Assembly (NCBI GenBank): GCA_022825235.1
Contig: JAJDYI010000041.1
Coordinates: 1 to 64,000 of the forward strand
DNA length: 64,000 nt
Source: Alphaproteobacteria bacterium
GTDB taxonomy: Bacteria > Pseudomonadota > Alphaproteobacteria > TMED109
Direction of reading: 5' to 3'
Shown: in pieces, positions 1 through 64,000 of the stretch
How the letters are laid out: the number at the start of each line of letters is the position of its first letter
Numbering within the stretch: position 1 is the first letter of the stretch
Program-made: the position numbers and the translations under genes
The notes under the pieces: generated by a model
Told to the model about the DNA's origin: nothing
The model's input: only the letters and a program-made list of their open reading frames with translations
Databases searched by the model: none

Positions 1-463
1 ATACCGATATAATCGCCATTGTCAATATACCATCCGCTATCTACATGGCTACAGTCATCCGCGCGAATGGCCACGCAAACCCCGCCAGCACAAGCACTTG
101 GCTCGATCATCCGGTGGCAATCAGGGGGAACTTCAGACTAGCAAGACCTTGCGCGCGGTCGTCAGTGCCCCATATTGCGCATGCACGGGTTTTCTCGTGC
201 GTTTCCTCCTTCCTGTGGGATCTCGTCCTCGGATGAGGTCCCACTACTTGGAACCTGTCCGGATTCCGGCCAGAGGTAGCGGCACCGTAATCAGTCCGGC
301 AGCGCCACGCGCCGACAAGGGGGAAGCCACGATCGCTCCGAACGCCCGTGCGACCTTCCTTCATACCTGGCTCAGGCCTGATAACGCCGCTTCGCCGCGG
401 TGGCAGTTGGTATACTGATCACGAGCCGTGCCGCACCAAGCGGGCAGATCAGGCGTGGTGAGC
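1..463. other. Left-edge stretch without a recognisable gene
   Basis: No reading frame here looks like a protein: the short open frames on both strands are rich in Arg, Ser and Pro and match nothing I know. The first 50 bases are A/T-richer than the rest. The only structure I would use is a possible promoter just upstream of the tRNA gene that follows. Confidence 0.5.
391..416 (+). promoter_or_regulatory. Possible promoter of tRNA-Gln(CTG)
   Basis: TATACT at 411-416 is a good -10 hexamer. The only -35-like sequence is TTCGCC at 391-396, with a short 14-base spacer, so the -35 is weak. Transcription would start near 423, about 40 bases before the mature tRNA 5' end. This is inference from position and hexamer match. 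Confidence 0.35.
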
Positions 464-537
464 TGGGGAATAGTTTAACGGTAGAACTCTCGGCTCTGGA
501 CCGAGCAATCCTGGTTCGAATCCAGGTTCCCCAGCCA
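464..537 (+). tRNA. tRNA-Gln (anticodon CTG)
   Basis: The acceptor arms TGGGGAA (464-470) and TTCCCCA (527-533) pair fully, followed by discriminator G and an encoded CCA (535-537). The anticodon stem CTCGG/CCGAG closes the loop CTCTGGA, giving anticodon CUG, which reads CAG (Gln). The T arm contains GGTTCGAATCC. The U1-A72 first pair is typical of bacterial tRNA-Gln. A second Gln isoacceptor (TTG) lies at 19.6 kb. Confidence 0.96.
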
Positions 538-582
538 ACCCCGTCCTGGCCGCCCGACAGGTTTGACAGGAACCCGTCGGTA

Positions 583-1344
583 TCAGGACCAACCGGACGG
601 CGCCGTCAGCCTTTGCCGGAACAGTTGGTGCATGCGCTCCCAGTGGCGTTCCGCAGCGTCTCGGTGGTAGACGGGGCGTTTCCAGAACGCGAAGCCGTGT
701 TCGGTTCCCGGATAGAGTTCGACGCGGTGGGGCCTGCCGTCGCCGGTAAAGATCTCCCGAATTCGGTCCAGCGTGTCGTCCGGTACCCAGTGATCGCGCT
801 CGGCAAAGGCCAGATAGAGCGTTCCCTTGATCTGCTCAGCTCGGAGATGCGGTGAGTCATCTTCGTCGGTCACGATCCGAACCCCGTAATAGGACGCGCC
901 ACAGGCGAACGCTTCCGGGAAGGCTGCCATCACCGAGACGACGTACTGGCCGCTCATGCAATAGCCGAGTGCGGCCGTCGACGGCGCCGCGGCGTCTTCG
1001 CGCGCGATGTACGCGAGCATCGTTTCCGTGTCGTTGATCACCCTGGCGTTCGTCAAGTCGGCCATGGTGTCGGCCATGATCTGGCGTTGTTTCGGATCGT
1101 TGCGGATGGCCGCCTGATCGAAGGGATAGTTGCGCTCGGTGCCGACGCGGTAGAACAGGTTCGGCAGCAGGACGAAATAACCGGCAGTGGCAAGTCGCCG
1201 TGCCATGTCACGGAGCTCCCCTCGGATGGCCGGTGCGTCCATGTAAAAGAGGACGCTCGGAAACGGTCCCCCCTCTTCCGGATGGACGGAAAAGCAGTCC
1301 ATCGATCCGTCCTGGGTTTCCAGGTAGAACCTTCGTTCAATCAT
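583..1344 (-). CDS. Dienelactone hydrolase family protein
   Basis: A 253-residue cytoplasmic alpha/beta hydrolase. The Cys-Asp-His triad of the dienelactone hydrolase family is visible: nucleophile Cys129 in GYCMSG, Asp184 in ERDHWVP and His216 in GTEHGFAF. The length suits the family. Such enzymes open the lactone ring of dienelactones in aromatic catabolism or cleave other small esters; the substrate here is unknown. The gene is divergent from the isomerase at 1448 with about 100 bases between them. A 2-hydroxychromene-2-carboxylate isomerase-like gene next door fits an aromatic-degradation theme, but no ring-cleavage genes are present, so the link is weak. Confidence 0.88.
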   Translation of the reverse strand: MIERRFYLETQDGSMDCFSVHPEEGGPFPSVLFYMDAPAIRGELRDMARRLATAGYFVLLPNLFYRVGTERNYPFDQAAIRNDPKQRQIMADTMADLTNARVINDTETMLAYIAREDAAAPSTAALGYCMSGQYVVSVMAAFPEAFACGASYYGVRIVTDEDDSPHLRAEQIKGTLYLAFAERDHWVPDDTLDRIREIFTGDGRPHRVELYPGTEHGFAFWKRPVYHRDAAERHWERMHQLFRQRLTAPSGWS

Positions 1345-1447
1345 CGTGTTGTGAATCCTGGCGCGGTTGGCTGGGACGGTCGTCTATGGTGTCGCCGAGC
1401 GTAGCACAGCGGATCGTGCTATCCGCCGCACGTTATAGGAGTTTCGC

Positions 1448-2050
1448 ATGGCCCGCCCGATCGAGTTCTTCCTGGCCCTGACGTCGCCCTGGACCTACCT
1501 GGCAACCCCGAGAGTGCGGGCGCTGGCGGCCGAAAACGACCTCGAACTCCGTCTCCGGCCGTTCGATATTTTCACGGTGTTTCAGCGAAACGGCATCAAG
1601 GCACTGGGCGACCGGCCGGCGGCGGTGCGGCAGAATCGTCTCAACGAACTGCGCCGGTGGAGAGCCCATCTCGGCATGGACCTCAACCTGGAGCCGATGC
1701 ATTTTCCGGTCGATCCCACGTTGTCGGGCAAGTTGCTGATCGCGGCCCTCGATGGCCCCGGCGATGCGAGTGAATTCGCATTCCGCGTGATGCGCGCGTG
1801 TTGGGCGGAGGAGCGCGATATTTCCGACGAGGCGACGTTAATCGCCGTTGCCGGAGGCTGCGGACTTGACGGCGAGGCACTCCTGACCGCCGTCAAGGGG
1901 GGCGCCGCGGACCGAACGCTGGCGCAGAACACCGAAGCCGCGATTGCTGCCAACGTGTTTGGTGCGCCGACCTTCCTGTTCGAGGGCGAGCTCTACTGGG
2001 GGCAGGACCGAATCGAGTTTCTCCGCCGGGCGGTCGAGGCCACTGCGTGA
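1448..2050 (+). CDS. 2-hydroxychromene-2-carboxylate isomerase-like (DsbA-fold) protein
   Basis: A 200-residue protein of the DsbA/kappa-class GST fold. It starts with FFLALTSPWTYL, where Ser13 replaces the catalytic Cys of DsbA, the pattern seen in glutathione-dependent 2-hydroxychromene-2-carboxylate isomerases. A cis-Pro loop appears late in GAPTFLFEGELYWGQDR, also typical of the family. AGGAG about 6 bases before the ATG supports this start. The stop overlaps the GTG start of the next gene. Family members isomerise intermediates of naphthalene-type catabolism, but many homologues have unknown substrates, so only the family is firm. Confidence 0.85.
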   Translation: MARPIEFFLALTSPWTYLATPRVRALAAENDLELRLRPFDIFTVFQRNGIKALGDRPAAVRQNRLNELRRWRAHLGMDLNLEPMHFPVDPTLSGKLLIAALDGPGDASEFAFRVMRACWAEERDISDEATLIAVAGGCGLDGEALLTAVKGGAADRTLAQNTEAAIAANVFGAPTFLFEGELYWGQDRIEFLRRAVEATA

Positions 2051-2847
2051 GAGCCGCGCGGGCCATCGCGTCGCTGCTGCTGGCCGTAGCGGCGACGCCG
2101 GCGGCCACCGAGACGACCGAGTCCAGCCTAGTCGTCGGAATCGTCGGTTCATCCCTCTCCGGGGACAGTTGTCACCTGTCATTCCAGATCAGAAATCGGC
2201 TGTTTGGTGATCTACGCCGGTTTGTCGCTGATTTCACGGCGAGAAGCGCGGCTGGAACGGAGATCGGCCGAGGGGTCTTTGCGGCAGGGCGGGTGCGCAG
2301 GCTGCAGCCGTTTCAGCGAGTGGCGTCGTTCTCGGTCCCGCAAGGGGACGCGGCGGCGTGTCGCGCCGTCGCGTCGGTGGAACTCGAGATCCAGAGTTGC
2401 GTGCTGGATGGAACCGGTGATGTGGGGGTCGCTTACTGCGAGAACGCCTTTCGGCCGAACGGCGGCGAGATCCTGGTGGAACTGGCTGGCCAGGTACCTG
2501 ACGGCCCGGCAGAAGAATTGCTGGTCGACGCCCTCGGTGTCACGTTCTCCAACCTGACTCGCACGCTGGCGACCGCCCACGGCATCCCCGGTACCGTCCA
2601 GGGCCTTGTCGTGGTCGCCATACCCCAGCCCGTGGCGGCCCGTGGACTGCGCGAAGGTGACCTGGTTGTTGAGGTTGACCAGGAGCGGGTCCCGACCCTG
2701 GACGACCTCGCCGAGCTCGTCCGCGCAGCCCGGGATCGCGGTCAGAAATCGGTGCTGTGCATGGTCGTGCGGGATGGTGAACGACATTGGCTGGTCGCCC
2801 ACTTCCTCGCCGAAACAGCTCCCCAGAAGGGGGATTCATCCGGCTGA
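2047..2847 (+). CDS. Secreted PDZ-domain protein of unknown function
   Basis: A 266-residue protein starting with GTG inside the stop of the preceding gene. Residues 1-20 form a likely signal peptide, so it should act in the periplasm. The middle (about 25-155) has several cysteines and no family I recognise. Residues about 160-255 look like a PDZ domain: a GVTFSNLT start, a hydrophobic VQGLVVVAIPQ strand, then the ARGLREGDLVVEVDQ segment shared with DegP/HtrA PDZ domains. No serine protease triad is present. It could be a substrate adaptor or sensor for envelope proteolysis; that role is inference. Confidence 0.65.
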   Translation: MRAARAIASLLLAVAATPAATETTESSLVVGIVGSSLSGDSCHLSFQIRNRLFGDLRRFVADFTARSAAGTEIGRGVFAAGRVRRLQPFQRVASFSVPQGDAAACRAVASVELEIQSCVLDGTGDVGVAYCENAFRPNGGEILVELAGQVPDGPAEELLVDALGVTFSNLTRTLATAHGIPGTVQGLVVVAIPQPVAARGLREGDLVVEVDQERVPTLDDLAELVRAARDRGQKSVLCMVVRDGERHWLVAHFLAETAPQKGDSSG

Positions 2848-2905
2848 CCAGCTTGAAGGCGGCGGGACGGTACCGTACCATCACCCGCACCAAGCGAGTC
2901 GCCTG

Positions 2906-3556
2906 ATGCTCTCCATACCCGAAGAAATCCTCCTTCTTACTCTGGACGATGAAAAGGGTACGCCGGTCGACGTCCCAGCGATCCAGATTGACTGCGCGAT
3001 TGCAGGTGCCATCCTCATGGATCTGGCGCTCCGATGCCGGATCGATACCGGTCTTGATGAACTGTTCACCGTCAGCACCGAACCCACCGGGGATCCGCTG
3101 CTCGACGAGGTGCTCGAATGCATCGTGGCCGATCCGGAACCGCATGACGCTGCCTACTGGGTGCAGGTGTTGAGTCACCGCTCGGGTGACTACCGGGACC
3201 GGATAGCCGAGCGGCTGGTCGAAGCGAAGATCCTCAAGCGGGTTGAGGAACGGCTGCTCTGGTTCTTCGGCTCGCGGCGCTATCCGCAGATCGATGGCGG
3301 CGAGGAGCGCGAAGTGAAGCGCCGGATCGTGAATGTCCTGCTCGATGACGGGCTTCCCGACCCACGGGACATCGTGATCCTGACGCTGGCCGATACGTGC
3401 GGTGTGCTCGACCGCATTCTCTCGACGCGCGAATTGAAGAACGTGGAGGGACGCCTTCGCCAGCTCGAACGCATGGATCTGATCGGGCAGGCGGTCACCA
3501 GAACGGTGTACGACATTCGTTCCTCCATTCCGCCGCTGGTCGCCCCCATCATGTAA
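2906..3556 (+). CDS. GPP34 (GOLPH3/Vps74-like) domain protein
   Basis: A 216-residue protein with no signal peptide. The opening LSIPEEILLLTLDDEKG, then an Ala/Gly/Leu helix (AIAGAILMDLALRCRI), LLDEVLECI, a helix ending in LKRVEERLLWFFGSRRYP, and VNVLLDDGLPDPRDIVILTLAD follow the GPP34 domain in order and over the usual length. In eukaryotes this fold binds phosphatidylinositol-4-phosphate and sorts Golgi glycosyltransferases. Bacterial members, best known from Actinobacteria, have no established function. The ATG at 2906 is chosen because the family homology begins directly there. It sits 58 bases after the PDZ gene, possibly co-transcribed. Confidence 0.78.
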   Translation: MLSIPEEILLLTLDDEKGTPVDVPAIQIDCAIAGAILMDLALRCRIDTGLDELFTVSTEPTGDPLLDEVLECIVADPEPHDAAYWVQVLSHRSGDYRDRIAERLVEAKILKRVEERLLWFFGSRRYPQIDGGEEREVKRRIVNVLLDDGLPDPRDIVILTLADTCGVLDRILSTRELKNVEGRLRQLERMDLIGQAVTRTVYDIRSSIPPLVAPIM

Positions 3557-3587
3557 GTCCGGCCGTTCCCGCATCGGCGGGGGCTGC

Positions 3588-5426
3588 GTGCGGATGCGGG
3601 TGGAACACTCAGTCTGGTTTGCACTATCGATGGCTCGACAATCTGCCCGTCTGCGCCTCGTGCGCCTGCCACCTGCAGAGAAGAACGGGGATTCGCTGCG
3701 GCTGGCCTCGCCGAACCGGGATGGTGTCTCAGCGATACAGCGGCACCATCGGCAGCGGGTGCGTTTGCGCGGCGTTCCCCGCGTCGCCGCCCTGATCGTT
3801 GCCGGCGTGCTCGGTTACCTGCCACCGGCGACCGGGGCTACCGATACGCTGACGATCGGTATCACGCAGTTCCCCTCTACTTTTCATCCCGCGATCAATC
3901 TCATGGCGGCGAAGCAGTACATCCTTGCCATGACGCTGCGGCCGGTGACCGACTACGGGCACGACTGGCAACTGCGCTGCTTTCTCTGCACCGAACTCCC
4001 GACCATTGAGAATGGTCTCGCCAAGCCCACCGAACTGGCGGATGGAGGAACCGGGGTGGCCGTGACCTACCGGCTTCACCCCGATGCGACATGGGGCGAC
4101 GGCACGCCGGTGACGAGTGCCGATGTCGCGTTCACCTGGGAAACCGCCCTTCGGGAGGGAACGGGCTTCGCGGCCCGAGAGGAGTACGCGCGCATCCTCA
4201 AGATTGACGTGATCGATGCGAAGACATTCACGCTGCATGTCGACCGGCTCACCTACACGTACAACGCATTTGGCGGCGCCATCCTGCCGGCCCATCTGGA
4301 GGCCGCGCAGGCGGTCGAACCTGCCGAGTACCGCAACCGGACTCTCTATGACACGCGGCCGACCGAGCCAGGGCTGTGGTACGGGCCATACCGCATATCC
4401 GAAGTCGTGTCCGGCAGCCATGTGGTGCTTGAGCCGAATCCCACGTGGTACGGCCAGGAACCTGCGTTCGGACGAATCGTGGTGCGGGTGATCGAGAATA
4501 CGGCGGCGCTTCGGGCCAACCTGCTGTCCGGCGCGATCGACTACGTCTCCGGGCAAGTCGGTTTCAATACCGACGAAGCCTTGGGGTTCGAGCGCGACGA
4601 CGGCGGAACATTCAATGTTTCGTTCGTGCCCAGTCTCGTGTACGAGCACGTCGACTTCAATCTTGACTCCGTGTACTTCCGGGACCGACGCGTGCGACAG
4701 GCGCTGATGTATGCGATCGACCGGGAGGCGTTGGTCGACGCGCTGTTCGGGGGCAAGCAGCAGGTCGCACACTCCCTGATGCATCCGCTCGCCCCCGGCT
4801 TCGATCCGGACGTACAGACCTATGCGTACGATGCCGGCCGCGCCGCGCAGCTCCTCGACGAGGCGGGGTGGAGGCCGGGACCGGACGGGACCCGGGTCAA
4901 CGCGGAAGGGGACCGCCTGTCCTTCCCGCTCATGACGACGGCCGGCTCGCGCGTACGCGAGCTGGTCCAGCAGGTACTGCAGGCGCAGTTTCGCGACGTG
5001 GGTGTCGAGGCGCTGATCCGGAACCAGCCGGCGCGCGTGTTCTTCGGAGAGACGGTCAGCCACCGGACCAACCCCGGTCTCAACATGTACGCGTTCCTCT
5101 CGACCCCCGAGGGCGTCCCGGTCGAGATGCTCCGGTCGGATCGGATTCCGTCCGAGGACAACGGTTTCTCGGGGCAGAATTTTCCGGGCTACCGGTCCGA
5201 CCGTATGGACGAACTGCTCGACACCCTCGAACTTGAGCTGGATCCCGGCCGGCGCGAAGCAATGTGGTCGGAGTTGCAGCGGATGTACGCCGAGGACCTG
5301 CCGGCGATGCCTCTGTATTTCCGGGTCGAGCCTTACGTGGTTCCCGTCTGGCTGAAAGGCATCCGGCCGACCGGGCACCAAGTGCCGGCGACCATGTGGA
5401 TCGAGGAGTGGCGCGCGGTCGAATAG
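3588..5426 (+). CDS. ABC transporter substrate-binding protein, peptide/nickel (SBP_bac_5) family
   Basis: Up to 612 residues; the exported solute receptor of the permeases that follow. The mature part begins DTLTIGITQFPSTFHP and runs through the family pattern (TYRLHPDATWGDGTPVTSADVAFTW as two adjoining parts; VRQALMYAIDREALVDALF). The start is uncertain. The first 57 residues before the hydrophobic signal core (about 66-80) are too long for a signal peptide, so the GTG at 3759, which would leave a clean signal sequence, may be the true start. The ligand may be a peptide, but family members also bind sugars or opines. Sixteen bases separate it from the first permease. Confidence 0.87.
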   Translation: MRMRVEHSVWFALSMARQSARLRLVRLPPAEKNGDSLRLASPNRDGVSAIQRHHRQRVRLRGVPRVAALIVAGVLGYLPPATGATDTLTIGITQFPSTFHPAINLMAAKQYILAMTLRPVTDYGHDWQLRCFLCTELPTIENGLAKPTELADGGTGVAVTYRLHPDATWGDGTPVTSADVAFTWETALREGTGFAAREEYARILKIDVIDAKTFTLHVDRLTYTYNAFGGAILPAHLEAAQAVEPAEYRNRTLYDTRPTEPGLWYGPYRISEVVSGSHVVLEPNPTWYGQEPAFGRIVVRVIENTAALRANLLSGAIDYVSGQVGFNTDEALGFERDDGGTFNVSFVPSLVYEHVDFNLDSVYFRDRRVRQALMYAIDREALVDALFGGKQQVAHSLMHPLAPGFDPDVQTYAYDAGRAAQLLDEAGWRPGPDGTRVNAEGDRLSFPLMTTAGSRVRELVQQVLQAQFRDVGVEALIRNQPARVFFGETVSHRTNPGLNMYAFLSTPEGVPVEMLRSDRIPSEDNGFSGQNFPGYRSDRMDELLDTLELELDPGRREAMWSELQRMYAEDLPAMPLYFRVEPYVVPVWLKGIRPTGHQVPATMWIEEWRAVE

Positions 5427-5442
5427 CCGGTCCACTCCGGCC

Positions 5443-6405
5443 ATGATTCGCTACCTCTGCCGGCGCGCCGTCGGGGCAGCCTTGGTGCTGGTCATCATGT
5501 CGATGGTGCTCTATGCGCTGATCGGCCTAATGCCGGGCGACCCGATCGACGTCATGGTGCAGGCCGATCCACGGCTGACCCCGGCGGACGCGGCCCGCCT
5601 CAAGGCCCTCTACGGCCTCGACCTGCCGATCCACGAACGCTACCTGAACTGGCTGGCAGCCGCGCTCACCGGTGATTTCGGTTATTCGCGACTCCATCAT
5701 CGACCGGTGCTGGAACTGCTCTGGCCGCGCCTCGGCGTGACCGTGGAGTTGCTCGGTCTCAGCCTCCTGCTGTCGCTCCTGGTGGCGATCCCGGCCGGTG
5801 TGCTGGCCGCCCGGCGCGCCTACTCGTGGCTCGACCATCTGGTCAGCCTGCTGTCGCTCGGCGCCTACTCGGTTCCGGCATTCTGGCTGGCCCTGATGCT
5901 GATCATGGCGTTCTCGGTGGAACTCGGATGGTTGCCGGCGAGCGGCATCGGCGACCTGCCCGGCGACCGCACGCCGGTCTGGCACCACATGGTGCTGCCG
6001 GTGCTCACCCTGAGTGCCGCCACCGTCGGCGGGTTCATCCGGTTCGTGCGGGCGGCGATGATGGAGGAGCTGCGACGGGATTACGTTCGAACGGCTCGGG
6101 CCAAGGGTCTGCATGAACGCCGCGTGATCTACCGCCACGCGCTCAAGAACGCCCTGGTACCGGTCATCACGATCGTCGGGCTGTCGCTGGGGACGCTGGT
6201 CTCCGGTGCGCTCGTGACCGAAACCATGTTCGCGTATCCGGGCATGGGCAAACTTATTTACGACGCGGTCATGGCGAGCGATTACAACCTTGCCCTCGTG
6301 AGCCTGCTCTTCGCGACCCTGCTCGTGCTTCTGGGCAATCTGGCCGCCGATCTCGCATACGCCTGGATGGATCCGCGCGTTCGGATCGGGGCAGGGCTGG
6401 CGTGA
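5443..6405 (+). CDS. ABC transporter permease, DppB/OppB type
   Basis: A 320-residue inner-membrane protein with an N-terminal membrane segment (residues about 10-30), a periplasmic stretch with the MPGDPIDVM motif common to DppB proteins, and further membrane helices. The permease signature region near 195-225 (MEELRRDYVRTARAKGL) is the loop that contacts the ATPase. Its stop overlaps the GTG of the second permease. It forms the membrane channel for the receptor encoded just upstream. No ATP-binding subunit is encoded next to it, so energising subunits must come from elsewhere. Confidence 0.92.
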   Translation: MIRYLCRRAVGAALVLVIMSMVLYALIGLMPGDPIDVMVQADPRLTPADAARLKALYGLDLPIHERYLNWLAAALTGDFGYSRLHHRPVLELLWPRLGVTVELLGLSLLLSLLVAIPAGVLAARRAYSWLDHLVSLLSLGAYSVPAFWLALMLIMAFSVELGWLPASGIGDLPGDRTPVWHHMVLPVLTLSAATVGGFIRFVRAAMMEELRRDYVRTARAKGLHERRVIYRHALKNALVPVITIVGLSLGTLVSGALVTETMFAYPGMGKLIYDAVMASDYNLALVSLLFATLLVLLGNLAADLAYAWMDPRVRIGAGLA

Positions 6406-7313
6406 GGCCGGCCCCCGGCCCCCGCCTCGGAGCCTGGCGGCGATTTCGCCGTCACGGTCCCGCGGTTGCCGCCGGCGCCGTGCTGGCGGTCCTGGGCCTC
6501 TTGGCGCTGGCCTTCCCCGTGGTGGAAGCGGTGCTCGGGCTGCGGGCCGAGACCATCGATCTCGTGGCCCGGCTGTCAGGCCCGAGCTGGGCCCACCCGA
6601 TCGGTACCGACGAGCTCGGCCGCGATCTCCTGCTTCGCCTCCTGCAGGGTGCCCGGGTGTCGCTGTTCGTCGGGCTGGCTGCGGCGCTGGTGACCACCTT
6701 CATCGGCGCGGTGCTGGGACTCGCGGCCGGATATTTCGGTGGCTGGCTCGATGCGGTGCTCATGCGCATCACGGACTTCGTGATCGCGCTGCCGTTGCTG
6801 CCGTTGCTGATCGTCATGGCCGCAGCGGATCTCTCGCGACTCGGTCTGGACGCAGATCGACCGGAGCATGCGACGCTTCGCATCATCCTGATCCTTGCGC
6901 TGGTCGGCTGGACCACCGTCGCCCGCCTGGCGAGGGGGTCGGCACTGGTGGTGCGCGAGCGGGAGTACGTGCAGGCCGCACGGGCTTTGGGCACGGGTCC
7001 GGTGGCCATCCTGCTGCGTCACGTGCTTCCGAATTCACTGTCGCCGATAGTCGTGGCGGCGACGCTTTCGGTGGGAAACCTGATCCTGACTGAATCGGTA
7101 CTCAGTTTCCTCGGCCTTGGCATACAGCCACCGCTGGCCAGCTGGGGCGGCATGCTGACCGGCGCCCAGGCGATGATTCGGGACGCGCCGCAGCTGGCGA
7201 TCTGGCCCGGTCTCCTCATCTTCGTGACGGTCGTTGCCTTCAATGTGCTGGGGGACGGCATACGCGATGCGTTCGACGTCGAGGCTGATGTCCCGGGATT
7301 GCGCACGCGGTAA
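6402..7313 (+). CDS. ABC transporter permease, DppC/OppC type
   Basis: A 303-residue partner permease starting with GTG inside the stop codon of the DppB-like gene, implying translational coupling. An N-terminal membrane segment is followed by the DppC pattern HPIGTDELGRDLLLRLLQGA, several helices, and the ATPase-contact loop VREREYVQAARALG. The C terminus has LGDGIRDAFDVE, close to the LGDglRDalDP ending usual for this family. With the two preceding genes it makes a receptor-permease-permease set. After it comes about 340 bases without genes and then an unrelated toxin-antitoxin locus, so the ATPase genes are truly absent here. Confidence 0.92.
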   Translation: MRPAPGPRLGAWRRFRRHGPAVAAGAVLAVLGLLALAFPVVEAVLGLRAETIDLVARLSGPSWAHPIGTDELGRDLLLRLLQGARVSLFVGLAAALVTTFIGAVLGLAAGYFGGWLDAVLMRITDFVIALPLLPLLIVMAAADLSRLGLDADRPEHATLRIILILALVGWTTVARLARGSALVVREREYVQAARALGTGPVAILLRHVLPNSLSPIVVAATLSVGNLILTESVLSFLGLGIQPPLASWGGMLTGAQAMIRDAPQLAIWPGLLIFVTVVAFNVLGDGIRDAFDVEADVPGLRTR

Positions 7314-7650
7314 CGGGCCGCCGGGGACAGTGGGGCAGGGTTCACCGGGTCGAGGCGGCCCGCCACGATCACGTCGCGTCGTACTCGCAACCCGGACCAC
7401 GTTTGGCCCCGCACGGCTCCAGTTCGTTTGCACCGCATGACTGCGCGATTGGTGCTTGACGACACGTGCGGAGTCCCCCTGGAAGGTGTGCAGTACAGTT
7501 GCCTGGAACGCCCACTCTTCGGTTGCCATCGACATTGATCGCATCAAGGGGGCCGCCGGGTGCGCGCTATAGCTAACGGCTCAGCGGGTACGCTCCCTGC
7601 AGACGCCGGAGGCCCAGAGGACAACGCTAGACATCATTTATGCTATGTTA
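7314..7650. other. Intergenic region between ABC permease and vapBC
   Basis: About 340 bases in which I find no convincing coding frame. The open frames on the minus strand are continuations or shadows of the permease gene. The last 20 bases are A/T-rich and include TGCTATGTT at 7641-7649, an extended -10-like sequence that may be a second promoter for vapB. Confidence 0.45.
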
Positions 7651-7684
7651 TTGACATCAAGATGTTAAAATTTTAACATCTTGA
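7651..7684 (+). promoter_or_regulatory. vapBC promoter inside a perfect palindromic operator
   Basis: A perfect -35 hexamer TTGACA lies at 7651-7656. It is followed at once by a perfect 28-base palindrome (7657-7684; left arm TCAAGATGTTAAAA, right arm its exact reverse complement). A -10-like TAACAT sits at 7674-7679, 17 bases after the -35, inside the right arm. A dimeric repressor bound to the palindrome would block the polymerase. Ribbon-helix-helix antitoxins usually repress their own operon in this way, so VapB is the likely ligand. The predicted start of transcription (about 7686) falls one base before the vapB ATG, implying a leaderless message. Confidence 0.7.
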
Positions 7685-7686
7685 GC

Positions 7687-7932
7687 ATGAGAACAACGCT
7701 AACGCTTGACGAAGACAACGCGGCGAAGCTTCGCGACGAGATGGCCCGCACCGGGAGGGGCCTGAAGGAGACGGTCAACGCTCGTCTCCGTCGTGGCTTC
7801 GAGGCCCCTTCCGAAGAAGATCTGGCGACCCCGTTTACGGTCATGCCGCGTGCGATGGCCGCGAGGCCAGGAATTGACCTGGACGACATCGGTGGCGTTC
7901 TGGATCTGCTTGACGGCGCCTCGCATCGATGA
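7687..7932 (+). CDS. vapB: VapB-type antitoxin
   Basis: An 81-residue protein encoded directly before a PIN toxin. Residues 2-38 (MRTTLTLDEDNAAKL, then a helix with LKETVNARLRRGF) have the beta-strand/helix/helix layout of a ribbon-helix-helix DNA-binding domain. The acidic and hydrophobic tail (IDLDDIGGVLDLLDG) should wrap the toxin. The ATG at 7687 is preferred; an in-frame TTG six bases upstream lies in the palindrome. No Shine-Dalgarno sequence is visible, which fits a leaderless transcript. It overlaps vapC by an ATGA junction. The role as antitoxin and autorepressor is inferred from family and context. Confidence 0.85.
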   Translation: MRTTLTLDEDNAAKLRDEMARTGRGLKETVNARLRRGFEAPSEEDLATPFTVMPRAMAARPGIDLDDIGGVLDLLDGASHR

Positions 7933-8366
7933 TTCTGGTAGATGCCAACCTGCTTCTCTATGCCTACGATTCCGAAAGCTCGCACCATGCGGTGGCACGG
8001 AAGTGGCTCGAGGGTGTAGTGTCGTCCGGCAGCGCGGTCCGATTCGCGCTGATCACGCTGCTAGCCTTTGTCCGAATTGCCTCAGACCGCCGTGTCTACA
8101 CTAGTCCGCTTCAGCCGGCGGAGGCGTGTTCGCTGATCGAGGAATGGCTGGCGCTTCCCAACGTTCGGCTGCTTCAACCAGGACCGCGAGCGTGGCGGCT
8201 GTTGAGCGCGATGTGCAAGGACGGGCAGGCGAGGGGCGCTATGGTGATGGATGCACATCTTGCCGCTCTGGCGATTGAGCATGGCGCATCGATTGCCACG
8301 ACGGATCGCGATTTCACGCGGTTCCCGGACATTGAACTCGTGAATCCGGTCAAGCTGGCCACCTGA
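7929..8366 (+). CDS. vapC: PIN-domain ribonuclease toxin, VapC family
   Basis: A 145-residue PIN nuclease. Metal-binding acids are visible: Asp5 in ILVDANLLLYAYD, Asp109 in MVMDAHLAALA, and Asp126/Asp128 in TTDRDFTRF. The segment ITLLAFVRIASDRRVYTSPL resembles the Mycobacterium-type VapC subgroup (TIGR00028), in which the second acidic position is replaced as here. VapC toxins cut tRNA or rRNA and stop growth until the antitoxin neutralises them; the target here is unknown. Translation is coupled to vapB through the ATGA overlap. The gene appears intact. Confidence 0.9.
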   Translation: MILVDANLLLYAYDSESSHHAVARKWLEGVVSSGSAVRFALITLLAFVRIASDRRVYTSPLQPAEACSLIEEWLALPNVRLLQPGPRAWRLLSAMCKDGQARGAMVMDAHLAALAIEHGASIATTDRDFTRFPDIELVNPVKLAT

Positions 8367-8496
8367 CGACGAATGGCCGACGCGGTGCCGTGCGGCCCGC
8401 CCTCCAGCGCAATACCGTGGGACGTTGGAGTGTCCGTGCCTACACCCTGTGCAGGTGGCGCAACCCATTGTATGGCCATGCCTTGAGTTGTCTGGC

Positions 8497-8727
8497 CTAG
8501 TTGCGGGATCGATGGATCATCATGGCGTCCCCATCCTCGGAAAGCCGATCGACGATGCCGTGGACCTTCGAGAGCGATGTGCTGTCCTTGCAAGTCATGG
8601 GGTCGGGATCGGACGTGGAGCAGAGGGCCTTGAGGACCCAGCAGGCTTGGATGTCCGTCTCAAGGTTGACGACCGACAGCCGAGGATCGACGGCGCTGGT
8701 GCGAAGGATGCTGGCGCGCGCGGACAT
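8497..8727 (-). CDS. Small hypothetical protein divergent from the NYN-LOTUS gene
   Basis: A 76-residue frame, which I do not recognise. Reading the codons one by one, well over 80 percent of the third positions I checked are G or C, the bias of real genes in this genome. The ATG at 8727 has AAGG about 6 bases upstream; a longer in-frame start at 8793 is possible. The protein is hydrophilic, with a likely helix in the middle (QACWVLKALCS) and a Ser/Asp-rich linker (STSDPDPMTCKDSTSL) followed by LSKVHGIVDRLSEDGD. It has no membrane segment. It is divergent from the NYN gene with 65 bases between starts. Confidence 0.5.
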   Translation of the reverse strand: MSARASILRTSAVDPRLSVVNLETDIQACWVLKALCSTSDPDPMTCKDSTSLSKVHGIVDRLSEDGDAMMIHRSRN

Positions 8728-8792
8728 ATCAAGCCTTGCTGCACCTGCCGCAACTCCCCTAGGGTGTGCGTCAGGAGCGGAGCGGGGCGCCA

Positions 8793-9563
8793 ATGCCAGC
8801 CAAAAGGAACGCGGACAGTCTCGCAGTGCTGATTGACGCGGACAATACTAGCCCTGGCTTCGCGCAGGCCATCTTCCACGAGATTGTCAGGCTGGGCGAA
8901 GCCAGTGTGCGGCGGATTTATGGGGACTTCTCCTCCCGCCGGCTTGCTTCCTGGGACGAGGCGATCGAGTCGCTGTCCATCCTTCAGCACCAGCAGCGCA
9001 GCAACACCACCGGCAAGAATGCCTCGGACATTGCGCTGGTCATTGATGCCATGGATCTGATGCACAACGGCCGGCTCGACGGCTTCTGCCTGATTTCATC
9101 GGACAGTGACTTCACGCGGCTGGCGCAGCGTCTGCGCGAGGAAGGGATGATGGTCTACGGATTCGGCGAGCAGAAGACGCCCGAGGCGTTCCGCCACGCC
9201 TGCAACCGATTTATCTATGTCGAGAACCTTCTCGAAAGCGGAACGGAGGAGAAGAAAGGCGCCGGAGCCCCGGCAGGTGTCCCGGCGCAGAAGAAGGATC
9301 CGCCGCGCAAGGCCCGGAAGTTGATTGCCAGCGCGATCGGCGAGCCGGACGGCGACGGTTGGGCGAACCTTGGCAATGTCGGGCATCGGATCCAGGGCGA
9401 GCAGCCGGACTTCGACCCGCGCAGCTACGGTTGCCCGAACCTGAGCACTTTGGTCGAAAAGAGTGGGGGATTTGATATCCGCAGGGATCAGGGCGCCGTC
9501 TATGTCCGTCGCCAGTCCACCGGCGGAGGGCGTTCCGGCAACGCCAAGGGTCGGTCCGCCTGA
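8793..9563 (+). CDS. NYN-domain nuclease with C-terminal OST-HTH/LOTUS domain
   Basis: A 256-residue soluble protein. Residues 10-145 form a NYN (PIN-like) domain with acidic residues in AVLIDADNTSPG (Asp15, Asp17), NASDIALVIDAMD (Asp79) and ISSDSDFTRL (Asp104, Asp106). A charged linker (about 150-172) leads to an OST-HTH/LOTUS domain at about 173-240 (ARKLIASAI, ANLGNVGHRI, NLSTLVEKSGGFDIR, VYVRR), an RNA-binding fold. This NYN-LOTUS layout is common in bacteria and is thought to act on RNA. The ATG at 8793 is chosen because GGAG lies 10 bases before it; an in-frame GTG at 8766 is the alternative. No partner is co-directional. Confidence 0.86.
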   Translation: MPAKRNADSLAVLIDADNTSPGFAQAIFHEIVRLGEASVRRIYGDFSSRRLASWDEAIESLSILQHQQRSNTTGKNASDIALVIDAMDLMHNGRLDGFCLISSDSDFTRLAQRLREEGMMVYGFGEQKTPEAFRHACNRFIYVENLLESGTEEKKGAGAPAGVPAQKKDPPRKARKLIASAIGEPDGDGWANLGNVGHRIQGEQPDFDPRSYGCPNLSTLVEKSGGFDIRRDQGAVYVRRQSTGGGRSGNAKGRSA

Positions 9564-9853
9564 ACCTCGGGGAATTCGATCCGGGCAGTCGGATAGAGAA
9601 GCGGACCTCGATTCTGCCGGTGCGGGCGAATGCGCAGAAGTCCGACGGGTCTACTGCCGGCGGCGCGTCGAAAGGACCACGAGATCTTCGAACCGCACCC
9701 GGGCAGCAACGAGACAGTTGATCGTTCCGGCCCTCAAGGAGCTCCGCGGCAACTTCCGGCGCCGTGCAGCCATGGATTTCCGTTTCGAGCCCGTCCGACG
9801 CACAGGCAGCGGGCCAGTTCCGGATACCAGCCTCGGAGCCGTACTGCGAGGTT

Positions 9854-11755
9854 TCAGCCGACGCGTTCGCCGTCAGCCCGAGTGATCGCGATCACGGCCG
9901 AGCGGGGGACCGAATTTCCGCCGCCGGGGAAGTGACTCCCGCCCCTTTCTCCGGGGTGCTGGATCCCGACAAACATGGTCTTTCGATCAGCACTCCACGT
10001 GACCCCGGTGACCTCACACTCTCTTGGGCCCACCAGGAACCGGCGGATCTCGCCGGTCGCTGGGTCGCCGACCAGCATCTGGTTGTTGCCCTGGCCTGCG
10101 AAGTCGCCTTCATCCGAGTACGCGCCGTCAGTCTGTATCCACAGCATCCCCTTGCTGTCAAAGGCCAGGCCGTCAGGGGAATTGAACATGTTCTCCGGCG
10201 TGAGGTTGGGGGAGCCGGCGCTCGGTCCGGCATGGACCAGCGGGTTGCCGGCCATCACGTAGAGATCCCAGGAGAAATCCACTGACGCGTGATCGCCGTT
10301 GGCTGGCCGCCAGCGCACAATCTGGCCGTACTGGTTTTCCGCTCTGGGGTTCGGACCGTTGATCGGCGTCGGGTCGCCGCCGCGGTTGGGTTGCCGGCCG
10401 CGACTTCTGTTATTGGTCAGGCAGCAGTACACCTCGGTCCCGTCCGTGTGGGCGGCGATCCATTCCGGGCGATCCATCGTCGTTGCCCGGACAGCGGAAG
10501 CCGCTTGGCGCGTGTGCACGCAAATCTCCGCCTGGGACGTGAAGCCGGTGGCGGCGGGCGTGAGCTCCAGCCACCGGCCGCGGCCATCGTCGTCGAAGCG
10601 CGCTGCGAACAAGGTCCCCGCGTCCAGCAGTTCGGCGTTATCATCTCCTTCGCGGTAACGGCCTTCGCTGACGAACCGGTAGAGGAATTCGCCGCTTTCA
10701 TCATCCCCCATGTAGACCACCACCTGTCCGGAATCGGCGATCACCAGTTCCGCGTTCTCGTGCTTGAATCGCCCGAGCGCGGTCCGTTTCCTGGGAATCG
10801 AGGCGGGATCGGCCGGGTCGATTTCCACCACGTACCCCACGCGATTCGGTTCATGGGGATGTTTCGCGACGTCGAAGCGCTCGTCGTGCGCACTCCAGCC
10901 GATGTTCCGGTCGGACGCGCCGATCCCGTAGCGCTTGAACGCCTGGGGGAGCTGCAGGTCGGGGTCGCTCGCGGCGAAATAGAAATGGAAGTTCTCCTCG
11001 CAGGTGAGGAACGTGCCCCAGGGGGTCTTGCCGCTGCCGCAATTGTTCCAGGTGCCGAGGCTCCGGACGCCGGAGGGGTCGGCCGCAGTCCGGAGCAGAG
11101 GGTGCCCGCGCGCCGGGCCGGTGATGTCCATCGGCGTATCCGCGGTGATCCGCCGGTTGAAGGGGGAGTCCATTACGACGGACCAGACGCCGGCTACCTG
11201 CCGAACCTCCACGATCGAGACGCCGTGCGCGGCCTTGCTCTTGCGCACGTCATCGGCGGATTGGGGCAGTCCGGAGCCAGAGGTGCCGAACAGGCCGTGA
11301 CGGTTCACGTATTCGTTGTTGACCGCCAGCAGCGTCCGTTGCTCGACCGAGAACAGCTCCATGCCGTCGTTGTTGTCGCCGAACGCTAGTTCCTGGCTGG
11401 CACCGGTCCCGCCGGTGACCGAATCCAACGCTTGCCCGTTCGACCAGAGCGGGTCGGCCCAACGGACGACGACATGCCAGTCGTAGCCCTCGGGCAGCGT
11501 GACGGTGTCCCGGGTGTTTGCGGCGACAGGATCGAAGCGGAAGGGAGCGCCTCTTGCGCCGGCAGTCCGGGCGCCGCCTGCGCTCATCACGAATGCGCTC
11601 GCGCCAAGCGCCGCGGCCCCGCCGACAAACCCACGCCGCGAGAGGAACCGGCGGGTCAGTGCGGCAAAGTCGGTGGACGCCGGAGCCCGTCTGCGCGAAG
11701 CGTCGGTCCGGCACGCGAAAGCGGCGGGGATTGGCGCGATTCGTCGGGATCCCAT
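9854..11755 (-). CDS. PhoX-family (DUF839) Tat-exported phosphatase-like protein
   Basis: A 633-residue protein exported folded through the Tat system: a twin-arginine motif SRRGFVGG at residues 39-46 is followed by an Ala/Gly-rich hydrophobic stretch. The mature part matches PhoX/DUF839 proteins (GDNNDGMELF, LLAVNNEYVN, WGTFLTCEENFHFYF, YMGDDESGEFLYRF, NSPDGLAFDSKGMLWIQTDG, LVGPRECEVTG). Studied PhoX enzymes are periplasmic alkaline phosphatases using calcium and iron, so release of phosphate from organic esters is the best guess; many family members are untested. It stands alone, and I recognise no clear PHO-box. Confidence 0.88.
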   Translation of the reverse strand: MGSRRIAPIPAAFACRTDASRRRAPASTDFAALTRRFLSRRGFVGGAAALGASAFVMSAGGARTAGARGAPFRFDPVAANTRDTVTLPEGYDWHVVVRWADPLWSNGQALDSVTGGTGASQELAFGDNNDGMELFSVEQRTLLAVNNEYVNRHGLFGTSGSGLPQSADDVRKSKAAHGVSIVEVRQVAGVWSVVMDSPFNRRITADTPMDITGPARGHPLLRTAADPSGVRSLGTWNNCGSGKTPWGTFLTCEENFHFYFAASDPDLQLPQAFKRYGIGASDRNIGWSAHDERFDVAKHPHEPNRVGYVVEIDPADPASIPRKRTALGRFKHENAELVIADSGQVVVYMGDDESGEFLYRFVSEGRYREGDDNAELLDAGTLFAARFDDDGRGRWLELTPAATGFTSQAEICVHTRQAASAVRATTMDRPEWIAAHTDGTEVYCCLTNNRSRGRQPNRGGDPTPINGPNPRAENQYGQIVRWRPANGDHASVDFSWDLYVMAGNPLVHAGPSAGSPNLTPENMFNSPDGLAFDSKGMLWIQTDGAYSDEGDFAGQGNNQMLVGDPATGEIRRFLVGPRECEVTGVTWSADRKTMFVGIQHPGERGGSHFPGGGNSVPRSAVIAITRADGERVG

Positions 11756-12046
11756 GGTCTTGGTCAGGTTGGCGGACGTTGCCGGGCTTCACACGCTCCG
11801 TGTTATTCCATAGTCTGCCACTGTTAAGCGTTCGTGACACGACGACCTTGATGTTCCCTGACGCGCTCTGCGGCCGTCAGGGTCACGTGTCCTGATCGTT
11901 GCTCGGTACATGGGGTCTCCGGCGCTGAACTGTCCGGCTGCTGCTGCGGCGACGGGATCCGGCGGAATGCGGGTGGAAGAAGACGCCGGATTTCTGGCCC
12001 TCGTGCCAAGCGACTGACCTTTCGCGATCGGGGGCTTCCCGCCCCG

Positions 12047-12076
12047 GGGGATCATGAGGGGTTTCGTATGATCCCC
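12047..12076. repeat. Inverted repeat / hairpin
   Basis: Arms GGGGATCAT (12047-12055) and ATGATCCCC (12068-12076) pair perfectly over 9 bases around a 12-base loop. Further G/C pairs beyond a one-base bulge could extend the stem. No T run follows, so it is not a classic terminator. It may be an operator or an RNA hairpin of the leader. Confidence 0.5.
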
Positions 12077-12135
12077 GGTTTGGAGAGGCTTGTAGTTGCG
12101 ATGGTTGGGGGCTGACGTGAGGCGGCCGCCTGCCC

Positions 12136-12160
12136 TTGCCAGTAGGCAAGCTGGTATATA
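12136..12160 (+). promoter_or_regulatory. Candidate control site of the dctQM pair
   Basis: A short inverted repeat, TTGCC-AGTA-GGCAA (12136-12149), lies directly upstream of TATATA (12155-12160), about 85 bases before the dctQ start. The spacing between TTGCCA and TATATA (13 bases) is too short for a standard sigma-70 promoter, so the repeat may be an operator instead. Inference only. Confidence 0.35.
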
Positions 12161-12243
12161 AGGCGTCGCCAGCGGCTCTTGAGTCATGGGCCTCGCCGGA
12201 ACCACTCGATCCTGCCGGTCACGCAGAAGGAGACCCGATTCCT

Positions 12244-12909
12244 ATGTCCATGGACAATTCTGGGAGTGTGCCCGTACCGGAGCGGCATCCGCTGGTGCGC
12301 CTGAGTCGCGCACTCGACCGCGGGCTGACCCTGGCCGGTATGGTCGGGTCCTGGCTGGCGATCCCGCTGATCTTCATCATCATCTTTGACATCGTGACGC
12401 GCCGGTTCCTGGTGCTTGGTTCGACCAAGCTGCAGGAGATGGAATGGCACCTCCATGCGGCGCTGTTCCTGTTGGCGCTGGGCTTCGGCTACCTCCGGAA
12501 CTCGCACGTTCGCATCGAGGTCGTCCGCGAGCGGTTTTCGCAGCTCTGGAAGGCTCGTTTGGAGGTTACCGGGATTTCGTTGTTTCTGATCCCGTACGCC
12601 GCTCTTGTGATCTGGTTCGGTCTCGATTTCGCCGAACGATCGTTCAGCATCGATGAAGTGTCGTCCGCCCTTACCGGCCTGTCCCATCGCTGGATCATCA
12701 AGTCGTTCGTGCCACTCGGGATGCTGCTGCTGCTCGCTGCAGGCATCGCGGTCCTCCTGCGGAATGTGGCGTACCTGGTGCTGCTCGAGACCGGCCAGAC
12801 GGCGGCCGCGCTCGAGTTGTCCAAGTCGTTGCCCGAGCTGCGCAATCCGGAGGAGGAACTCCGTGCGGCGGCTGCCCAGGAAGCGCAGGCCGTCAGGGGA
12901 GAGCAGTAA
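12244..12909 (+). CDS. TRAP transporter small permease (DctQ family)
   Basis: A 221-residue membrane protein with four predicted hydrophobic segments, as in DctQ subunits. The conserved region LQEMEWHLHAALFLLALGFGYLRNSHVRIE is present (seen as LQEMEWHLHAALF then LGYL-type residues and NSHVRIEV). The ATG at 12244 is chosen because AAGGAGA lies 10 bases upstream; a longer frame upstream lacks family similarity. The C terminus has a charged tail longer than usual (ELRNPEEELRAAAAQEAQA). It overlaps the large permease by TAATG. No periplasmic DctP receptor gene adjoins it. Confidence 0.88.
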   Translation: MSMDNSGSVPVPERHPLVRLSRALDRGLTLAGMVGSWLAIPLIFIIIFDIVTRRFLVLGSTKLQEMEWHLHAALFLLALGFGYLRNSHVRIEVVRERFSQLWKARLEVTGISLFLIPYAALVIWFGLDFAERSFSIDEVSSALTGLSHRWIIKSFVPLGMLLLLAAGIAVLLRNVAYLVLLETGQTAAALELSKSLPELRNPEEELRAAAAQEAQAVRGEQ

Positions 12910-14276
12910 TGGACACTCTCATCACCCTGATGCCGGTCCTGATGTTCCTGGCGCTCGCGATGCTCCTGTTCAGCGGATTTCCGGTCGCGTTCGTGCTGGG
13001 CGGCGTGGCCCTCGGCTTCGGTTTCCTCGGCCTTGCCGCCGATGTGTTTTCGTTCATTGAGTTCTTCAACATCATTTCCCGCATCTGGGGCGGGGTCTGC
13101 GAAAACCTGATTCTCGTCGCCGTGCCCATGTTCATTTTCATGGGCACGATGCTGGAGCGCTCCGGGGTCGCGAACGATCTCCTCCACTGCCTGCAGGTCC
13201 TGCTCCGCCGGGTACCCGGCGGACTGGCCATGTCAGTGACAATCATGGGCACGATCATGGCCGCAACGACCGGAATCATCGGCGCTTCGGTGGTGATGAT
13301 GACGTTGCTCGCATTGCCGGTGATGCTCGAGCGCCAGTACCATCCGTCCCTGGCGACGGGGACGATCAGCGCATCCGGGACGCTTGGGATTCTCATTCCG
13401 CCCTCGATCATGCTGGTGATCATGGCGGACCTGCTGTCGATCTCGGTGGGGACGCTGTTCGTGGCGGCGGTGTTCCCGGGGCTGGTTCTGGCTTCTCTGT
13501 ACATCGTCTATCTGTTCTTCCGCACGCGCCTCAACCCGTCGCTGGCGCCGCCCCTGCCGGCTTCGGAGGGCCCGGAGAGCAGCGCAGAGCTGGTGTCGAT
13601 GGTGTTCCGGTCATTCGTGCCACCGATCTTCCTGATCTTCCTCGTGCTGGGCTCGATCTTCGCTGGCTTCGCCACGCCCACGGAGGCCGCTGGGGTCGGT
13701 GCGCTGGGATCGATTCTCCTGGCGCTGTTCAACCGTCGGCTGCGGAAGGCGGTCCTGAAAGACGTGGTCGCGCGGACCGGTCTGACGTGCGCCATGATCT
13801 TCGGGATCTTCATTGGCGCGACGGCGTTCTCGTACGTCTTCCGGTCACTGGGCGGCGACGATCTGATCCACGCCTTCGTCGAGCACATGGGCCTCGGGTC
13901 ATGGGGCATCCTGTTCCTGATGATGGGGATGGTGTTCCTGCTGGGCTTCTTCTTCGACTGGGTCGAGATCACCCTGATCGTGCTGCCGTTGTTTGCCCCG
14001 ATCATGGAAACCCTGGACTTCGGAACGCACGTCGCGGCCGGGCTGGTCATCCCGTGGGTGGCCGTGCTGATCGCGGTCAACTTGCAAACGTCGTTCCTGA
14101 CGCCACCATTCGGTTTCGCGCTCTTCTATCTGAAGGGAGTGGCACCACCGAGCGTCAAGATCCAGATGGTCTACCGGGGGATCATTCCCTTCGTGGCCCT
14201 GCAGCTGGTGGGGCTCGGCTTCGTCATCGGCTTCCCGGAGATCGCTCTGTGGTTGCCCGGCGTCCTGCTCGACTGA
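12909..14276 (+). CDS. TRAP transporter large permease (DctM family)
   Basis: A 455-residue inner-membrane protein with about a dozen hydrophobic segments. DctM landmarks are present: an early FPVAFVLGGVALGF, LVAVPMFIFMGTMLERSGVA, GIIGASVVMMTLLALPVML, then ASGTLGILIPPSIMLVIM and a C-terminal LQTSFLTPPFGFALFYLKGV. It makes the main sodium-coupled substrate channel with the small permease whose stop overlaps its start. Members with this two-gene arrangement often carry organic acids or amino acids, but the ligand is set by the missing receptor, so it cannot be named here. Confidence 0.92.
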   Translation: MDTLITLMPVLMFLALAMLLFSGFPVAFVLGGVALGFGFLGLAADVFSFIEFFNIISRIWGGVCENLILVAVPMFIFMGTMLERSGVANDLLHCLQVLLRRVPGGLAMSVTIMGTIMAATTGIIGASVVMMTLLALPVMLERQYHPSLATGTISASGTLGILIPPSIMLVIMADLLSISVGTLFVAAVFPGLVLASLYIVYLFFRTRLNPSLAPPLPASEGPESSAELVSMVFRSFVPPIFLIFLVLGSIFAGFATPTEAAGVGALGSILLALFNRRLRKAVLKDVVARTGLTCAMIFGIFIGATAFSYVFRSLGGDDLIHAFVEHMGLGSWGILFLMMGMVFLLGFFFDWVEITLIVLPLFAPIMETLDFGTHVAAGLVIPWVAVLIAVNLQTSFLTPPFGFALFYLKGVAPPSVKIQMVYRGIIPFVALQLVGLGFVIGFPEIALWLPGVLLD

Positions 14277-14361
14277 GGCGGGCGCGCGCCGGGAACCCCC
14301 CGCCGTTCCGGACGGGCCCCGGGGTCCTGCCGGGACGGTTGGCGCGGGCGGAGCCGCCGCG

Positions 14362-15330
14362 TTGGTGACGGGAGCGGTCCTCCGGACGGCGGACGACCGG
14401 TTTCAGGAGCTCCCCGGCTGGTCGTTTACCCCCCGCTATCTGGAGGCGGTGCCCGGCTTTGACGCCTGCGGTCCGTTGCGCATGCATTACGTGGACGAGG
14501 GGGCGGCCGAGGCGTCTCACTCGCTCACGTTCCTGATGCTGCACGGCTACCCCACGTGGGGATACCTCTACCGGTACCTCATTCCCGAGATCGTGCGGCA
14601 GGGGCACCGGGCGGTCGTACCGGACCTGCCGGGGTTCGGTCGATCCGACAAGCCTGCCGATCCCGAGGCTTACACATTCGCCGGCCTCCGCTCCAGCCTG
14701 ATCGCCTTGATCGAGCAGCTCGATCTGCGCGACATCGTGCTCGTCGTGCACGAATGGGGCGGCACCCTCGGGATGACGATTCCATGTGAGATGCCCGAGC
14801 GTTTCGCCGGTCTCGTGTGCTTCAACACTTGGCTGGCCACAGGGGCGCGGCCGTTGCCTGCCGGCTACCACAACTGGCTGGCGACCGCCCGGTCGGAGCC
14901 GGACATGAACGTCCGGTCACTGATGGCCCGCACCAATCGGATTCTGACGCTCGCCCAGTGCAACGCGTACCAGGCGCCGTTCCCGGACGCTGCGTACAAG
15001 GCGGCGCTCAATGCACTGCCGCGGATCTTCCCGGCCTCACCGAAGGATCCGGGCGCGGAGATGGCCCGCACGGCGGAGGCATGGTGGAGCGAGGCCTACG
15101 ACGGCTTCGCAATGCTGCTTGCGGGCATGCGCGACCCCATCCTTCCTCCTGACGCCATGCGCGGACTCGCCGGGCGGATCCGGGGGCTTGGCGCGCCGGT
15201 GGCAATCGGCAACGCGGGCCATTTCGTCCCGGAATGGGGTACCGAGTTCGCGCCGGACCTAGTGGCGGAGGTGACAGCCCTCCGTCGTCGCCAGATGGCC
15301 GGGGATGCGGCCGGGGAATCCGCGGCATGA
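14362..15330 (+). CDS. Haloalkane dehalogenase-like alpha/beta hydrolase with Glu at the nucleophile position
   Basis: A 322-residue alpha/beta hydrolase most like haloalkane dehalogenases: LRTADDRFQELPGW, MHYVDEG, HGYPTWGYLYR, PDLPGFGRSDKPAD and YTF follow the family closely. The usual nucleophile motif (V-Q/H-D-W-G-G) reads VHEWGG here, placing Glu131 where Asp is expected. The catalytic acid (Asp258 in AGMRDPIL) and His287 (NAGHFVPEWG) are in place. Whether Glu can act as nucleophile is unclear, so activity is uncertain. It starts with GTG and overlaps mnmA by ATGA. Its dehalogenase name should be treated as family only. Confidence 0.8.
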   Translation: MVTGAVLRTADDRFQELPGWSFTPRYLEAVPGFDACGPLRMHYVDEGAAEASHSLTFLMLHGYPTWGYLYRYLIPEIVRQGHRAVVPDLPGFGRSDKPADPEAYTFAGLRSSLIALIEQLDLRDIVLVVHEWGGTLGMTIPCEMPERFAGLVCFNTWLATGARPLPAGYHNWLATARSEPDMNVRSLMARTNRILTLAQCNAYQAPFPDAAYKAALNALPRIFPASPKDPGAEMARTAEAWWSEAYDGFAMLLAGMRDPILPPDAMRGLAGRIRGLGAPVAIGNAGHFVPEWGTEFAPDLVAEVTALRRRQMAGDAAGESAA

Positions 15331-16460
15331 ACCGCCGGTCCCGGGTCGTCGTCGCGATGTCAGGCGGCGTTGACAGCTCCGTGGTCGCTGCGTTGCTGCA
15401 CGAGGCGGGACACGACGTCATCGGCATCACGTTGCAGCTATACGCCCGGGGGAGCCGCAGCGCCGGTACGAAGACCTGCTGTGCCGGTCAGGACGTGTAC
15501 GACGCCCGTCGGGTGGCCGACCAACTGGGAATTCCGCACTACGTGCTCGACTACGAGCAGCGCTTTCACGACGGTGTGATGCAGGACTTCGCCGACCGCT
15601 ATGCGGAAGGTGTGACTCCGGTTCCCTGTGTCCTCTGCAACCAGCGGGTGAAATTCCGCGATCTGCTGGACACGGCGCTTGAGCTGGATGCCGACTGGAT
15701 GGCCACCGGCCATTACGTCCGGCGGTTCGAGGGGGCGACTGGTCCGGAACTTCACCGGGCCGCGGACGCCGCCAAGGACCAGAGCTATTTCCTGTTCGCC
15801 ACGGCCCGCAGCCAGCTCGAGCGACTCCGTTTTCCCTTGGGGGGCTTTTCCAAGGAACAGACACGCCGGGCCGCGGCACGGGCCGGCATCGGCGTGGCGG
15901 AAAAGCCGGAGAGCCAGGACATCTGCTTCGTTCCCGGCGGCAACTACCGCGAAGTCGTCCGGTCGCTGCGGCCCGACACCGCCGCGGCGGGAGACGTCGT
16001 CCACGTGGACGGTCGCGTGTTGGGCCGGCACGCCGGCATCTCCGGCTTCACGGTTGGCCAGCGCCGCGGCCTGGGGATTGCCGACGCGGGGCGGCCCCTC
16101 TACGTGATCCGGATCGATGCGTCGGAACGGCGCGTCGTCGTGGGGCCAAGGGAAGCGCTTGGTGTCTCCAGCATCACGATTCGCGATGTGAACTGGATCG
16201 CCGACGAATCGTCGGTGCCCGGAACCGAACTGCACGACGTGTTGCTCCGGGTGCGCTCCACGCATCGCGGCACGCCCGGCCGGGTCAGGCTGCTGGCGGA
16301 CGGGCGGGCAGAGGTGTCGTTTGGCACGCCGGAACGGGCGGTCGCGCCCGGCCAGGCAGCGGTGTTCTATCGAGATTCACGCGTCTTGGGGGGAGGCTGG
16401 ATTGAGCCCCGGTCGTGTTGGCCGCCAGGGCGGGCCGATGACGAGGTGAGAGCGGCATGA
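15327..16460 (+). CDS. mnmA: tRNA-specific 2-thiouridylase MnmA
   Basis: A 377-residue cytoplasmic enzyme that thiolates U34 of tRNA-Lys, -Glu and -Gln using sulfur passed from a cysteine desulfurase. The ATP-pyrophosphatase loop SGGVDSSV is near residue 12, the first catalytic Cys in TPVPCVLCN, and the second in ESQDICFVPGG. Further family motifs are DADWMATGHYVRR, KDQSYFLF and FTVGQRRGLGI. The ATG at 15327 overlaps the preceding stop and leaves the standard N terminus. It is coupled by ATGA junctions at both ends, an unusual trio with the hydrolase and the YbdK-type ligase. Confidence 0.96.
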   Translation: MNRRSRVVVAMSGGVDSSVVAALLHEAGHDVIGITLQLYARGSRSAGTKTCCAGQDVYDARRVADQLGIPHYVLDYEQRFHDGVMQDFADRYAEGVTPVPCVLCNQRVKFRDLLDTALELDADWMATGHYVRRFEGATGPELHRAADAAKDQSYFLFATARSQLERLRFPLGGFSKEQTRRAAARAGIGVAEKPESQDICFVPGGNYREVVRSLRPDTAAAGDVVHVDGRVLGRHAGISGFTVGQRRGLGIADAGRPLYVIRIDASERRVVVGPREALGVSSITIRDVNWIADESSVPGTELHDVLLRVRSTHRGTPGRVRLLADGRAEVSFGTPERAVAPGQAAVFYRDSRVLGGGWIEPRSCWPPGRADDEVRAA

Positions 16461-17611
16461 CGTGCGATCCCGACCTCACGCTGGGCATCGAGGAGGAGTT
16501 CTTTCTCGTCGACCGCGACACGCTCGATCTGGTGGCCGATCCCGATCCGGGTCTGCTCGCGGCCTTTGCCGAGCTCGAGGGCACGAGTCGGGTCGTACCG
16601 GAGCTCCTCCGCTCCCAGGTGGAGTTGAACTCGCCCGTATGCCATTCGGTGGTCGAGGCCCGGGAAGCGATCGTGGCCGCCCGGGGCGCGATGCTCGGGC
16701 ATACCGACCGGTACGGGATCGCCCTGATGGGTTCCTCCACGCACCCGTTTGCGGCCTGGGAAACCCAGGCCGTCACCCCGAACGAACGCTACCGCGAGTT
16801 CGCGGTGCTGTACCAGACCGTGATCCGGCAGCTCCTGGCGAGCGGAATGCACGTGCATGCAGGTTTCGGGTCTCCGGACGAGCGCATTGAGGTCCTCACC
16901 GCGATGCGCCGCTACCTGCCGCTCTTCCTGACGCTGTCCGGGTCGTCTCCGTTCAGCGGCGGCCACGTAACGGGCTTCAAGTCGGCGCGCATGAATCTCA
17001 TGGCGGCGCTGCCCCGCTCGGGACTGCCCCCCGTGCTCTCGACCTGGGCCGACTATGAGCAGATCGTCGGGAACTATCGCCGTCTCGGTTTTGTCCAGGA
17101 CGGTTCCGAGGTCTGGTGGGATCTCCGGCCCTCGGTCCGGTTTCCCACGCTGGAACTTCGCATCGCCGACATCTGTCCCGACGTTGATGACGCCATGTCC
17201 ATCGTGGCCCTCTACGCCTGCCTGGTGCGCCATCTGCTGCACGCCGTCCGTGCCGGCCGCCTGCCTGCCGACCCGCCACCGGAGATCATCCAGCAAAATC
17301 GATGGCTGGCCCAGCGCTACGGCGTGGTGGCGTTCCTGGCCGATTTCGAGTCCGGGACACGCGTCGACCTGATGGACTATGTCGAGGAGTTGCTCGGCGT
17401 GCTGGCTGCCGACGCGGCTGTGCTGGCCTGCGAGCGGGAAATCGAGCACGTGCGCACCATCATTCGCGAGGGAAGCAGCGCCGACCGGCAGCTCGACCAT
17501 TTCCGGCTCTGTCGCTTGGACGGGGCTGGCGTTGAAGAGGCGCTCCGGTCGGTGGCGCAGCTCATCGTGGACGAAACTCGGCGAGGGGTGTGCGAGAACG
17601 CCGGGACCTGA
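16457..17611 (+). CDS. YbdK-type carboxylate-amine ligase (GCS2 family)
   Basis: A 384-residue ATP-dependent ligase of the glutamate-cysteine ligase 2 family. The family begins with LGIEEEFFLVD, followed by ELLRSQVELNSPVC, a GMHVHAGF motif that supplies metal ligands, and WWDLRPSVRFPTLELRIAD. The E. coli member YbdK has weak glutamate-cysteine ligase activity; the physiological substrate of most members is unknown. A separate, standard gshA exists at 59.8 kb, so this is probably not the main glutathione enzyme. It overlaps mnmA by ATGA and is convergent with nadK, with only six bases between the stops. Confidence 0.9.
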   Translation: MTCDPDLTLGIEEEFFLVDRDTLDLVADPDPGLLAAFAELEGTSRVVPELLRSQVELNSPVCHSVVEAREAIVAARGAMLGHTDRYGIALMGSSTHPFAAWETQAVTPNERYREFAVLYQTVIRQLLASGMHVHAGFGSPDERIEVLTAMRRYLPLFLTLSGSSPFSGGHVTGFKSARMNLMAALPRSGLPPVLSTWADYEQIVGNYRRLGFVQDGSEVWWDLRPSVRFPTLELRIADICPDVDDAMSIVALYACLVRHLLHAVRAGRLPADPPPEIIQQNRWLAQRYGVVAFLADFESGTRVDLMDYVEELLGVLAADAAVLACEREIEHVRTIIREGSSADRQLDHFRLCRLDGAGVEEALRSVAQLIVDETRRGVCENAGT

Positions 17612-17617
17612 ATTCCG

Positions 17618-18382
17618 TCAGGGACTGAACTGTTCGGCGAGAATCCGTTCTTCGAGATGATGCTCGGGATCGAACAGCAGCGTCAGCGACGTTGAGCGAT
17701 CCGCGGTCACGGTGACCTGCCGGACGTTTCGAACCTCCAGCTCGCTGGCCGTCGCGCTCACGGGGCGCTTGTCCGCCTCCAGGACTTCAAAAGTTACTTC
17801 GGCCGGCTCGGGAAGCAGTGCGCCGCGCCAACGCCGCGGCCGGAACGGGCAGATCGGGGTGAGCGCGAGCAGCGGGGTTCCCAGCGGCAGGATCGGGCCG
17901 TGCGCGGACAGGTTGTAGGCAGTGCTTCCGGCCGGCGTAGACACCAGCACGCCGTCGCAGGACAGCGCCGCCAGGCGCTCGCGGCCGTCGACAAGGATTC
18001 TGATGCTGGCCGTCATGCGGGTCTGTCGGAGGAGTGAGACTTCGTTGATGGCGAGGCCCGTGCGGCGCGCTCCCTCGGCGGTGACAGCGTCCATGCGCAG
18101 CGGATGGACGACCGCGGCCTGGGAGGCTTCCAGCCGGGCGCCCAGGTCGTCCTCGCGGTAACGATTCATCAGGAACCCGACGGTCCCCTTGTTCATGCCG
18201 TAGATCTGCTTGCCCTGCGGGCCCCACTGCGAGAGCACGTTGAGCATCATCCCGTCGCCGCCCAGCACGATGATGACACTCGCGTCGGTCGGCGACACGT
18301 GATCGTACCGTCGACGCAGCGTGCGCAGCGCCGCCTGGGCGTCGTCGGTCGAAGCCGCGACAAACGCGATGGGGATGGGCAT
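17618..18382 (-). CDS. nadK: NAD kinase
   Basis: A 254-residue cytoplasmic kinase making NADP from NAD and ATP. It shows the GGDG motif at residues 41-44 (VLGGDGMML), [12 protein letters not shown], the INEVSLLR motif that binds the substrate, and [17 protein letters not shown]. The length fits the short alphaproteobacterial NAD kinases. The start at 18382 gives an N terminus typical of the family. It lies 35 bases downstream of moaA on the same strand and may be co-transcribed with it. Confidence 0.95.
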
Positions 18383-18417
18383 GGCGGGGAAGGGTAGCGG
18401 CGCGAGGCCAGGTCGGC

Positions 18418-19443
18418 TCAGCCGCCGGTTACGCTCATGTGACGGGACACGGAGGGGACTCGCTCGCGCCGGCTGATGACGAAATCGTGGCCTTTCGGCT
18501 TGCGGCCGATGGCGTCGGTGACCGCGGCACGCAGCACGTCATCATCGTCGGTGGAACGCAGTACCTGTCGGAGGTCGGCGCTGTCGTCCTGACCAAGGCA
18601 CATGTAAAGCGTACCGGTGCAGGTCAGGCGAACGCGATTGCAGGATTCGCAGAAATTGTGGGTCATCGGGGTGATGAAGCCGACCCTCCCGCCGGTTCGC
18701 TTGGCTCGGAAATACCGGGCCGGGCCTCCGGTCTGGTAGCTGATTTCCTCGAGACCATAGATGTCGCGGAGACGGGCCCGCACCATCGAGAGAGGGAGAT
18801 ACTGATCGGTACGGTCGCCGGTGATGTCGCCCATGGGCATCGTCTCGATCAGCGTGAAGTCGAACCCGCGATGGTGGCACCATTCGAGCATCGCCGGGAT
18901 TTCATCCTCGTTGACGCCTTTCAGGGCGACGGTGTTGATCTTCACGTGCAGGCCCGCTTCCGTCGCCGCCTCGATCCCGTCAAGCACTCGCTCAAGCCGC
19001 CCCCACCGTGTGATCTCGCCGAACCGGTCGGGGTCCAGGGTGTCGAGCGAGACATTGACCCGGCGGACGCCGGCGGCGTGGAGGGCTCCGGCGTGACGCC
19101 GGAGCTGGGAGCCGTTGGTGGTTAGCGTCAGCTCCTCGAGCCCGCCTTCGCCGAGCATCGCCCCGAGGTCGGTGAAGAGCTGCATAACGTTCTTTCGCAC
19201 CAGCGGTTCGCCGCCGGTCAGCCGGAGTTTCCGCACGCCAAGCGACACGAAGACGCCGCACAAGCGGCGCAATTCGTCGAGCGAGAGCACGTCCTTCTTC
19301 GGGAGGAACGTCATGTCCTCCGCCATGCAGTACACGCAACGGAAGTCGCACCGATCGGTCACCGAAACCCTGAGGTAGGTGATACCGCGACCGTACGGGT
19401 CCACCACGGGGGCGACCCCGGGCAGGGCATGACCATCAGGCAT
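18418..19443 (-). CDS. moaA: GTP 3',8-cyclase MoaA
   Basis: A 341-residue radical SAM enzyme that starts molybdenum cofactor synthesis by rearranging GTP. The N-terminal cluster motif is CDFRCVYC (Cys32, 36, 39). The C-terminal cluster cysteines appear in [14 protein letters not shown], and the protein ends in Gly-Gly, the tail needed for activity in studied MoaA proteins. The ATG at 19443 is preferred over an upstream TTG because GGAG lies six bases before it. moaC and the rest of the pathway are not in the window. A promoter-like sequence precedes it. Confidence 0.95.
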
Positions 19444-19468
19444 AGGTGGCTCCGGGCTCAACCCTTTA

Positions 19469-19498
19469 ACTATATATCAGCGAATATAACGTCAGCAA
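19469..19498 (-). promoter_or_regulatory. Probable moaA promoter
   Basis: On the minus strand TTGCTG (19493-19498) and TATAGT (19469-19474) are separated by 18 bases, a good sigma-70-like pair within an A/T-rich pocket. Transcription would start about 20 bases before the moaA ATG. No molybdenum cofactor riboswitch fits in so short a leader. Confidence 0.5.
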
Positions 19499-19617
19499 GC
19501 GACTGGCCGGCGTGGCGGGTCTCGATCGCGGTCGTCGACCCGACAGCATACTTTGGTGCGTGCGGTTCGTGAATTGGCGCCATATCAGGCTTCGCCGGCA
19601 CCCGAAGCACACATTTC

Positions 19618-19691
19618 TGGCTGGGCGGGCTGGACTCGAACCAACATTTACGGGACCAAAACCCGCCGTCCTACCATTAGACGACCGCCCA
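19618..19691 (-). tRNA. tRNA-Gln (anticodon TTG)
   Basis: Read on the minus strand, acceptor arms TGGGCGG and CCGCCCA pair, followed by G73 and an encoded CCA (19618-19620). The anticodon loop TTTTGGT gives anticodon UUG for CAA. The T arm holds GGTTCGAGTCC. It lies 19 bases downstream of tRNA-Pro(GGG) and is probably made from the same transcript. Confidence 0.95.
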
Positions 19692-19710
19692 GGATCCGGG
19701 ACGCGAGACA

Positions 19711-19788
19711 TGGTCGGAGCGGCCGGATTTGAACCGGCGACCCCTTGTCCCCCAGACAAGTGCGCTAACCAGGCTGCGCCACGCTCCG
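19711..19788 (-). tRNA. tRNA-Pro (anticodon GGG)
   Basis: On the minus strand acceptor arms CGGAGCG and CGCTCCG pair, with discriminator A and an encoded CCA (19711-19713). The anticodon stem CTTGT/ACAAG closes loop CTGGGGG, giving anticodon GGG. The C1-G72 pair and A73 are typical of bacterial tRNA-Pro. The T arm contains GGTTCAAATCC. Confidence 0.96.
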
Positions 19789-19804
19789 CCACGCTCGAAC
19801 GTGC

Positions 19805-19832
19805 AGGATATACGGAGGGAGGTAGCGGACAA
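19805..19832 (-). promoter_or_regulatory. Possible promoter of the tRNA-Pro/tRNA-Gln pair
   Basis: On the minus strand TTGTCC (19827-19832) and TATCCT (19805-19810) are 16 bases apart, with a predicted start about 10 bases before the tRNA-Pro 5' end. The match is moderate, and position is the main support. Confidence 0.35.
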
Positions 19833-20068
19833 GGCGATTTCGCCACGTCCCGGCCAAGGCAGGCGAAATATGCATCCGCGCCCGGCGGAAGACGCCGCCG
19901 GATTCCTGCAGCTCCGTCAGGCCGGCGTCCCGGTCGCGACGGCAGGCTTCCTGAGGCGTCTGGCCGCGTTGGCAGCGCTACTCCGGCTGGCTCCACCAGC
20001 AGCCGGCCGATACACTTCCGCGAAGCCGCTCAGATGCAGGAATTCGGCGGTTTGCAGGAGATATTAAC

Positions 20069-21526
20069 GTGGCTGCGACGGAACTCTCGAATGAAGGCGG
20101 GCCGCCGCCCGGGGAACTCCATGACGCCACGGCGGTCGAGCTCCTGGCCCTCTATGCACGCAAGGCGCTGTCCCCGGTCGAGGTCGCGGAAGCGGTTCTG
20201 ACTCGCATCGATGCCCTGAACCCGCGCTTGAACTGCTTCGTCGCCGTCGACGCTGAGCGAACCCTGCAGAATGCGCGCGCCTCGGAATCGCGCTGGCACC
20301 AAGGGACGCCCTGCGGCGCGCTCGACGGAGTGCCCGTGTCCGTCAAGGATCTGCTGTTGACCGCTGGCTGGCCCACGCGCAAGGGCTCGCTCACGGTGTC
20401 GGCCGACGGGCCTTGGGAGGAGGATGCGCCGTCCGTGGCCCGCCTCCGCGAGCACGGCGCCGTGCTCCTCGGCAAGACGTCGACACCGGAATACGGCCAC
20501 AAGGGCACGACCTCGAGCATCCTCTGCGGCGTGACGCGGAATCCGTGGAATCCTGATCTCACCCCGGGCGGATCGTCGGGGGGCGCCGGAGCGGCGGTCG
20601 CGGGGGGGATGGGCCCGCTCGCGCTCGGCACGGACGGTGGCGGCTCGGTGCGCATTCCCTCGAGCTTCACCGGCCTCTTCGGCCACAAGCCCTCGTTCGG
20701 TCGGGTTCCGGCGTGGCCGTTGTCGCTGTTTGGGACGGTGGCGAACGTGGGCCCGATGGCCCGAACGGTGACAGACGGTGCCCTGCTGTACGAGGTCATC
20801 ACGAGGCCGGACCATCGCGACTTTCACGCGCTGCCGCCCGACGACACCGACTACCGCGCGGCGGCACTGGCGGGCGCTCAGGGTCTCCGGGTCGGCTACA
20901 CCCCCGATTTTGGCATGCTGCACGCGATCGGCGAGCAGGGTATCGATCCTGCCGTTGCCGCGGTGACCCGCGATGCTGCTGCCGCACTTCGAAGGGCGGG
21001 TGCCGACGTCCGGGAGATCTCGCTCGAATGGCCCCGCGATCCGGCCCGCATCTTCCGCTTGATCTGGATCATGGGGGCAGCCCGTCTGGCGGACGACCTG
21101 GGTGCCGACGATTACGAACTTCTAGATCCCAACCTCCAGTCGTTCTGCGAGGCCGGCAAGAAGTGCGGCCTTACCGAGTATTACGAGGCCCAGGGCGGGC
21201 GGGAAGTGCTTTGGACGTGGCTGTCCGAGCAGTTTCGGACGGGTCCGTTCGACGTGCTGCTCGGGCCGACGATGCCGGTTCTGCCGTTCAAGGCCGACCG
21301 GAACTTCCCGGATGGCTGGGAGAGCAACCCGTTGGCGTGGGTCCCCTTCACGCCCATCTTCAATCTGACCCGCCATCCGGCGGCATCCGTGAACGCGGGC
21401 TTCTCAGGGGGCCTGCCCGTCGGCGTACAGTTGGTCGGGCCTTGGTACCACGATCACCTGGTGTTTCAGGCGGCGGGGGCGCTGGAACGGGAACTCGGAC
21501 TGGTAACCCGGCGCCCGCCGCTCTGA
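20069..21526 (+). CDS. Amidase (amidase signature family)
   Basis: A 485-residue hydrolase of the amidase signature family. The Ser-cisSer-Lys triad is complete: Lys93 in VSVKDLL, the cis-Ser in TPGGSSGGAG (about 169) and nucleophile Ser193 in GTDGGGSVRIP. No signal peptide is seen, so it is cytoplasmic. The start is GTG with AGGAG eight bases upstream. It lacks neighbouring gatB/gatC, and its sequence is more like stand-alone amidases than GatA, so the substrate is probably a small amide rather than Gln/Asn-tRNA. It is convergent with the reductase gene that follows. Confidence 0.9.
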   Translation: MAATELSNEGGPPPGELHDATAVELLALYARKALSPVEVAEAVLTRIDALNPRLNCFVAVDAERTLQNARASESRWHQGTPCGALDGVPVSVKDLLLTAGWPTRKGSLTVSADGPWEEDAPSVARLREHGAVLLGKTSTPEYGHKGTTSSILCGVTRNPWNPDLTPGGSSGGAGAAVAGGMGPLALGTDGGGSVRIPSSFTGLFGHKPSFGRVPAWPLSLFGTVANVGPMARTVTDGALLYEVITRPDHRDFHALPPDDTDYRAAALAGAQGLRVGYTPDFGMLHAIGEQGIDPAVAAVTRDAAAALRRAGADVREISLEWPRDPARIFRLIWIMGAARLADDLGADDYELLDPNLQSFCEAGKKCGLTEYYEAQGGREVLWTWLSEQFRTGPFDVLLGPTMPVLPFKADRNFPDGWESNPLAWVPFTPIFNLTRHPAASVNAGFSGGLPVGVQLVGPWYHDHLVFQAAGALERELGLVTRRPPL

Positions 21527-21536
21527 TACCGCCCGC

Positions 21537-22532
21537 TCAGCCGCCGGCCAGCCGCACGACGGTGCGGCCGGTGACACCGCCTTTCAGGATGGTCGTGAGC
21601 GTTGGCTGCAGGTCGTCGAACGCGATCTCCGTGGTCATCGAGTCCAGGTCCGCTGGCCGGAGTTCCCCCGCCATCCGGGACCAAAGGGGGCCGCGCTCGG
21701 CCATCGGGCACATTACGGAATCGATGCCGAGCAGCGAGACGCCGCGAAGGATGAACGGAAAGACGGTCGACTGGAGCCCCGGGCCGCCGGTGAGTCCGGT
21801 GGCGGCGCACACCCCGCGGTAGGCCATGGTCGAGAGAGTCCAGGCCAGAACGCGCCCACCCACCTGGTCGACTGCTCCCGCCCACCGGGCCCTGCCGATA
21901 GGGCGCGGTTCTTCACTGACGTCCTCCCGGCTCAGGATGCTCTCCGCCCCGAGGCCGGTGAGGAATGCCGCTGCTTCTGCCTTGCCGGTGGAGGCGGCGA
22001 CGCGGTACCCGAGTTTGGCCAGCATGGCGACCGCCATGCTTCCCACGCCGCCGGAGGCGCCGGTCACCAGCACTTCCCCGTTGTCAGGAGCGAGCCCGTT
22101 CCGCTCCATCTGCTGCACGGCCAGCGCCGCCGTGAAGCCCGCCGTGCCGAAGGTCATGCAGTCACGCAGGCTGAGGCCATCTGGTCGGCGGAACAGCCAG
22201 TCACCGGGGACGCAGCACCGTTCCGCGTGGCCGCCGTCGTGGTTGACGCCGAAGTCGTAGCCGGTGCAGACCACCTCGTCGCCTTCCCGGAACCGCTCGT
22301 CGCGCGAGGCGGCGACCACGCCGGACATGTCCACTCCGGGCACCCGAGGCCAGGCCCGCACCACGCCCCCTTTCGGCAGGGTCGCCAGGCCATCCTTGTA
22401 GTTCACGCAACTCCAGGCGATTTGCACGACCACCTCGCCGTCCTGCGGTTCCGGCACGGGGCGTTCCTCGTATGCCAATCGGGTGGTGTCGTCATCCTTG
22501 TGGACGACAAAGGCGCGGTAGGTCTCGGTCAT
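21537..22532 (-). CDS. acuI: AcuI/YhdH-type NADPH-dependent quinone/acrylyl-CoA reductase
   Basis: A 331-residue zinc-free medium-chain reductase of the YhdH/AcuI group. Typical elements are CVNYKDGLA, PGVDMSGVV, DEVVCTGYDFGVNHDGGHAER, the NADPH-binding GASGGVGSMAVAML, and a C-terminal GRTVVRL. AcuI reduces acryloyl-CoA to propanoyl-CoA, for example in use of acrylate from DMSP or 3-hydroxypropanoate; no DMSP lyase is nearby. GAGG lies seven bases before the ATG. The gene runs in the same direction as the ChaC-like gene 235 bases upstream. The symbol rests on family likeness. Confidence 0.85.
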   Translation of the reverse strand: MTETYRAFVVHKDDDTTRLAYEERPVPEPQDGEVVVQIAWSCVNYKDGLATLPKGGVVRAWPRVPGVDMSGVVAASRDERFREGDEVVCTGYDFGVNHDGGHAERCCVPGDWLFRRPDGLSLRDCMTFGTAGFTAALAVQQMERNGLAPDNGEVLVTGASGGVGSMAVAMLAKLGYRVAASTGKAEAAAFLTGLGAESILSREDVSEEPRPIGRARWAGAVDQVGGRVLAWTLSTMAYRGVCAATGLTGGPGLQSTVFPFILRGVSLLGIDSVMCPMAERGPLWSRMAGELRPADLDSMTTEIAFDDLQPTLTTILKGGVTGRTVVRLAGG

Positions 22533-22767
22533 GGTTGATCCTCGTGTCGAAGCGCGTGGTGGAGCGGGCGCCGAATCAAAGCCCTGTTCTGGACGATGGC
22601 AACTGATCGGACGCTGACGGACAGCCGCACCCGGCGGAATCTATATCTCCAACGCCCCGCGCGGCCACCCCTGTTGCTCTCGATCCGGAGCGCAGGTGGC
22701 GGGCCATCGCGATCCTCGCTCCCTCATCGGTCGGAGGAGCGGCATATTCCGGGCGGGAGAGGCGCAA

Positions 22768-23343
22768 TCAGGCGGATTGAAGTTCGGGCCCGGGCACCGG
22801 CGGCGAGCCTTCGCGGAGCCGGTGGGCAAGTTCGAACACGTGAGGATCATCGATCGCCAGGCGCCGAAGGGCCGCTTCCAGCTGCCGGACGTAATCGACG
22901 TTGGTCCCGCTGGGACCTGCCGCCTGCGAGATCTGGGCAACCATCTCGTCCAGCGGGGCGGGTCCAAGGAATGCACGGTTCCCGACCGGCGCGATGTAGA
23001 CAATGCCGGCACCGGTCCCTCCCAGGCGAAACTCCAGCCGTACATTGCGCCGTTGGTAGCCGTTCTTCTCACGGTGATCGAGCCCCGCAAACGTCGCTGC
23101 GGCCCGGCCCACATGGAGGCGATAGGCAACGCCTTCACATAAGGCGCCGGGTTCCTCGACCAGCGTCACGACCCGCCCGGGTGCATGAGGAAGGCCGCGG
23201 TGGTCGTGCGAGCCCTGCCAGAAACGCCGCGCCCAGCCCCGGACGCGCGCTACCCGGCGTTCAGCAAACGCCATCCCCGGCCGCCAGATCAGCGACCCGT
23301 ACCCAAAAACCCAGACGTCTTCCAGGATATTGTCTTCCTTCAT
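22768..23343 (-). CDS. ChaC-like gamma-glutamylcyclotransferase
   Basis: A 191-residue cytoplasmic enzyme. The signature VWVFGYGSLIWRPGM lies near residue 10, followed by RVRGWARRFWQGSHDHRG, an arrangement shared with ChaC proteins, which split glutathione into 5-oxoproline and Cys-Gly. Other family pieces are GRVVTLVEEPG, LDHREKNGY (containing the expected catalytic Glu), and VDYVRQLEAALRRL near the end. The ATG at 23343 is chosen because the family similarity starts there; the frame is open further upstream but with atypical composition. It is divergent from the dehydratase gene. Confidence 0.87.
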   Translation of the reverse strand: MKEDNILEDVWVFGYGSLIWRPGMAFAERRVARVRGWARRFWQGSHDHRGLPHAPGRVVTLVEEPGALCEGVAYRLHVGRAAATFAGLDHREKNGYQRRNVRLEFRLGGTGAGIVYIAPVGNRAFLGPAPLDEMVAQISQAAGPSGTNVDYVRQLEAALRRLAIDDPHVFELAHRLREGSPPVPGPELQSA

Positions 23344-23637
23344 TCTCTTGACGACGTCCTCGCAAGGTGTGTAGCGGGTTGTCCGAGGCTGCACGCGTGC
23401 CGCGGCGCCCCGGCGGCGCCGCGCAATGCGTGTCGCATCATGGCGGTCAGCGCGCTCCGGGCAAGCGGTGGTGCGGGCCGCGGCCCTGCAAGCGGCGCTG
23501 CCGCGCCGCACCCGAGTCGGCCATTCCGGCGACGCTTACGGGCGCGCGAACCGGTTCGCGCCGCGCTTTGGCGTCCCCTAGTATCCCACCACTGGTCGCA
23601 CCGACGGGTGGCGGCGCATGACCTGGGGAGTTTGAGG

Positions 23638-25368
23638 ATGGCCAAAGGTAACGGGGAATCGGCGTATCGGAGCCACGCCTGGTTCGGCGGCGACGAGATG
23701 ATGAATTTCGCGCATCGGTCGTGGATGAAGAACCAGGGGTTCGCGGCCGAGAATTTCGACGGACGGCCGGTGATCGGGATCTGCAACACGGCCAGCGAGG
23801 TGACACCCTGCAACGCGCACCTTGGCCGGGTGGCGGAGGCGGTCAAGCGCGGAGTCTGGAAGGCCGGCGGCTTCCCCCTGGAATTTCCGGTGATGAGCCT
23901 GGGTGAGCCGGTCATGCGGCCGACGACCATGCTGTACCGCAACCTCACCAGCATCGACGTTGAGGAATCCATCCGCGCCAACCCGTTCGACGGGGTCGTC
24001 CTGCTGTGCGGCTGCGACAAGACCACACCCGCGACGATCATGGGGGCGTCATCGGTCGACATCCCCACGCTGGTGGTGACTGGCGGGCCGATGCTGAACG
24101 GGAAGTACCGTGGCCGCGACATCGGATCGGGGACCGACGTCTGGCGCCTGACGGATGATCTTCGGGCCGGAGTCATCTCGCTGGAGGACTACCAGGAAGC
24201 CGAAGCATGCATGTCGCGCAGTGCCGGTCACTGCATGACCATGGGGACGGCCTCCACAATGGCCAGCGTTTCCGAGGCGCTTGGGCTGCAGCTGCCCGGC
24301 TCGGCGGCGATTCCGGCCGTCGATTCCCGTCGCTATTCGCTGTCCGAGCGCGCCGGCATGCAGATCGTCGAGAATGTCCAGGCCGGTCTCAAGCTCTCGG
24401 ACGTGCTCGACCGCAAGGCGTTCGAGAACGCCATCAAGGTCAACGCCGCGATCGGCGGCTCGACCAATGCCATCGTGCACCTGCTGGCGATTGCCGGCCG
24501 AATCGGCGTACAGCTCCGCCTGCAGGATTTCGACGACCTGATCCGGGACGTGCCGTTCATCGTGAACCTGCAGCCGTCCGGCGAGTTCCTGATGGAGGAC
24601 TTCTTCTATGCCGGCGGACTTCCCGTGGTCATGAAGGAGATCCTGCCGCACCTGCACGGAGACGCCATCACGGTTACCGGCCGCTCCGTGGCCGAGAACG
24701 TGGGCGGTGCCAAGAACTGGAACGAGGAGGTCATTCGGCCGGCGGCCCAGCCGATCAACGTGGGGGCGGGGACGGCGATTCTCCGCGGAAACCTGGCGCC
24801 GGACGGCGCGGTGATCAAGATTTCGGCGGCGGACGCGGATCTCATGCAGCATCGCGGCCGGGCGGTCGTCTTCGAGTCGGTTGAAGACCTGCACGCGCGT
24901 CTGGATCAGCCGGATCTCGATATCGACGAGACCTGCGTCATGGTCCTGAAAGGGGCCGGGCCCAAGGGTTATCCCGGCATGCCGGAAGTCGGCAACCTGC
25001 CGCTTCCCAAGAAGGTCCTGGAACGGGGCATCCGCGACATGGTCCGGATTTCGGACGCGCGCATGTCGGGAACCTGCTTCGGGACCGTGGTGCTGCACGT
25101 AGCTCCCGAAGCTGCCGTCGGCGGGCCGCTGGCGATGGTTCGGGACGGCGACATGATCGAGCTTGACGTCGCCGGCCGACGGCTGCACCTGGATGTTGAC
25201 GATGACGAGCTTCGGCGCCGTCGCGAGGCGTGGCAGGCGCCGCCGCCAGCGTCGGAGCGGGGCTGGGTGAACCTCTACACCGAGCGGGTTCTGCAGGCGA
25301 ATGAAGGCGCGGACCTCGACTTCCTGCGTGGCAGCAGCGGGTCAGGCGTTCCCAGGCCATCGCACTGA
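23638..25368 (+). CDS. IlvD/Edd-family dehydratase (sugar-acid type)
   Basis: A 576-residue iron-sulfur dehydratase. Cluster cysteines are visible in VTPCNAHL (Cys58), CGCDKTTPATIMGA and AGHCMTMGTASTM. In overall sequence it is closer to L-arabinonate-type sugar-acid dehydratases than to the branched-chain biosynthetic IlvD. Its neighbours, a 2-hydroxyacid dehydrogenase and a TRAP transporter, fit use of a sugar acid. It would remove water from an aldonic acid to give a 2-keto-3-deoxy acid. The ATG at 23638 has GGGGAG seven bases upstream; the frame continues further upstream but without homology. The exact substrate is not readable from sequence. Confidence 0.88.
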   Translation: MAKGNGESAYRSHAWFGGDEMMNFAHRSWMKNQGFAAENFDGRPVIGICNTASEVTPCNAHLGRVAEAVKRGVWKAGGFPLEFPVMSLGEPVMRPTTMLYRNLTSIDVEESIRANPFDGVVLLCGCDKTTPATIMGASSVDIPTLVVTGGPMLNGKYRGRDIGSGTDVWRLTDDLRAGVISLEDYQEAEACMSRSAGHCMTMGTASTMASVSEALGLQLPGSAAIPAVDSRRYSLSERAGMQIVENVQAGLKLSDVLDRKAFENAIKVNAAIGGSTNAIVHLLAIAGRIGVQLRLQDFDDLIRDVPFIVNLQPSGEFLMEDFFYAGGLPVVMKEILPHLHGDAITVTGRSVAENVGGAKNWNEEVIRPAAQPINVGAGTAILRGNLAPDGAVIKISAADADLMQHRGRAVVFESVEDLHARLDQPDLDIDETCVMVLKGAGPKGYPGMPEVGNLPLPKKVLERGIRDMVRISDARMSGTCFGTVVLHVAPEAAVGGPLAMVRDGDMIELDVAGRRLHLDVDDDELRRRREAWQAPPPASERGWVNLYTERVLQANEGADLDFLRGSSGSGVPRPSH

Positions 25369-25377
25369 TCCGGCGCC

Positions 25378-26394
25378 GTGCATGTCATCCTTTATCCCGA
25401 CTCGGTCGCCCGGGACGGGCTGGCGACCGAGCGGGACGAGGCGGCCGACCGGGCGGAGGTAGTCGTCTATCCGGGGCGCGCGCGCAGCGATGTTCCCGAG
25501 GCTGACTGGGCGCGGGCCGACGCGCTGGTGACCGGCCTGCACATGCCGATCGATGAAGAGATCATCGATGGGCTCGGACAGTGCCGGATCATCACGCGGC
25601 TCGGCGTCGGCTACGACTTGATCGACGCCCGCGCCGCCGGCCGGCGCGGGATCAGGGTGTGCAACGTCCCCGACTACGGGACCACCGAGGTCGCCGATCA
25701 CGCCATCGCGCTGGTGCTGGCCTTTGCGCGCGGCATCGTGCAGTTCAACGAACGGTTCATCCAGGAGAAGGATCCCGTCTGGGACTACTCCGCGTCACCC
25801 ACGGTCACCCGGCTCGCCGGTCGACGCCTTGGCGTGATCGGTCTCGGCCGGATCGGGACGGCCTCGGCCATGCGGGCCAAGGGCTTTGGCTTGCACGTGG
25901 CGGCCTACGACCCGTACATCCCGGACGGTCAAGAACTCGCCCTAGGCGTGGAGCGCTTCCACGATCTGCACGCGATGCTTGGGGTCTGCGACTTCGTGAC
26001 GGTTCACTGCCTTGCGAGTGCGGAGACGGCCAATCTGATCGATCGCACGGCCGTCGCGGCCATGAAGCCGGGCACGGTGCTCGTCAACACCGCACGCGGC
26101 GCGATCGTCGACCTGGATGCGGTGCAGTGGGGGCTCGAATCCGGGCACCTCGGCGGCGCCGGCCTCGATGTGTTTCCCGAAGAACCGCCGCCTGCGGATC
26201 ACCCGCTGATCCGGGCGTGGCGGGCACGCGAGGCGTGGGTTAGGGATCGGCTGTTGATCACACCGCACGCCGCCTTCTACAGCGCCGCAGGGTTCGATTT
26301 CCTCCGGCGCAAGGCACTGCAAACGTGCCTGGACTTTCTGGAGGACGGTCAGCTGAGCAACTGTGTCAACTCGCAGTACCTGGCGGTCCGGTAG
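25378..26394 (+). CDS. D-isomer-specific 2-hydroxyacid dehydrogenase (CtBP/SerA-like)
   Basis: A 338-residue NAD-dependent oxidoreductase starting with GTG ten bases after the dehydratase. The nucleotide-binding loop is LGVIGLGRIGTASA, the substrate-binding Arg is in VNTARGAIVDLDA, a conserved GAGLDVFPEEPP carries the Glu, and the catalytic His is in ITPHAAFYS. It resembles C-terminal-binding-protein-like members of the SerA superfamily. Close spacing to the dehydratase suggests an operon in which it reduces or oxidises a 2-keto or 2-hydroxy acid of the same pathway. The substrate is inferred from context only. Confidence 0.9.
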   Translation: MHVILYPDSVARDGLATERDEAADRAEVVVYPGRARSDVPEADWARADALVTGLHMPIDEEIIDGLGQCRIITRLGVGYDLIDARAAGRRGIRVCNVPDYGTTEVADHAIALVLAFARGIVQFNERFIQEKDPVWDYSASPTVTRLAGRRLGVIGLGRIGTASAMRAKGFGLHVAAYDPYIPDGQELALGVERFHDLHAMLGVCDFVTVHCLASAETANLIDRTAVAAMKPGTVLVNTARGAIVDLDAVQWGLESGHLGGAGLDVFPEEPPPADHPLIRAWRAREAWVRDRLLITPHAAFYSAAGFDFLRRKALQTCLDFLEDGQLSNCVNSQYLAVR

Positions 26395-26833
26395 CCCCCG
26401 CCGGGGCCCGCCGGCGGTCCGACCCGGCCGGAGCATTCCGCTCGCCTGCGTGATTGCGTGGCTGGCAACGTTATGGCTTGCCGGGGTGGGCCTCGCCGAA
26501 CAGGAGGCCGACTCGGCCAACGAGACCTGCCAGTCGCTGGAGGACACGATTGCACGGGCGGCTGAGCAATGGCCGAGCTCTCCCCACTATGTCCTGGAGG
26601 ATCAGATCAGCCGGTCGTTCATCGCGGGCTACAACCGGGTTCGCACAGGTGGAGAGGAGCTGCGGGCCGATACGGTCGTGATCTTTCCGATGCTCAAGTT
26701 TGATACATGGTATGTGCTGGCGGGGCTGGACGGGTGCTTCGTCTTCTGGACGGAACTCGCTCCGGACCTGATGCAGAAACTGATGGACAATGGTCCTCGC
26801 GGACCGGTCGACCCGCGCGACGAAGAATTCTGA
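26363..26833 (+). CDS. Small secreted protein of unknown function
   Basis: Up to 156 residues; I do not recognise the family. A hydrophobic stretch (LACVIAWLATLWLAGVGLAEQ, cut likely after the Ala in VGLAEQ) acts as signal peptide, and the mature part of about 110 residues carries two Cys that could form a disulfide (ETCQSLED and DGCFVFW). The region VVIFPMLKFDTWYVL is strongly hydrophobic and aromatic. The GTG at 26363 lies inside the end of the previous gene; a later start closer to the signal core is possible. It sits between the sugar-acid genes and the TRAP receptor, so may be periplasmic and related to uptake. Confidence 0.55.
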   Translation: MSTRSTWRSGSPRRGPPAVRPGRSIPLACVIAWLATLWLAGVGLAEQEADSANETCQSLEDTIARAAEQWPSSPHYVLEDQISRSFIAGYNRVRTGGEELRADTVVIFPMLKFDTWYVLAGLDGCFVFWTELAPDLMQKLMDNGPRGPVDPRDEEF

Positions 26834-27005
26834 GCGACTGCCCTGCCCGACGGCTGCCCTGTCCCCGGACGTGCCGAATCGCCCGGTCGGCGATCGGCGG
26901 AGGGCTCGCCCCGCGTGAGCTAAGTTCCCTACGCCGTTATGTTCCACGGGAATCAGCCAGACCGGCGGCTGCATCGGAAGTCGGGTCGAGAACTGGAGCA
27001 CGATC

Positions 27006-27956
27006 ATGAGATGGATGCTTGTCGCCGTTGCGGCGTTCACCGCCATGCCGTCTATCGCCGAGGAAGTGACGCTCCGTGGCGTGAGCGCGTTCGCGCTCGG
27101 CACGACGTTCTCGCGACCCTTCGAGGCATTTGTCCATTGGGTCAATGCGAACGGCGGAGGCACGATTCAAATCGATCTCCGCGGCGGTCCCGAGACCATG
27201 TCGCCGTTCGAGGTTGGCAACGCGGTCTCGACCGGCGTCTTGGACATTGCCAACAGTACGAGCGCCTATTACACGGGACTGGTGCCCACGGGTGACGCCC
27301 TGCATCTCGCCACGAACACGATTCAGGATCAGCGTGCCAACGGATGCTACGAGCAGATCGATGCCATTCACCGCGAGCAGATGAACGTCAAGTACCTCGC
27401 GCGCACCGGCGATCACATCGCATTCCATCTCTATCTCACGAAGCGCGTGGATCGTCCCGACCTGAGCGGCCTGACGATCCGCACCACCCCGGTGTATCGG
27501 GCCATGTTCGAGACGCTCGGCGCGACACTGGTCCGCACCGCGCCAGGGGAGGTGTATACGGCCCTCGAGCGCGACGCGATCGACGGTTATGGATGGCCCG
27601 TCCAGGGCGTGCTCGACCTCGGCTGGGAAGAGCAAACGAAGTACCGCGTTGATCCAGGGTTCTACCAAGTGGACGTGAACTTCCTGGTCAATCTGGACAC
27701 GTGGAATGCCCTCGATGAAACGCAGCGGGCAGTGCTTGAGCGGGGCGCTGAATGGATCGAGGCGGCGAACGCGGACAACATCCTGCTCAATGCGGAGGCG
27801 ACCCGGAAGCAGGCCGAGGCCGGCATTGAGATCATCACGTTTGACGAGAGCGACACGCAGCACTGGCTCGAGGTCGCGCAGACGGCAGGCTGGGCCGCCG
27901 TGGCCGACATCGACCCGGGCATCGCCGCGGCTCTCAAGGCCTGTCTACTGAACTGA
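27006..27956 (+). CDS. TRAP transporter substrate-binding protein (DctP family)
   Basis: A 316-residue periplasmic receptor. A short signal peptide (MRWMLVAVAAFTAMPSIAEE) precedes a DctP-type body with the conserved Arg region LSGLTIRTTPVYRAMFETLGAT, in which the Arg contacts the carboxylate of the ligand, and VYTALERDAIDGYGWPV. GGAG lies eight bases before the ATG. It heads a complete TRAP set with the small and large permeases that follow and should capture an organic or sugar acid, in line with the upstream dehydratase and dehydrogenase. Confidence 0.9.
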   Translation: MRWMLVAVAAFTAMPSIAEEVTLRGVSAFALGTTFSRPFEAFVHWVNANGGGTIQIDLRGGPETMSPFEVGNAVSTGVLDIANSTSAYYTGLVPTGDALHLATNTIQDQRANGCYEQIDAIHREQMNVKYLARTGDHIAFHLYLTKRVDRPDLSGLTIRTTPVYRAMFETLGATLVRTAPGEVYTALERDAIDGYGWPVQGVLDLGWEEQTKYRVDPGFYQVDVNFLVNLDTWNALDETQRAVLERGAEWIEAANADNILLNAEATRKQAEAGIEIITFDESDTQHWLEVAQTAGWAAVADIDPGIAAALKACLLN

Positions 27957-27999
27957 ACGGCCGGTCGAGGCCTCCTGGACCACTTGTCTGGCGCGAGCG

Positions 28000-28497
28000 A
28001 TGGGCCGGCTTGAACGGGGGTTCGACGCGGTGCTGCGAACGATGGCCCGTCTGGCGGCCATCGTGTTTGCGTGTGTAGCGGCGCTGATCCCCATCGATCT
28101 GGTCCTGCGCAATGCGTTCGATGCGTCGATTTACGGACTGCTTGACGCGATCGAGTACGGACTGCTGGCGGCGACCTTCCTGGCAGCTCCCTGGGTGCTG
28201 TCGATCAACGCCCACGTATCGGTGGATCTGTTCGTGGCCCTCCTGGCCGGCAGGGCCCGCCGGGTGGCCGACATGCTTGCCAACCTGGTGGGTGCTGGCG
28301 CGGCCGCGGTCTTCCTGTGGTTCGCCGTGGTCGCCGCGGCGCAATCGGTCGAACGCGGGACGATGATCCGAACGGCGTTCGTCATTCCCGAGTGGTGGGT
28401 CCTCGCGGTGGCGCCCGTGTCGATGGGACTAATTCTGGTCGAATTCGCCCGCCGGCTCCTGCGCTCTGGCGGTGCCAACTTCAGGACCGGGCGGTAG
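28000..28497 (+). CDS. TRAP transporter small permease (DctQ family)
   Basis: A 165-residue membrane protein with four hydrophobic segments (about 20-40, 50-72, 90-115, 130-150), as expected of DctQ subunits. The segment ATFLAAPWVLSINAHVSVDL carries the conserved family region. It starts 43 bases after the receptor gene, and its stop overlaps the GTG start of the large permease (TAGTG), indicating a single transcription unit. It is much shorter than the DctQ at 12.2 kb and not a close copy of it. Confidence 0.87.
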   Translation: MGRLERGFDAVLRTMARLAAIVFACVAALIPIDLVLRNAFDASIYGLLDAIEYGLLAATFLAAPWVLSINAHVSVDLFVALLAGRARRVADMLANLVGAGAAAVFLWFAVVAAAQSVERGTMIRTAFVIPEWWVLAVAPVSMGLILVEFARRLLRSGGANFRTGR

Positions 28498-29813
28498 TGG
28501 ACTGGGTGCTCCCGCTTGCGCTGATGCTGGGCGGCCTCGGCGCCCTGCTGATGCTGGGCGTGCCGGTGGCGTTCGCCTTCCTGGCGGTGACGGTGGCGGG
28601 TGCATGGGAGATTCTGGGGGGAGAGCAGGGACTGGTGCAGCTTGCCCGAAGCGCCGCCCAGAGCATTGCCAACTTCCAGCTCGCGCCGATTCCGCTGTTC
28701 ATCCTGATGGGGGAACTGCTGTTCCAGACCGGTGTCGCGCGCCGGGCCATTGACGCGATCGAGCGCGTGACCGCACGGGTTCCCGGGCGGCTGTCCGTGG
28801 TCACCGTCTTCGGCGGCACGATCTTTGCAGCCCTCTCCGGATCGACCATTGCGAACACCGCCATGCTTGGATCGACGCTGCTCCCCAGGATGTTGTCCAA
28901 GGGATATCACCCGTCGATGGCGATGGGACCGATCATGGCGTCCGGTGCCATCGCCATGCTGATCCCGCCCTCGGCCCTGGCGGTCCTCGTTGGCAGTCTG
29001 GCCGGGATCTCGATCGCCGGCCTCATGCTCGCCGGCGTGGTACCGGCCCTGCTGCTGGCGGCGCTCTTCGTCACCTACATCGTGGTCCGCTGCACCGTTT
29101 CGCCCACGCTTGCACCGCCGGACGGCAGCGATGCCGTGACGGCCGGCGAGCGTTGGCGACCGTTCCTTGTCTACGTGGCCCCGCTGTCGCTGGTGTTTGT
29201 CGTCGTCATCGGCAGCCTGCTGGCGGGATTGGCAACGCCAACCGAGAGCGCGGCGCTTGGCTGCGTGGCCGCATTGGCCGCGAGCGCGGCCTACGGATCG
29301 CTCACGCGAGAGCGGCTGGGCCGTGCGCTGATGGAGACGGTGAAGCTGTCGGCAATGATCCTGTTCATCATTGCTGCAAGCCAGACCTTCAGCCAGGTGT
29401 TGAGCTTCTCCGGCGCGACATCGGGTCTGATCGAGACAATCGAGCATTACCACCTTACCGAGACCGAGGTGCTGCTTGGCGTCGTCGTGCTTCTTCTGTT
29501 TCTCGGCTGCTTCATCGATCAGGTCTCGATGCTGATGGTGACCGTGCCCATTTTCGTGCCGTTGGCTGCCGGGGTCGGAATCGACCCGCTGATCCTCGGC
29601 GTCGTGTACCTGCTGACGATGGAAATCGCGTTGCTGACACCTCCCTTCGGATTGCTCCTCTTCGTGATGCGCGGCGTGGCTCCCGAGGGGTTCGACATGC
29701 GGCAGGTGTATGCGGCAGTGGGCCCGTTCCTGGTGATCAAGCTGCTGGTGCTCGCGCTCCTCTTGTGGCAGCCGGGCGTGGGTACGTGGCTGCCTGAACA
29801 AGTGACGCGATAG
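28497..29813 (+). CDS. TRAP transporter large permease (DctM family)
   Basis: A 438-residue inner-membrane protein. The family pattern runs from GVPVAFAFLAVTVAGAW through APIPLFILMGELLFQTG, SGSTIANTAMLGSTLLPRM, MASGAIAMLIPPSAL and a C-terminal EIALLTPPFGLLLFVMRGVAP. The GTG at 28497 overlaps the small-permease stop and gives the standard length; the frame remains open further upstream, but that part is the small permease gene read out of frame. It forms the ion-coupled channel of the complete TRAP importer. Confidence 0.92.
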   Translation: MDWVLPLALMLGGLGALLMLGVPVAFAFLAVTVAGAWEILGGEQGLVQLARSAAQSIANFQLAPIPLFILMGELLFQTGVARRAIDAIERVTARVPGRLSVVTVFGGTIFAALSGSTIANTAMLGSTLLPRMLSKGYHPSMAMGPIMASGAIAMLIPPSALAVLVGSLAGISIAGLMLAGVVPALLLAALFVTYIVVRCTVSPTLAPPDGSDAVTAGERWRPFLVYVAPLSLVFVVVIGSLLAGLATPTESAALGCVAALAASAAYGSLTRERLGRALMETVKLSAMILFIIAASQTFSQVLSFSGATSGLIETIEHYHLTETEVLLGVVVLLLFLGCFIDQVSMLMVTVPIFVPLAAGVGIDPLILGVVYLLTMEIALLTPPFGLLLFVMRGVAPEGFDMRQVYAAVGPFLVIKLLVLALLLWQPGVGTWLPEQVTR

Positions 29814-30072
29814 CCGGCTGGTTGGGCCCTCGGCGGGCGCTGCTGGACGGATGCCAGTGGCCGTTTCAGCTTGGCCTGCGCCAAATGCACCTCGACCTGT
29901 GACCGTCTCGATGAAAGAACCTGGCGGACACGGAAGGTGGACCATCGGAAGATCCGGAGGTGGTTGCATACGAGGCGAGGGCCGGGACGGCCCCCACCTC
30001 GGCCGGCCGGTACGAGGGGAGAAGGGAGGGAGCAACCGGACGGTTCAGCAGGATCGCCCCGAATTTCTGTTG

Positions 30073-31566
30073 CTACGAGGCTGCCTTGGCGGACCCTAAC
30101 CCTTCCAGCTCAGCTTCAAGCGCGTTGCCGTGTTCGTCCTGCAGGGCTGCTTCGCGCAATCGGTGTAGAACGTCCGCCGCGTCGCGGCGGTCTTTCAGCA
30201 AGGGCAATGCCCGCAGCACGGCGTCGAATTTCGATTCGCCACGCGTCCGGGTGTCGGAATATCCCTTGATCAGTCTCCGGCAGGCCAGGATCTCGGCAGC
30301 GAGCGGACGGTCTTCGGATGCTGTCGTTAATGCCAGGTCCATCCAGTTGTCGAGATGCTTCGTCTCGATCCGATGGCGGTAGGTGCTGCGCCGCCAGCGC
30401 TTCAGGCCAGCGACAACGTAGAGCACGGCAAACCAGAACAGGCCGCTCGTCCGCACCTTTCGCCCCTTGTTGATCCGCCGATCGAGCCACCCGGCAAGCT
30501 GGGGCCGGGCTTCGATCCAGGCACCCAGCGGTGCCGGCAGGGTGCCGCATGCCTCCTCGATCCGCGGGTGCATAAATTCGGTGATGTGGGCAACGTCGCT
30601 GGCGCCCAGTCGCATGTCCGCGCGCACGCGGGCAAAACGTGCACGGCGGGTTTTCAGGTCTGCCACCCGGACCACATCGTCATAGACCATCGCGTTGGCG
30701 AGGTACTTCGCGGCCGTCACCGACAGTTCGAACGTCCCCTCGTCGAGCGCCACGAAACGGTCGAGGCGATCGAGGTAATCCTCGCCATACGGCAGGTCCT
30801 GAAAGTCGACCACGTGTCGAAGGCCGGTTGTCGCCATCTGCTGAACGGGAGCCGGCAATGCCGACATCCGTGCTTCGAGCGCCGCCCAGGCTGTCACCAG
30901 GCTCTCCGGTCCGGCTGGCGGCAATTGTCCCGTCGCCGCCACTTCGATTTCCTCGCGGTCGTCGGTCAGGGCGGCCTCGAACGCCCGAAAGCTCGCCTCC
31001 GCGCTGCGACCGGACCCCCTGACCACGTCGACAAAGCTCCGGCGCGGAAACGGCAGCACCTCGGCCCGCGCCAGCGCACCAAAGAGGCTGGCTGAAATCA
31101 CGGAGCCCGCCTGCACGGCAATGCGTTGGAAATCTTCCGCAATCACGCGCTTGGCCGATCGCTCCATGGCAGCGAAGATCCGCTCGTCGGGAGCCTGGCC
31201 GTCTCCGGGCACGATCTTTTCCGAAACCGCGTGAATTCGGTGGGTCGATGCAATCAGGGTGGTGCGGTCGGGCGTCACGAACCCGCGAAGCACGGCGCGT
31301 CCCGCCTCCATCAGCTCAGCGGCGATCAGGATGTCGACATCGCCGGCGGCAGGAGCCAGCGCCAGTACGGGCGCGCGCGGCCCCATGGGACACATTTCGA
31401 CGTAGTAGATCGTCGCGCCCGTGCGCTGCGCCACGCCCGCGACCGCGGTCGACTGCACGCGCCACCCGTTCGCCTCGGCCAGCGCGACGACCCACCCGGT
31501 CAGCACCCCGCCGCCCTGTCCGCCGACCGCGAGGATCGCGATCTTGATGATGTCGGGATTGCTCAC
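30073..31566 (-). CDS. iorB: Indolepyruvate ferredoxin oxidoreductase beta subunit with long C-terminal extension
   Basis: A 497-residue protein whose first 190 residues (KIAILAVGGQGGGVL, STAVAGVAQRTGATIYY, ILIAAELMEAGRA, SVISASLFGAL) match the gamma/beta domain of indolepyruvate:ferredoxin oxidoreductase. Residues about 210-490 form an extra domain resembling DUF6537, found in large proteobacterial versions of this enzyme. The GTG at 31566 overlaps the iorA stop (GTGA). With IorA it converts aryl-pyruvates from aromatic amino acids to aryl-acetyl-CoA, passing electrons to ferredoxin. Archaeal-type IorB is only about 200 residues, so the length is a clear difference. Confidence 0.88.
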   Translation of the reverse strand: MSNPDIIKIAILAVGGQGGGVLTGWVVALAEANGWRVQSTAVAGVAQRTGATIYYVEMCPMGPRAPVLALAPAAGDVDILIAAELMEAGRAVLRGFVTPDRTTLIASTHRIHAVSEKIVPGDGQAPDERIFAAMERSAKRVIAEDFQRIAVQAGSVISASLFGALARAEVLPFPRRSFVDVVRGSGRSAEASFRAFEAALTDDREEIEVAATGQLPPAGPESLVTAWAALEARMSALPAPVQQMATTGLRHVVDFQDLPYGEDYLDRLDRFVALDEGTFELSVTAAKYLANAMVYDDVVRVADLKTRRARFARVRADMRLGASDVAHITEFMHPRIEEACGTLPAPLGAWIEARPQLAGWLDRRINKGRKVRTSGLFWFAVLYVVAGLKRWRRSTYRHRIETKHLDNWMDLALTTASEDRPLAAEILACRRLIKGYSDTRTRGESKFDAVLRALPLLKDRRDAADVLHRLREAALQDEHGNALEAELEGLGSAKAAS

Positions 31567-33713
31567 CCGCGCTCCTCGAACACCAGTCGTCGCCGGTCCC
31601 GCCAGCGCTGGAGGGAACCGATGCAAAGGTCGGACACCCGGGAGGCGAAGCGGTCCCACGGTCGGGGATTGTGGACGACGTCGACCCGGTGGAACGAGGG
31701 ACAGAGGACAGCCGCATCAGCGACCTCACCGCAGTTGCCGCAGCCGACGCAGCTCTCGTCGATGGCGGCGACCGGGTCGTCGCGCAACGGGTCGTCCAGC
31801 GTCTTGACAGAGAGCGACGGGCAGCCCGAAAGGCGCATGCATGCGTGATCGCCGGTGCACACGTCCTCGTCCACCCCGAAGCGGGGCACGACGACGCGTT
31901 CCCCTGACTTGATCGCGTCGTTCCTGAGCGGCCGCTCGCGCCGCTGCTTGTTCAGCATGCATTCGGACGAGGCGATGATCACTTTCGGGCCCGTCTCTTC
32001 GGTGGTCAGCGCTTCGGTCAGCAGATTCTTGAGCCGGTTCACGTCGTAGGTGCGGTCGATTTCCCTGACCCATCGGACCCCGAGCCCGCGGACGGCATCC
32101 GCAATCGGGTGATGCGTCGATCGTGACGTGTTGTCCGCCCGGGAAGACGGGACGTCCTGGCCGCCGGTCGCGGCGGAATAGAAATTGTCCACCACGACGA
32201 TCACGTTGTCGCTTTCGTTGTAGACCGCGTTCCCGATGGAGGACGTCAGGCCGTTGTGCCAGAGGCCTCCGTCGCCGATGAAGCTGATCGATCGCCGCGC
32301 TCCCTTTGCACTGAGTGCGGCGGCGGAGGCTGGCCCGAGGCCGTAGCCCATGGTGGTCGATCCAATCTCGAAGGGTGGCAGAATCGAGAACAGGTGGCAG
32401 CCGATGTCGCCCGCGATGTGGTGAGGGCCGAGATTCTCCTCCACAAGCTTGGTTGCGGCAAAGATCGGGCGTTCCGGGCACCCCGTACAAAAGCCGGGCG
32501 GGCGAATGGGGACGGTATGCTCAAGCTCCGGGTCGGTTGTCTCCGTTACGTGGCCGTTGGTCTCGCGATGGCCTTGCGGGAGCAGGTCCTCCCCATGCTC
32601 GCGCAGGAACCCGGTTACGCCGTCCATCAGCACGGTCCCGGTGTATTCGCCGGCGATCGGGAGGGGGCCCTTTCCCACCAGTACGCACGACGCCTGATGG
32701 CGGTAGAGAAGAGCGGCGATGGCATCCTCGATATAGGCGGGCTGTCCCTCCTCGACGATCAGGACAGCTCGCTTGCCGGAGCAGAATGCCAGGACTTCGG
32801 TGTCGACCAGCGGATAGGTGACGTTGAGCACGTAAAGAGGGACGTCGCTCTCGCCGTAGGCATCCGCGAGTTCCAGCCTCTGCAGTGCTCGGATCACCCC
32901 GTTGTATATGCCGCCCTGCACGATGATCCCGATTTCGCCGTCGCCGCCGAAACGTTCATTGAGCTCCCGTTCCTCGATGAAACGCGAGGCGGCCGGCATG
33001 CGTTCCGTCACCTTCTCCATTTCATGCCGGTACGTGAACGGCGGAAGCGTGATGCGTTCCGTCCGGCGCTGCGGTTCCTCCAGCGCATCGCGCACGGTGA
33101 CGGGTGGGCGCTGGTTGTCGCGTGCGGTAAACGAGCCGTAGACGTGGCAGGCGCGGATTCGAACCTGCAGGATCACAGGCGTGTTCGATGCTTCTGACAG
33201 CTCGAACCCGTCGCGGACGGTTTTCACGATCGACGGCAGGTTGGGGCGCGGGTCCAGCAGCCAGAGCTGGGACTTGGTGGCAAAGGCGTGGGTGCGCTCC
33301 TGCATGATCGAAGAGCCCTCGCCGTAGTCCTCGCCCAGGATGACCATCGCGCCGCCCATCACGCCGCCCGATGACAGGTTGGCCAGGGCGTCCGCCGCCA
33401 CGTTGGCTCCCACCGGCCCCTTGAACGTTACGGCGCCCCGAATCGGATAGTTGACCGAACCCGCCAGCATGGCGGCAGCGGCCGCCTCCGAAGCGTTCGC
33501 TTCGAAATGGATTCCCAGGTCGTTCAGAATGTCTTCGGCGTAGGAAAGGACATCAATCAGATGTGACACCGGCGCACCCTGGTAGCCGCCGACGTAGCCG
33601 ACACCGCATTCAAGCAGCGCCTTGGTGATCGCCAGAATCCCCTCACCACGGAATTCCTGTCCGGCGCCGATCCGGAGATCCTGTACTTCCTTGGCAAACG
33701 AGCGCTCGGCCAT
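31563..33713 (-). CDS. iorA: Indolepyruvate ferredoxin oxidoreductase alpha subunit
   Basis: A 716-residue thiamine-diphosphate enzyme. It has a pyrimidine-binding N-terminal domain (GVGYVGGYQGAPVSHLID, EANASEAAAAAML), a CTGCPERPIF motif, a diphosphate-binding motif starting at FIGDGGLWHNG and ending at VVVDNFYS, and C-terminal iron-sulfur motifs (CVGCGNCGEV plus a second Cys set at CTGDHACMRLSGCPSL). The ATG at 33713 is chosen because GAGGAG lies nine bases upstream and the family N terminus begins there. It works with IorB on the same transcript in aromatic amino-acid breakdown. Nearly 900 bases upstream are gene-free. Confidence 0.92.
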   Translation of the reverse strand: MAERSFAKEVQDLRIGAGQEFRGEGILAITKALLECGVGYVGGYQGAPVSHLIDVLSYAEDILNDLGIHFEANASEAAAAAMLAGSVNYPIRGAVTFKGPVGANVAADALANLSSGGVMGGAMVILGEDYGEGSSIMQERTHAFATKSQLWLLDPRPNLPSIVKTVRDGFELSEASNTPVILQVRIRACHVYGSFTARDNQRPPVTVRDALEEPQRRTERITLPPFTYRHEMEKVTERMPAASRFIEERELNERFGGDGEIGIIVQGGIYNGVIRALQRLELADAYGESDVPLYVLNVTYPLVDTEVLAFCSGKRAVLIVEEGQPAYIEDAIAALLYRHQASCVLVGKGPLPIAGEYTGTVLMDGVTGFLREHGEDLLPQGHRETNGHVTETTDPELEHTVPIRPPGFCTGCPERPIFAATKLVEENLGPHHIAGDIGCHLFSILPPFEIGSTTMGYGLGPASAAALSAKGARRSISFIGDGGLWHNGLTSSIGNAVYNESDNVIVVVDNFYSAATGGQDVPSSRADNTSRSTHHPIADAVRGLGVRWVREIDRTYDVNRLKNLLTEALTTEETGPKVIIASSECMLNKQRRERPLRNDAIKSGERVVVPRFGVDEDVCTGDHACMRLSGCPSLSVKTLDDPLRDDPVAAIDESCVGCGNCGEVADAAVLCPSFHRVDVVHNPRPWDRFASRVSDLCIGSLQRWRDRRRLVFEERG

Positions 33714-34585
33714 CGGAGTTGCTCCTCGGTAGCGCTTCGAATTATGCACATCTACCCGGATGTGAATCAGTCAGCGGGTAGGACGTCGATCCGCGTCGCG
33801 CTGGGTACGGATAGGAAAATCAGCGATCGAAAAATATAGTCGAAGGTTGGAACGCGGATGCGATCATCTGTCCACGCTGATCTTGCTACTTCCTGAACAG
33901 AGGGAGATAGCGGTATCCGCGTTTCCGGCAGATGCAACAGCACGGCACGACATGTTTGCGCAGCCAGTATCGTTGCGGTCATTTGTCTACGTTGGCTTCT
34001 TTCCTGAGCAATTTTCCAGCGATGTTGTTGGCGGGCGCAATTCTGAGGCAGTCTTGGAACACTCAAGGTAATCGCGCCGCTTTCGCTGATCGTCGAAACG
34101 ATCCACATGCGCGGCAAAAGTGATGCGTGGCTTTCCCGGCGTGCCACCAAGAGATTTGCGCCCGTTGGAAGGGTTTTCGGTACACCGGATTGATCGCAAC
34201 ATCTTCTTGCTAGCAATTATTGTCAATAGCTTGTATGCAACATTAGGCATCGTTGAAAGGTAGTAGAAAAAGTAACTTCTCTTGCGGTTCTAGCAAAGAC
34301 GAGATGGACCGGTATTGCAGCAGTCGAGTCAATGGGTGTGGATGAGAGGGGAGGCTTGACCCAGAGACCGAAAATAGGCGACCTGCCAGTGACAAAAATG
34401 TGGATGGCGAAGGGTCGGCGCGCCGCAGGTTCGTTGCCCTCGTCGTGACACACATGCGCGCGGATAGACAAGTATCTGATGCAATTTGCTCAGAATGTTG
34501 AACAGTCGGTTTACGTTTACATTGGTTAGCGAATTTCTTATGGTCAAGTTTCCTCCACCGATGTTGGAGCCGTGGGGTCGCTACC
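33714..34585. other. A/T-rich gene-free region between iorA and a TonB-dependent receptor
   Basis: About 870 bases, visibly richer in A and T than the rest; the 120 bases from 34201 are only about 40-45 percent G/C by a rough hand count. Several frames up to 230 codons are open, but none has recognisable domains or the usual G/C-ending codon bias. It holds the divergent promoters of iorA and the receptor, and may also carry remains of a transferred element that I cannot identify. Confidence 0.5.
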
Positions 34586-37057
34586 ATGCGCAATAAGTAT
34601 TTCGTGTGCCGCATCGTGTTGGCAAGCATTTTCACTTCGGCGCTCTCGGTTCCTGGGGCGTCCGCTGAGGAAGATGGCTTGACGGCACTTGAAGAAGTTG
34701 TCGTAGTCGGGTCTCGGCGACAACAGCCCCGATCCATCACGGATTCACCTGTTCCGGTCGACGTGATACCTATCGAGCAGTTCATCCGGGGCGGCAACAC
34801 TGCTGACGCCACGGACAACCTGCTAGCTACGGTTCCGTCGTTCAATGCGACCACGGCGACTGGCGATTCAGACAGTTTTTCGAGACCCGTGTCGTTGCGG
34901 GGCATGGCGCAGGACCAAATCTTGCTAATGGTCAATGGGAAACGGCGTCACCGTTCCTCCGTGATCGCACAGTTCGCTCCGGCCGCAGGGACCGGTGCCC
35001 AAGGACCCAATATCGGCATGATCCCGCCGATCGCCGCGTCCAGCGTTGAAGTTCTCCGCGATGGAGCTTCCGCACAATACGGGGCGGATGCCATCGCGGG
35101 CGTCATCAACTTCCGTTTGAAGGATGCAGCTGAGGGTGGCGAAACCCGGTTTCAGTACGGGCAGTTCTTTGAGGGAGAAGCAAGCACCAGGCTCGAAAGC
35201 AACGTCGGCGTCCCCCTTGGGGCCAATGGCTTTGCCAATGTCAGCCTTGACTATTCCGACAACGAGGGACTTTCCCGTGGGTTCCAGCGCCCTGACGCGC
35301 AGGCGTTGATTGATCAGGGTGTCATGGGCGTCGGTGCGGATTCACCGTTTGGCGACGGGCTGGCACAGAGTTGGGGCCGGCCAGAAACGCGGAATATCCT
35401 GTTTTTCGTCAATTCCGGATATGAGATATCCGAGAGTTCAGAAGCCTATCTGTTCGGCAACTATGCCAGCACCACAGGACGGTTCCGGTTCTTCTACCGT
35501 CCTCCCGACCATCCGACGCGAACCCTTTGGCTGGCGGAACGCGGCTATGAAGGGCCGGTACTGGATACCGGATATACGCCCTATTTGGACGGTGAGCAGC
35601 TGGACTACAGCATTGTCGGGGGATTGCGCGGTCTGCTTGCCAATGGCCTGTCGTACGATGTGAGTGCAGCGCTTGGTTCCAACGAGCTTGACCACTACCT
35701 GCACAACGCCGTGAGCTACGCGATCGATCCCGAACCGAACGACATCGGGAAGCGGTCGTTCTACATCGGTGCCTTCGGGCAGCAGGAGACCAACCTCAAC
35801 GCAGACTTCACGAAGCTGTTGACGGACAACCTGCACCTTGCTTTCGGCACGGAATGGCGCGAAGAGACTTGGCGGTTGCGCCAGGGCGAACCCGATTCCT
35901 ATCAAGGTGCGTATCCGGGAGGAGGCGTTGGGACTTCTCCGGCCGGCATGAAAGGGTTTACGCCGGAAGACTCAGGTTCGTGGTCTCGGGACAACATCGG
36001 TTTGTATGCGGAATTGGAACAAGACGCGACTGACCGGTTGTTCTTGCAGTATGCGCTTCGTTATGAGGATTACTCGGATTTCGGAGACGTTCTGATCGGC
36101 AAGGCCGCGGCTCGTTTCGATGCGACTGACAACGTGGTACTCCGAGGCTCTGTTTCCACCGGGTTCCATGCTCCCACTCCGGGACAGTCGAATTTCCAGC
36201 GGGAAACCACCACGTTCGATTGTCCGGAGGCTGGGGCCGGATTTATCGGTGACTGTGTGCTGGGAGACGTCCGGCCTGGCAGCGATGCTGCCGTTGCGCA
36301 GGGCGGTGGGCCGCTCAAGGAGGAGGAATCGGTCAACTTCACGGTGGGGGCGGGCTTCCAGTTGGGCGCGTTCGGCAATGTAACTGCTGACCTCTACCGC
36401 ATTGACGTGGAAGACCGGATCTACAAGGTGACGCCCGCTGGCGTTCACACGGATGCCAACGGCAACCCCACGCAGGACATTGCGGCTGCAACTAGGTTCG
36501 CCGGAGCATCATTCTTCACGAACGTGCTGGACGTTCGTTCCTCCGGACTCGACTTGGTGCTGACAAAAGAGATCAACTGGAACAGCAACGTCCAGTCAAA
36601 CATGACGTTCGCCTACAACTACAATGAAGTCGAGGTGGTGGGTCAGGATCAGATTAGAGGCCAGCAGCTGGTGAACGACAACCAGGTCGCGAGAATCGAA
36701 AACAGCTACCCGAAACACCGTCTTGTGGCCGGCATCAATACGACCTTTGGCGGCTGGGATTTCCTGATCCGGGCCAACTACTTCGGCAAGCACTACGATG
36801 TCGACAGGGGCAGCATCATCGATGGAACGTCGTCGCCGGTCAATCCAGTCGTGTTTGTTGACGTCGAACTTGGCTACCAGCTAAGCGAAACACTGAGGCT
36901 GGTTGCAGGTGCTTCGAACATCTTTGACGAGTACATCGACCGGGTCGACGCTGACAGGTACGCGAATCGATACGGCAACGGGTTGCCCTATCCCCGCCGC
37001 GCAGCACCCAACTACGAGGGCGGCTCGTGGTATGTCCGGGCGCAGTACGCGTTCTAG
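34586..37057 (+). CDS. TonB-dependent outer-membrane receptor
   Basis: An 823-residue outer-membrane transporter. A signal peptide (cleavage near PGASAEE, residue 28) is followed by a TonB-box-like LTALEEVVVVGSR, a plug domain with LRGMAQDQILLMVNGKRRH and EVLRDGASAQYGADAIAGVINF, then a beta-barrel ending in an aromatic C terminus (YVRAQYAF). It takes up a large ligand using TonB energy; the ligand could be a siderophore, heme, oligosaccharide or other complex. It is related in its plug domain to the convergent receptor at 37.5-40.1 kb. Codon bias looks slightly more relaxed than that of the neighbours. Confidence 0.93.
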   Translation: MRNKYFVCRIVLASIFTSALSVPGASAEEDGLTALEEVVVVGSRRQQPRSITDSPVPVDVIPIEQFIRGGNTADATDNLLATVPSFNATTATGDSDSFSRPVSLRGMAQDQILLMVNGKRRHRSSVIAQFAPAAGTGAQGPNIGMIPPIAASSVEVLRDGASAQYGADAIAGVINFRLKDAAEGGETRFQYGQFFEGEASTRLESNVGVPLGANGFANVSLDYSDNEGLSRGFQRPDAQALIDQGVMGVGADSPFGDGLAQSWGRPETRNILFFVNSGYEISESSEAYLFGNYASTTGRFRFFYRPPDHPTRTLWLAERGYEGPVLDTGYTPYLDGEQLDYSIVGGLRGLLANGLSYDVSAALGSNELDHYLHNAVSYAIDPEPNDIGKRSFYIGAFGQQETNLNADFTKLLTDNLHLAFGTEWREETWRLRQGEPDSYQGAYPGGGVGTSPAGMKGFTPEDSGSWSRDNIGLYAELEQDATDRLFLQYALRYEDYSDFGDVLIGKAAARFDATDNVVLRGSVSTGFHAPTPGQSNFQRETTTFDCPEAGAGFIGDCVLGDVRPGSDAAVAQGGGPLKEEESVNFTVGAGFQLGAFGNVTADLYRIDVEDRIYKVTPAGVHTDANGNPTQDIAAATRFAGASFFTNVLDVRSSGLDLVLTKEINWNSNVQSNMTFAYNYNEVEVVGQDQIRGQQLVNDNQVARIENSYPKHRLVAGINTTFGGWDFLIRANYFGKHYDVDRGSIIDGTSSPVNPVVFVDVELGYQLSETLRLVAGASNIFDEYIDRVDADRYANRYGNGLPYPRRAAPNYEGGSWYVRAQYAF

Positions 37058-37538
37058 CGGAAAACGATTTACAGACTCAGACTGGTTGGGGGCGGCCAAA
37101 TGAAAGCCGCTCCCGATCAGCCGACACGGTTGATCTGTCGCCGGGCGTGGCGCCTGGCGCCACACGCATCCACAGAGAGTTCCCGGCGGCTCGCATCGAC
37201 TGGCGGCACACCGACCATAACGCGTTTCCTTCCCGGCACGACACTGAAACAGGGCAATGTCGCCGGTTATTCTGCGCGTCAGCAGACGGAGCCTACCACC
37301 CAATTGCAGCGGGTTTCATTGTCTTCCCAGCAGAGTCCTGACCGCACCGGTAGCACAGGAACCGACCGCTCCGGGAGCTGAGTTTGATTGGCCTGCGGAC
37401 GCCCGGTCCCGTCGACCGGCGTCGACTTGCGTCAAGCCGTTGCGGCGTCTCCCGCAGCTGCGAAACCGCTCACAGGACGTCGATCTGCCTTAGCTGAAGA
37501 GCGCAACGTCTGCTGCAGCGCCGCGCGAACGCGGTGGG
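37058..37538. other. Intergenic region between convergent receptor genes
   Basis: About 480 bases between the 3' ends of two TonB-dependent receptor genes. Short open frames on both strands carry no recognisable signal. It contains one stable hairpin near the first stop codon (37088-37114). Confidence 0.5.
37088..37114. terminator. Hairpin downstream of the first TonB receptor
   Basis: Arms GGGGGCGGC (37088-37096) and GCCGCTCCC (37106-37114) form a 9-base stem with one G-U pair and a 9-base loop, 30 bases after the receptor stop. There is no T run, so it is an atypical terminator or an mRNA 3'-end stabiliser. Confidence 0.4.
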
Positions 37539-40103
37539 TCAGAACGTTGCGTCGAGGCGCGTGTACCAAATCCGTCCCGACAGTCCGTAGGTCGCGTCGG
37601 GGTTGTACAGAATTCCCCAGCCCAGAATGCCGTTCAGGAGATCCGAGCAGTCCTGGTTAACCTGGTCCGGGTATTGGTCCAGCAGGTTGTCAACACCCAC
37701 CGTCAACCGCATCCCGTCTGCCAGCCGCCAGCGCACGGAGGCGTCTGCGATCCAGGCAGGACTGATTTCACCCGGACAATTCGGGTCACCGAGCAACCAC
37801 TGAGGAGAAGCCTTGCCGAAATAGTTGACTCCGAGATTCAGCTCCAGCGTGTCGTCGTCGGTCCAGCTGCCGGATATTCGATGCCGTTGCTGCGGCGTAC
37901 CTTCTTCAATGTAGGACCTTGTCGACGAAGAAATGGTCTCGATTTCTTTGTCGATATTGGTTTCGTTGAAGTGCAGGGTGCCGGTGAGCGTGAACTGACC
38001 CTCCATGAGCGGCCAGTCCCGGCTGGCAACAATGTCAAGGCCGGACGTCGTGGTATCCACTGCGTTTGCAAAATACTGAATGTCTGTGATGTGCTGGATT
38101 CCGCGTTCTGCAGCAAGACGATCGCAGCTTGCGGCGCTGCTGCCAGCGCAGTCGGGAACGTGCCCTACGAGCGCGATCCGGTCGCGAATATTGATGTGGT
38201 AAATGTCCGCTGAGATCGAGAGCTTCGGGGACGGCGTCCATACCGCACCGAAACTGAGGTTGTTCGAGGTTTCGTGCTGAAGGTCGGGAGAGCCCTCGCC
38301 GAAGTACTCGAACGCCGCTCGATCTTCCAGAATTGCGCTTACCGACAAGGTCCCGTCCGGCTGCCCAGAAAAAACAATCGTATTGAACCCCAGCTGGGGA
38401 AGGCTCGGCGCCCGGAAGCCAGTCGAGGCGGTAGCCCGCAAGGAAACCGCTGGCAATATGTTAACCCTGCTGCCGATCATCCCGGTAATGCTGCTGCCGG
38501 CACCCTCGTAACGTTCGAAACGGGTTGCGGCTTCGAGATTCCAATCGGCCGAAATATTGTGCCGGAAGTCCGCCCACAGTGCTTGGCTGTCGCGGTCGCG
38601 TGTCCCGAATCGCGCGTTGACTGGGGAATAGCCCGGGTAGCCTTGGTGACCACAGGTCGCGAGCCCGTCGAATTGGCCGATGGTCCCGTCTTCGGCAATG
38701 ATCACGGCCCGCACTGGCGGAGGCGTGGGCCTGATATCCGCATTGTCAGGAAGACCACAGCCCCAGGACGCAAAATCACCGGCGCGGATTCCAAACTGCT
38801 CCTGCCGGTACTCGGCGCCAAAGGCTGCTTCCACCGCGCTTCCGCCGAGATCAATTTGCCCGGTTACGTCCAGATCTATTGACCAGTTCTCGAGTTTCGT
38901 GCCGCCGCTGTCTCCCGACGCCGGGCCCGAGTTCGCGCGAACCTCATCGAACGTGATGTCAGCAAGACTGCGACCACTATCCAGTTCGCGCTGCAGCCAG
39001 TCGGCCGCCCATGACGAATTGATGCTGTCGGTGGCGCCAAAATCGAAGGTGTTGGCACCGAAGTTCCAGCTTACGTCCGCGTCCCACCCGCCGATAGGCG
39101 ATCGGTAACCGAGCGTGATTGCCTGGTCCTCGGATGTGGAGTCCTCAAAGGGTAGAAAACCATCCGGATAGACCGGGCCAACAAGTCGTTCCGCCGCCCA
39201 AACGGGGTCGCGCCAGGCGCCGCTCGAGCGGCCGTTGCGCGAAGACCAGCCGCCGAACGCGTACAACTCGCTGCCGTTGCCCGTGGGGGCAACAGCGTTG
39301 AGGAACAGGGCCTGAATGTCATGCTCAGGCTCGCCCAAAACTATTTTTCGTCCAATGGGTGGATCGTGCGGGGCAGCCACGTCAATGTGACTGGTGTCGA
39401 AGGCGCGATCGATTCGCTCCTGGTCGTAAACCTCAGCGGTCAGGTTGAGCACCCCATTCTCGCCAAGCGCAATACCGACATTGGAAGACGCGCCGAAATG
39501 CCGCCCGTCGCCTTCGGCGGTAACACCGGCCCGGGCGCTAGCGGTGGATTCGAATGCATTCTCCTTCAACACGACGTTGATGACTCCGCCGATGGCATCG
39601 GAACCGTACTGGGTAGCGGCGCCGTCGCGTAAAACCTCGATTCGCTCTATGGCAGCAAGCGGTATGGCACGTAGATCCGCGCCGGTAGTCCCCTGTCCGG
39701 CGGTCGCCAGCGGACGCGGGAAGGAAATGCTGTGACGCCGCTTGCCGTTGACCAGCACTAACGTGTGATCTGCACTCATTCCGCGCAGCGCCGCCGTGTG
39801 AAAGAGCCCCCCATCGCCGACGGCGTTCCGTTTGGAATTGAATGATGGTGACGTCTTCTGGAGCGCGACCGTAAGGTCTTCAGAGCCTGTTGTCGTGATC
39901 TCTTGAATGTCGTAGACGTCCACAGGAACGGCGAGATCCTCAACCGCGACGCCACGAACACGGGTACCAACCACGACGATGTCACCTAACGTCAGGGCGG
40001 CACCGTCGGCGTCGGCTTCTACCTCGTCCTGCGAAAATCCCGAAAGCGGAATTGTGCAGGCAGCGAGCATCAACACGCCACGCAGGAACCGAATCGCTGA
40101 CAT
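37539..40103 (-). CDS. TonB-dependent outer-membrane receptor
   Basis: An 854-residue receptor. Signal peptide residues 1-24 (MSAIRFLRGVLMLAACTIPL start) are followed by a TonB-box-like LTLGDIVVVGTR, a plug with LRGMSADHTLVLVNGKRRHS and EVLRDGAATQYGSDAIGGVIN, then a beta-barrel ending in RIWYTRLDATF with a terminal Phe. The ATG at 40103 has a strong AAGGAGG six bases upstream, better than the TTG six bases earlier. The plug is similar to that of the receptor at 34.6 kb, but the barrels differ, so their ligands probably differ. It has its own promoter. Confidence 0.93.
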   Translation of the reverse strand: MSAIRFLRGVLMLAACTIPLSGFSQDEVEADADGAALTLGDIVVVGTRVRGVAVEDLAVPVDVYDIQEITTTGSEDLTVALQKTSPSFNSKRNAVGDGGLFHTAALRGMSADHTLVLVNGKRRHSISFPRPLATAGQGTTGADLRAIPLAAIERIEVLRDGAATQYGSDAIGGVINVVLKENAFESTASARAGVTAEGDGRHFGASSNVGIALGENGVLNLTAEVYDQERIDRAFDTSHIDVAAPHDPPIGRKIVLGEPEHDIQALFLNAVAPTGNGSELYAFGGWSSRNGRSSGAWRDPVWAAERLVGPVYPDGFLPFEDSTSEDQAITLGYRSPIGGWDADVSWNFGANTFDFGATDSINSSWAADWLQRELDSGRSLADITFDEVRANSGPASGDSGGTKLENWSIDLDVTGQIDLGGSAVEAAFGAEYRQEQFGIRAGDFASWGCGLPDNADIRPTPPPVRAVIIAEDGTIGQFDGLATCGHQGYPGYSPVNARFGTRDRDSQALWADFRHNISADWNLEAATRFERYEGAGSSITGMIGSRVNILPAVSLRATASTGFRAPSLPQLGFNTIVFSGQPDGTLSVSAILEDRAAFEYFGEGSPDLQHETSNNLSFGAVWTPSPKLSISADIYHINIRDRIALVGHVPDCAGSSAASCDRLAAERGIQHITDIQYFANAVDTTTSGLDIVASRDWPLMEGQFTLTGTLHFNETNIDKEIETISSSTRSYIEEGTPQQRHRISGSWTDDDTLELNLGVNYFGKASPQWLLGDPNCPGEISPAWIADASVRWRLADGMRLTVGVDNLLDQYPDQVNQDCSDLLNGILGWGILYNPDATYGLSGRIWYTRLDATF

Positions 40104-40455
40104 GATCAACCTCCTTCTGGCTGTCCGTACCGGCCACCAAAATCAATCGATTTTAGCCATGTAAACGTCGGAAAATCAATTGTGCTCAGGGCGCTGCGCA
40201 TGCCTGATACTATGCTGACAAGTTAAGTCATTTTCGGCAAGTATCACGAGCTTGAAGGTATTGCGGGAAACAACTGTAACCGAATGCCAAAATTGCGTGC
40301 CGGCGGTCGAGCCATTGGACAACCCTTGAGTCGTCGTGATCCTCGTCTAGCCGCCTGCTGGTCACTGTGGCCCAGAGCAGCCGTGCCTCCGCAATGCTGA
40401 CTCGGGTGCGCCTCCCGTGGAAGACCGGGTGCCCTAGGCGCCCTGATCGGACGGC
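40104..40455. other. Intergenic region upstream of the second TonB receptor
   Basis: About 350 bases between the receptor start and the end of the amine-oxidase-family gene, both on the minus strand. It is A/T-richer than average and carries the receptor promoter and an inverted repeat near 40139-40154. I see no gene. Confidence 0.5.
40139..40179 (-). promoter_or_regulatory. Promoter and operator-like repeat of the second TonB receptor
   Basis: On the minus strand TTGATT (40174-40179) and TAAAAT (40150-40155) are 18 bases apart. An inverted repeat AAAATC-N4-GATTTT (40139-40154) overlaps the -10 and the start site, where a repressor could act. It does not look like a Fur box. Transcription would begin about 40 bases before the ATG. 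Confidence 0.5.
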
Positions 40456-41856
40456 TTATTCAGTCAGGATAGCTCGCGCAGACCGTTCCCCGGACTCCAT
40501 GGCTCCTTCCATGCCCCGGACATTACGGGACAGATGTTCACCACAGAATTGTATGCGACCGTGCGGCTGTCCGATCTTGGCGGCGAAACGGGAAATTTGC
40601 CCGGGTTTGTAATAGGTCCAGGCTCCACGGGCAAATGGGTCTCGGCTCCACGCCTTGCGCCCCAGGTACTCAAGATTGCCTGCAGAGGCAGGTCGAGCTT
40701 GTTCGATGGCCTCCAATACGATGCTGGCCGCATCGCGCTCCGGCAGGCGATCCAGCTGTTTCGCGTTCGGTCCCATGATCCAGGCGGTGAAGCTCGTCAC
40801 TTCCTCCGGATGGCCCCCGTTCCGGGCAGCGGCAAGCATTCCGGCCGGCCCGTCAGTAAAGATGCTCGCCGCGTGGCCGTCCTCATTCCAGAAGCGAGAA
40901 GCGTGCCCGAAATACATCTGCGTCACCGGCTGCGAACCGACGGAGCGAATAGCCTCAAGTTGTGAAGCTCGCGGTTCGGGGTCGATCGATAGGTCACGGA
41001 GCACGCCGACAGGTAATGCGCAGACGACGTGGGGAGCCACGTACACGGCGCCTCCAGCACAGTGAACTTCTGCTCGGTGTCCGTTGGTGGTGATCGCGGT
41101 CACGATCTTTCCGAAATGAACGTCGTGTTCCAGGAGCTTCGCCATTGCCTCCGGAATTCGCTGCACGCCATTCTTGACCGTGTATCCGAGGACGCCGTCT
41201 GGAGCCGACCGCCGCTGGGCGATGGAGAAGGCGGCCCGGAAGAACAGGAGCAACACCGAAACGTCGCCCGCATGATCTCCGAAACTCGGATTCAGGTCGT
41301 ACGCAAGCCGCACTGCGGATTCATCCAGCCCCAATCCCATCAGCCACGATCGTACCGACACGTCGTGCGCTGCGAACTCCGGATCGAGCCATCGCTCGGG
41401 ACCGGGCAGGGGGTTGTCCTGGACCGCCAGCGTGCGATGCAGGGTCCAGGGCATCTGATCCTTGAACGTGTCTGGGAAGACGTTGCGCGGATGCTCCGGC
41501 CATTCCGACTGTCGTATCAGTTCGCCGCCCAACACCAGATCTTGCTCTCGGAAGAACGCCAGCATCGGGCTGACGTCGACCAGCTCAATCCCGACCCGCG
41601 CGCAAACCGAGGTGATCCGGTCGTAGCCCGCGCCGATGTACGTGCCGCCGGCTTCCTGCGAATGACCCAGCTGGCGCATGGAGTGCACCCTACCGCCGAC
41701 CTGGTCACGAGCCTCCAGAACTTGCACCCTCGCACCGCCTTCCTGCAAGTGCAGCGCCGCGTTGAGACCGGCGAGACCGGCGCCGATCACGACGACGTCT
41801 GTGCGGGTGCGGCGGCTCAACGGAACCACCGAGGTCCTGGCATCGTACTGCCGCAC
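40456..41856 (-). CDS. FAD-dependent amine-oxidase-family protein linked to the heme cluster
   Basis: Up to 466 residues. The FAD-binding DVVVIGAGLAGLNAALHL is followed by LEARDQVGGRVHS, then GGTYIGAGYDRI, and the C-terminal FAD site RIQFCGEHLSRNVRGMEGAMESGERSA. These match bacterial flavin monoamine oxidases of family PF01593, which also contains protoporphyrinogen/coproporphyrinogen oxidase (HemY/CgoX). It starts with GTG inside the last 40 bases of hemH on the same strand (another GTG at 41829 is possible), so it belongs to the heme transcription unit. An amine substrate is the plain reading; a role in oxidising coproporphyrinogen is a context-based idea only. Confidence 0.85.
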   Translation of the reverse strand: MRQYDARTSVVPLSRRTRTDVVVIGAGLAGLNAALHLQEGGARVQVLEARDQVGGRVHSMRQLGHSQEAGGTYIGAGYDRITSVCARVGIELVDVSPMLAFFREQDLVLGGELIRQSEWPEHPRNVFPDTFKDQMPWTLHRTLAVQDNPLPGPERWLDPEFAAHDVSVRSWLMGLGLDESAVRLAYDLNPSFGDHAGDVSVLLLFFRAAFSIAQRRSAPDGVLGYTVKNGVQRIPEAMAKLLEHDVHFGKIVTAITTNGHRAEVHCAGGAVYVAPHVVCALPVGVLRDLSIDPEPRASQLEAIRSVGSQPVTQMYFGHASRFWNEDGHAASIFTDGPAGMLAAARNGGHPEEVTSFTAWIMGPNAKQLDRLPERDAASIVLEAIEQARPASAGNLEYLGRKAWSRDPFARGAWTYYKPGQISRFAAKIGQPHGRIQFCGEHLSRNVRGMEGAMESGERSARAILTE

Positions 41857-42920
41857 ACCGCGAGGCGCGGTTGGCCGGGCCTGCCGGACGGGCAGCAGTT
41901 GGCGGGGCAGATGTCGTGGCTCGGTCCATGGCGGCCGAGTGCAATTCGCTCGGAGTCGCTTTCGGACCGCTCCCGAAGGAGATCACAAATCATGCCGACA
42001 AATGCCGGATGGGTGCCCACGGTGCCGGCACGGATCAGGTTGAGGCCGACCGTGTCGGCCGCGGCCCTGGCCTCCACGTCCAGGTCCAGCGTCACTTCCA
42101 GGTGATCGCAAACGAAGCCGATCGGGGCCACCACGACGTCCTGCTCGCCACGGTCCCTTTCCTCTACGACGGCATCACAGATGTCGGGGCCGAGCCATCG
42201 TTCGCCGCCGTAACGCGCGTTGTTGCTCTGGTACACGAGCCGCCATAGGCGGGAGTTCCGGTCTCCGAGCGAGAGGCTTACCAGCCTGCATGCTTCGCGC
42301 AACTGGGTTACGTAGGGTGCGGCTCGGGCGGCTGCCTCGGGCAGGCTGTGCGCCGTGAACACGATCGGGGCCCGGGACCGCCGCTCCGCCGGGATCTCCG
42401 CGAGCGCGGCGCGCACCCGGTCCGCGAACGCCTCGAGGAAGCCCGGATGGTTGTAGCCGTACCGAAGCCGGTCGATGGTGGGGGCCTGCTCCAGCCCGTC
42501 TGCGGCAAAGTGCAGGTCCTCGCGGTAGCGCCGGCAGCCGCTGTAGGAACCGAACATGCTGGTGACGAAGGCAGCGGCGCGACCGATTCCGTCTGCCGCC
42601 ATCGTGCGAAGGGTGTCGGACAAGAAGGGATGCCAATTGCGGTTCCCCAGGTAGACGGGCAGCTGGAGTTCGCGCCGCGCGAGCTCCTCCCGTACCGCCG
42701 CAACCAAATTTCGGGTGTGCTCGGCGATGGGGCTGACGCCGTCGAACCTCGCGTACCGGTTGACGATCTTGCGTCGTGCGGTGTCTGGCAGTGTCAATCC
42801 GCGGAGCACGTTGTCGAGGAACGGCTCCACGTCCGCCATCCCTTCCGGTCCGCCGAACGAGACGATCAGGAGCGCGTCGTACCGCCTTGCAGTTGAATCG
42901 GCGAACGGTGATTCACTCAC
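41817..42920 (-). CDS. hemH: Ferrochelatase, probably coproporphyrin-type with a [2Fe-2S] cluster
   Basis: A 367-residue enzyme inserting iron into a porphyrin. The catalytic His191 is in FTAHSLPEAA and the conserved Glu275 in CDHLEVTLDLD. Cys129 in GSYSGCRRYRED and the C-terminal Cys338, 342 and 343 (CPANCC) resemble the cysteines that hold a [2Fe-2S] cluster in mycobacterial-type ferrochelatases. The GTG at 42920 overlaps the hemQ stop (GTGA) and trims the N terminus to family length. Next to HemQ it likely acts on coproporphyrin III (the CpfC reaction). The gene overlaps the following oxidase by 40 bases. Confidence 0.92.
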   Translation of the reverse strand: MSESPFADSTARRYDALLIVSFGGPEGMADVEPFLDNVLRGLTLPDTARRKIVNRYARFDGVSPIAEHTRNLVAAVREELARRELQLPVYLGNRNWHPFLSDTLRTMAADGIGRAAAFVTSMFGSYSGCRRYREDLHFAADGLEQAPTIDRLRYGYNHPGFLEAFADRVRAALAEIPAERRSRAPIVFTAHSLPEAAARAAPYVTQLREACRLVSLSLGDRNSRLWRLVYQSNNARYGGERWLGPDICDAVVEERDRGEQDVVVAPIGFVCDHLEVTLDLDVEARAAADTVGLNLIRAGTVGTHPAFVGMICDLLRERSESDSERIALGRHGPSHDICPANCCPSGRPGQPRLAVCGSTMPGPRWFR

Positions 42921-43684
42921 TCCGGGGAACCGTCCGGATTCGTGCCGCAGCCCTGCCAAGCGACACGCCCCACAAAGAACGGGCCGAGGCTGTCCAAGTA
43001 CCGCGATGTCTGCTCGGTGCCGCGCATGGCCTGCACGACCGCGGACAGCGGGTGCAGCTCCTTTCCCACCAGTCCGACGACGAAGTCGTTGTCGTTCTTG
43101 TCAAGGCCGTGGCAGGAGAGCCGGATGTCGTGGGCCAGCCCGGCCGATCCGAAGCGGTGCCCGAGCGTTCCGTGTTCGGCGAGGATCTGTCGCTGATGGC
43201 CAGCGTCTAGCGCCGCGAAGCCCTTGGACCGCCGGAGCGGATACCAGACCGCCCACCGCAGGGCCGGGTCAGTGATCCGCTCAATCGGGCGGCCGAAGAG
43301 CACGTGCTCAAGGTCCGATTCGTAACCGATCGCGTAGGTGCGGCCGAACATCTCGAACTCTTCCTTGCGCGCGAGGCTCGCGAACGGCTCGCGGTTCAGC
43401 AGGACGCGGAGCTCGTCCACGAAGTAGTCCGGGTCCTCGTTCACGACTGCCAGCCCGATGCCGGTCGGGTCACCAACCTCAAGGTACAAGGCCCCCACGA
43501 CGCCGGCAGCCGTGAGTGCGTCGATCACGGGGGCGGGATCCGGGCAGCCCCCGTAGGCGGTGAACCGCATGAACAGACGCCGATCAAGAGAAATCGGCGT
43601 CGCACCACGCCGTCCCTTTTCGCTGATGTCGATGGGCTCCGGACCACTCTGATTTTCCGGACCGTGCCTGTGCTGCTCTGTCAT
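42917..43684 (-). CDS. hemQ: HemQ/ChdC-like coproheme decarboxylase (chlorite dismutase family)
   Basis: A 255-residue heme-binding protein of the chlorite dismutase family. The fold region runs from LFMRFTAYGG to GPFFVGRV. A Tyr at the HemQ catalytic position is in VWYPLRRSKG (Tyr148) and the proximal His is His171 in LAEHGTLGHRFG. In coproporphyrin-dependent heme synthesis this enzyme oxidatively decarboxylates coproheme to heme b. The ATG at 43684 has GGAGGG five bases upstream. Placement between hemE and hemH, with overlap into hemH, supports this role over chlorite detoxification or a peroxidase function. Confidence 0.86.
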   Translation of the reverse strand: MTEQHRHGPENQSGPEPIDISEKGRRGATPISLDRRLFMRFTAYGGCPDPAPVIDALTAAGVVGALYLEVGDPTGIGLAVVNEDPDYFVDELRVLLNREPFASLARKEEFEMFGRTYAIGYESDLEHVLFGRPIERITDPALRWAVWYPLRRSKGFAALDAGHQRQILAEHGTLGHRFGSAGLAHDIRLSCHGLDKNDNDFVVGLVGKELHPLSAVVQAMRGTEQTSRYLDSLGPFFVGRVAWQGCGTNPDGSPE

Positions 43685-43813
43685 CGAACCCTCCGCTCCA
43701 GAAGGACCTGGGCTGATGCGCTCGACAGGTTGGCCTCGTGCAAGCGACACCTGGTCGGGTTTCGGCCGTTTTGAGACTTCCCGCCCGCCAAGATCAACGC
43801 TGCCAGCTCTCGG

Positions 43814-44887
43814 TCAATGTTCTTCTCTGCGAACGGTCTCGACAAGCGCTGCGACGCTTTCGACCGGGGTGTTCGGTAGCAACCCGTGGCCCAGGTTGAC
43901 GATATGGCCACGTGCGTGCACCTGGTTCAGGAGAGTATTCGCTGCCGTCCGGGTGGGCTCGGGGCCTGCGGTCAGGATCGCCGGATCGAGGTTTCCCTGC
44001 ACGGCACGCCGGTGCCCGTGGCGGTCCTGCAGTGCCCGGAGGTCGATCCGCCAATCCACGGCCAGCGCCTCCGCCGGAAGCTCGGCGTAGGCCTCGACGA
44101 GATGAGGGGCGTTGTTCACGAACAGGATCCGCTTGATCCCGGCATCGCCGACCGTCACCAGCATGGACTCGAGATGCGGCCTGACCAGACGTTGCCATGC
44201 AGCACGCGGTAACAGGCCGGCCCACGAATCAAATATCTGGACCGCGTCGGCGCCGGCCTGACCCTGACGGATCAGGTAGTCCGCCATGAGGCGCGAGAGG
44301 CGGGCAAGCAGCCGCTCGAGCGCCTGGGGCTCGGCCGCCGCGAACGCGCGGAGAAGGGGGAAATCCTTGATGCCCCGGCCCTCGACGAGATAGGCCGCCA
44401 GCGTCCAGGGGGCGCCGCAGAATCCCAGGAGCGCCGTATCTTCCGGCAGCTCTCGGCGGACCAGCCCGATCGCCTCGATGACTTCGGGCGCCGGTTCCGC
44501 CACATCGGCATCCGGCAGGGCCGCCACATCGGCGGCGCTCCGGATCGGTTCCGCCACGACCGGCCCCGGGGCGAAATCGAAGTCGATGCCCAGGGCCGGG
44601 AGCGGGCTCATGATGTCGGCGAAAATGATGGCCGCATCCAGGGGAAACCGCCGGATCGGCTGCAGGGTGACCTCGGCGGCAAGGTCGGCGCTGCCGGCCA
44701 GCTCCTTGAAGCTGTGCTGCTCGCGGAGCTTCCGGTACTCCGGCAGGTAGCGTCCGGCCTGGCGGTTGATCCACAGCGGCCGCCGTGTCGTCGGCTCGCG
44801 CGCCAGCGCGCGGTCCAGCAGTGTGCGCGGGTCTGTGTCCGCTTCCGGTGTCGCGGCCACGGTCGACGTGACGCCGGATCCCGTCAC
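43814..44887 (-). CDS. hemE: Uroporphyrinogen decarboxylase
   Basis: A 357-residue enzyme turning uroporphyrinogen III into coproporphyrinogen III. The RQAGRYLPEYR motif (from Arg42) is present, but the residue before it is Asn41, where Met is usual. Other sites are in place: the Asp of IIFADIMSPLPALG, Tyr in GAPWTLAAYLVEG, FDSWAGLL and the His of NLGHGLLPNTP. It starts with GTG 61 bases after hemB, with no strong ribosome-binding site visible; the first 15 residues may not be translated. It provides the substrate of the downstream coproporphyrin steps. Confidence 0.95.
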   Translation of the reverse strand: MTGSGVTSTVAATPEADTDPRTLLDRALAREPTTRRPLWINRQAGRYLPEYRKLREQHSFKELAGSADLAAEVTLQPIRRFPLDAAIIFADIMSPLPALGIDFDFAPGPVVAEPIRSAADVAALPDADVAEPAPEVIEAIGLVRRELPEDTALLGFCGAPWTLAAYLVEGRGIKDFPLLRAFAAAEPQALERLLARLSRLMADYLIRQGQAGADAVQIFDSWAGLLPRAAWQRLVRPHLESMLVTVGDAGIKRILFVNNAPHLVEAYAELPAEALAVDWRIDLRALQDRHGHRRAVQGNLDPAILTAGPEPTRTAANTLLNQVHARGHIVNLGHGLLPNTPVESVAALVETVRREEH

Positions 44888-44948
44888 GAGGACAGCGGCC
44901 CGTTGCGGATTGACCCAGAAACCTGTCCGCCGGCCATGTCAGCCGGGA

Positions 44949-45950
44949 TCACAGCCACCGCTCCCGAAGGGCTTCGCGGCAGTGGTAGGTGATGATCAGG
45001 TCGGCGCCGGCCCGGGCGATCGCCAGCAGGTTTTCCCGCACCACCCGGGCCTCGTCCAGCCAGCCGCGCTCCGCCGCGGCCTTGACGGCGGAATATTCGC
45101 CGGAGACGTTGTAGGCGGCGAGCGGCTTGGCCGTGGCCGCCCGCATGGCCGCGATCACGTCCAGGTACGGTAGCGCCGGCTTCACCATGAGCACGTCCGC
45201 GCCCTCCTGCTCGTCCAGATCCGCCTCGCGGATCGCCTCCAGCACATTCCGGCAGTCCATCTGGTAGCCCTGCCGGTTGCCTTCCGACGGAGCGGAATCG
45301 GCGGCTTCGCGGAAGGGACCGTAGTAGGCCGAGGCGTACTTCGCCGTGTAAGCGAGAATGGCCACTCCCTGGCGGCCGTCGGCATCGAGCGCATCGCGGA
45401 TCGCGCCGACCCGTCCGTCCATCATGTCCGACGGGGCGACGACGTCGGCCCCGGCGCGGGCGTGGCTGAGCGCCGTTTCGACAAGGGGCCGGAGAGAACG
45501 GTCGTTGTCCACATCGCCTCCCTCGACCAATCCACAGTGGCCGTGGTCGGTATAGGCGCAGAGACAGACGTCCGTCATCACGACCAGGTCGTCCCCGAAC
45601 GCATCCTTCAGGCGCGCGACGGCCCGCTGAACGGCGCCGCCGTCATCCGCCGCCGCCCGCCCGTCCGGGGCCTTGGTGCCGGGAGTCGGCTGACCGAAGA
45701 GCAGCACGGTGCGAATCCCGAGGGCGAGGTCGGCTTCCACCTGTGGAACCAGCCGGTCCACTCCCATGCAGGCGATGCCGGGCATGGCGGACACGGGCTC
45801 TTCGGCTCCGTCCGCCGGCAGGACGAAGTGCGGTAGCACGAACTGGCTTGGCGCGATGCGGGTTTCCGCCACCAGGTCCCGCACGGCGCGGCTCCGCCGC
45901 AGGCGCCTCGGCCGGTCGCGGCCGGGAAGCGTGATCTTCAGTTCGCGCAA
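44949..45950 (-). CDS. hemB: Porphobilinogen synthase (5-aminolevulinate dehydratase)
   Basis: A 333-residue enzyme joining two aminolevulinates to porphobilinogen. Schiff-base Lys residues are Lys204 (YTAKYASAYYGPFR) and Lys257 (LMVKPALPYLD). Cys129, 131 and 139 in DVCLCAYTDHGHCG mark the zinc-dependent type; several alphaproteobacteria have instead the Asp-rich magnesium type. The start appears to be TTG at 45950, with GGAGG seven bases upstream inside the end of hemD, giving a 13-base overlap and translational coupling. It follows ALAS in the pathway, encoded about 3 kb away. Confidence 0.96.
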   Translation of the reverse strand: MRELKITLPGRDRPRRLRRSRAVRDLVAETRIAPSQFVLPHFVLPADGAEEPVSAMPGIACMGVDRLVPQVEADLALGIRTVLLFGQPTPGTKAPDGRAAADDGGAVQRAVARLKDAFGDDLVVMTDVCLCAYTDHGHCGLVEGGDVDNDRSLRPLVETALSHARAGADVVAPSDMMDGRVGAIRDALDADGRQGVAILAYTAKYASAYYGPFREAADSAPSEGNRQGYQMDCRNVLEAIREADLDEQEGADVLMVKPALPYLDVIAAMRAATAKPLAAYNVSGEYSAVKAAAERGWLDEARVVRENLLAIARAGADLIITYHCREALRERWL

Positions 45951-46675
45951 TGCAGTGCCTCCATCAGTCCCGGCAGCCCGGGCTGCGGTGCCTCTCCCGT
46001 AACGTCAAGTCCGGCGGCCCGTGCCGCGCGGGTCGTCGACGGGCCGATCGTGAAGATATCTAGGGCTGTATCCAAACGTACCTGATTGCAGAAACCCGTG
46101 ACGGCCGACGGGCTGGCAAGGAACACGTTGCGCGCGCCGAGTTCCGATGCGGCCAGCCGGTGGTGAAGGCGCGGGAGAGGGAAAGTTCGATAGAGCTCGG
46201 CGCGCGCGCAGGCATGCCCGGAGGCCTCGAAAGCGTCCTCGAGGGCTCGGCCGGCGTTCTCCGCGACCGCGATCAGCACCCGGTCTTCGGGTGCGAGGCG
46301 CGGTACCAGCTCCGCTGCCAGCGCGGCGGCGGTCCCGCCGGTTCCCACCAGGTCGACGCGGCCAAGGCGCGTCCGCGCCTCCGCCGCCGTGACGGGCCCG
46401 ACGGCCGCCATGTGGATGCGGCCAAGGGGCAGCGAGCGCGGCGGGCAGAGGCGCGCCAACGCCGCCACGCCGCGTTTGGACGTGAACGCCATCCACTGAA
46501 CACGGGGAACTTCCCGCGCCAGCTGCGCGCGCAACACCGAGGTCGTGACGTCTTCACATCGGATACACGGAAAGACGACGGGAACCGCCCCGAGGTTTTC
46601 GATTTCGGCGGCCCATTCGGCACAGTCCTCGCGGGTTCGCGTGAGGAGGATCCGATCGCGCAGAAGCGGCCTCAT
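45938..46675 (-). CDS. hemD: Uroporphyrinogen-III synthase
   Basis: A 245-residue enzyme closing and inverting ring D of hydroxymethylbilane. The family diverges strongly, but the landmarks are here: RILLTRTREDCAEWAAEIENLG at the start (seen as LLTRTRED), WMAFTSKRGVAAL, AVGPVTAAEARTRLG, and the C-terminal FLASPSAVTGFCNQ with FTIGPSTTRAARAAGLDV. The position between hemC and hemB, overlapping hemB, makes the call secure. The gene lies 90 bases downstream of hemC. Confidence 0.93.
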   Translation of the reverse strand: MRPLLRDRILLTRTREDCAEWAAEIENLGAVPVVFPCIRCEDVTTSVLRAQLAREVPRVQWMAFTSKRGVAALARLCPPRSLPLGRIHMAAVGPVTAAEARTRLGRVDLVGTGGTAAALAAELVPRLAPEDRVLIAVAENAGRALEDAFEASGHACARAELYRTFPLPRLHHRLAASELGARNVFLASPSAVTGFCNQVRLDTALDIFTIGPSTTRAARAAGLDVTGEAPQPGLPGLMEALHCAN

Positions 46676-46765
46676 CGGAGTATCTCGGTCGCGGTATCTC
46701 GCAGAGGTTCGGATGGATTGCCATCATGACGGCGCGCTTGGAGGGATTGCATTGCCAACCGTCGC

Positions 46766-47707
46766 TTATCGGGAAGTTGACTGAGTGCCACTTCGCGTCG
46801 GGTTCAACAACCGCCACAGATCGTCAGCCACGGCCGAAGGCTCGGTGCCGTGACCGGTTTCCACCGATATGCGCCCTTCCCGTTCCAGCATCGCATGCAT
46901 GACCCATTTGCTCTCGCTGGAGTCGCAGTACGCCCCGAACGCCAGTTCGCAGCCACCTTCCAGACGACTCAGCAGCAGTCGCTCGGCGTCGATGGCATTG
47001 CGGGTGGCCAAATGGTCGAGTGGAGCCAGCGCTTCGTGCACATCGACGCGGTCCCGCCGGCATTGCAGCGCCAGCGCGCCCTGGGCAGGCGCCGGCACGA
47101 ATTGCTCCGGATCCAGGCGCTCGACAGTAATGCGTGCTGACCTCAAGACCGGTGGGTCGTCCGGTCTGCCGGTTTGGAGACGCGCCAGGCCAGCCGCCGC
47201 CAGCACGATCGCGTCATAGCTCCCTTCCTGAAGGCGTTGAATGCGTGTGGGCACGTTGCCCCGAAGAGGCTCGGGCCTGAGGTCGGCACGGAGATGATTG
47301 AGCCATGCCTGCCGGCGTACTGAGGAAGTTCCCACCCGCGCTCCTTCGGGTAACGGCAGGAACCCGTTGCCACGGTCCACGCGCTCGGTGCGAATGAGCA
47401 GGCAGTCCGCGGCATTGATCCGTGGCGGTACGGCCGCGATGGCGAGTTCGTCAGAACCGCACGTGGGGACATCCTTATAGGAGTGCACGGCAAGATCGAT
47501 GGCCCCTGCAGCCAGGGCCTGATTGATTTCCCGCACGAAGACGCCTTGGGGCCCGATCGATGCGAACACGGGCGCCCTCGACCGGTCGCCGGCAGTGGTG
47601 ATCGGCACCAGTTCGGTGGTGTGACCGGCTGCGGCGAGCTGTTTTGCGATGCTCTCAGCCTGGACACGCGCGAGATGGGAGTTGCGTGTGCCGATGCGCA
47701 GCCTCAT
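46766..47707 (-). CDS. hemC: Hydroxymethylbilane synthase
   Basis: A 313-residue enzyme polymerising four porphobilinogens. The catalytic Asp79 is in HSYKDVP, the Arg-rich groove includes GTSSVRRQAWL and GNVPTRIQRL, and Cys253 in LEGGCELAFGAYC carries the dipyrromethane cofactor. The ATG at 47707 has GGGAG seven to eight bases before it; an earlier in-frame start lacks this. It is the first gene of the minus-strand heme cluster, so the promoter of the cluster should lie in the 260 bases before it, shared with the divergent nuclease gene; I cannot pick a firm promoter there. Confidence 0.95.
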   Translation of the reverse strand: MRLRIGTRNSHLARVQAESIAKQLAAAGHTTELVPITTAGDRSRAPVFASIGPQGVFVREINQALAAGAIDLAVHSYKDVPTCGSDELAIAAVPPRINAADCLLIRTERVDRGNGFLPLPEGARVGTSSVRRQAWLNHLRADLRPEPLRGNVPTRIQRLQEGSYDAIVLAAAGLARLQTGRPDDPPVLRSARITVERLDPEQFVPAPAQGALALQCRRDRVDVHEALAPLDHLATRNAIDAERLLLSRLEGGCELAFGAYCDSSESKWVMHAMLEREGRISVETGHGTEPSAVADDLWRLLNPTRSGTQSTSR

Positions 47708-47968
47708 CCGCTTCTCCCTTCCGATGCCGACATTGCTCACCACAGCCGAAGACGCCGACAGCGCGCGTCCTCATCTGCACGGAGATTGCAAGGGACTACC
47801 TTAACCGACCGCTAGATTGGTGATCAGCCAGTATCCGCCTGCAGGTCCAGTGCGAGCCACCCCCCACCCGGCGATGGGGGTCATGGCGACAGGAGGTCGG
47901 TGGCGATTAGTGGCTGCAGGTGTTGGGATGGGGGCCGTGGTCTTGCCCCGGCGAAGAGGGACGACGGA

Positions 47969-48634
47969 ATGACATTCCTATTTCGATGTGTGGTGGTGGC
48001 CTTGCTCGTTCCGTGGCCCGCGCGCGCCGACATAGCCGGGCACCCCACTGTCTTGGACGGCGACACGTTGGAGATCGGCGCTCAGCGGATCCGTCTGCAC
48101 GGCATCGACGCGCCAGAACGACGTCAGAGGTGCGCCGTCCGAGGGAAACCGTGGGACTGTGGGGCGGAAGCGACGCGGGCGCTTGCCGCGCGCCTTGCCA
48201 ACCGACGCGTGACGTGTGCAGCGACCGACACGGATCGCTACGGCAGAACGGTGGCTGTCTGCAGGTCCGGCGGCGCCGATGTGAACGCGTGGATGGTCGC
48301 CAACGGATGGGCGCTTGCATATCGGCGCTACGCTCCGGACTACGTCGATCAGGAGCTTGCTGCGCAGGCTGCGCGGCGCGGCATCTGGCGCGGTGAATTC
48401 GTTGCGCCATGGGAGTGGCGGCGAGGGAGGCGGCTTGCCGGTTCCGGCGAGGATGCCACGAGATCGCAGACGGAATGCCGGATCAAGGGCAACATCAGCC
48501 GCCGTGGTGAGCGGATCTACCACGTGCCTGGCGGGCGGTTCTACGCGCGTACACGCATCGATCCGGCGAAGGGGGAACGCTGGTTCTGCTCGGAGCAGGA
48601 GGCGCTGTCAGCCGGTTGGCGTCCCGCGCGGTAA
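47969..48634 (+). CDS. Secreted thermonuclease-like (SNase domain) protein
   Basis: A 221-residue protein with signal peptide MTFLFRCVVVALLVPWPARA and an SNase domain: VLDGDTLEIGAQRIRLHGIDAPE holds the catalytic Arg and Glu in two halves (RLHGIDAPE being the core), with DTDRYGRTVAV and ANGWALAYRRY. The last 60 residues form a small Cys-containing tail (CRIKGNISRRGERIYHVPGG) typical of many proteobacterial members. The ATG at 47969 is preferred because it places the signal peptide at the N terminus, with GAGGG upstream. It would cut nucleic acids in the periplasm or outside the cell. It lies between hemC and hemA with no clear functional tie. Confidence 0.87.
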   Translation: MTFLFRCVVVALLVPWPARADIAGHPTVLDGDTLEIGAQRIRLHGIDAPERRQRCAVRGKPWDCGAEATRALAARLANRRVTCAATDTDRYGRTVAVCRSGGADVNAWMVANGWALAYRRYAPDYVDQELAAQAARRGIWRGEFVAPWEWRRGRRLAGSGEDATRSQTECRIKGNISRRGERIYHVPGGRFYARTRIDPAKGERWFCSEQEALSAGWRPAR

Positions 48635-48951
48635 TCGCCGGCCGGGCAGTTTCCCGCGCCCTGTCGCCCGACCCCGAGGGACGATCGTCCCCGGCCCGCT
48701 GACGGCTCTGGCGCCTGGCCGAGCCGAGGTGATCCGTTCCTTGCATTAGCGCCTGAATATGGCATCGTTTGTGCGTGTGCAGACCTTGGTGGCCTACCGG
48801 CGCCTCACCGTTTTCGTTGTCCTGATCGGCCAATAGGTCGTCCTGCGGCCGGGCGTCTACCGCCATTGGCCGAAGCCTGCTCTCGCTCCGGCTCGGAGCG
48901 GGACGCCCAAGTCAGGGACGGCCAACCGCCGCGGTGACGGGAAACCGCGAC
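48635..48951. other. Intergenic region upstream of hemA
   Basis: About 315 bases with no believable coding frame. It should contain the hemA promoter. I see A/T-richer patches around 48740-48770 but no confident -35/-10 pair, and no clear FNR or Irr-type operator. Confidence 0.4.
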
Positions 48952-50163
48952 ATGGACTACCAGCAGTTTTTTTCCGACCGGATCGCCGATCTGAAGGCGG
49001 AAGGGCGGTACCGCGTGTTTGCCGATCTGGAACGGCAGGCCGGGCAGTTCCCTCGGGCGATCAGGCATGCGGGCAGCGCTGTCGACCCCGTTACGGTGTG
49101 GTGTTCCAACGACTACCTCGGAATGGGGCAGCACGACGTGGTCCGCTCGGCGATGCGGACGGCGATCGACGAAGTCGGCGCCGGGGCCGGCGGGACCCGG
49201 AACATCTCCGGAACGACCCACCGGCACGTGCTGCTGGAGGAGGAGCTTGCCGACCTGCACGAGCGGGAGGCAGCGCTGCTGTTTACCTCTGGCTACGTGG
49301 CGAACGAGGCGACGCTGTCCACCATCGGGCGTCACCTGCCGGGGTGCATCCTGTTTTCCGACGAAGCCAACCACGCCTCCATGATCGCCGGCGTCCGGCA
49401 CGCCATGACCGAGAAATGCATCTTCCGCCACAACGATCCGGACGATCTCGAGCAGAAGCTGCGGACGGCTGATCCGGACCGCCCCAAGGTGATCGCCTTC
49501 GAATCGGTGTATTCGATGGATGGCGACATCGCGCCCATCGTGGCGTTTTGCGAGCTCGCGGCCAAGTACGGGGCCATGACCTATCTCGACGAGGTGCACG
49601 CCGTTGGCATGTACGGGCCGCGCGGTGCCGGGGTGGCGGCCCGTGACGGTGTCATGCAGGACATCACGGTCATCCAGGGAACGCTGGCCAAGGCGTTCGG
49701 CGTGGTCGGGGGCTACATCGCCGCCTCGGCCTCGGCGGTGGATTTCATCCGTTCGTACGCCCCGGGCTTCATCTTCACTACCGCCCTGCCGCCGGCGGTC
49801 GCGGCCGGGGCCCTGGCAAGCGTCCGGCATCTGAAGGCGAGCGATGCCGAGCGCCGGCTCCATCGGGAGCGCGTCGCGGCGTTGAAGCGGGCGCTTGCGG
49901 CCTCGGGCTTGCCCGTCATGCCGTCGGAATCACACATCGTGCCGGTCCTGGTCGGCGACCCGGTCGTATGCAAGCGGGCGACGGACTTGCTGCTCGACCG
50001 CTACAAGATCTACGTGCAGCCGATCAACTACCCCACCGTGGCGCGGGGCACCGAACGATTGCGTCTCACGCCGACGCCGCTTCACAGCGATGCCGACATC
50101 GCGGCCCTGGTGTCCGCCCTGCAGGCCGTATGGAAGGAGCTTTCGATCAGCGTCTCGATCTGA
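48952..50163 (+). CDS. hemA: 5-aminolevulinate synthase (ALAS, Shemin pathway)
   Basis: A 403-residue PLP enzyme condensing glycine and succinyl-CoA. It begins [11 protein letters not shown] like alphaproteobacterial ALAS, has [43 protein letters not shown], and the PLP-binding Lys247 in [17 protein letters not shown] of this kind marks the Alphaproteobacteria, the main taxonomic clue in the window. The ATG at 48952 matches the family N terminus; an in-frame GTG at 48934 is an alternative. It feeds the heme cluster on the opposite strand. It is convergent with metY. Confidence 0.97.
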
Positions 50164-50170
50164 CTGGTTT

Positions 50171-50196
50171 GGCCGCCGCGTCCACGCCGGGCGGCC
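50171..50196. terminator. Hairpin between convergent hemA and metY
   Basis: Perfect 7-base arms GGCCGCC (50171-50177) and GGCGGCC (50190-50196) enclose a 12-base loop in the 48 bases between two convergent stop codons. No T run follows on either strand, so if it terminates transcription it does so atypically or with Rho. Confidence 0.4.
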
Positions 50197-50211
50197 TGCC
50201 CCGAGATCGTC

Positions 50212-51507
50212 TCAGACGCCGCCGAGCGCCTGGTCGAGATCGCGGAGGAGATCGTCCACGGTCTCCAGTCCGACCGAGAGCCGGACCACGTCCGGGCCTG
50301 CGCCGGCCGCGATCTTCTGGTCGTCCGTCAGCTGGTTGTGCGTCGTGGAGGCGGGATGGATGATCAGGCTCCGCGTGTCGCCGATGTTGGCTAGGTGCGA
50401 GAAGATCTGGACGTTCTCGACCAGTCGAACTCCGGCTTCGTAGCCGCCTTGCACGCCGAACGTGAAGACCGCGCCCGGCCCCTTGGGGAAGTACTTCTTG
50501 GCCAGGCCTGCGTACGGGCTGGAAGGCAGCCCGGCATAGCTTACCCAGGCCACGGCTGGGTGCTGCTCAAGGTATTCGGCGACGGCCTGCGCGTTGGCCA
50601 CGTGCCGCTCCATCCGGAGCGGCAGCGTCTCGATGCCGGTGAGGATGTGGAAGGCGTTTTGCGGTGCGAGCGCGGGGCCCAGGTCGCGGAGCGCATCGGC
50701 CCGAACCTTCATGGTGTAGGCGAAGTCGCCGAAGGTCTCGGCGAAGCGGAGCCCGTGATAGGACGGTGTGGGTTCGGTCATGGCCGGGAACCGATCGCTC
50801 GCGAACCAGTCGAATTTCCCCGATTCCACCACCACGCCCCCCAGGGAGCTGCCGTGCCCGCCCATGAACTTGGTCAGCGAGTGGACGACGATGTCAGCGC
50901 CGTACTCGAACGGGCGATGCAGCCAGGGAGTCGCGAGGGTGTTGTCAACGACCAACGGAATTCCGTGCTCGTGTGCGATGACGGCCATCTTCTCCACGTC
51001 GACGATGATCCCGCCGGGGTTCGCGAGGCTCTCCACGAACAGGCACTTGGTCCGCTCGGTGATCGCGGCCCGGACGGCCGTCTCGTCGCCGGGGTCGACA
51101 AAGGCGACCTGCCAGCCGAACCGCCGGAAGGTGTGCGTGAACTGGGTGACCGAACCACCGTAGAGGTACCGGCTGGCGACGAGTTCGTCGCCGGACTGCA
51201 TCAGCGGGTAGAGCGCAAGCTGCTGAGCGGCATGTCCGGACGCGCAGGCGACTGCACCGCGGCCGCCTTCGAGGTTGGCCACGCGTTCCTCGAGGACGGA
51301 CACCGTCGGATTGGTGATGCGTCCATAGATGAACCCGAAGTCCTGGAGGTTGAACAGCGACTGGGCGTGGTCGACATCGTCGAACACGAAGCTCACCGAC
51401 TGGTAGATCGGCGTGGTCCGGGCCCCGGTTGCGGGATCGGGTGCAGCGCCGGCATGCACGGCGCGGGTCTCGAAGCCGAATTCCAGCGGCGCATTCGAGT
51501 CGATCAT
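50212..51507 (-). CDS. metY: O-acetylhomoserine sulfhydrylase / aminocarboxypropyltransferase
   Basis: A 431-residue PLP enzyme of the Cys/Met metabolism family that makes homocysteine from O-acetylhomoserine and sulfide. It shows FETRAVHAGAAPDPATGAR, YQSVSFVFDD, YGRITNPTVSVLEER, and the PLP Lys in VVHSLTKFMGGHGSSLGG. The 431-residue length is typical of MetY rather than the shorter MetB/MetC (about 380-400). Its ATG overlaps the stop of the CoA-binding protein gene by ATGA, a pairing that suggests a shared transcript. Confidence 0.93.
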   Translation of the reverse strand: MIDSNAPLEFGFETRAVHAGAAPDPATGARTTPIYQSVSFVFDDVDHAQSLFNLQDFGFIYGRITNPTVSVLEERVANLEGGRGAVACASGHAAQQLALYPLMQSGDELVASRYLYGGSVTQFTHTFRRFGWQVAFVDPGDETAVRAAITERTKCLFVESLANPGGIIVDVEKMAVIAHEHGIPLVVDNTLATPWLHRPFEYGADIVVHSLTKFMGGHGSSLGGVVVESGKFDWFASDRFPAMTEPTPSYHGLRFAETFGDFAYTMKVRADALRDLGPALAPQNAFHILTGIETLPLRMERHVANAQAVAEYLEQHPAVAWVSYAGLPSSPYAGLAKKYFPKGPGAVFTFGVQGGYEAGVRLVENVQIFSHLANIGDTRSLIIHPASTTHNQLTDDQKIAAGAGPDVVRLSVGLETVDDLLRDLDQALGGV

Positions 51508-52004
51508 GTCAATTTCGTCCGTCTTCTGAGCGGCCGCCGCCGGTTGGAAAACAGCCCCGAATTGATGCCACCCCAGCCGAGTTCCCCGTACAGGCGCCCG
51601 TATTCAATCTTGGGACAGCGGTTCATGATCACGTCTAGGCCGGCCGCCTTGGCCCGGGCCGCGGCGTCGTCGTTCCGGATCCCGAGTTGCATCCAGACCG
51701 TCTTGGCGCCGACACGGATCGCGGAGTCGGTGATCGCGCCGGCCTCTTCGGAACGGCGGAAGATGTCGACCATGTCGATAGGAACGTCGATCGATTCGAG
51801 GTCCGCCACGACCGTTTCACCGAGCAGGTCGGTCCCTGCCGCCGGCGGATTGACCGGAATGACGCGGTAGCCGCGTTCGCGGAGGTACTTGTAGGCGAAA
51901 TAGCTCGGTCGGCGCACGTTGGTGCTGGCGCCGACCATCGCGATGACGCGCGTCCGTTCGAGGATCGCGCGCAGGTAGGAGTCCGAGTAGGGGATCGGTT
52001 CCAA
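51504..52004 (-). CDS. CoA-binding protein (YccU-like)
   Basis: A 166-residue single-domain Rossmann-type protein. The CoA-binding pattern is clear: VIAMVGASTNVRRPSYFAYKYLRERGY, VNPP, DMVDIFRRSE, AKTVWMQLGIRN and a late VMNRCPKIEY. Such proteins resemble the CoA-binding part of succinyl-CoA synthetases and have no settled function. The gene lies between an enoyl-CoA hydratase-like gene (7 bases upstream) and metY (overlapping by ATGA), so the three probably form an operon. Confidence 0.9.
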   Translation of the reverse strand: MEPIPYSDSYLRAILERTRVIAMVGASTNVRRPSYFAYKYLRERGYRVIPVNPPAAGTDLLGETVVADLESIDVPIDMVDIFRRSEEAGAITDSAIRVGAKTVWMQLGIRNDDAAARAKAAGLDVIMNRCPKIEYGRLYGELGWGGINSGLFSNRRRPLRRRTKLT

Positions 52005-52011
52005 GACGGGC

Positions 52012-52815
52012 TCAGCTCCCGGTCCAGACTGGGGTGCGCTTGGACAGGAACGCGTCGATTCCCTCCTCGGCGTCCCGCGCCAGCATGTTTTGCGTCATGA
52101 CTTCGCTGGCGTAGGCATAGGCTTCGTCGATGGGCAGCTCGGCCTGCCGATAGAACGCCTCCTTGCCGATTCGCAGGGTCAGGGGCGACTTTCCGGCGAT
52201 CGTGCGGGCGAACTCCATCACCGTGTCGTCGAGGTCATCGGCATCGACGACGCGATTGACCAGACCAAACGCTCGCGCCGTGTCCGGATCAATCATCTCT
52301 CCGGTCAGCAGCATTTCCATGGCCTGCTTGCGGCCGACCGCGCGCGACAGGGCCACCATGGGCGTGGAGCAGAAGAGACCGATATTGACCCCGGGCGTCG
52401 CAAAGCGGGCCGCCTGCGACGCCACCACCAGATCACAGGAGGCCACCAGCTGACAGCCGGCAGCGGTGGCGATGCCCGCGACCTTGGCGATCACCGGGCG
52501 CGGATGGCGCGTGACCGACAGCATCAGCCGGCTGCACTCCGCGAACAGTTTCTCGTAGGCTTCCCGGTTCGGATCGGCCCGGATCTCGCGCAAGTCGTGA
52601 CCTGCGCAGAAAGCGGGTCCGGCACCTTCGATGACGAGAACCTTCACGTTCTCGTCCTGCGCGGTGGCATCGAGCTCTCCCTGCAGGTGGAGCATCAGTT
52701 CGCTCGACAGGGCGTTCCGGGCCGCCGGGCGATTCAGCGTGAGCACGCATACACCGTCGTCATCGCGCCTCAGGAGCATAGGAGCGGTCTGCACCCGTTC
52801 CGCCGTTGCAACCAT
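52012..52815 (-). CDS. Enoyl-CoA hydratase/isomerase family protein
   Basis: A 267-residue crotonase-fold protein. Family landmarks are LTLNRPAARNALSSEL, the oxyanion-hole segment GPAFCAGHDLREI, and GIATAAGCQLVASCDLVVAS. The second segment lacks the Glu of classical enoyl-CoA hydratase at this position and resembles the ECHDC3-type subgroup, so the reaction is uncertain. The ATG at 52815 has GGAG eight bases upstream and gives the normal length; longer starts would add a Pro/Arg-rich stretch with no homology. It heads the unit that includes the CoA-binding protein. Confidence 0.88.
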   Translation of the reverse strand: MVATAERVQTAPMLLRRDDDGVCVLTLNRPAARNALSSELMLHLQGELDATAQDENVKVLVIEGAGPAFCAGHDLREIRADPNREAYEKLFAECSRLMLSVTRHPRPVIAKVAGIATAAGCQLVASCDLVVASQAARFATPGVNIGLFCSTPMVALSRAVGRKQAMEMLLTGEMIDPDTARAFGLVNRVVDADDLDDTVMEFARTIAGKSPLTLRIGKEAFYRQAELPIDEAYAYASEVMTQNMLARDAEEGIDAFLSKRTPVWTGS

Positions 52816-52891
52816 GGTCTGGCTCCGGGGGGAGTTGATCGGAGCACAGTATATGGGGTAGGTGACCGCCGGTGCGGGCGGCAGTACCCGC

Positions 52892-53647
52892 TCACGAGGC
52901 ACCCCCGGGCCAGGTGCTTGCCAGCGGCCGGGCCGCCTGCCCCGCTCCGGAGTGCAGGGCCGGTGACCGGTAGCGCGCATACCCGCTCCCGTCGTCGACA
53001 TCGGCCAGGACGTCAGGGAGAAGCAGGACGCGTGCTTGCGGCCCGGCGGAGCGTACGGTGTCCGCGAGGGCGGCCCGAGTCGACCAGCGAACGTTCAGCA
53101 TGATGGTGCCCGCCGGGCGCCGGTTGGCAAAACCCGCGAGCCAGTACCCACCGTCGGCGGCCGGGCCGAATACGAAGTCGTGGCGGCGTAGTGCCGCTAC
53201 GGCGGCCCGGAGGTGACGGGGCTCCAGGCCGGGGATGTCGGTGCCGACGATCAGCACCGGTCCCGGCTGGCAGGCGGCAGCTCTCCGCATGCGCGCACCA
53301 AGATCGCCCGAACCTTGTGGAATTGCCGGAACCCGAAACGTCCGCGCCATGACCCCGCAGGCGTGATCCGGCGTGACGGCCAGCACCGTGCGCCACGAGC
53401 GGTAGAGCACCAGGCGGCGGAGCAGCCGGCTGAGGGTTGCGCGGTAGAACCGCCGCGCCTCCACCTTGCCGATATCGGCGGCCAGTCGGGTCTTCACGGT
53501 CCCCAGCACCGGCTGTCGGGCGAACACCACGACCGTCGGCCTGCCCGTTGTGTGCGCTGGGCCGGCAAGGGCTGGCGAAACGCCGGCGCCTTGCCCGACC
53601 CGGGGTCGGGTCCGCGCGTGCATTGGTTTTGACGAAGCCACGGCCAA
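52892..53647 (-). CDS. TIGR04282/DUF2064-family glycosyltransferase-like protein
   Basis: Up to 251 residues of a nucleotidyl/glycosyltransferase-A fold. Landmarks are VVVFARQPVLGTVKTRLA, a VGTDIPGLEPRHL metal-site-like motif, and FGPAADGGYWLAGF. TIGR04282 proteins usually sit next to a TIGR04283 glycosyltransferase, and one is encoded 1.8 kb away on the same strand. Their reaction has been proposed to concern sugar transfer but is unproven. The start is uncertain: the first 35 residues are not conserved, and an ATG at 53623 is an alternative. It is separated from the partner by an oppositely directed gene. Confidence 0.83.
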   Translation of the reverse strand: MAVASSKPMHARTRPRVGQGAGVSPALAGPAHTTGRPTVVVFARQPVLGTVKTRLAADIGKVEARRFYRATLSRLLRRLVLYRSWRTVLAVTPDHACGVMARTFRVPAIPQGSGDLGARMRRAAACQPGPVLIVGTDIPGLEPRHLRAAVAALRRHDFVFGPAADGGYWLAGFANRRPAGTIMLNVRWSTRAALADTVRSAGPQARVLLLPDVLADVDDGSGYARYRSPALHSGAGQAARPLASTWPGGAS

Positions 53648-53950
53648 CGTGTCGGGACGCGCAGGGAATCCTCTGTCGGAAGTTCACGACCGGCTGACTC
53701 TAGCGTCGGGCCGGGTCTCCATCAGTGGCTGGCTCCAAGCCGGCGCTCAGAACGGGCAGGACCCTACCCGTAAACGGGCAGGCCGCGGTGTCGAGCGGTC
53801 CGACTGCCGGTGATCACGCGGTTGCCGTGCTCCGGTCTTCGCATCGGGTTCCCGGGCTGACATTTCGTTGGAAACCGCTAGCTTCCGAGCTAGCGGCAGA
53901 AGCATGACGTCGCGGGGTCGCGCACCGCTACCGGGCTGGAGGAAAGAGAA
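53648..53950. other. Intergenic region upstream of the lipoprotein gene
   Basis: About 300 bases with no gene. It includes a perfect inverted repeat CCGCTAGC-N6-GCTAGCGG at 53875-53896, some 55 bases before the next ATG, which may be an operator or a leader hairpin. GGAGG at 53939-53943 is the ribosome-binding site of the lipoprotein gene. Confidence 0.5.
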
Positions 53951-55087
53951 ATGAAGTACAGGAAATCGCTGAACGCCGTGCTGCTCACGGCCGGGCTGAT
54001 CGGTTTTGCAGGTTGCGCTGTCCCGCCGCCCGTCCAGACCGAGTCGAAGCCGGCTTCGATGGCGCTGACAATCGATGCGTTCCATGGCGAGGGCGCGGCC
54101 TGCTACGACCGCGCCAGCCAGCCGCACACGGCGGTCGTCGACAGTCACCTCCATTTCCGCCCGTTTGGTGGTCCCGCGCTCCCGTTCGACGAGGTTGTGC
54201 ATTACCTCGAGGACAGCGGCGTCCTGTTCGCCAACGTCTACGGGATCGGGCAGATGCTGCCGGTCAATTCGCCCTGCACCTACTACCTCGACTGCATCGG
54301 CACGCTGGTCAGCCCGACGATGAAGAACGACTTCGTGAACGCCATGAATGCCGTGACCATGGGTTCAGACGCGGTTCATCTCACCGTGTCCATGACCTTC
54401 CCCGACCTGGAGGAGCCCGAATCGGTGCTCACCGGCATGCGGATTCTTGACCGGGAATTCCCCGGCGTCTTCAGCTGGATGGGCGAGGTCAACCTGGTCA
54501 AGCAGGCGCTGTTCGGGAATTTCCACCAGGCGGTGCCGCTGGCAACCATCGCACGCTGGGTGCCGTTCATGGCGGTGCTGCGTGCGCGCGGCATGCCGCT
54601 TGCGATCCACTCGGACCTCGGCAACGACGCGGATCCAACCCGGTACCTGCGGTGGATCGAGGAGGTGCTCCGCCTCTATCCCGACAACAAGATCATTTGG
54701 ATGCATCTCGGTCTGTCGCGTGAGCTCGTGACCGTCGACCCCGACACGCATATCGGGATTCTCCAGTCGCTGCTTGACCGCTATCCCAACCTGATGGTGG
54801 ACATCTCGTGGCGCGTCATCGACGACGCCGTGTTCTCCGACCCGGAGCTTCGGGACCAGTACATCCCGTTCCTGAATGCCTATTCGGACCGCATCCTTCC
54901 CGGCACGGATTTCGTCGCGTCCGCCAACAAGAATTTCGACATCTACCAGACCGAACTCAACGTCACGAGTCGCATTCTCGGCTATCTGGACGATGAAGCG
55001 TTCCGCAACATCGCCCTCGGGGAGAACTACTTCCGGCTGCTGGACCTCGACTACGTGGCGCCGCCGGTTTGTGCGCCGTCGTCCTGA
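53951..55087 (+). CDS. Lipoprotein amidohydrolase (TIM-barrel) family protein
   Basis: A 378-residue lipoprotein: LIGFAGC at residues 16-22 is a lipobox, so Cys22 would be lipid-anchored. The mature part is an amidohydrolase-2-like barrel with a metal-binding DSHLHF motif near residue 64, AIHSDLGND (second His), WMHLGLSRE (third His) and a late Asp in LPGTDFVAS. These make it probably a metal-dependent hydrolase or decarboxylase in the periplasm or outer membrane; most relatives are cytoplasmic, so the lipid anchor is unusual. A strong GGAGG lies upstream of the ATG. The substrate is unknown. Confidence 0.78.
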   Translation: MKYRKSLNAVLLTAGLIGFAGCAVPPPVQTESKPASMALTIDAFHGEGAACYDRASQPHTAVVDSHLHFRPFGGPALPFDEVVHYLEDSGVLFANVYGIGQMLPVNSPCTYYLDCIGTLVSPTMKNDFVNAMNAVTMGSDAVHLTVSMTFPDLEEPESVLTGMRILDREFPGVFSWMGEVNLVKQALFGNFHQAVPLATIARWVPFMAVLRARGMPLAIHSDLGNDADPTRYLRWIEEVLRLYPDNKIIWMHLGLSRELVTVDPDTHIGILQSLLDRYPNLMVDISWRVIDDAVFSDPELRDQYIPFLNAYSDRILPGTDFVASANKNFDIYQTELNVTSRILGYLDDEAFRNIALGENYFRLLDLDYVAPPVCAPSS

Positions 55088-55399
55088 GGGACAGGTTGCA
55101 CGGCCAGGCGGGCACGGGACTTTGCTCGCTGGCGACGGTCTGGCGCGCGAGCGTCGTGCAGGGTGCGTGGCGGGTCCGATCCCTGCCCTTCTCGATGGGG
55201 AGGGCCGTCGCCGTCACTGCCTTCGGGCCCTGGACCGGTCTACGAACCCATCGGGATGTTTGTTGCCGGCTTGCGGCGCCCGGTCCACTCGTCCACCAAC
55301 CCGTCGGTACCGGCGGATCCGATCTGGGGTCAAAATCTCGAGAAGCCCGGGCCCGGACTGCATACCGTCGGGGCCCGGCAGGTCGGAACGGTGTTGCGG
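55088..55399. other. Intergenic region between convergent genes
   Basis: About 310 bases between the lipoprotein stop and the end of the glycosyltransferase/membrane gene on the other strand. A 148-codon open frame crosses it but has unlikely composition and overlaps the neighbouring gene. I see no RNA gene or clear terminator. Confidence 0.45.
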
Positions 55400-56641
55400 C
55401 TACTCGCCGTTGCTGTTCCGCACAAGAAACATCCCCATTGAGCCGAAGAGAAGTGGCAACGTCGCATCGATCAGGATCCAGACCAGCGACGCGGTGTCAG
55501 CTCCGATCGCAGTGAACGCCGGCGAGAGAAGGTTGAACCAGTTCCATAGCATCAGGATGCCGACGGCCACGAAGCCGAAGAACTGCGTGTTGGCAATCAG
55601 GAATTCCCGCGTGACGGGCCCGCTGTCCGGTTCCCCGTCCACGCGGCGTTTGCGCGCATAGCTGAAGAGCAGGCCCAGCGCGATTCCCAGCACCATGAGG
55701 GGATTAAGAATGGCCCAAAGCGGACTGTAAGGCTGCGTCTCGCTGGATGTGTGAAAGAGCGGATCAGCGACGGTATGGACGGCAACCACGACCGCGAGCG
55801 CAAGCAGAAACATTCCACAGATACGATCGAGCATGGAAGGTCTCCCGTTGTGTGGCGTGCCTGCCACCTGCTCGCGACGATAGCAAGCGGCGCGCATCGT
55901 CGGCGCGCGCGCCGAACGGGCAGCGGCGACGGCTTGGTATACGTTCAGGATGCGTTCCGGGGGCGTGCCCGCGAACCAGAGGGCGAGGCACAGGCCGTTC
56001 CGCAGGCTCCGCCCGAGCCAGCCGTCCCGCCGGTAGCGCTCTGCTGAGGTGCGGATCGCGGCGCCCAGGAAGCAGAGCCGGCGCCGGCCGATGCGACGCA
56101 CGATGTCCACATCCTCCATGATGGGCAGGTCGCGGAAGCCGCCGATCTCGTCGAGCAGCGTGCGGGATATCAGGAGGCCCTGGTCACCGTACGGGAGTGC
56201 CAGTAGCCGGGACCGCAGATTTGCAAGGGCCGCGGTCCTGCGGGCCGGCCACGAATCTTCGTCGAACGCGAGGCGGAAGTACGCCGCCCGATGTCGGTGT
56301 TCCGGGGCAGTGACAAAGGCCCGGACCGTATCGGCCCACTCCGCGGGCAGCGACGAATCGGCATGCAGAATCAGGAGCCACGTACGTGACGCCAGCACAC
56401 AGCCCGCGCGGATCTGGGTGCCGCGTCCCCGGGGCGCCTTGGCGAAGCGGGCACCGAGTGCCCGGGCGTGGCTCGCCGTGGCAGCGTGATCGTGCGATTG
56501 GCCGTCGACCACCCAGACCTCGCCGGCCACGGGCGCCACCGATCGGAGCAACGGCTCCAGGATCCCCGAAGACTCGAGAGTGGGGATCACGACTGAGAGA
56601 TCGGCGATCGGTTCGGCGGTCGGTTGACGGTCGGCCGGCAC
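55400..56641 (-). CDS. TIGR04283-type glycosyltransferase fused in frame to a small membrane protein
   Basis: A 413-residue reading frame with two parts. Residues 1-235 are a family-2 glycosyltransferase (LSVVIPTLESSGILEPLL, EVWVVDGQSHDHA, GRGTQIRAGCV, LILHADSSLP, MEDVDIVRRIG) of the TIGR04283 type. The last 144 residues form a membrane protein with three to four hydrophobic segments, beginning at an in-frame ATG (55834) that has GGGAG eight bases upstream. The linker between is low in conservation. It could be a true fusion or two genes joined by loss of a stop. The GTG at 56641 is chosen because AGGAGG lies five bases upstream. Confidence 0.78.
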   Translation of the reverse strand: MPADRQPTAEPIADLSVVIPTLESSGILEPLLRSVAPVAGEVWVVDGQSHDHAATASHARALGARFAKAPRGRGTQIRAGCVLASRTWLLILHADSSLPAEWADTVRAFVTAPEHRHRAAYFRLAFDEDSWPARRTAALANLRSRLLALPYGDQGLLISRTLLDEIGGFRDLPIMEDVDIVRRIGRRRLCFLGAAIRTSAERYRRDGWLGRSLRNGLCLALWFAGTPPERILNVYQAVAAARSARAPTMRAACYRREQVAGTPHNGRPSMLDRICGMFLLALAVVVAVHTVADPLFHTSSETQPYSPLWAILNPLMVLGIALGLLFSYARKRRVDGEPDSGPVTREFLIANTQFFGFVAVGILMLWNWFNLLSPAFTAIGADTASLVWILIDATLPLLFGSMGMFLVRNSNGE

Positions 56642-56942
56642 GACATCCTCCTCGCCGCAATGTCCGGTCCGTACCTCGGCCCGCCCGGATGGCGGTACCC
56701 GGGGTGCAGCGATCTGGTCGGTCCGGGAAACCCGGCCGGGGCGCCTGATTGTGCCAGTTTGTCGACCGGCAGGGTGCCGCTGCTTGAATTCCGCCGAGAT
56801 GTTCCACCTGCGCCTGCGTGCGCCTGGCACGAAGCTGTCTGCACGTGCACCTGTCTCGGCTCCAGGACGTGTCCCGCCCAGTTCAGTCGGCGGGGGCTTG
56901 CACCGGATGTTCTTGCTATGATCTTTCCTTGGTGCCTATTTT

Positions 56943-56951
56943 TGCTATAGT
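56943..56951 (+). promoter_or_regulatory. Extended -10 promoter of the PA0069-type gene
   Basis: TGCTATAGT is a close match to the extended -10 consensus (TG-N-TATAAT). No good -35 is seen, as expected for extended -10 promoters. Transcription would begin at about 56958, exactly at the ATG of the downstream gene, suggesting a leaderless message. Confidence 0.5.
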
Positions 56952-56957
56952 ATCGGG

Positions 56958-58067
56958 ATGAACAAGCGAGTGGAGCGTGGAGGGATCCGGTTCGCGCCGC
57001 CAGATGATTCACCTGGGCGGCGGCGCGGTCGCGGGGCGGTCAGCAATCGCAGCGGGCGCTTTGAGACGCATGTTCGCAAGGTCGATGCGATCGCGCTCGC
57101 CGAATGTCCGCCACCACCGTCCGTCGAGACCACGGTCCAGATCAGCGAGACCCGGACCGGGCTGACTTGGAACCAGTCGCCGGATGTCGACTTCGATCGC
57201 TCGGTGAACCCCTACCAGGGTTGCGAGCACGGCTGCATCTACTGCTACGCGCGCCCGACTCATGCCTATCTCGGGCTGTCCCCGGGCATCGATTTCGAAA
57301 CCCGGATCTTTGCCAAGGAAGCGACACCGGAGCGATTGCGCGAGACGTTCGCCCAGCGGGGCTACCAGCCGGCGACGATCTCGCTCGGGGCCAACACCGA
57401 TCCGTACCAGCCGACTGAACAGAAGCTGCAGCTTACGCGCCGTATTCTGGAATGCCTGCTGGGACACCGGCACCCGGTCAGCATCGTGACCAAGTCGGCG
57501 CGCGTGCTCCGCGATCTGGACCTGCTCGGGGAACTGGCAGCCATGAACCTGGTCCGCGTGCTGGTGTCGATCACCACGCTGGACCACCGGCTGGCCAATC
57601 GCATGGAACCGAGGGCCAGCACGCCGGCGCGGCGGCTAGAAGCCGTGGCGCGACTGCACGATGCCGGGGTGCCCGTGGTCGTGATGAACGCACCGATCAT
57701 CCCGGGCCTCACGGACATGGAGATCGAGCGCCTGGTGGCGGCAGCGGCCGACGCCGGGGCCGAGTCGGCGCAGTACGTTCTGCTCAGGTTGCCGGGCGAG
57801 GTGGCTGAGCTGTTCGAGGAGTGGCTCCACGCGCACGTTCCGGGCGCGGCCAGACGGGTTCTCGCGCTCGTTCGCGAGACGCGGGGGGGAGACCTGTACC
57901 AGCCGCAATTCGGTCTTCGGCGGCGCGGCAGCGGCCCTTATGCGGAACTGATCCGAACCCGGTTCCGGGCGGCGGTGCGGCGCCACGGTCTGGATGCCCG
58001 GATGCCTGATCTGGATGCGAGCCGGTTTCGCCCGGACCCGGCGCAGGGAGAGCTGGCGCTCACCTGA
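56958..58067 (+). CDS. PA0069-family radical SAM protein
   Basis: A 369-residue radical SAM protein. The cluster motif is CEHGCIYCYAR, within NPYQGCEHGCIYCYARPTH (residues about 86-104), and the family pattern continues with ISLGANTDPYQPTE, VSIVTKSARVLRDLDLL and a C-terminal YQPQFGLRRRGSGPYA. It is related to spore photoproduct lyase-like proteins, but the function of the PA0069 group is unknown. The ATG at 56958 follows an extended -10 element directly. Its last bases overlap the end of ubiA on the other strand by 8 bases. Confidence 0.9.
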   Translation: MNKRVERGGIRFAPPDDSPGRRRGRGAVSNRSGRFETHVRKVDAIALAECPPPPSVETTVQISETRTGLTWNQSPDVDFDRSVNPYQGCEHGCIYCYARPTHAYLGLSPGIDFETRIFAKEATPERLRETFAQRGYQPATISLGANTDPYQPTEQKLQLTRRILECLLGHRHPVSIVTKSARVLRDLDLLGELAAMNLVRVLVSITTLDHRLANRMEPRASTPARRLEAVARLHDAGVPVVVMNAPIIPGLTDMEIERLVAAAADAGAESAQYVLLRLPGEVAELFEEWLHAHVPGAARRVLALVRETRGGDLYQPQFGLRRRGSGPYAELIRTRFRAAVRRHGLDARMPDLDASRFRPDPAQGELALT

Positions 58068-58962
58068 CGAATGCGCTGCTCGCGAGCACGAGGTCGGTCG
58101 CCAGTCCAACAAACCACACCAACGCGGCGCGATGGGCCCCGCGGAAGGCGATCCAGCAAGACGCGGCGTCTTCCAGGTCGACGGTGGCGGTGTACCAGGC
58201 GGACACGACACTGAAACCCGCGAGCCCCAGCCAGGCCGCAGGGCCGGCACCGGTGACCGCGAGGGCAGCCGCAAACACGGCGGCGGCGATGACATACGCG
58301 CCGGCCACGAACCAGCGTCCCCGGAGACCGAGCCGTACGGCGGCCGAACGGATTCCCGTCGTCACGTCGTCGGCGCGGTCCTGATAGGCGTACAGCGTGT
58401 CGTAGCCGATCGTCCAGAGGATGCAGCCGGCATAGAGCAAGAGGGCTCCTGCCGTCGGCCAGCTGCCGGTGGCGGCCGACCAGCCGACCAGGGCTCCCCA
58501 GTTGAAGGTGAACCCGAGCCAGACCTGCGGCCACCACGTGAATCGCTTCGCCAGCGGGTAGAGCAGCACCAGCGGCAGCGAACCGGGCACCAGCCACACG
58601 GCGGCGGGCGGCAGCAGCAGCAGGAGGGCGGCGGCAGCGATCACGTGGACTGCGATGAACGCACACGCTGTACCGGTCCCGATCCGCCCGGCGGCCAGCG
58701 GCCGGTTGCGGGTGCGCGCCACCGAAGCATCCAGTTCGCGGTCCATGAGATCGTTCCACGCGCAGCCGCCGGCCCGGGCGAGTGCGGCGCCGGTCAGCAG
58801 GATGACGCAGAGCGCGGCCAACTCGGCCGGAGCCGGCCGAGCCAGTGCCGCCCCCCATGCGCACGGCCAGGCCAAGAGCCAGATCCCGATGGGACGGTCG
58901 TACCGGCCGAGTGCCACGAGGTCGGCCAGCAGGGCAGTGGGGCGGTGGTTCGCGGGAGACAT
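58060..58962 (-). CDS. ubiA: 4-hydroxybenzoate polyprenyltransferase
   Basis: A 300-residue inner-membrane prenyltransferase for ubiquinone synthesis, with about eight hydrophobic segments. The two Asp-rich prenyl-diphosphate sites are present: NDLMDRELD (residues 70-78) and YAYQDRADD. It begins ALGRYDRPIGIWLLAWPC, typical of UbiA. The ATG at 58962 gives the normal length; the frame is open far upstream, but that part has no homology and antisense-like composition. A position near an rsmE-like gene and gshA is a common alphaproteobacterial arrangement. Confidence 0.94.
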   Translation of the reverse strand: MSPANHRPTALLADLVALGRYDRPIGIWLLAWPCAWGAALARPAPAELAALCVILLTGAALARAGGCAWNDLMDRELDASVARTRNRPLAAGRIGTGTACAFIAVHVIAAAALLLLLPPAAVWLVPGSLPLVLLYPLAKRFTWWPQVWLGFTFNWGALVGWSAATGSWPTAGALLLYAGCILWTIGYDTLYAYQDRADDVTTGIRSAAVRLGLRGRWFVAGAYVIAAAVFAAALAVTGAGPAAWLGLAGFSVVSAWYTATVDLEDAASCWIAFRGAHRAALVWFVGLATDLVLASSAFVR

Positions 58963-59110
58963 GCGCGCATGGGTAGGGGGCCGGCGCACGTGGTGCAACC
59001 GGCCGGCCTGGGGGCCATCCTTCGAATTCCTGGGGGCCCGCGTGCCGGAGCCCTCGGGCGCGCTGCCGGAAGGCAGGTCTTCACGTGGTCGAGCGACCGG
59101 AAGGACGACA

Positions 59111-59635
59111 ATGACAAAGCTACGAGAGACCGGTGGCAGCTGGCTGCTGTGGACCCCCACGGCCGACTCGGTGCCGGCGCTTCGGTACGTCGCCGAGTGG
59201 GGGGTTGAACGCATCATCTGCGTCACCCCTTCTGCGGACACAGTCCCGCTGCTGGATCTCGCCACGGCGCGGGATGCCCTCGAGGAAGCAGGACAGCGGA
59301 GTTCCCGCGACGGTTCGCCCGAAATCGGCCAGTGGGTATCGCTTTCCATGGCGCTCGGAGCGGTGCGTGAAGCCGACCGAACCCTGTTCGTGCTGGACGA
59401 ATTGCACGGGGGTCCTGTCTTGGCCGACGCTTGCCGCGGGCTGCCGTCCGGCAGGATCGCTCTGCTGGTCGGCCCACGAGCCGGAATCGGATCACGGGAA
59501 CGGGCCGTGCTTGGTGCAGCGAAGCCCGCAGTGCGACACGTCACGCTGGGCCCAAGACTGTTCTCGCCGGAGGCGGCGGCCTGCGCGGCGGTGGCGGTCG
59601 TGCAACATCTTGCCGGGCTGGAGCCGGACGCCTGA
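59111..59635 (+). CDS. Short RsmE-like (16S rRNA m3U1498 methyltransferase) protein
   Basis: A 174-residue protein resembling the C-terminal SPOUT domain of RsmE: EWGVERIICV, ALEEAGQRSSRDGSPEI, a GPRAGIGSRE where RsmE has GPEGG-F-S-x-x-E, and LGPRLFSPEAAA where RsmE has LG-x-R-I-L-R-x-E-T-A. The N-terminal PUA-like domain, about 70 residues, is absent; only 148 bases separate the gene from ubiA, so it is not upstream. The knot motifs that bind SAM are altered. It may be a degenerate copy with a new or lost function. The context (ubiA, gshA) fits rsmE. GGAAGGA precedes the ATG. Confidence 0.68.
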   Translation: MTKLRETGGSWLLWTPTADSVPALRYVAEWGVERIICVTPSADTVPLLDLATARDALEEAGQRSSRDGSPEIGQWVSLSMALGAVREADRTLFVLDELHGGPVLADACRGLPSGRIALLVGPRAGIGSRERAVLGAAKPAVRHVTLGPRLFSPEAAACAAVAVVQHLAGLEPDA

Positions 59636-59787
59636 CCCGACCGCCGGCGCGGCGGGCTGACCGGGCCGGTTGTCGTCCGTCCTTGCCCGTCGGCCCAAAT
59701 GCGCAATACTGCGATGAGTTGGCGCAGCGATTTTGCCCTGTCCCGGCGACGCCGGGCGCGTCTGAACTTCCCGACCCGCAGGACTCT

Positions 59788-61149
59788 ATGGTCGAAACGC
59801 CTTCGCCCGCTCCGGCGGTCGGCCATGTTCGCGAGCTGGTCGAGTGGCTCGAAGCGGGCTGCAAGGCGCCGGCGGACTGGCGGATCGGCACTGAGCACGA
59901 GAAGTTCGTGTATGTCGCCGAGGGCTGCGAGCGTGCTCCCTACGGCGGACCCACCGGCATCCAGGCGGTCCTGGACCGGCTGGCGGCCGGCGGATGGGAG
60001 CGCGTCGAAGAGACCGGTCGGGTGGTCGGACTGCGCAAGGGTCGCCAGTCCGTCACGCTGGAGCCCGGCGGCCAGCTGGAGCTTTCCGGGGCGCCGCTCG
60101 CAACCCTGCACGAGACATGCAGCGAGATTAACGACCATCTCTACGAGCTCCGGGCCATCGGCGATGCCCTCGGGCTCTTTTTCGTCGGGATCGGGTCGGA
60201 CCCGCTGACACCAGTGGACCGCGTCCCCCTCATGCCGAAGGGGCGCTACGGAATCATGCGGCGATACATGCCGACCCGTGGTGCGCTCGGTCTCGACATG
60301 ATGATGAACACCGCGACGGTGCAGGTGAACCTCGACTTTTCGGACGAGCGCGACATGGTCCGAAAATTCCGCACGGCCTTGGCACTGCAGCCCATCCTCG
60401 CCGCCCTGCTCGCCAATTCGCCGTTCCGGGGAGGTCGTCCGTCCGGGTACCTGAGCTGGCGCAGCCACGCCTGGTCGGACACGGACCCCGACCGCTGCGG
60501 GATCCCGGAGTTCGTGTTCGAGGACGGCATGGGGTTCGAGCGCTGGACCGACTACGCGCTAGACGTGCCCATGTACTTCGTCTACCGGGACGGGCGCTAC
60601 ATCGACGTCGCCGGGATTCCGTTCCGCCGGTTCCTGGCGGGACAGCTGGACGCGCTGCCGGGGGAACGGCCCTCGCTGCGGGACTGGGAAGATCACCTCA
60701 CGACGATCTTTACCGAGACCCGGCTCAAGCGGTTCCTCGAGATGCGAAGCGCCGATGCCGGGCCGTGGAAGCGGCTGTGCGCCCTGCCCGCACTTTGGAC
60801 CGGTGTGCTGTACGACGCGATGGCCCTCGACGCGGCCGAGGATTTGGTCCGGTCGTGGGGACCGGAAGTTCGAGAAGAACTGTTTCTCGAGGCTCCGCGG
60901 CGTGGGCTGGGCCTCGCAGTCGCCGGGCGGCCGCTGCTCGCGGTGGCGGCCGAACTGGTCGAAATTGCCCGCGGCGGCCTGAGGCGGCGGGCACGCCTGA
61001 ACCCCGCGGGCGACGACGAGAGCGGTTTTCTCGATGTCCTGACGACCATCGTGGAGCAGGGCAGCACGCCTGCCGAGGCACTTCTCGATACGTGGCGTTC
61101 GCGCGGACGGGACGGGCTGGGTCGGCTCCTGGTGGACGAGGCCTACTGA
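59788..61149 (+). CDS. gshA: Glutamate-cysteine ligase
   Basis: A 453-residue enzyme for the first step of glutathione synthesis, of the plant/alphaproteobacterial type. Visible motifs are RIGTEHEKFVYV, VTLEPGGQLELSGAPL, MPKGRYGIMRRYMP, MMMNTATVQVNLDF and NSPFRGGRPSGYLSWR. The ATG at 59788 has AGGA about six bases upstream and gives the family length; the long frame upstream is not conserved. It follows the RsmE-like gene. gshB is not in the window. A ChaC-like glutathione-degrading enzyme is encoded at 22.8 kb. Confidence 0.95.
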   Translation: MVETPSPAPAVGHVRELVEWLEAGCKAPADWRIGTEHEKFVYVAEGCERAPYGGPTGIQAVLDRLAAGGWERVEETGRVVGLRKGRQSVTLEPGGQLELSGAPLATLHETCSEINDHLYELRAIGDALGLFFVGIGSDPLTPVDRVPLMPKGRYGIMRRYMPTRGALGLDMMMNTATVQVNLDFSDERDMVRKFRTALALQPILAALLANSPFRGGRPSGYLSWRSHAWSDTDPDRCGIPEFVFEDGMGFERWTDYALDVPMYFVYRDGRYIDVAGIPFRRFLAGQLDALPGERPSLRDWEDHLTTIFTETRLKRFLEMRSADAGPWKRLCALPALWTGVLYDAMALDAAEDLVRSWGPEVREELFLEAPRRGLGLAVAGRPLLAVAAELVEIARGGLRRRARLNPAGDDESGFLDVLTTIVEQGSTPAEALLDTWRSRGRDGLGRLLVDEAY

Positions 61150-61462
61150 CGCCGCGGCAGCGCGCGCCCGCCGCGGCAGTCGCGCGGCGGCATGACTTTG
61201 CTATTGTGGGAGCGAAACTGATGGTGCTCGCCCGGCATTGACCAGGTGACGCCTGCGGGATTCGCGCGCCATTGCCGGTTGGCGCATTGCCCGCTCCCTG
61301 TTCGTCCGCGCACTCCGCCGCGCCGGGCGACTTCCCGCAGTTTCTGGCCCGGTCCGGCGGCTGCTGCCGCTCGGGTACCGATGTCGGGCCTGCGCCGCTT
61401 GACGCCCGGATTGCCGGGCCAGGTTGCGCCGGCACAACAAGGTTGACGTCCGAGGGTTGCTG
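61150..61462. other. Leader region of gltB
   Basis: About 310 bases between gshA and gltB. A 63-codon frame (61272-61463) ends in a TGA that shares bases with the gltB ATG, but its composition is unlike a protein. Nothing resembling a known riboswitch is evident. Confidence 0.4.
61199..61207 (+). promoter_or_regulatory. Possible extended -10 promoter of gltB
   Basis: TGCTATTGT resembles the extended -10 element seen before the PA0069-type gene. It would give a leader of about 250 bases before gltB. No -35 is visible. Inference from motif match. Confidence 0.35.
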
Positions 61463-64000
61463 ATGCATCGACGATTCCTCGCCAAGGCGCCGGTTCGGCA
61501 AGGGCTGTACGACCCCGCGAACGAGCACGATTCGTGCGGGATCGGCTTCGTGGCCGACCTCAAGGGCCGGCCGAGCGCGGCGATCATCGCGCAGGGCCTC
61601 GAACTCGTGGTCAACCTCACGCACCGGGGTGCGGTCGGCGCGGACCCGACCGTCGGGGACGGGGTCGGGCTGCTGATGCAGGTGCCCGACGCCCTGTTCC
61701 GCGCCGCGGCTGAGGATACGGGCTTCGTGCTCCCGGATGGACCTTATGGGGTCGGGCAGATCTTCCTCCCGCGCGACGTCACAGCGCGGGAGCAGTGCGA
61801 ACGCGAGACCGAGGCCGCCTTGCGCCGCAATGGCCTGACGGTCTTCGGCTGGCGCGACGTGCCGGTCGACCGCTCCGTGCTGTCGGACGTCATCCAGGCC
61901 GGGGAACCGCTCGCCCGACAGGTGTTTGCCGGCCTGAGCGGCGACGGTGACCAGGACACGCTCGAACGACGGCTGTTCGTCGCGCGCAAGCAGCTCAGCA
62001 ACGCCGTGCGGACGTTCGGTCCAGACTGCGACAGCTTCTATGTCGTCTCGATGTCGTCGCGGATCATCTGCTACAAGGGGATGATGCTGCCGGATGCGCT
62101 GGGTCCCTATTACCGGGATCTTCAGGACCCGCGCACCGCCAGCGCGCTGGCGCTGGTCCACCAGCGGTTCTCGACCAACACCTTTCCCTCGTGGAAGCTG
62201 GCGCAGCCGTTCCGGATGCTGTGCCACAACGGCGAGATCAATACCGTGCGCGGGAATTGCAACTGGATGGCCGCGCGTCGGCACGCGCTTCGTTCGCGGC
62301 TCCTGGGCCCGGACCTAGAGACGATCTGGCCCCTCATCTCCGAGGGTCAGTCCGACTCGGCCTGCCTCGACAACGCGCTCGAGTTTCTGCTCGCTGGCGG
62401 CTACTCGCTCAGTCACGCGCTTGCGCTGCTGGTGCCCGAGGCCTGGCAGGGTCATCCCGGGATGTCACCCGGCCGACGGGCGTTCTACGAACGCCACGCC
62501 GTACTCATGGAGCCCTGGGACGGTCCGGCCGCGCTCGCGTTCACCGATGGCCGACAAATCGGTGGCCTGCTCGACCGTAATGGCCTGCGGCCGTCGCGCT
62601 ACGTGGTCACCCGGGACGACCGCGTGATACTCGCATCCGAGGCCGGCGTGCTCGCGATCCCGGAGCGGGACATCGTCGCCAGCCGGCGGCTCGAACCTGG
62701 CCGCATCCTGCTGCTCGACCTCGAGGAGGGCAGGATCGTCGGCAACGACGAGGTGAAGGATTCCCTCGCCGGGATGGCGAACTGGGCGGCGGAGGTGGCA
62801 GCGACCACGCTGCGGCTCGCGGAACTGCCCGCCGGCATCCTCCCGGGCGCCACCAACGTTGCCCGCCTGGATCGGCAGCAGGCCTTCGGCTACACCCAGG
62901 AGGATCTCACCTTCCTGATGATGCCGATGGCCGCCACCGGGGCAGAGGCGGTGGGATCGATGGGCACCGACACCCCGCTCGCGGCGCTGTCGGGGCGCGC
63001 GAAGCTCCTGTACCAGTACTTCAAGCAGAACTTTGCGCAGGTGACGAACCCCGCGATCGATCCCATCCGGGAACAGATGGTGATGTCACTGATCACCTTC
63101 GTCGGCCCGCGCCCCAACCTGCTCGGCCTCGGAGAGCCCGACACAACGCGACGGATTCGCCTGGAACAGCCGATCCTGACCGACGCGGAACTGGCCCGGA
63201 TCAAAGCGCTGGGCGCCAGCAACGAGACCGGCCTTCGGGTCGCGGCACTCGACATGACCTTCGATGCGGCCGCCGGCGAGGACGGCCTCGCCGCTGCCGT
63301 CGCTGAGCTCCGGCGCGAAGCCGAAGAGCAGGTGCGGGCCGGCATCACCGTGCTGGTGCTTTCCGACCGGGCGACCGGGCCCGACCGCATCCCGGTACCG
63401 GCACTGCTAGCGACGAGTGCCGTGCACAGTCACCTGATCCGTTGCGGCCTGCGGACCTCGACGGGTCTCGTCGTCGAGACCGGCGAAGCACGCGAGGTAC
63501 ATCACTTCTGCGTGCTGGCCGGCTACGGCGCCGAGGCGGTCAATCCGTATCTGGCGTTCGAGACGCTGACCGGCGTGTGCGGCCAGCTGCCGGGCGAGGT
63601 TTCGGCCGAGGCGGCCGAGGCGGCGTACATCGGCGCGGTCGGCAAGGGCATCCTCAAGGTGATGTCGAAGATGGGGATCTCGACGTATCAGTCCTACTGC
63701 GGGGCCCAGATCTTCGATGCCGTAGGGCTTGCGAGCGGCTTCGTCGACGAGTACTTCCCGGGTACGGCCACCGCAGTGGAAGGCGTGGACCTGCCGGTGA
63801 TCGCCGCCGAAACGGTGGCGCGCCACCGGGATGCGTTCGGCAATGCGGCGGTGCTCCGCGACGCGCTGGAGGCAGGGGGCGAGTACGCGTTCCGCCTGCG
63901 CGGCGAGGAGCACATGTGGACGCCCGACACGGTCGCGGATCTCCAGCATGCGGTGCGGACCGATGCGCAGGAGCGCTACGACGCGTTTTCGGCCGCGGCC
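61463..64000 (+). CDS. gltB: Glutamate synthase (NADPH) large subunit, 5' part
   Basis: The first 846 codons of a gene that runs off the window; the full protein should be about 1,500 residues. The catalytic Cys25 in HDSCGIGFVADLKG starts the glutamine amidotransferase domain after a 24-residue propeptide that is normally cut off. Other domain motifs are VHQRFSTNTFPSW, LCHNGEINTVRGN and DRNGLRPSRY. The central domain begins near residue 480 with REQMVMSLITFVGPRPNLL. The enzyme makes two glutamates from glutamine and 2-oxoglutarate and works with the small subunit GltD, not seen here. Confidence 0.96.
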   Translation, partial: MHRRFLAKAPVRQGLYDPANEHDSCGIGFVADLKGRPSAAIIAQGLELVVNLTHRGAVGADPTVGDGVGLLMQVPDALFRAAAEDTGFVLPDGPYGVGQIFLPRDVTAREQCERETEAALRRNGLTVFGWRDVPVDRSVLSDVIQAGEPLARQVFAGLSGDGDQDTLERRLFVARKQLSNAVRTFGPDCDSFYVVSMSSRIICYKGMMLPDALGPYYRDLQDPRTASALALVHQRFSTNTFPSWKLAQPFRMLCHNGEINTVRGNCNWMAARRHALRSRLLGPDLETIWPLISEGQSDSACLDNALEFLLAGGYSLSHALALLVPEAWQGHPGMSPGRRAFYERHAVLMEPWDGPAALAFTDGRQIGGLLDRNGLRPSRYVVTRDDRVILASEAGVLAIPERDIVASRRLEPGRILLLDLEEGRIVGNDEVKDSLAGMANWAAEVAATTLRLAELPAGILPGATNVARLDRQQAFGYTQEDLTFLMMPMAATGAEAVGSMGTDTPLAALSGRAKLLYQYFKQNFAQVTNPAIDPIREQMVMSLITFVGPRPNLLGLGEPDTTRRIRLEQPILTDAELARIKALGASNETGLRVAALDMTFDAAAGEDGLAAAVAELRREAEEQVRAGITVLVLSDRATGPDRIPVPALLATSAVHSHLIRCGLRTSTGLVVETGEAREVHHFCVLAGYGAEAVNPYLAFETLTGVCGQLPGEVSAEAAEAAYIGAVGKGILKVMSKMGISTYQSYCGAQIFDAVGLASGFVDEYFPGTATAVEGVDLPVIAAETVARHRDAFGNAAVLRDALEAGGEYAFRLRGEEHMWTPDTVADLQHAVRTDAQERYDAFSAAA

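Follow-up and report, generated by a model that had tools for sequence, protein, structure and literature searches.

A SPOUT-only RsmE homologue lacking the PUA domain and the proposed catalytic residues at the rsmE position of an alphaproteobacterial genus

The stretch of DNA analysed here (termed the window; 64,000 nucleotides, contig JAJDYI010000041.1 of an alphaproteobacterium of the TMED109 lineage) carries at 59111..59635, on the forward strand, an open reading frame of 174 aa plus stop that starts with ATG and encodes a homologue of RsmE consisting of the SPOUT domain only, without PUA domain (PF04452, E 5e-10). A Shine-Dalgarno-like GGAAGGA is present at 59099..59105 on the same strand, and a purine-rich counterpart precedes the same ATG in all seven genomes of the genus. 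The divergent neighbour is ubiA (58060..58962, reverse strand; TIGR01474 above cut-off), which marks the usual rsmE position, and the downstream neighbour is gshA for glutamate-cysteine ligase (59788..61149, forward strand; TIGR01436 above cut-off). These two matches confirm the sequence-only reading of this DNA, which had placed the gene at the rsmE position between ubiA and gshA. For comparison, 54 ordinary rsmE loci were used, which are 56 loci minus two duplicates (L080, identical to L020, and L081, identical to L004) and represent the best-scoring loci of the panel and class searches described below rather than a random sample. Within flanks of about 1.5 kb, a divergent ubiA lies directly upstream in 47/54 of these loci and a gshA homologue lies downstream on the same strand in 23/54; because the neighbours are the same, the window gene occupies the rsmE position. 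In the window, 148 nt separate the ATG of the short gene from the start codon of ubiA; ubiA lies 112–152 nt upstream in 7/7 genus genomes, and gshA follows the short gene in six of them, the contig of the seventh stopping there. On the far side of ubiA, a reverse-strand ORF at 55400-56830 encodes a TIGR04283 glycosyltransferase domain (residues 78–298) and has a long C-terminal part that looks hydrophobic on inspection and lacks an NCBIfam match; judging from this arrangement, the product may be a fusion of a glycosyltransferase with a membrane protein.

PF04452, the RsmE-type SPOUT domain, is the single Pfam family found in the window protein, with residues 24–165 aligned to profile positions 23–165 (39.6 bits, above cut-off), so that the match runs from profile position 23 to the end. 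NCBIfam RsmE equivalogs align with the C-terminal part only; the best of these, NF008696, is matched at positions 102–243 of 248 with 64.3 bits against a cut-off of 234, TIGR00046 scores 18.7 against a cut-off of 41, and the protein stays far below every RsmE equivalog cut-off scored. All seven short forms of the genus match NF008696 (best E 1.6e-19). The window gene is a SPOUT-only RsmE homologue that begins just past the expected PUA position, as had been read from the sequence. Pfam and NCBIfam gave no TrmL or RlmH family match for this protein. As its score exceeds the Pfam cut-off, annotation could still call the short form RsmE. The proposed search for an intact rsmE elsewhere in the same genome (3.85 Mb, 96% complete) returned the window gene as the sole PF04452 match at E <= 0.001.

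PUA_4 (PF20260) was not found by Pfam in the window protein, and at E <= 0.001 it is absent from all seven genus genomes, marginal matches (E 0.08) occurring in G003 and G004 on contigs other than that of the short gene. PUA_4 is above cut-off in 30/34 non-genus genomes. Because the gap from ubiA to the ATG is only 112–152 nt, there is no room upstream for the roughly 75 residues of a PUA domain. A split gene, or relocation of the PUA domain to another locus, was considered and is rejected at the sensitivity of PF20260. As far as this profile can tell, the PUA domain has been lost, not moved.

Distribution of the short form was analysed in a panel of 41 genomes searched with PF04452, made up of the window's own genome, six further genomes of its genus, 18 from the family and 16 from the class. 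In 7/7 genus genomes, PF04452 is matched by a single copy at E 2e-8 to 4e-12, beginning at profile position 22–26. Other family members carry an ordinary-scoring RsmE in 15/18 cases (E 6e-33 to 3e-38); the three family genomes without a match are 59–82% complete. The class members all match (16/16), G026 through a contig-end fragment only. The short forms have 170 or 174 aa and their own stop codon in 7/7 genus genomes, and the six other orthologues are 62–82% identical to the window protein, sharing its ATG and 168 gap-free codons (these six were aligned as trimmed at the match edges, with at most two C-terminal residues missing). Truncation of the window gene by a contig end or by assembly is rejected, as the gene is internal to a 69 kb contig and a stop codon is present in 7/7. 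Nor does PF04452 find a second, intact rsmE in the seven genus genomes (92–97% complete), in which the usual position is occupied.

A profile built from the seven short forms matched 7 of 28 genomes of the order, all genus members, beyond E 1e-90; among the matches listed from 385 class genomes, only four genus members exceeded E 1e-90, and the best match outside the genus (E 1.9e-19) was an ordinary RsmE. Accordingly, no short form outside the genus was seen among the 385 class genomes, in a loose first look, or the 28 order genomes. In a wider survey of the class, again a loose first look, 358/387 genomes match PF04452, indicating that RsmE, for which a PUA-plus-SPOUT architecture is described, occurs widely across the class. 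The 29 genomes without a first match comprise two genus members missed by the loose look, 18 that were re-searched and nine that were left out. All 18 re-searched genomes, whose completeness is at least 90%, still lack a PF04452 match; these are G043, G051, G078, G082, G086, G207, G101, G107, G143, G153 and eight others. RsmE may have been lost there, perhaps several times, or may lie in assembly gaps. Three low-scoring RsmEs outside the genus were inspected, of which G224 and G434 are contig-end fragments and G429 is two pieces in one frame; G278 (E 2e-28) is a further low scorer. The short gene gave no match for plasmid carriage, and no phage families were found. The genus has been recovered from metagenomes, sponges being at least one of the sources. 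The label of one metagenome bin, jk18x7, appears in a study of the microbiomes of Ircinia sponges (PMC9531527), and the other bins may be sponge-derived as well.

Within the genus, the short gene is under purifying selection and is not decaying. Across the 21 sequence pairs, dN/dS (Nei-Gojobori) ranges from 0.15 to 0.39, and dS reaches about 1. Over the 168 shared codons of the seven sequences, the coding frame contains no stop and has a median pN/pS of 0.42; each of the other five frames contains 10–22 stops over the seven sequences, and the medians of non-coding frames are 1.0–2.0, except for the antisense frame sharing third positions (0.47, 10 stops). The sequence-only reading had offered two explanations, a decayed rsmE and a repurposed SPOUT protein, and had proposed to compare selection pressure in related genomes. 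Decay is contradicted by that comparison, by a short form of constant length with its own stop in 7/7 and by motifs that are fixed throughout the genus (see below), and repurposing is the better supported of the two. Of the finding that the same reading had set against itself, a conserved short form with proven methylation, the conservation is present at the level of the genus (7/7 genomes).

A functionless remnant of rsmE on its way to disappearance is thus very improbable. Such a remnant would be consistent with the missing PUA domain and catalytic residues, and RsmE itself seems dispensable in some lineages, as suggested by the 18 re-searched class genomes and by the Mollicutes, only part of which keep RsmE (PMC4014445). 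Constraint on the short gene is also weaker than on its neighbours, for which pN/pS is 0.23 (ubiA, seven genomes) and 0.17 (gshA, six genomes). Nevertheless, no internal stop or indel has arisen in seven genomes at a synonymous divergence reaching about 1, and start, Shine-Dalgarno sequence and length are conserved together with the low dN/dS, which argues strongly against decay.

The two loops that bind SAM in RsmE are both altered. The GPRAG loop, replacing GPEGG, lies at 59471..59485 on the forward strand (residues 121–125), and the LGPRLFSPEAAA loop, replacing LGPRILRAETAA, lies at 59546..59581 on the same strand (residues 146–157). The earlier description of altered SAM motifs is correct in that GPRAGIG (residues 121–127) and LFSPEAAA (residues 150–157) are present, but the acidic residue of ILRxETA is retained (E154); from ILRAETAA to LFSPEAAA in the window protein, the actual changes are R to S, A to P and T to A. 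The seven short forms were aligned with E. coli RsmE and the 54 ordinary RsmEs, and positions are given in E. coli numbering. In the first loop, the first glycine is retained and the catalytic-site Glu196 is Arg in 7/7 short forms, ordinary RsmEs having Glu in 53/54. In the second, the adenine-binding backbone positions are kept, the catalytic Arg223 is Ser in 7/7 (Arg in 51/54 and Lys in 3/54 ordinary RsmEs), and Thr226 is Ala in 7/7 (Thr in 54/54). Gln141 is Arg in 7/7, where ordinary RsmEs have 45 Gln and 9 Val. Residues E29, corresponding to E. coli E101, and R149 are retained.

Q141 and E101 have been proposed as active-site residues, Q141 being contributed by the partner subunit (PMC1829167). 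In Legionella Lpg2936, Arg93, Glu198 and Arg225 face the methyl group of SAM, with a proposed action on U1498; E. coli RsmE bearing R223A, a substitution at the counterpart of Arg225, is inactive (PMC5699498). The short forms have Val or Ile at the position that presumably corresponds to Legionella Arg93, where ordinary RsmEs have Arg in 32/54 and are otherwise mixed. As judged by this alignment, the short forms have lost the side chains with a proposed role in acting on U1498. The first glycine of GPEGG makes a backbone contact to the SAM ribose in Lpg2936 (PMC5699498), and the backbone-contact positions kept in the short forms are G121 (Gly196 of Lpg2936), L146 (Leu219; 6/7), G147 (Gly220) and R149 (Arg222), the Leu224 position being Phe. 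The pocket of the short form could perhaps hold SAM or SAH via backbone contacts of the two retained loops.

Conservation within the genus is highest in the second loop. Residues 147–161, spanning this loop and the first part of the last helix, are invariant in 14/15 columns, compared with 85/168 overall; the values elsewhere are 29/60 for residues 1–60, 29/58 for residues 61–118 and 5/8 for the GPRxG loop (119–126). When the two loops are pooled, 19/23 columns are invariant versus 66/145 in the rest (Fisher p 0.0008), a value that is descriptive only, the limits having been set after seeing the alignment. Residues 147–161 are also the dimer interface, and their conservation may reflect dimerisation rather than a function of the pocket.

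Structural modelling and tree construction used 52 ordinary RsmEs, L010 and L023 being dropped for ambiguous residues. An AlphaFold2 monomer model based on the short forms together with the 52 ordinary SPOUT halves has a pLDDT of 86.1 and a pTM of 0.85. An alignment restricted to the seven short forms yields a poor model (pLDDT 59.8, residues 122–151 under 50), and the fold is therefore supported by homology and not by the short forms themselves. The solved structures nearest to the model are 14 RsmE-family entries (Z 17–21, 2.2–2.9 A over 159–168 residues), to which it aligns from chain residue ~63–74 to the end; among the matches listed, other SPOUT families have Z 12–15 and a Thermotoga RsmE-like entry 13.6. 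On the basis of this model, the knotted alpha/beta SPOUT fold appears to be kept. The short form likely dimerises through its last helix: this helix and the arginine of GPR are conserved in the short forms, and both are part of the interface in Lpg2936 (PMC5699498).

In the midpoint-rooted tree, the short clade stands alone on a very long stem of 3.7 changes per column, with support 100/100 and a shallow crown, the bootstrap being unsettled. This shape looks like a burst of change followed by constraint, with saturated branch lengths. The tree indicates no source RsmE lineage, and as it does not group the short clade with the RsmEs of the same family, descent from the latter rests on gene order.

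Pieces of 16S rRNA genes are present in three of the seven genus genomes (L056 on G006:C56, L057 on G005:C63 and L058 on G002:C19); all end near position 870–902, no more than about 90 bases from a contig end, with the 3' parts absent. The universal 16S 3' motif is found in 0/7 genus assemblies at up to two mismatches, so that the base at 1498 is unreadable. The truncations probably stem from breaks of the assembly within a conserved region. RsmI, which 2'-O-methylates C1402, was sought by TIGR00096 only and is matched in 0/7 genus genomes (G000–G006) and in 12/14 control genomes. The rsmI gene is conserved in nearly all bacteria, and as 16S positions 1400–1405 and 1496–1502 are named together as the P-site part of helix 44, RsmI and RsmE share this part as their target region (PMC5053481). 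A possible explanation is that RsmI was lost along with RsmE activity in the same P-site helix. RsmH is found in 7/7 genus genomes, and KsgA in 7/7 at E <= 0.001 and in 6/7 above cut-off; in G006 (92% complete), KsgA appears as weak partial matches only (best E 4e-5), which may be due to assembly loss.

Lacking both the PUA domain and the side chains proposed for U1498, the short protein is very probably no longer a U1498 methyltransferase, and U1498 is likely unmodified in these bacteria. Some residual activity is possible as E29 and R149 are kept. The opposite view, that this is a minimal working RsmE, supposes that another protein or the ribosomal context replaces the PUA domain and that the altered pocket methylates U1498, or a nearby 30S uridine, by modified chemistry. 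Its appeal lies in the location of the gene at the rsmE position, its status as the only RsmE homologue in 7/7 genomes, the purifying selection and the retention of most SAM backbone contacts and of the dimer arginine; in addition, TrmL and RlmH are SPOUT-only methyltransferases (PMC9508554). These features are outweighed by the replacement in 7/7 of Glu and Arg, the proposed catalytic residues, and of the Thr present in all ordinary RsmEs, by the inactivity of E. coli R223A and by the requirement of E. coli RsmE for its N-terminal PUA-like domain in methylation (PMC9508554). A minimal RsmE of this type is therefore improbable.

The evidence as a whole is best explained by a SPOUT protein without PUA domain that was repurposed in place, is no longer a U1498 methyltransferase and uses its pocket for another job, and this reading is probably correct. 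The ancestral rsmE of the ubiA locus would have been converted in place into a different protein, which is the only RsmE homologue detected in the genus. Loss of the PUA domain, which grips the 30S subunit, and of the U1498-acting side chains would have ended methylation of U1498. The short protein would still fold as a knotted SPOUT and dimerise via the last helix, and might still hold SAM or SAH. The recharged and conserved pocket, with Arg in place of the GPEGG Glu, Arg at Q141 and Ser-Pro at the catalytic Arg, would serve the other job, most likely on another substrate or in a non-catalytic role, e.g., as a 30S/RNA assembly or sensor protein. Two observations are less favourable to this repurposing, namely that the short gene is less constrained than ubiA and gshA and that the GPRxG loop is not exceptionally conserved.

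One branch of this explanation, which shares part of its likelihood, specifies a SPOUT-only methyltransferase that retains SAM chemistry and acts on a new substrate (tRNA, 23S rRNA or protein), catalysis depending on a new residue of the conserved pocket. Such an enzyme is consistent with the peak of conservation in the region of the second SAM loop and with the mostly retained SAM-contact backbone positions; moreover, in SPOUT-only enzymes variation of the SPOUT domain and the mode of dimerisation alone suffice for new specificity, and Sfm1 is tabulated as a protein methyltransferase (PMC9508554). However, the conserved loop region doubles as the dimer interface, and the net charge of the short forms, -1 to -3, gives no clear hint of a basic surface for binding RNA, values among ordinary SPOUT halves extending from -8 to +10. 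This specific branch is thus tentative, and somewhat unlikely when taken by itself. A broader scenario, in which the genus rebuilt the methylation of its P-site helix such that RsmE became a PUA-less SPOUT protein with a new function, RsmI disappeared and translation starts without m3U1498 and Cm1402, is doubtful.

If true, repurposing at the ubiA locus would offer a clear example of an enzyme of ribosome modification that took on a different function without leaving its locus, as a single copy and under selection. It would also provide a natural experiment on the need for m3U1498, as seven species appear to manage without the canonical enzyme. A search of open-licence PMC papers yielded no paper on a PUA-less or inactive RsmE. 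According to a passage in PMC1829167, inactive SPOUT proteins were unreported as of 2007 but conceivable, and one yeast candidate was named.

Among known systems, human MRM3 and T. brucei mt-LAF5/6 are SPOUT proteins like the short form, and have been observed as SPOUT dimers bound to pre-ribosomes in which no target hydroxyl is positioned for methylation (PMC12123411, PMC8316566). By analogy, a role of the short protein in ribosome assembly is thinkable; MRM3 differs from it in having an extra N-terminal domain, in belonging to the SpoU family and in being an active enzyme, and offers a loose functional precedent only. TrmL/YibK and RlmH resemble the short form in architecture, TrmL and RlmH having a SPOUT domain without further domain (PMC9508554), and TrmL/YibK chains match the short-form model at Z ~12.5. 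The model is nearer to RsmE (Z 17–21) than to TrmL, and sequence-level matches to TrmL or RlmH are absent. RsmE itself (PF20260 PUA_4 plus PF04452; COG1385), the 16S rRNA (uracil1498-N3)-methyltransferase whose target base lies in the decoding centre of the ribosome, differs from the short form in possessing the PUA domain, in the Glu, Arg and Thr that are replaced by Arg, Ser and Ala at near-invariant RsmE sites, and in two residues of the K-x-x-R region that, by alignment, are deleted in the short form. Nevertheless, RsmE is the system with which the short form shares the ubiA-adjacent position, homology of the SPOUT half, the modelled fold, the glycines of the SAM loops, the arginine of GPR and the acidic residue before the last helix.
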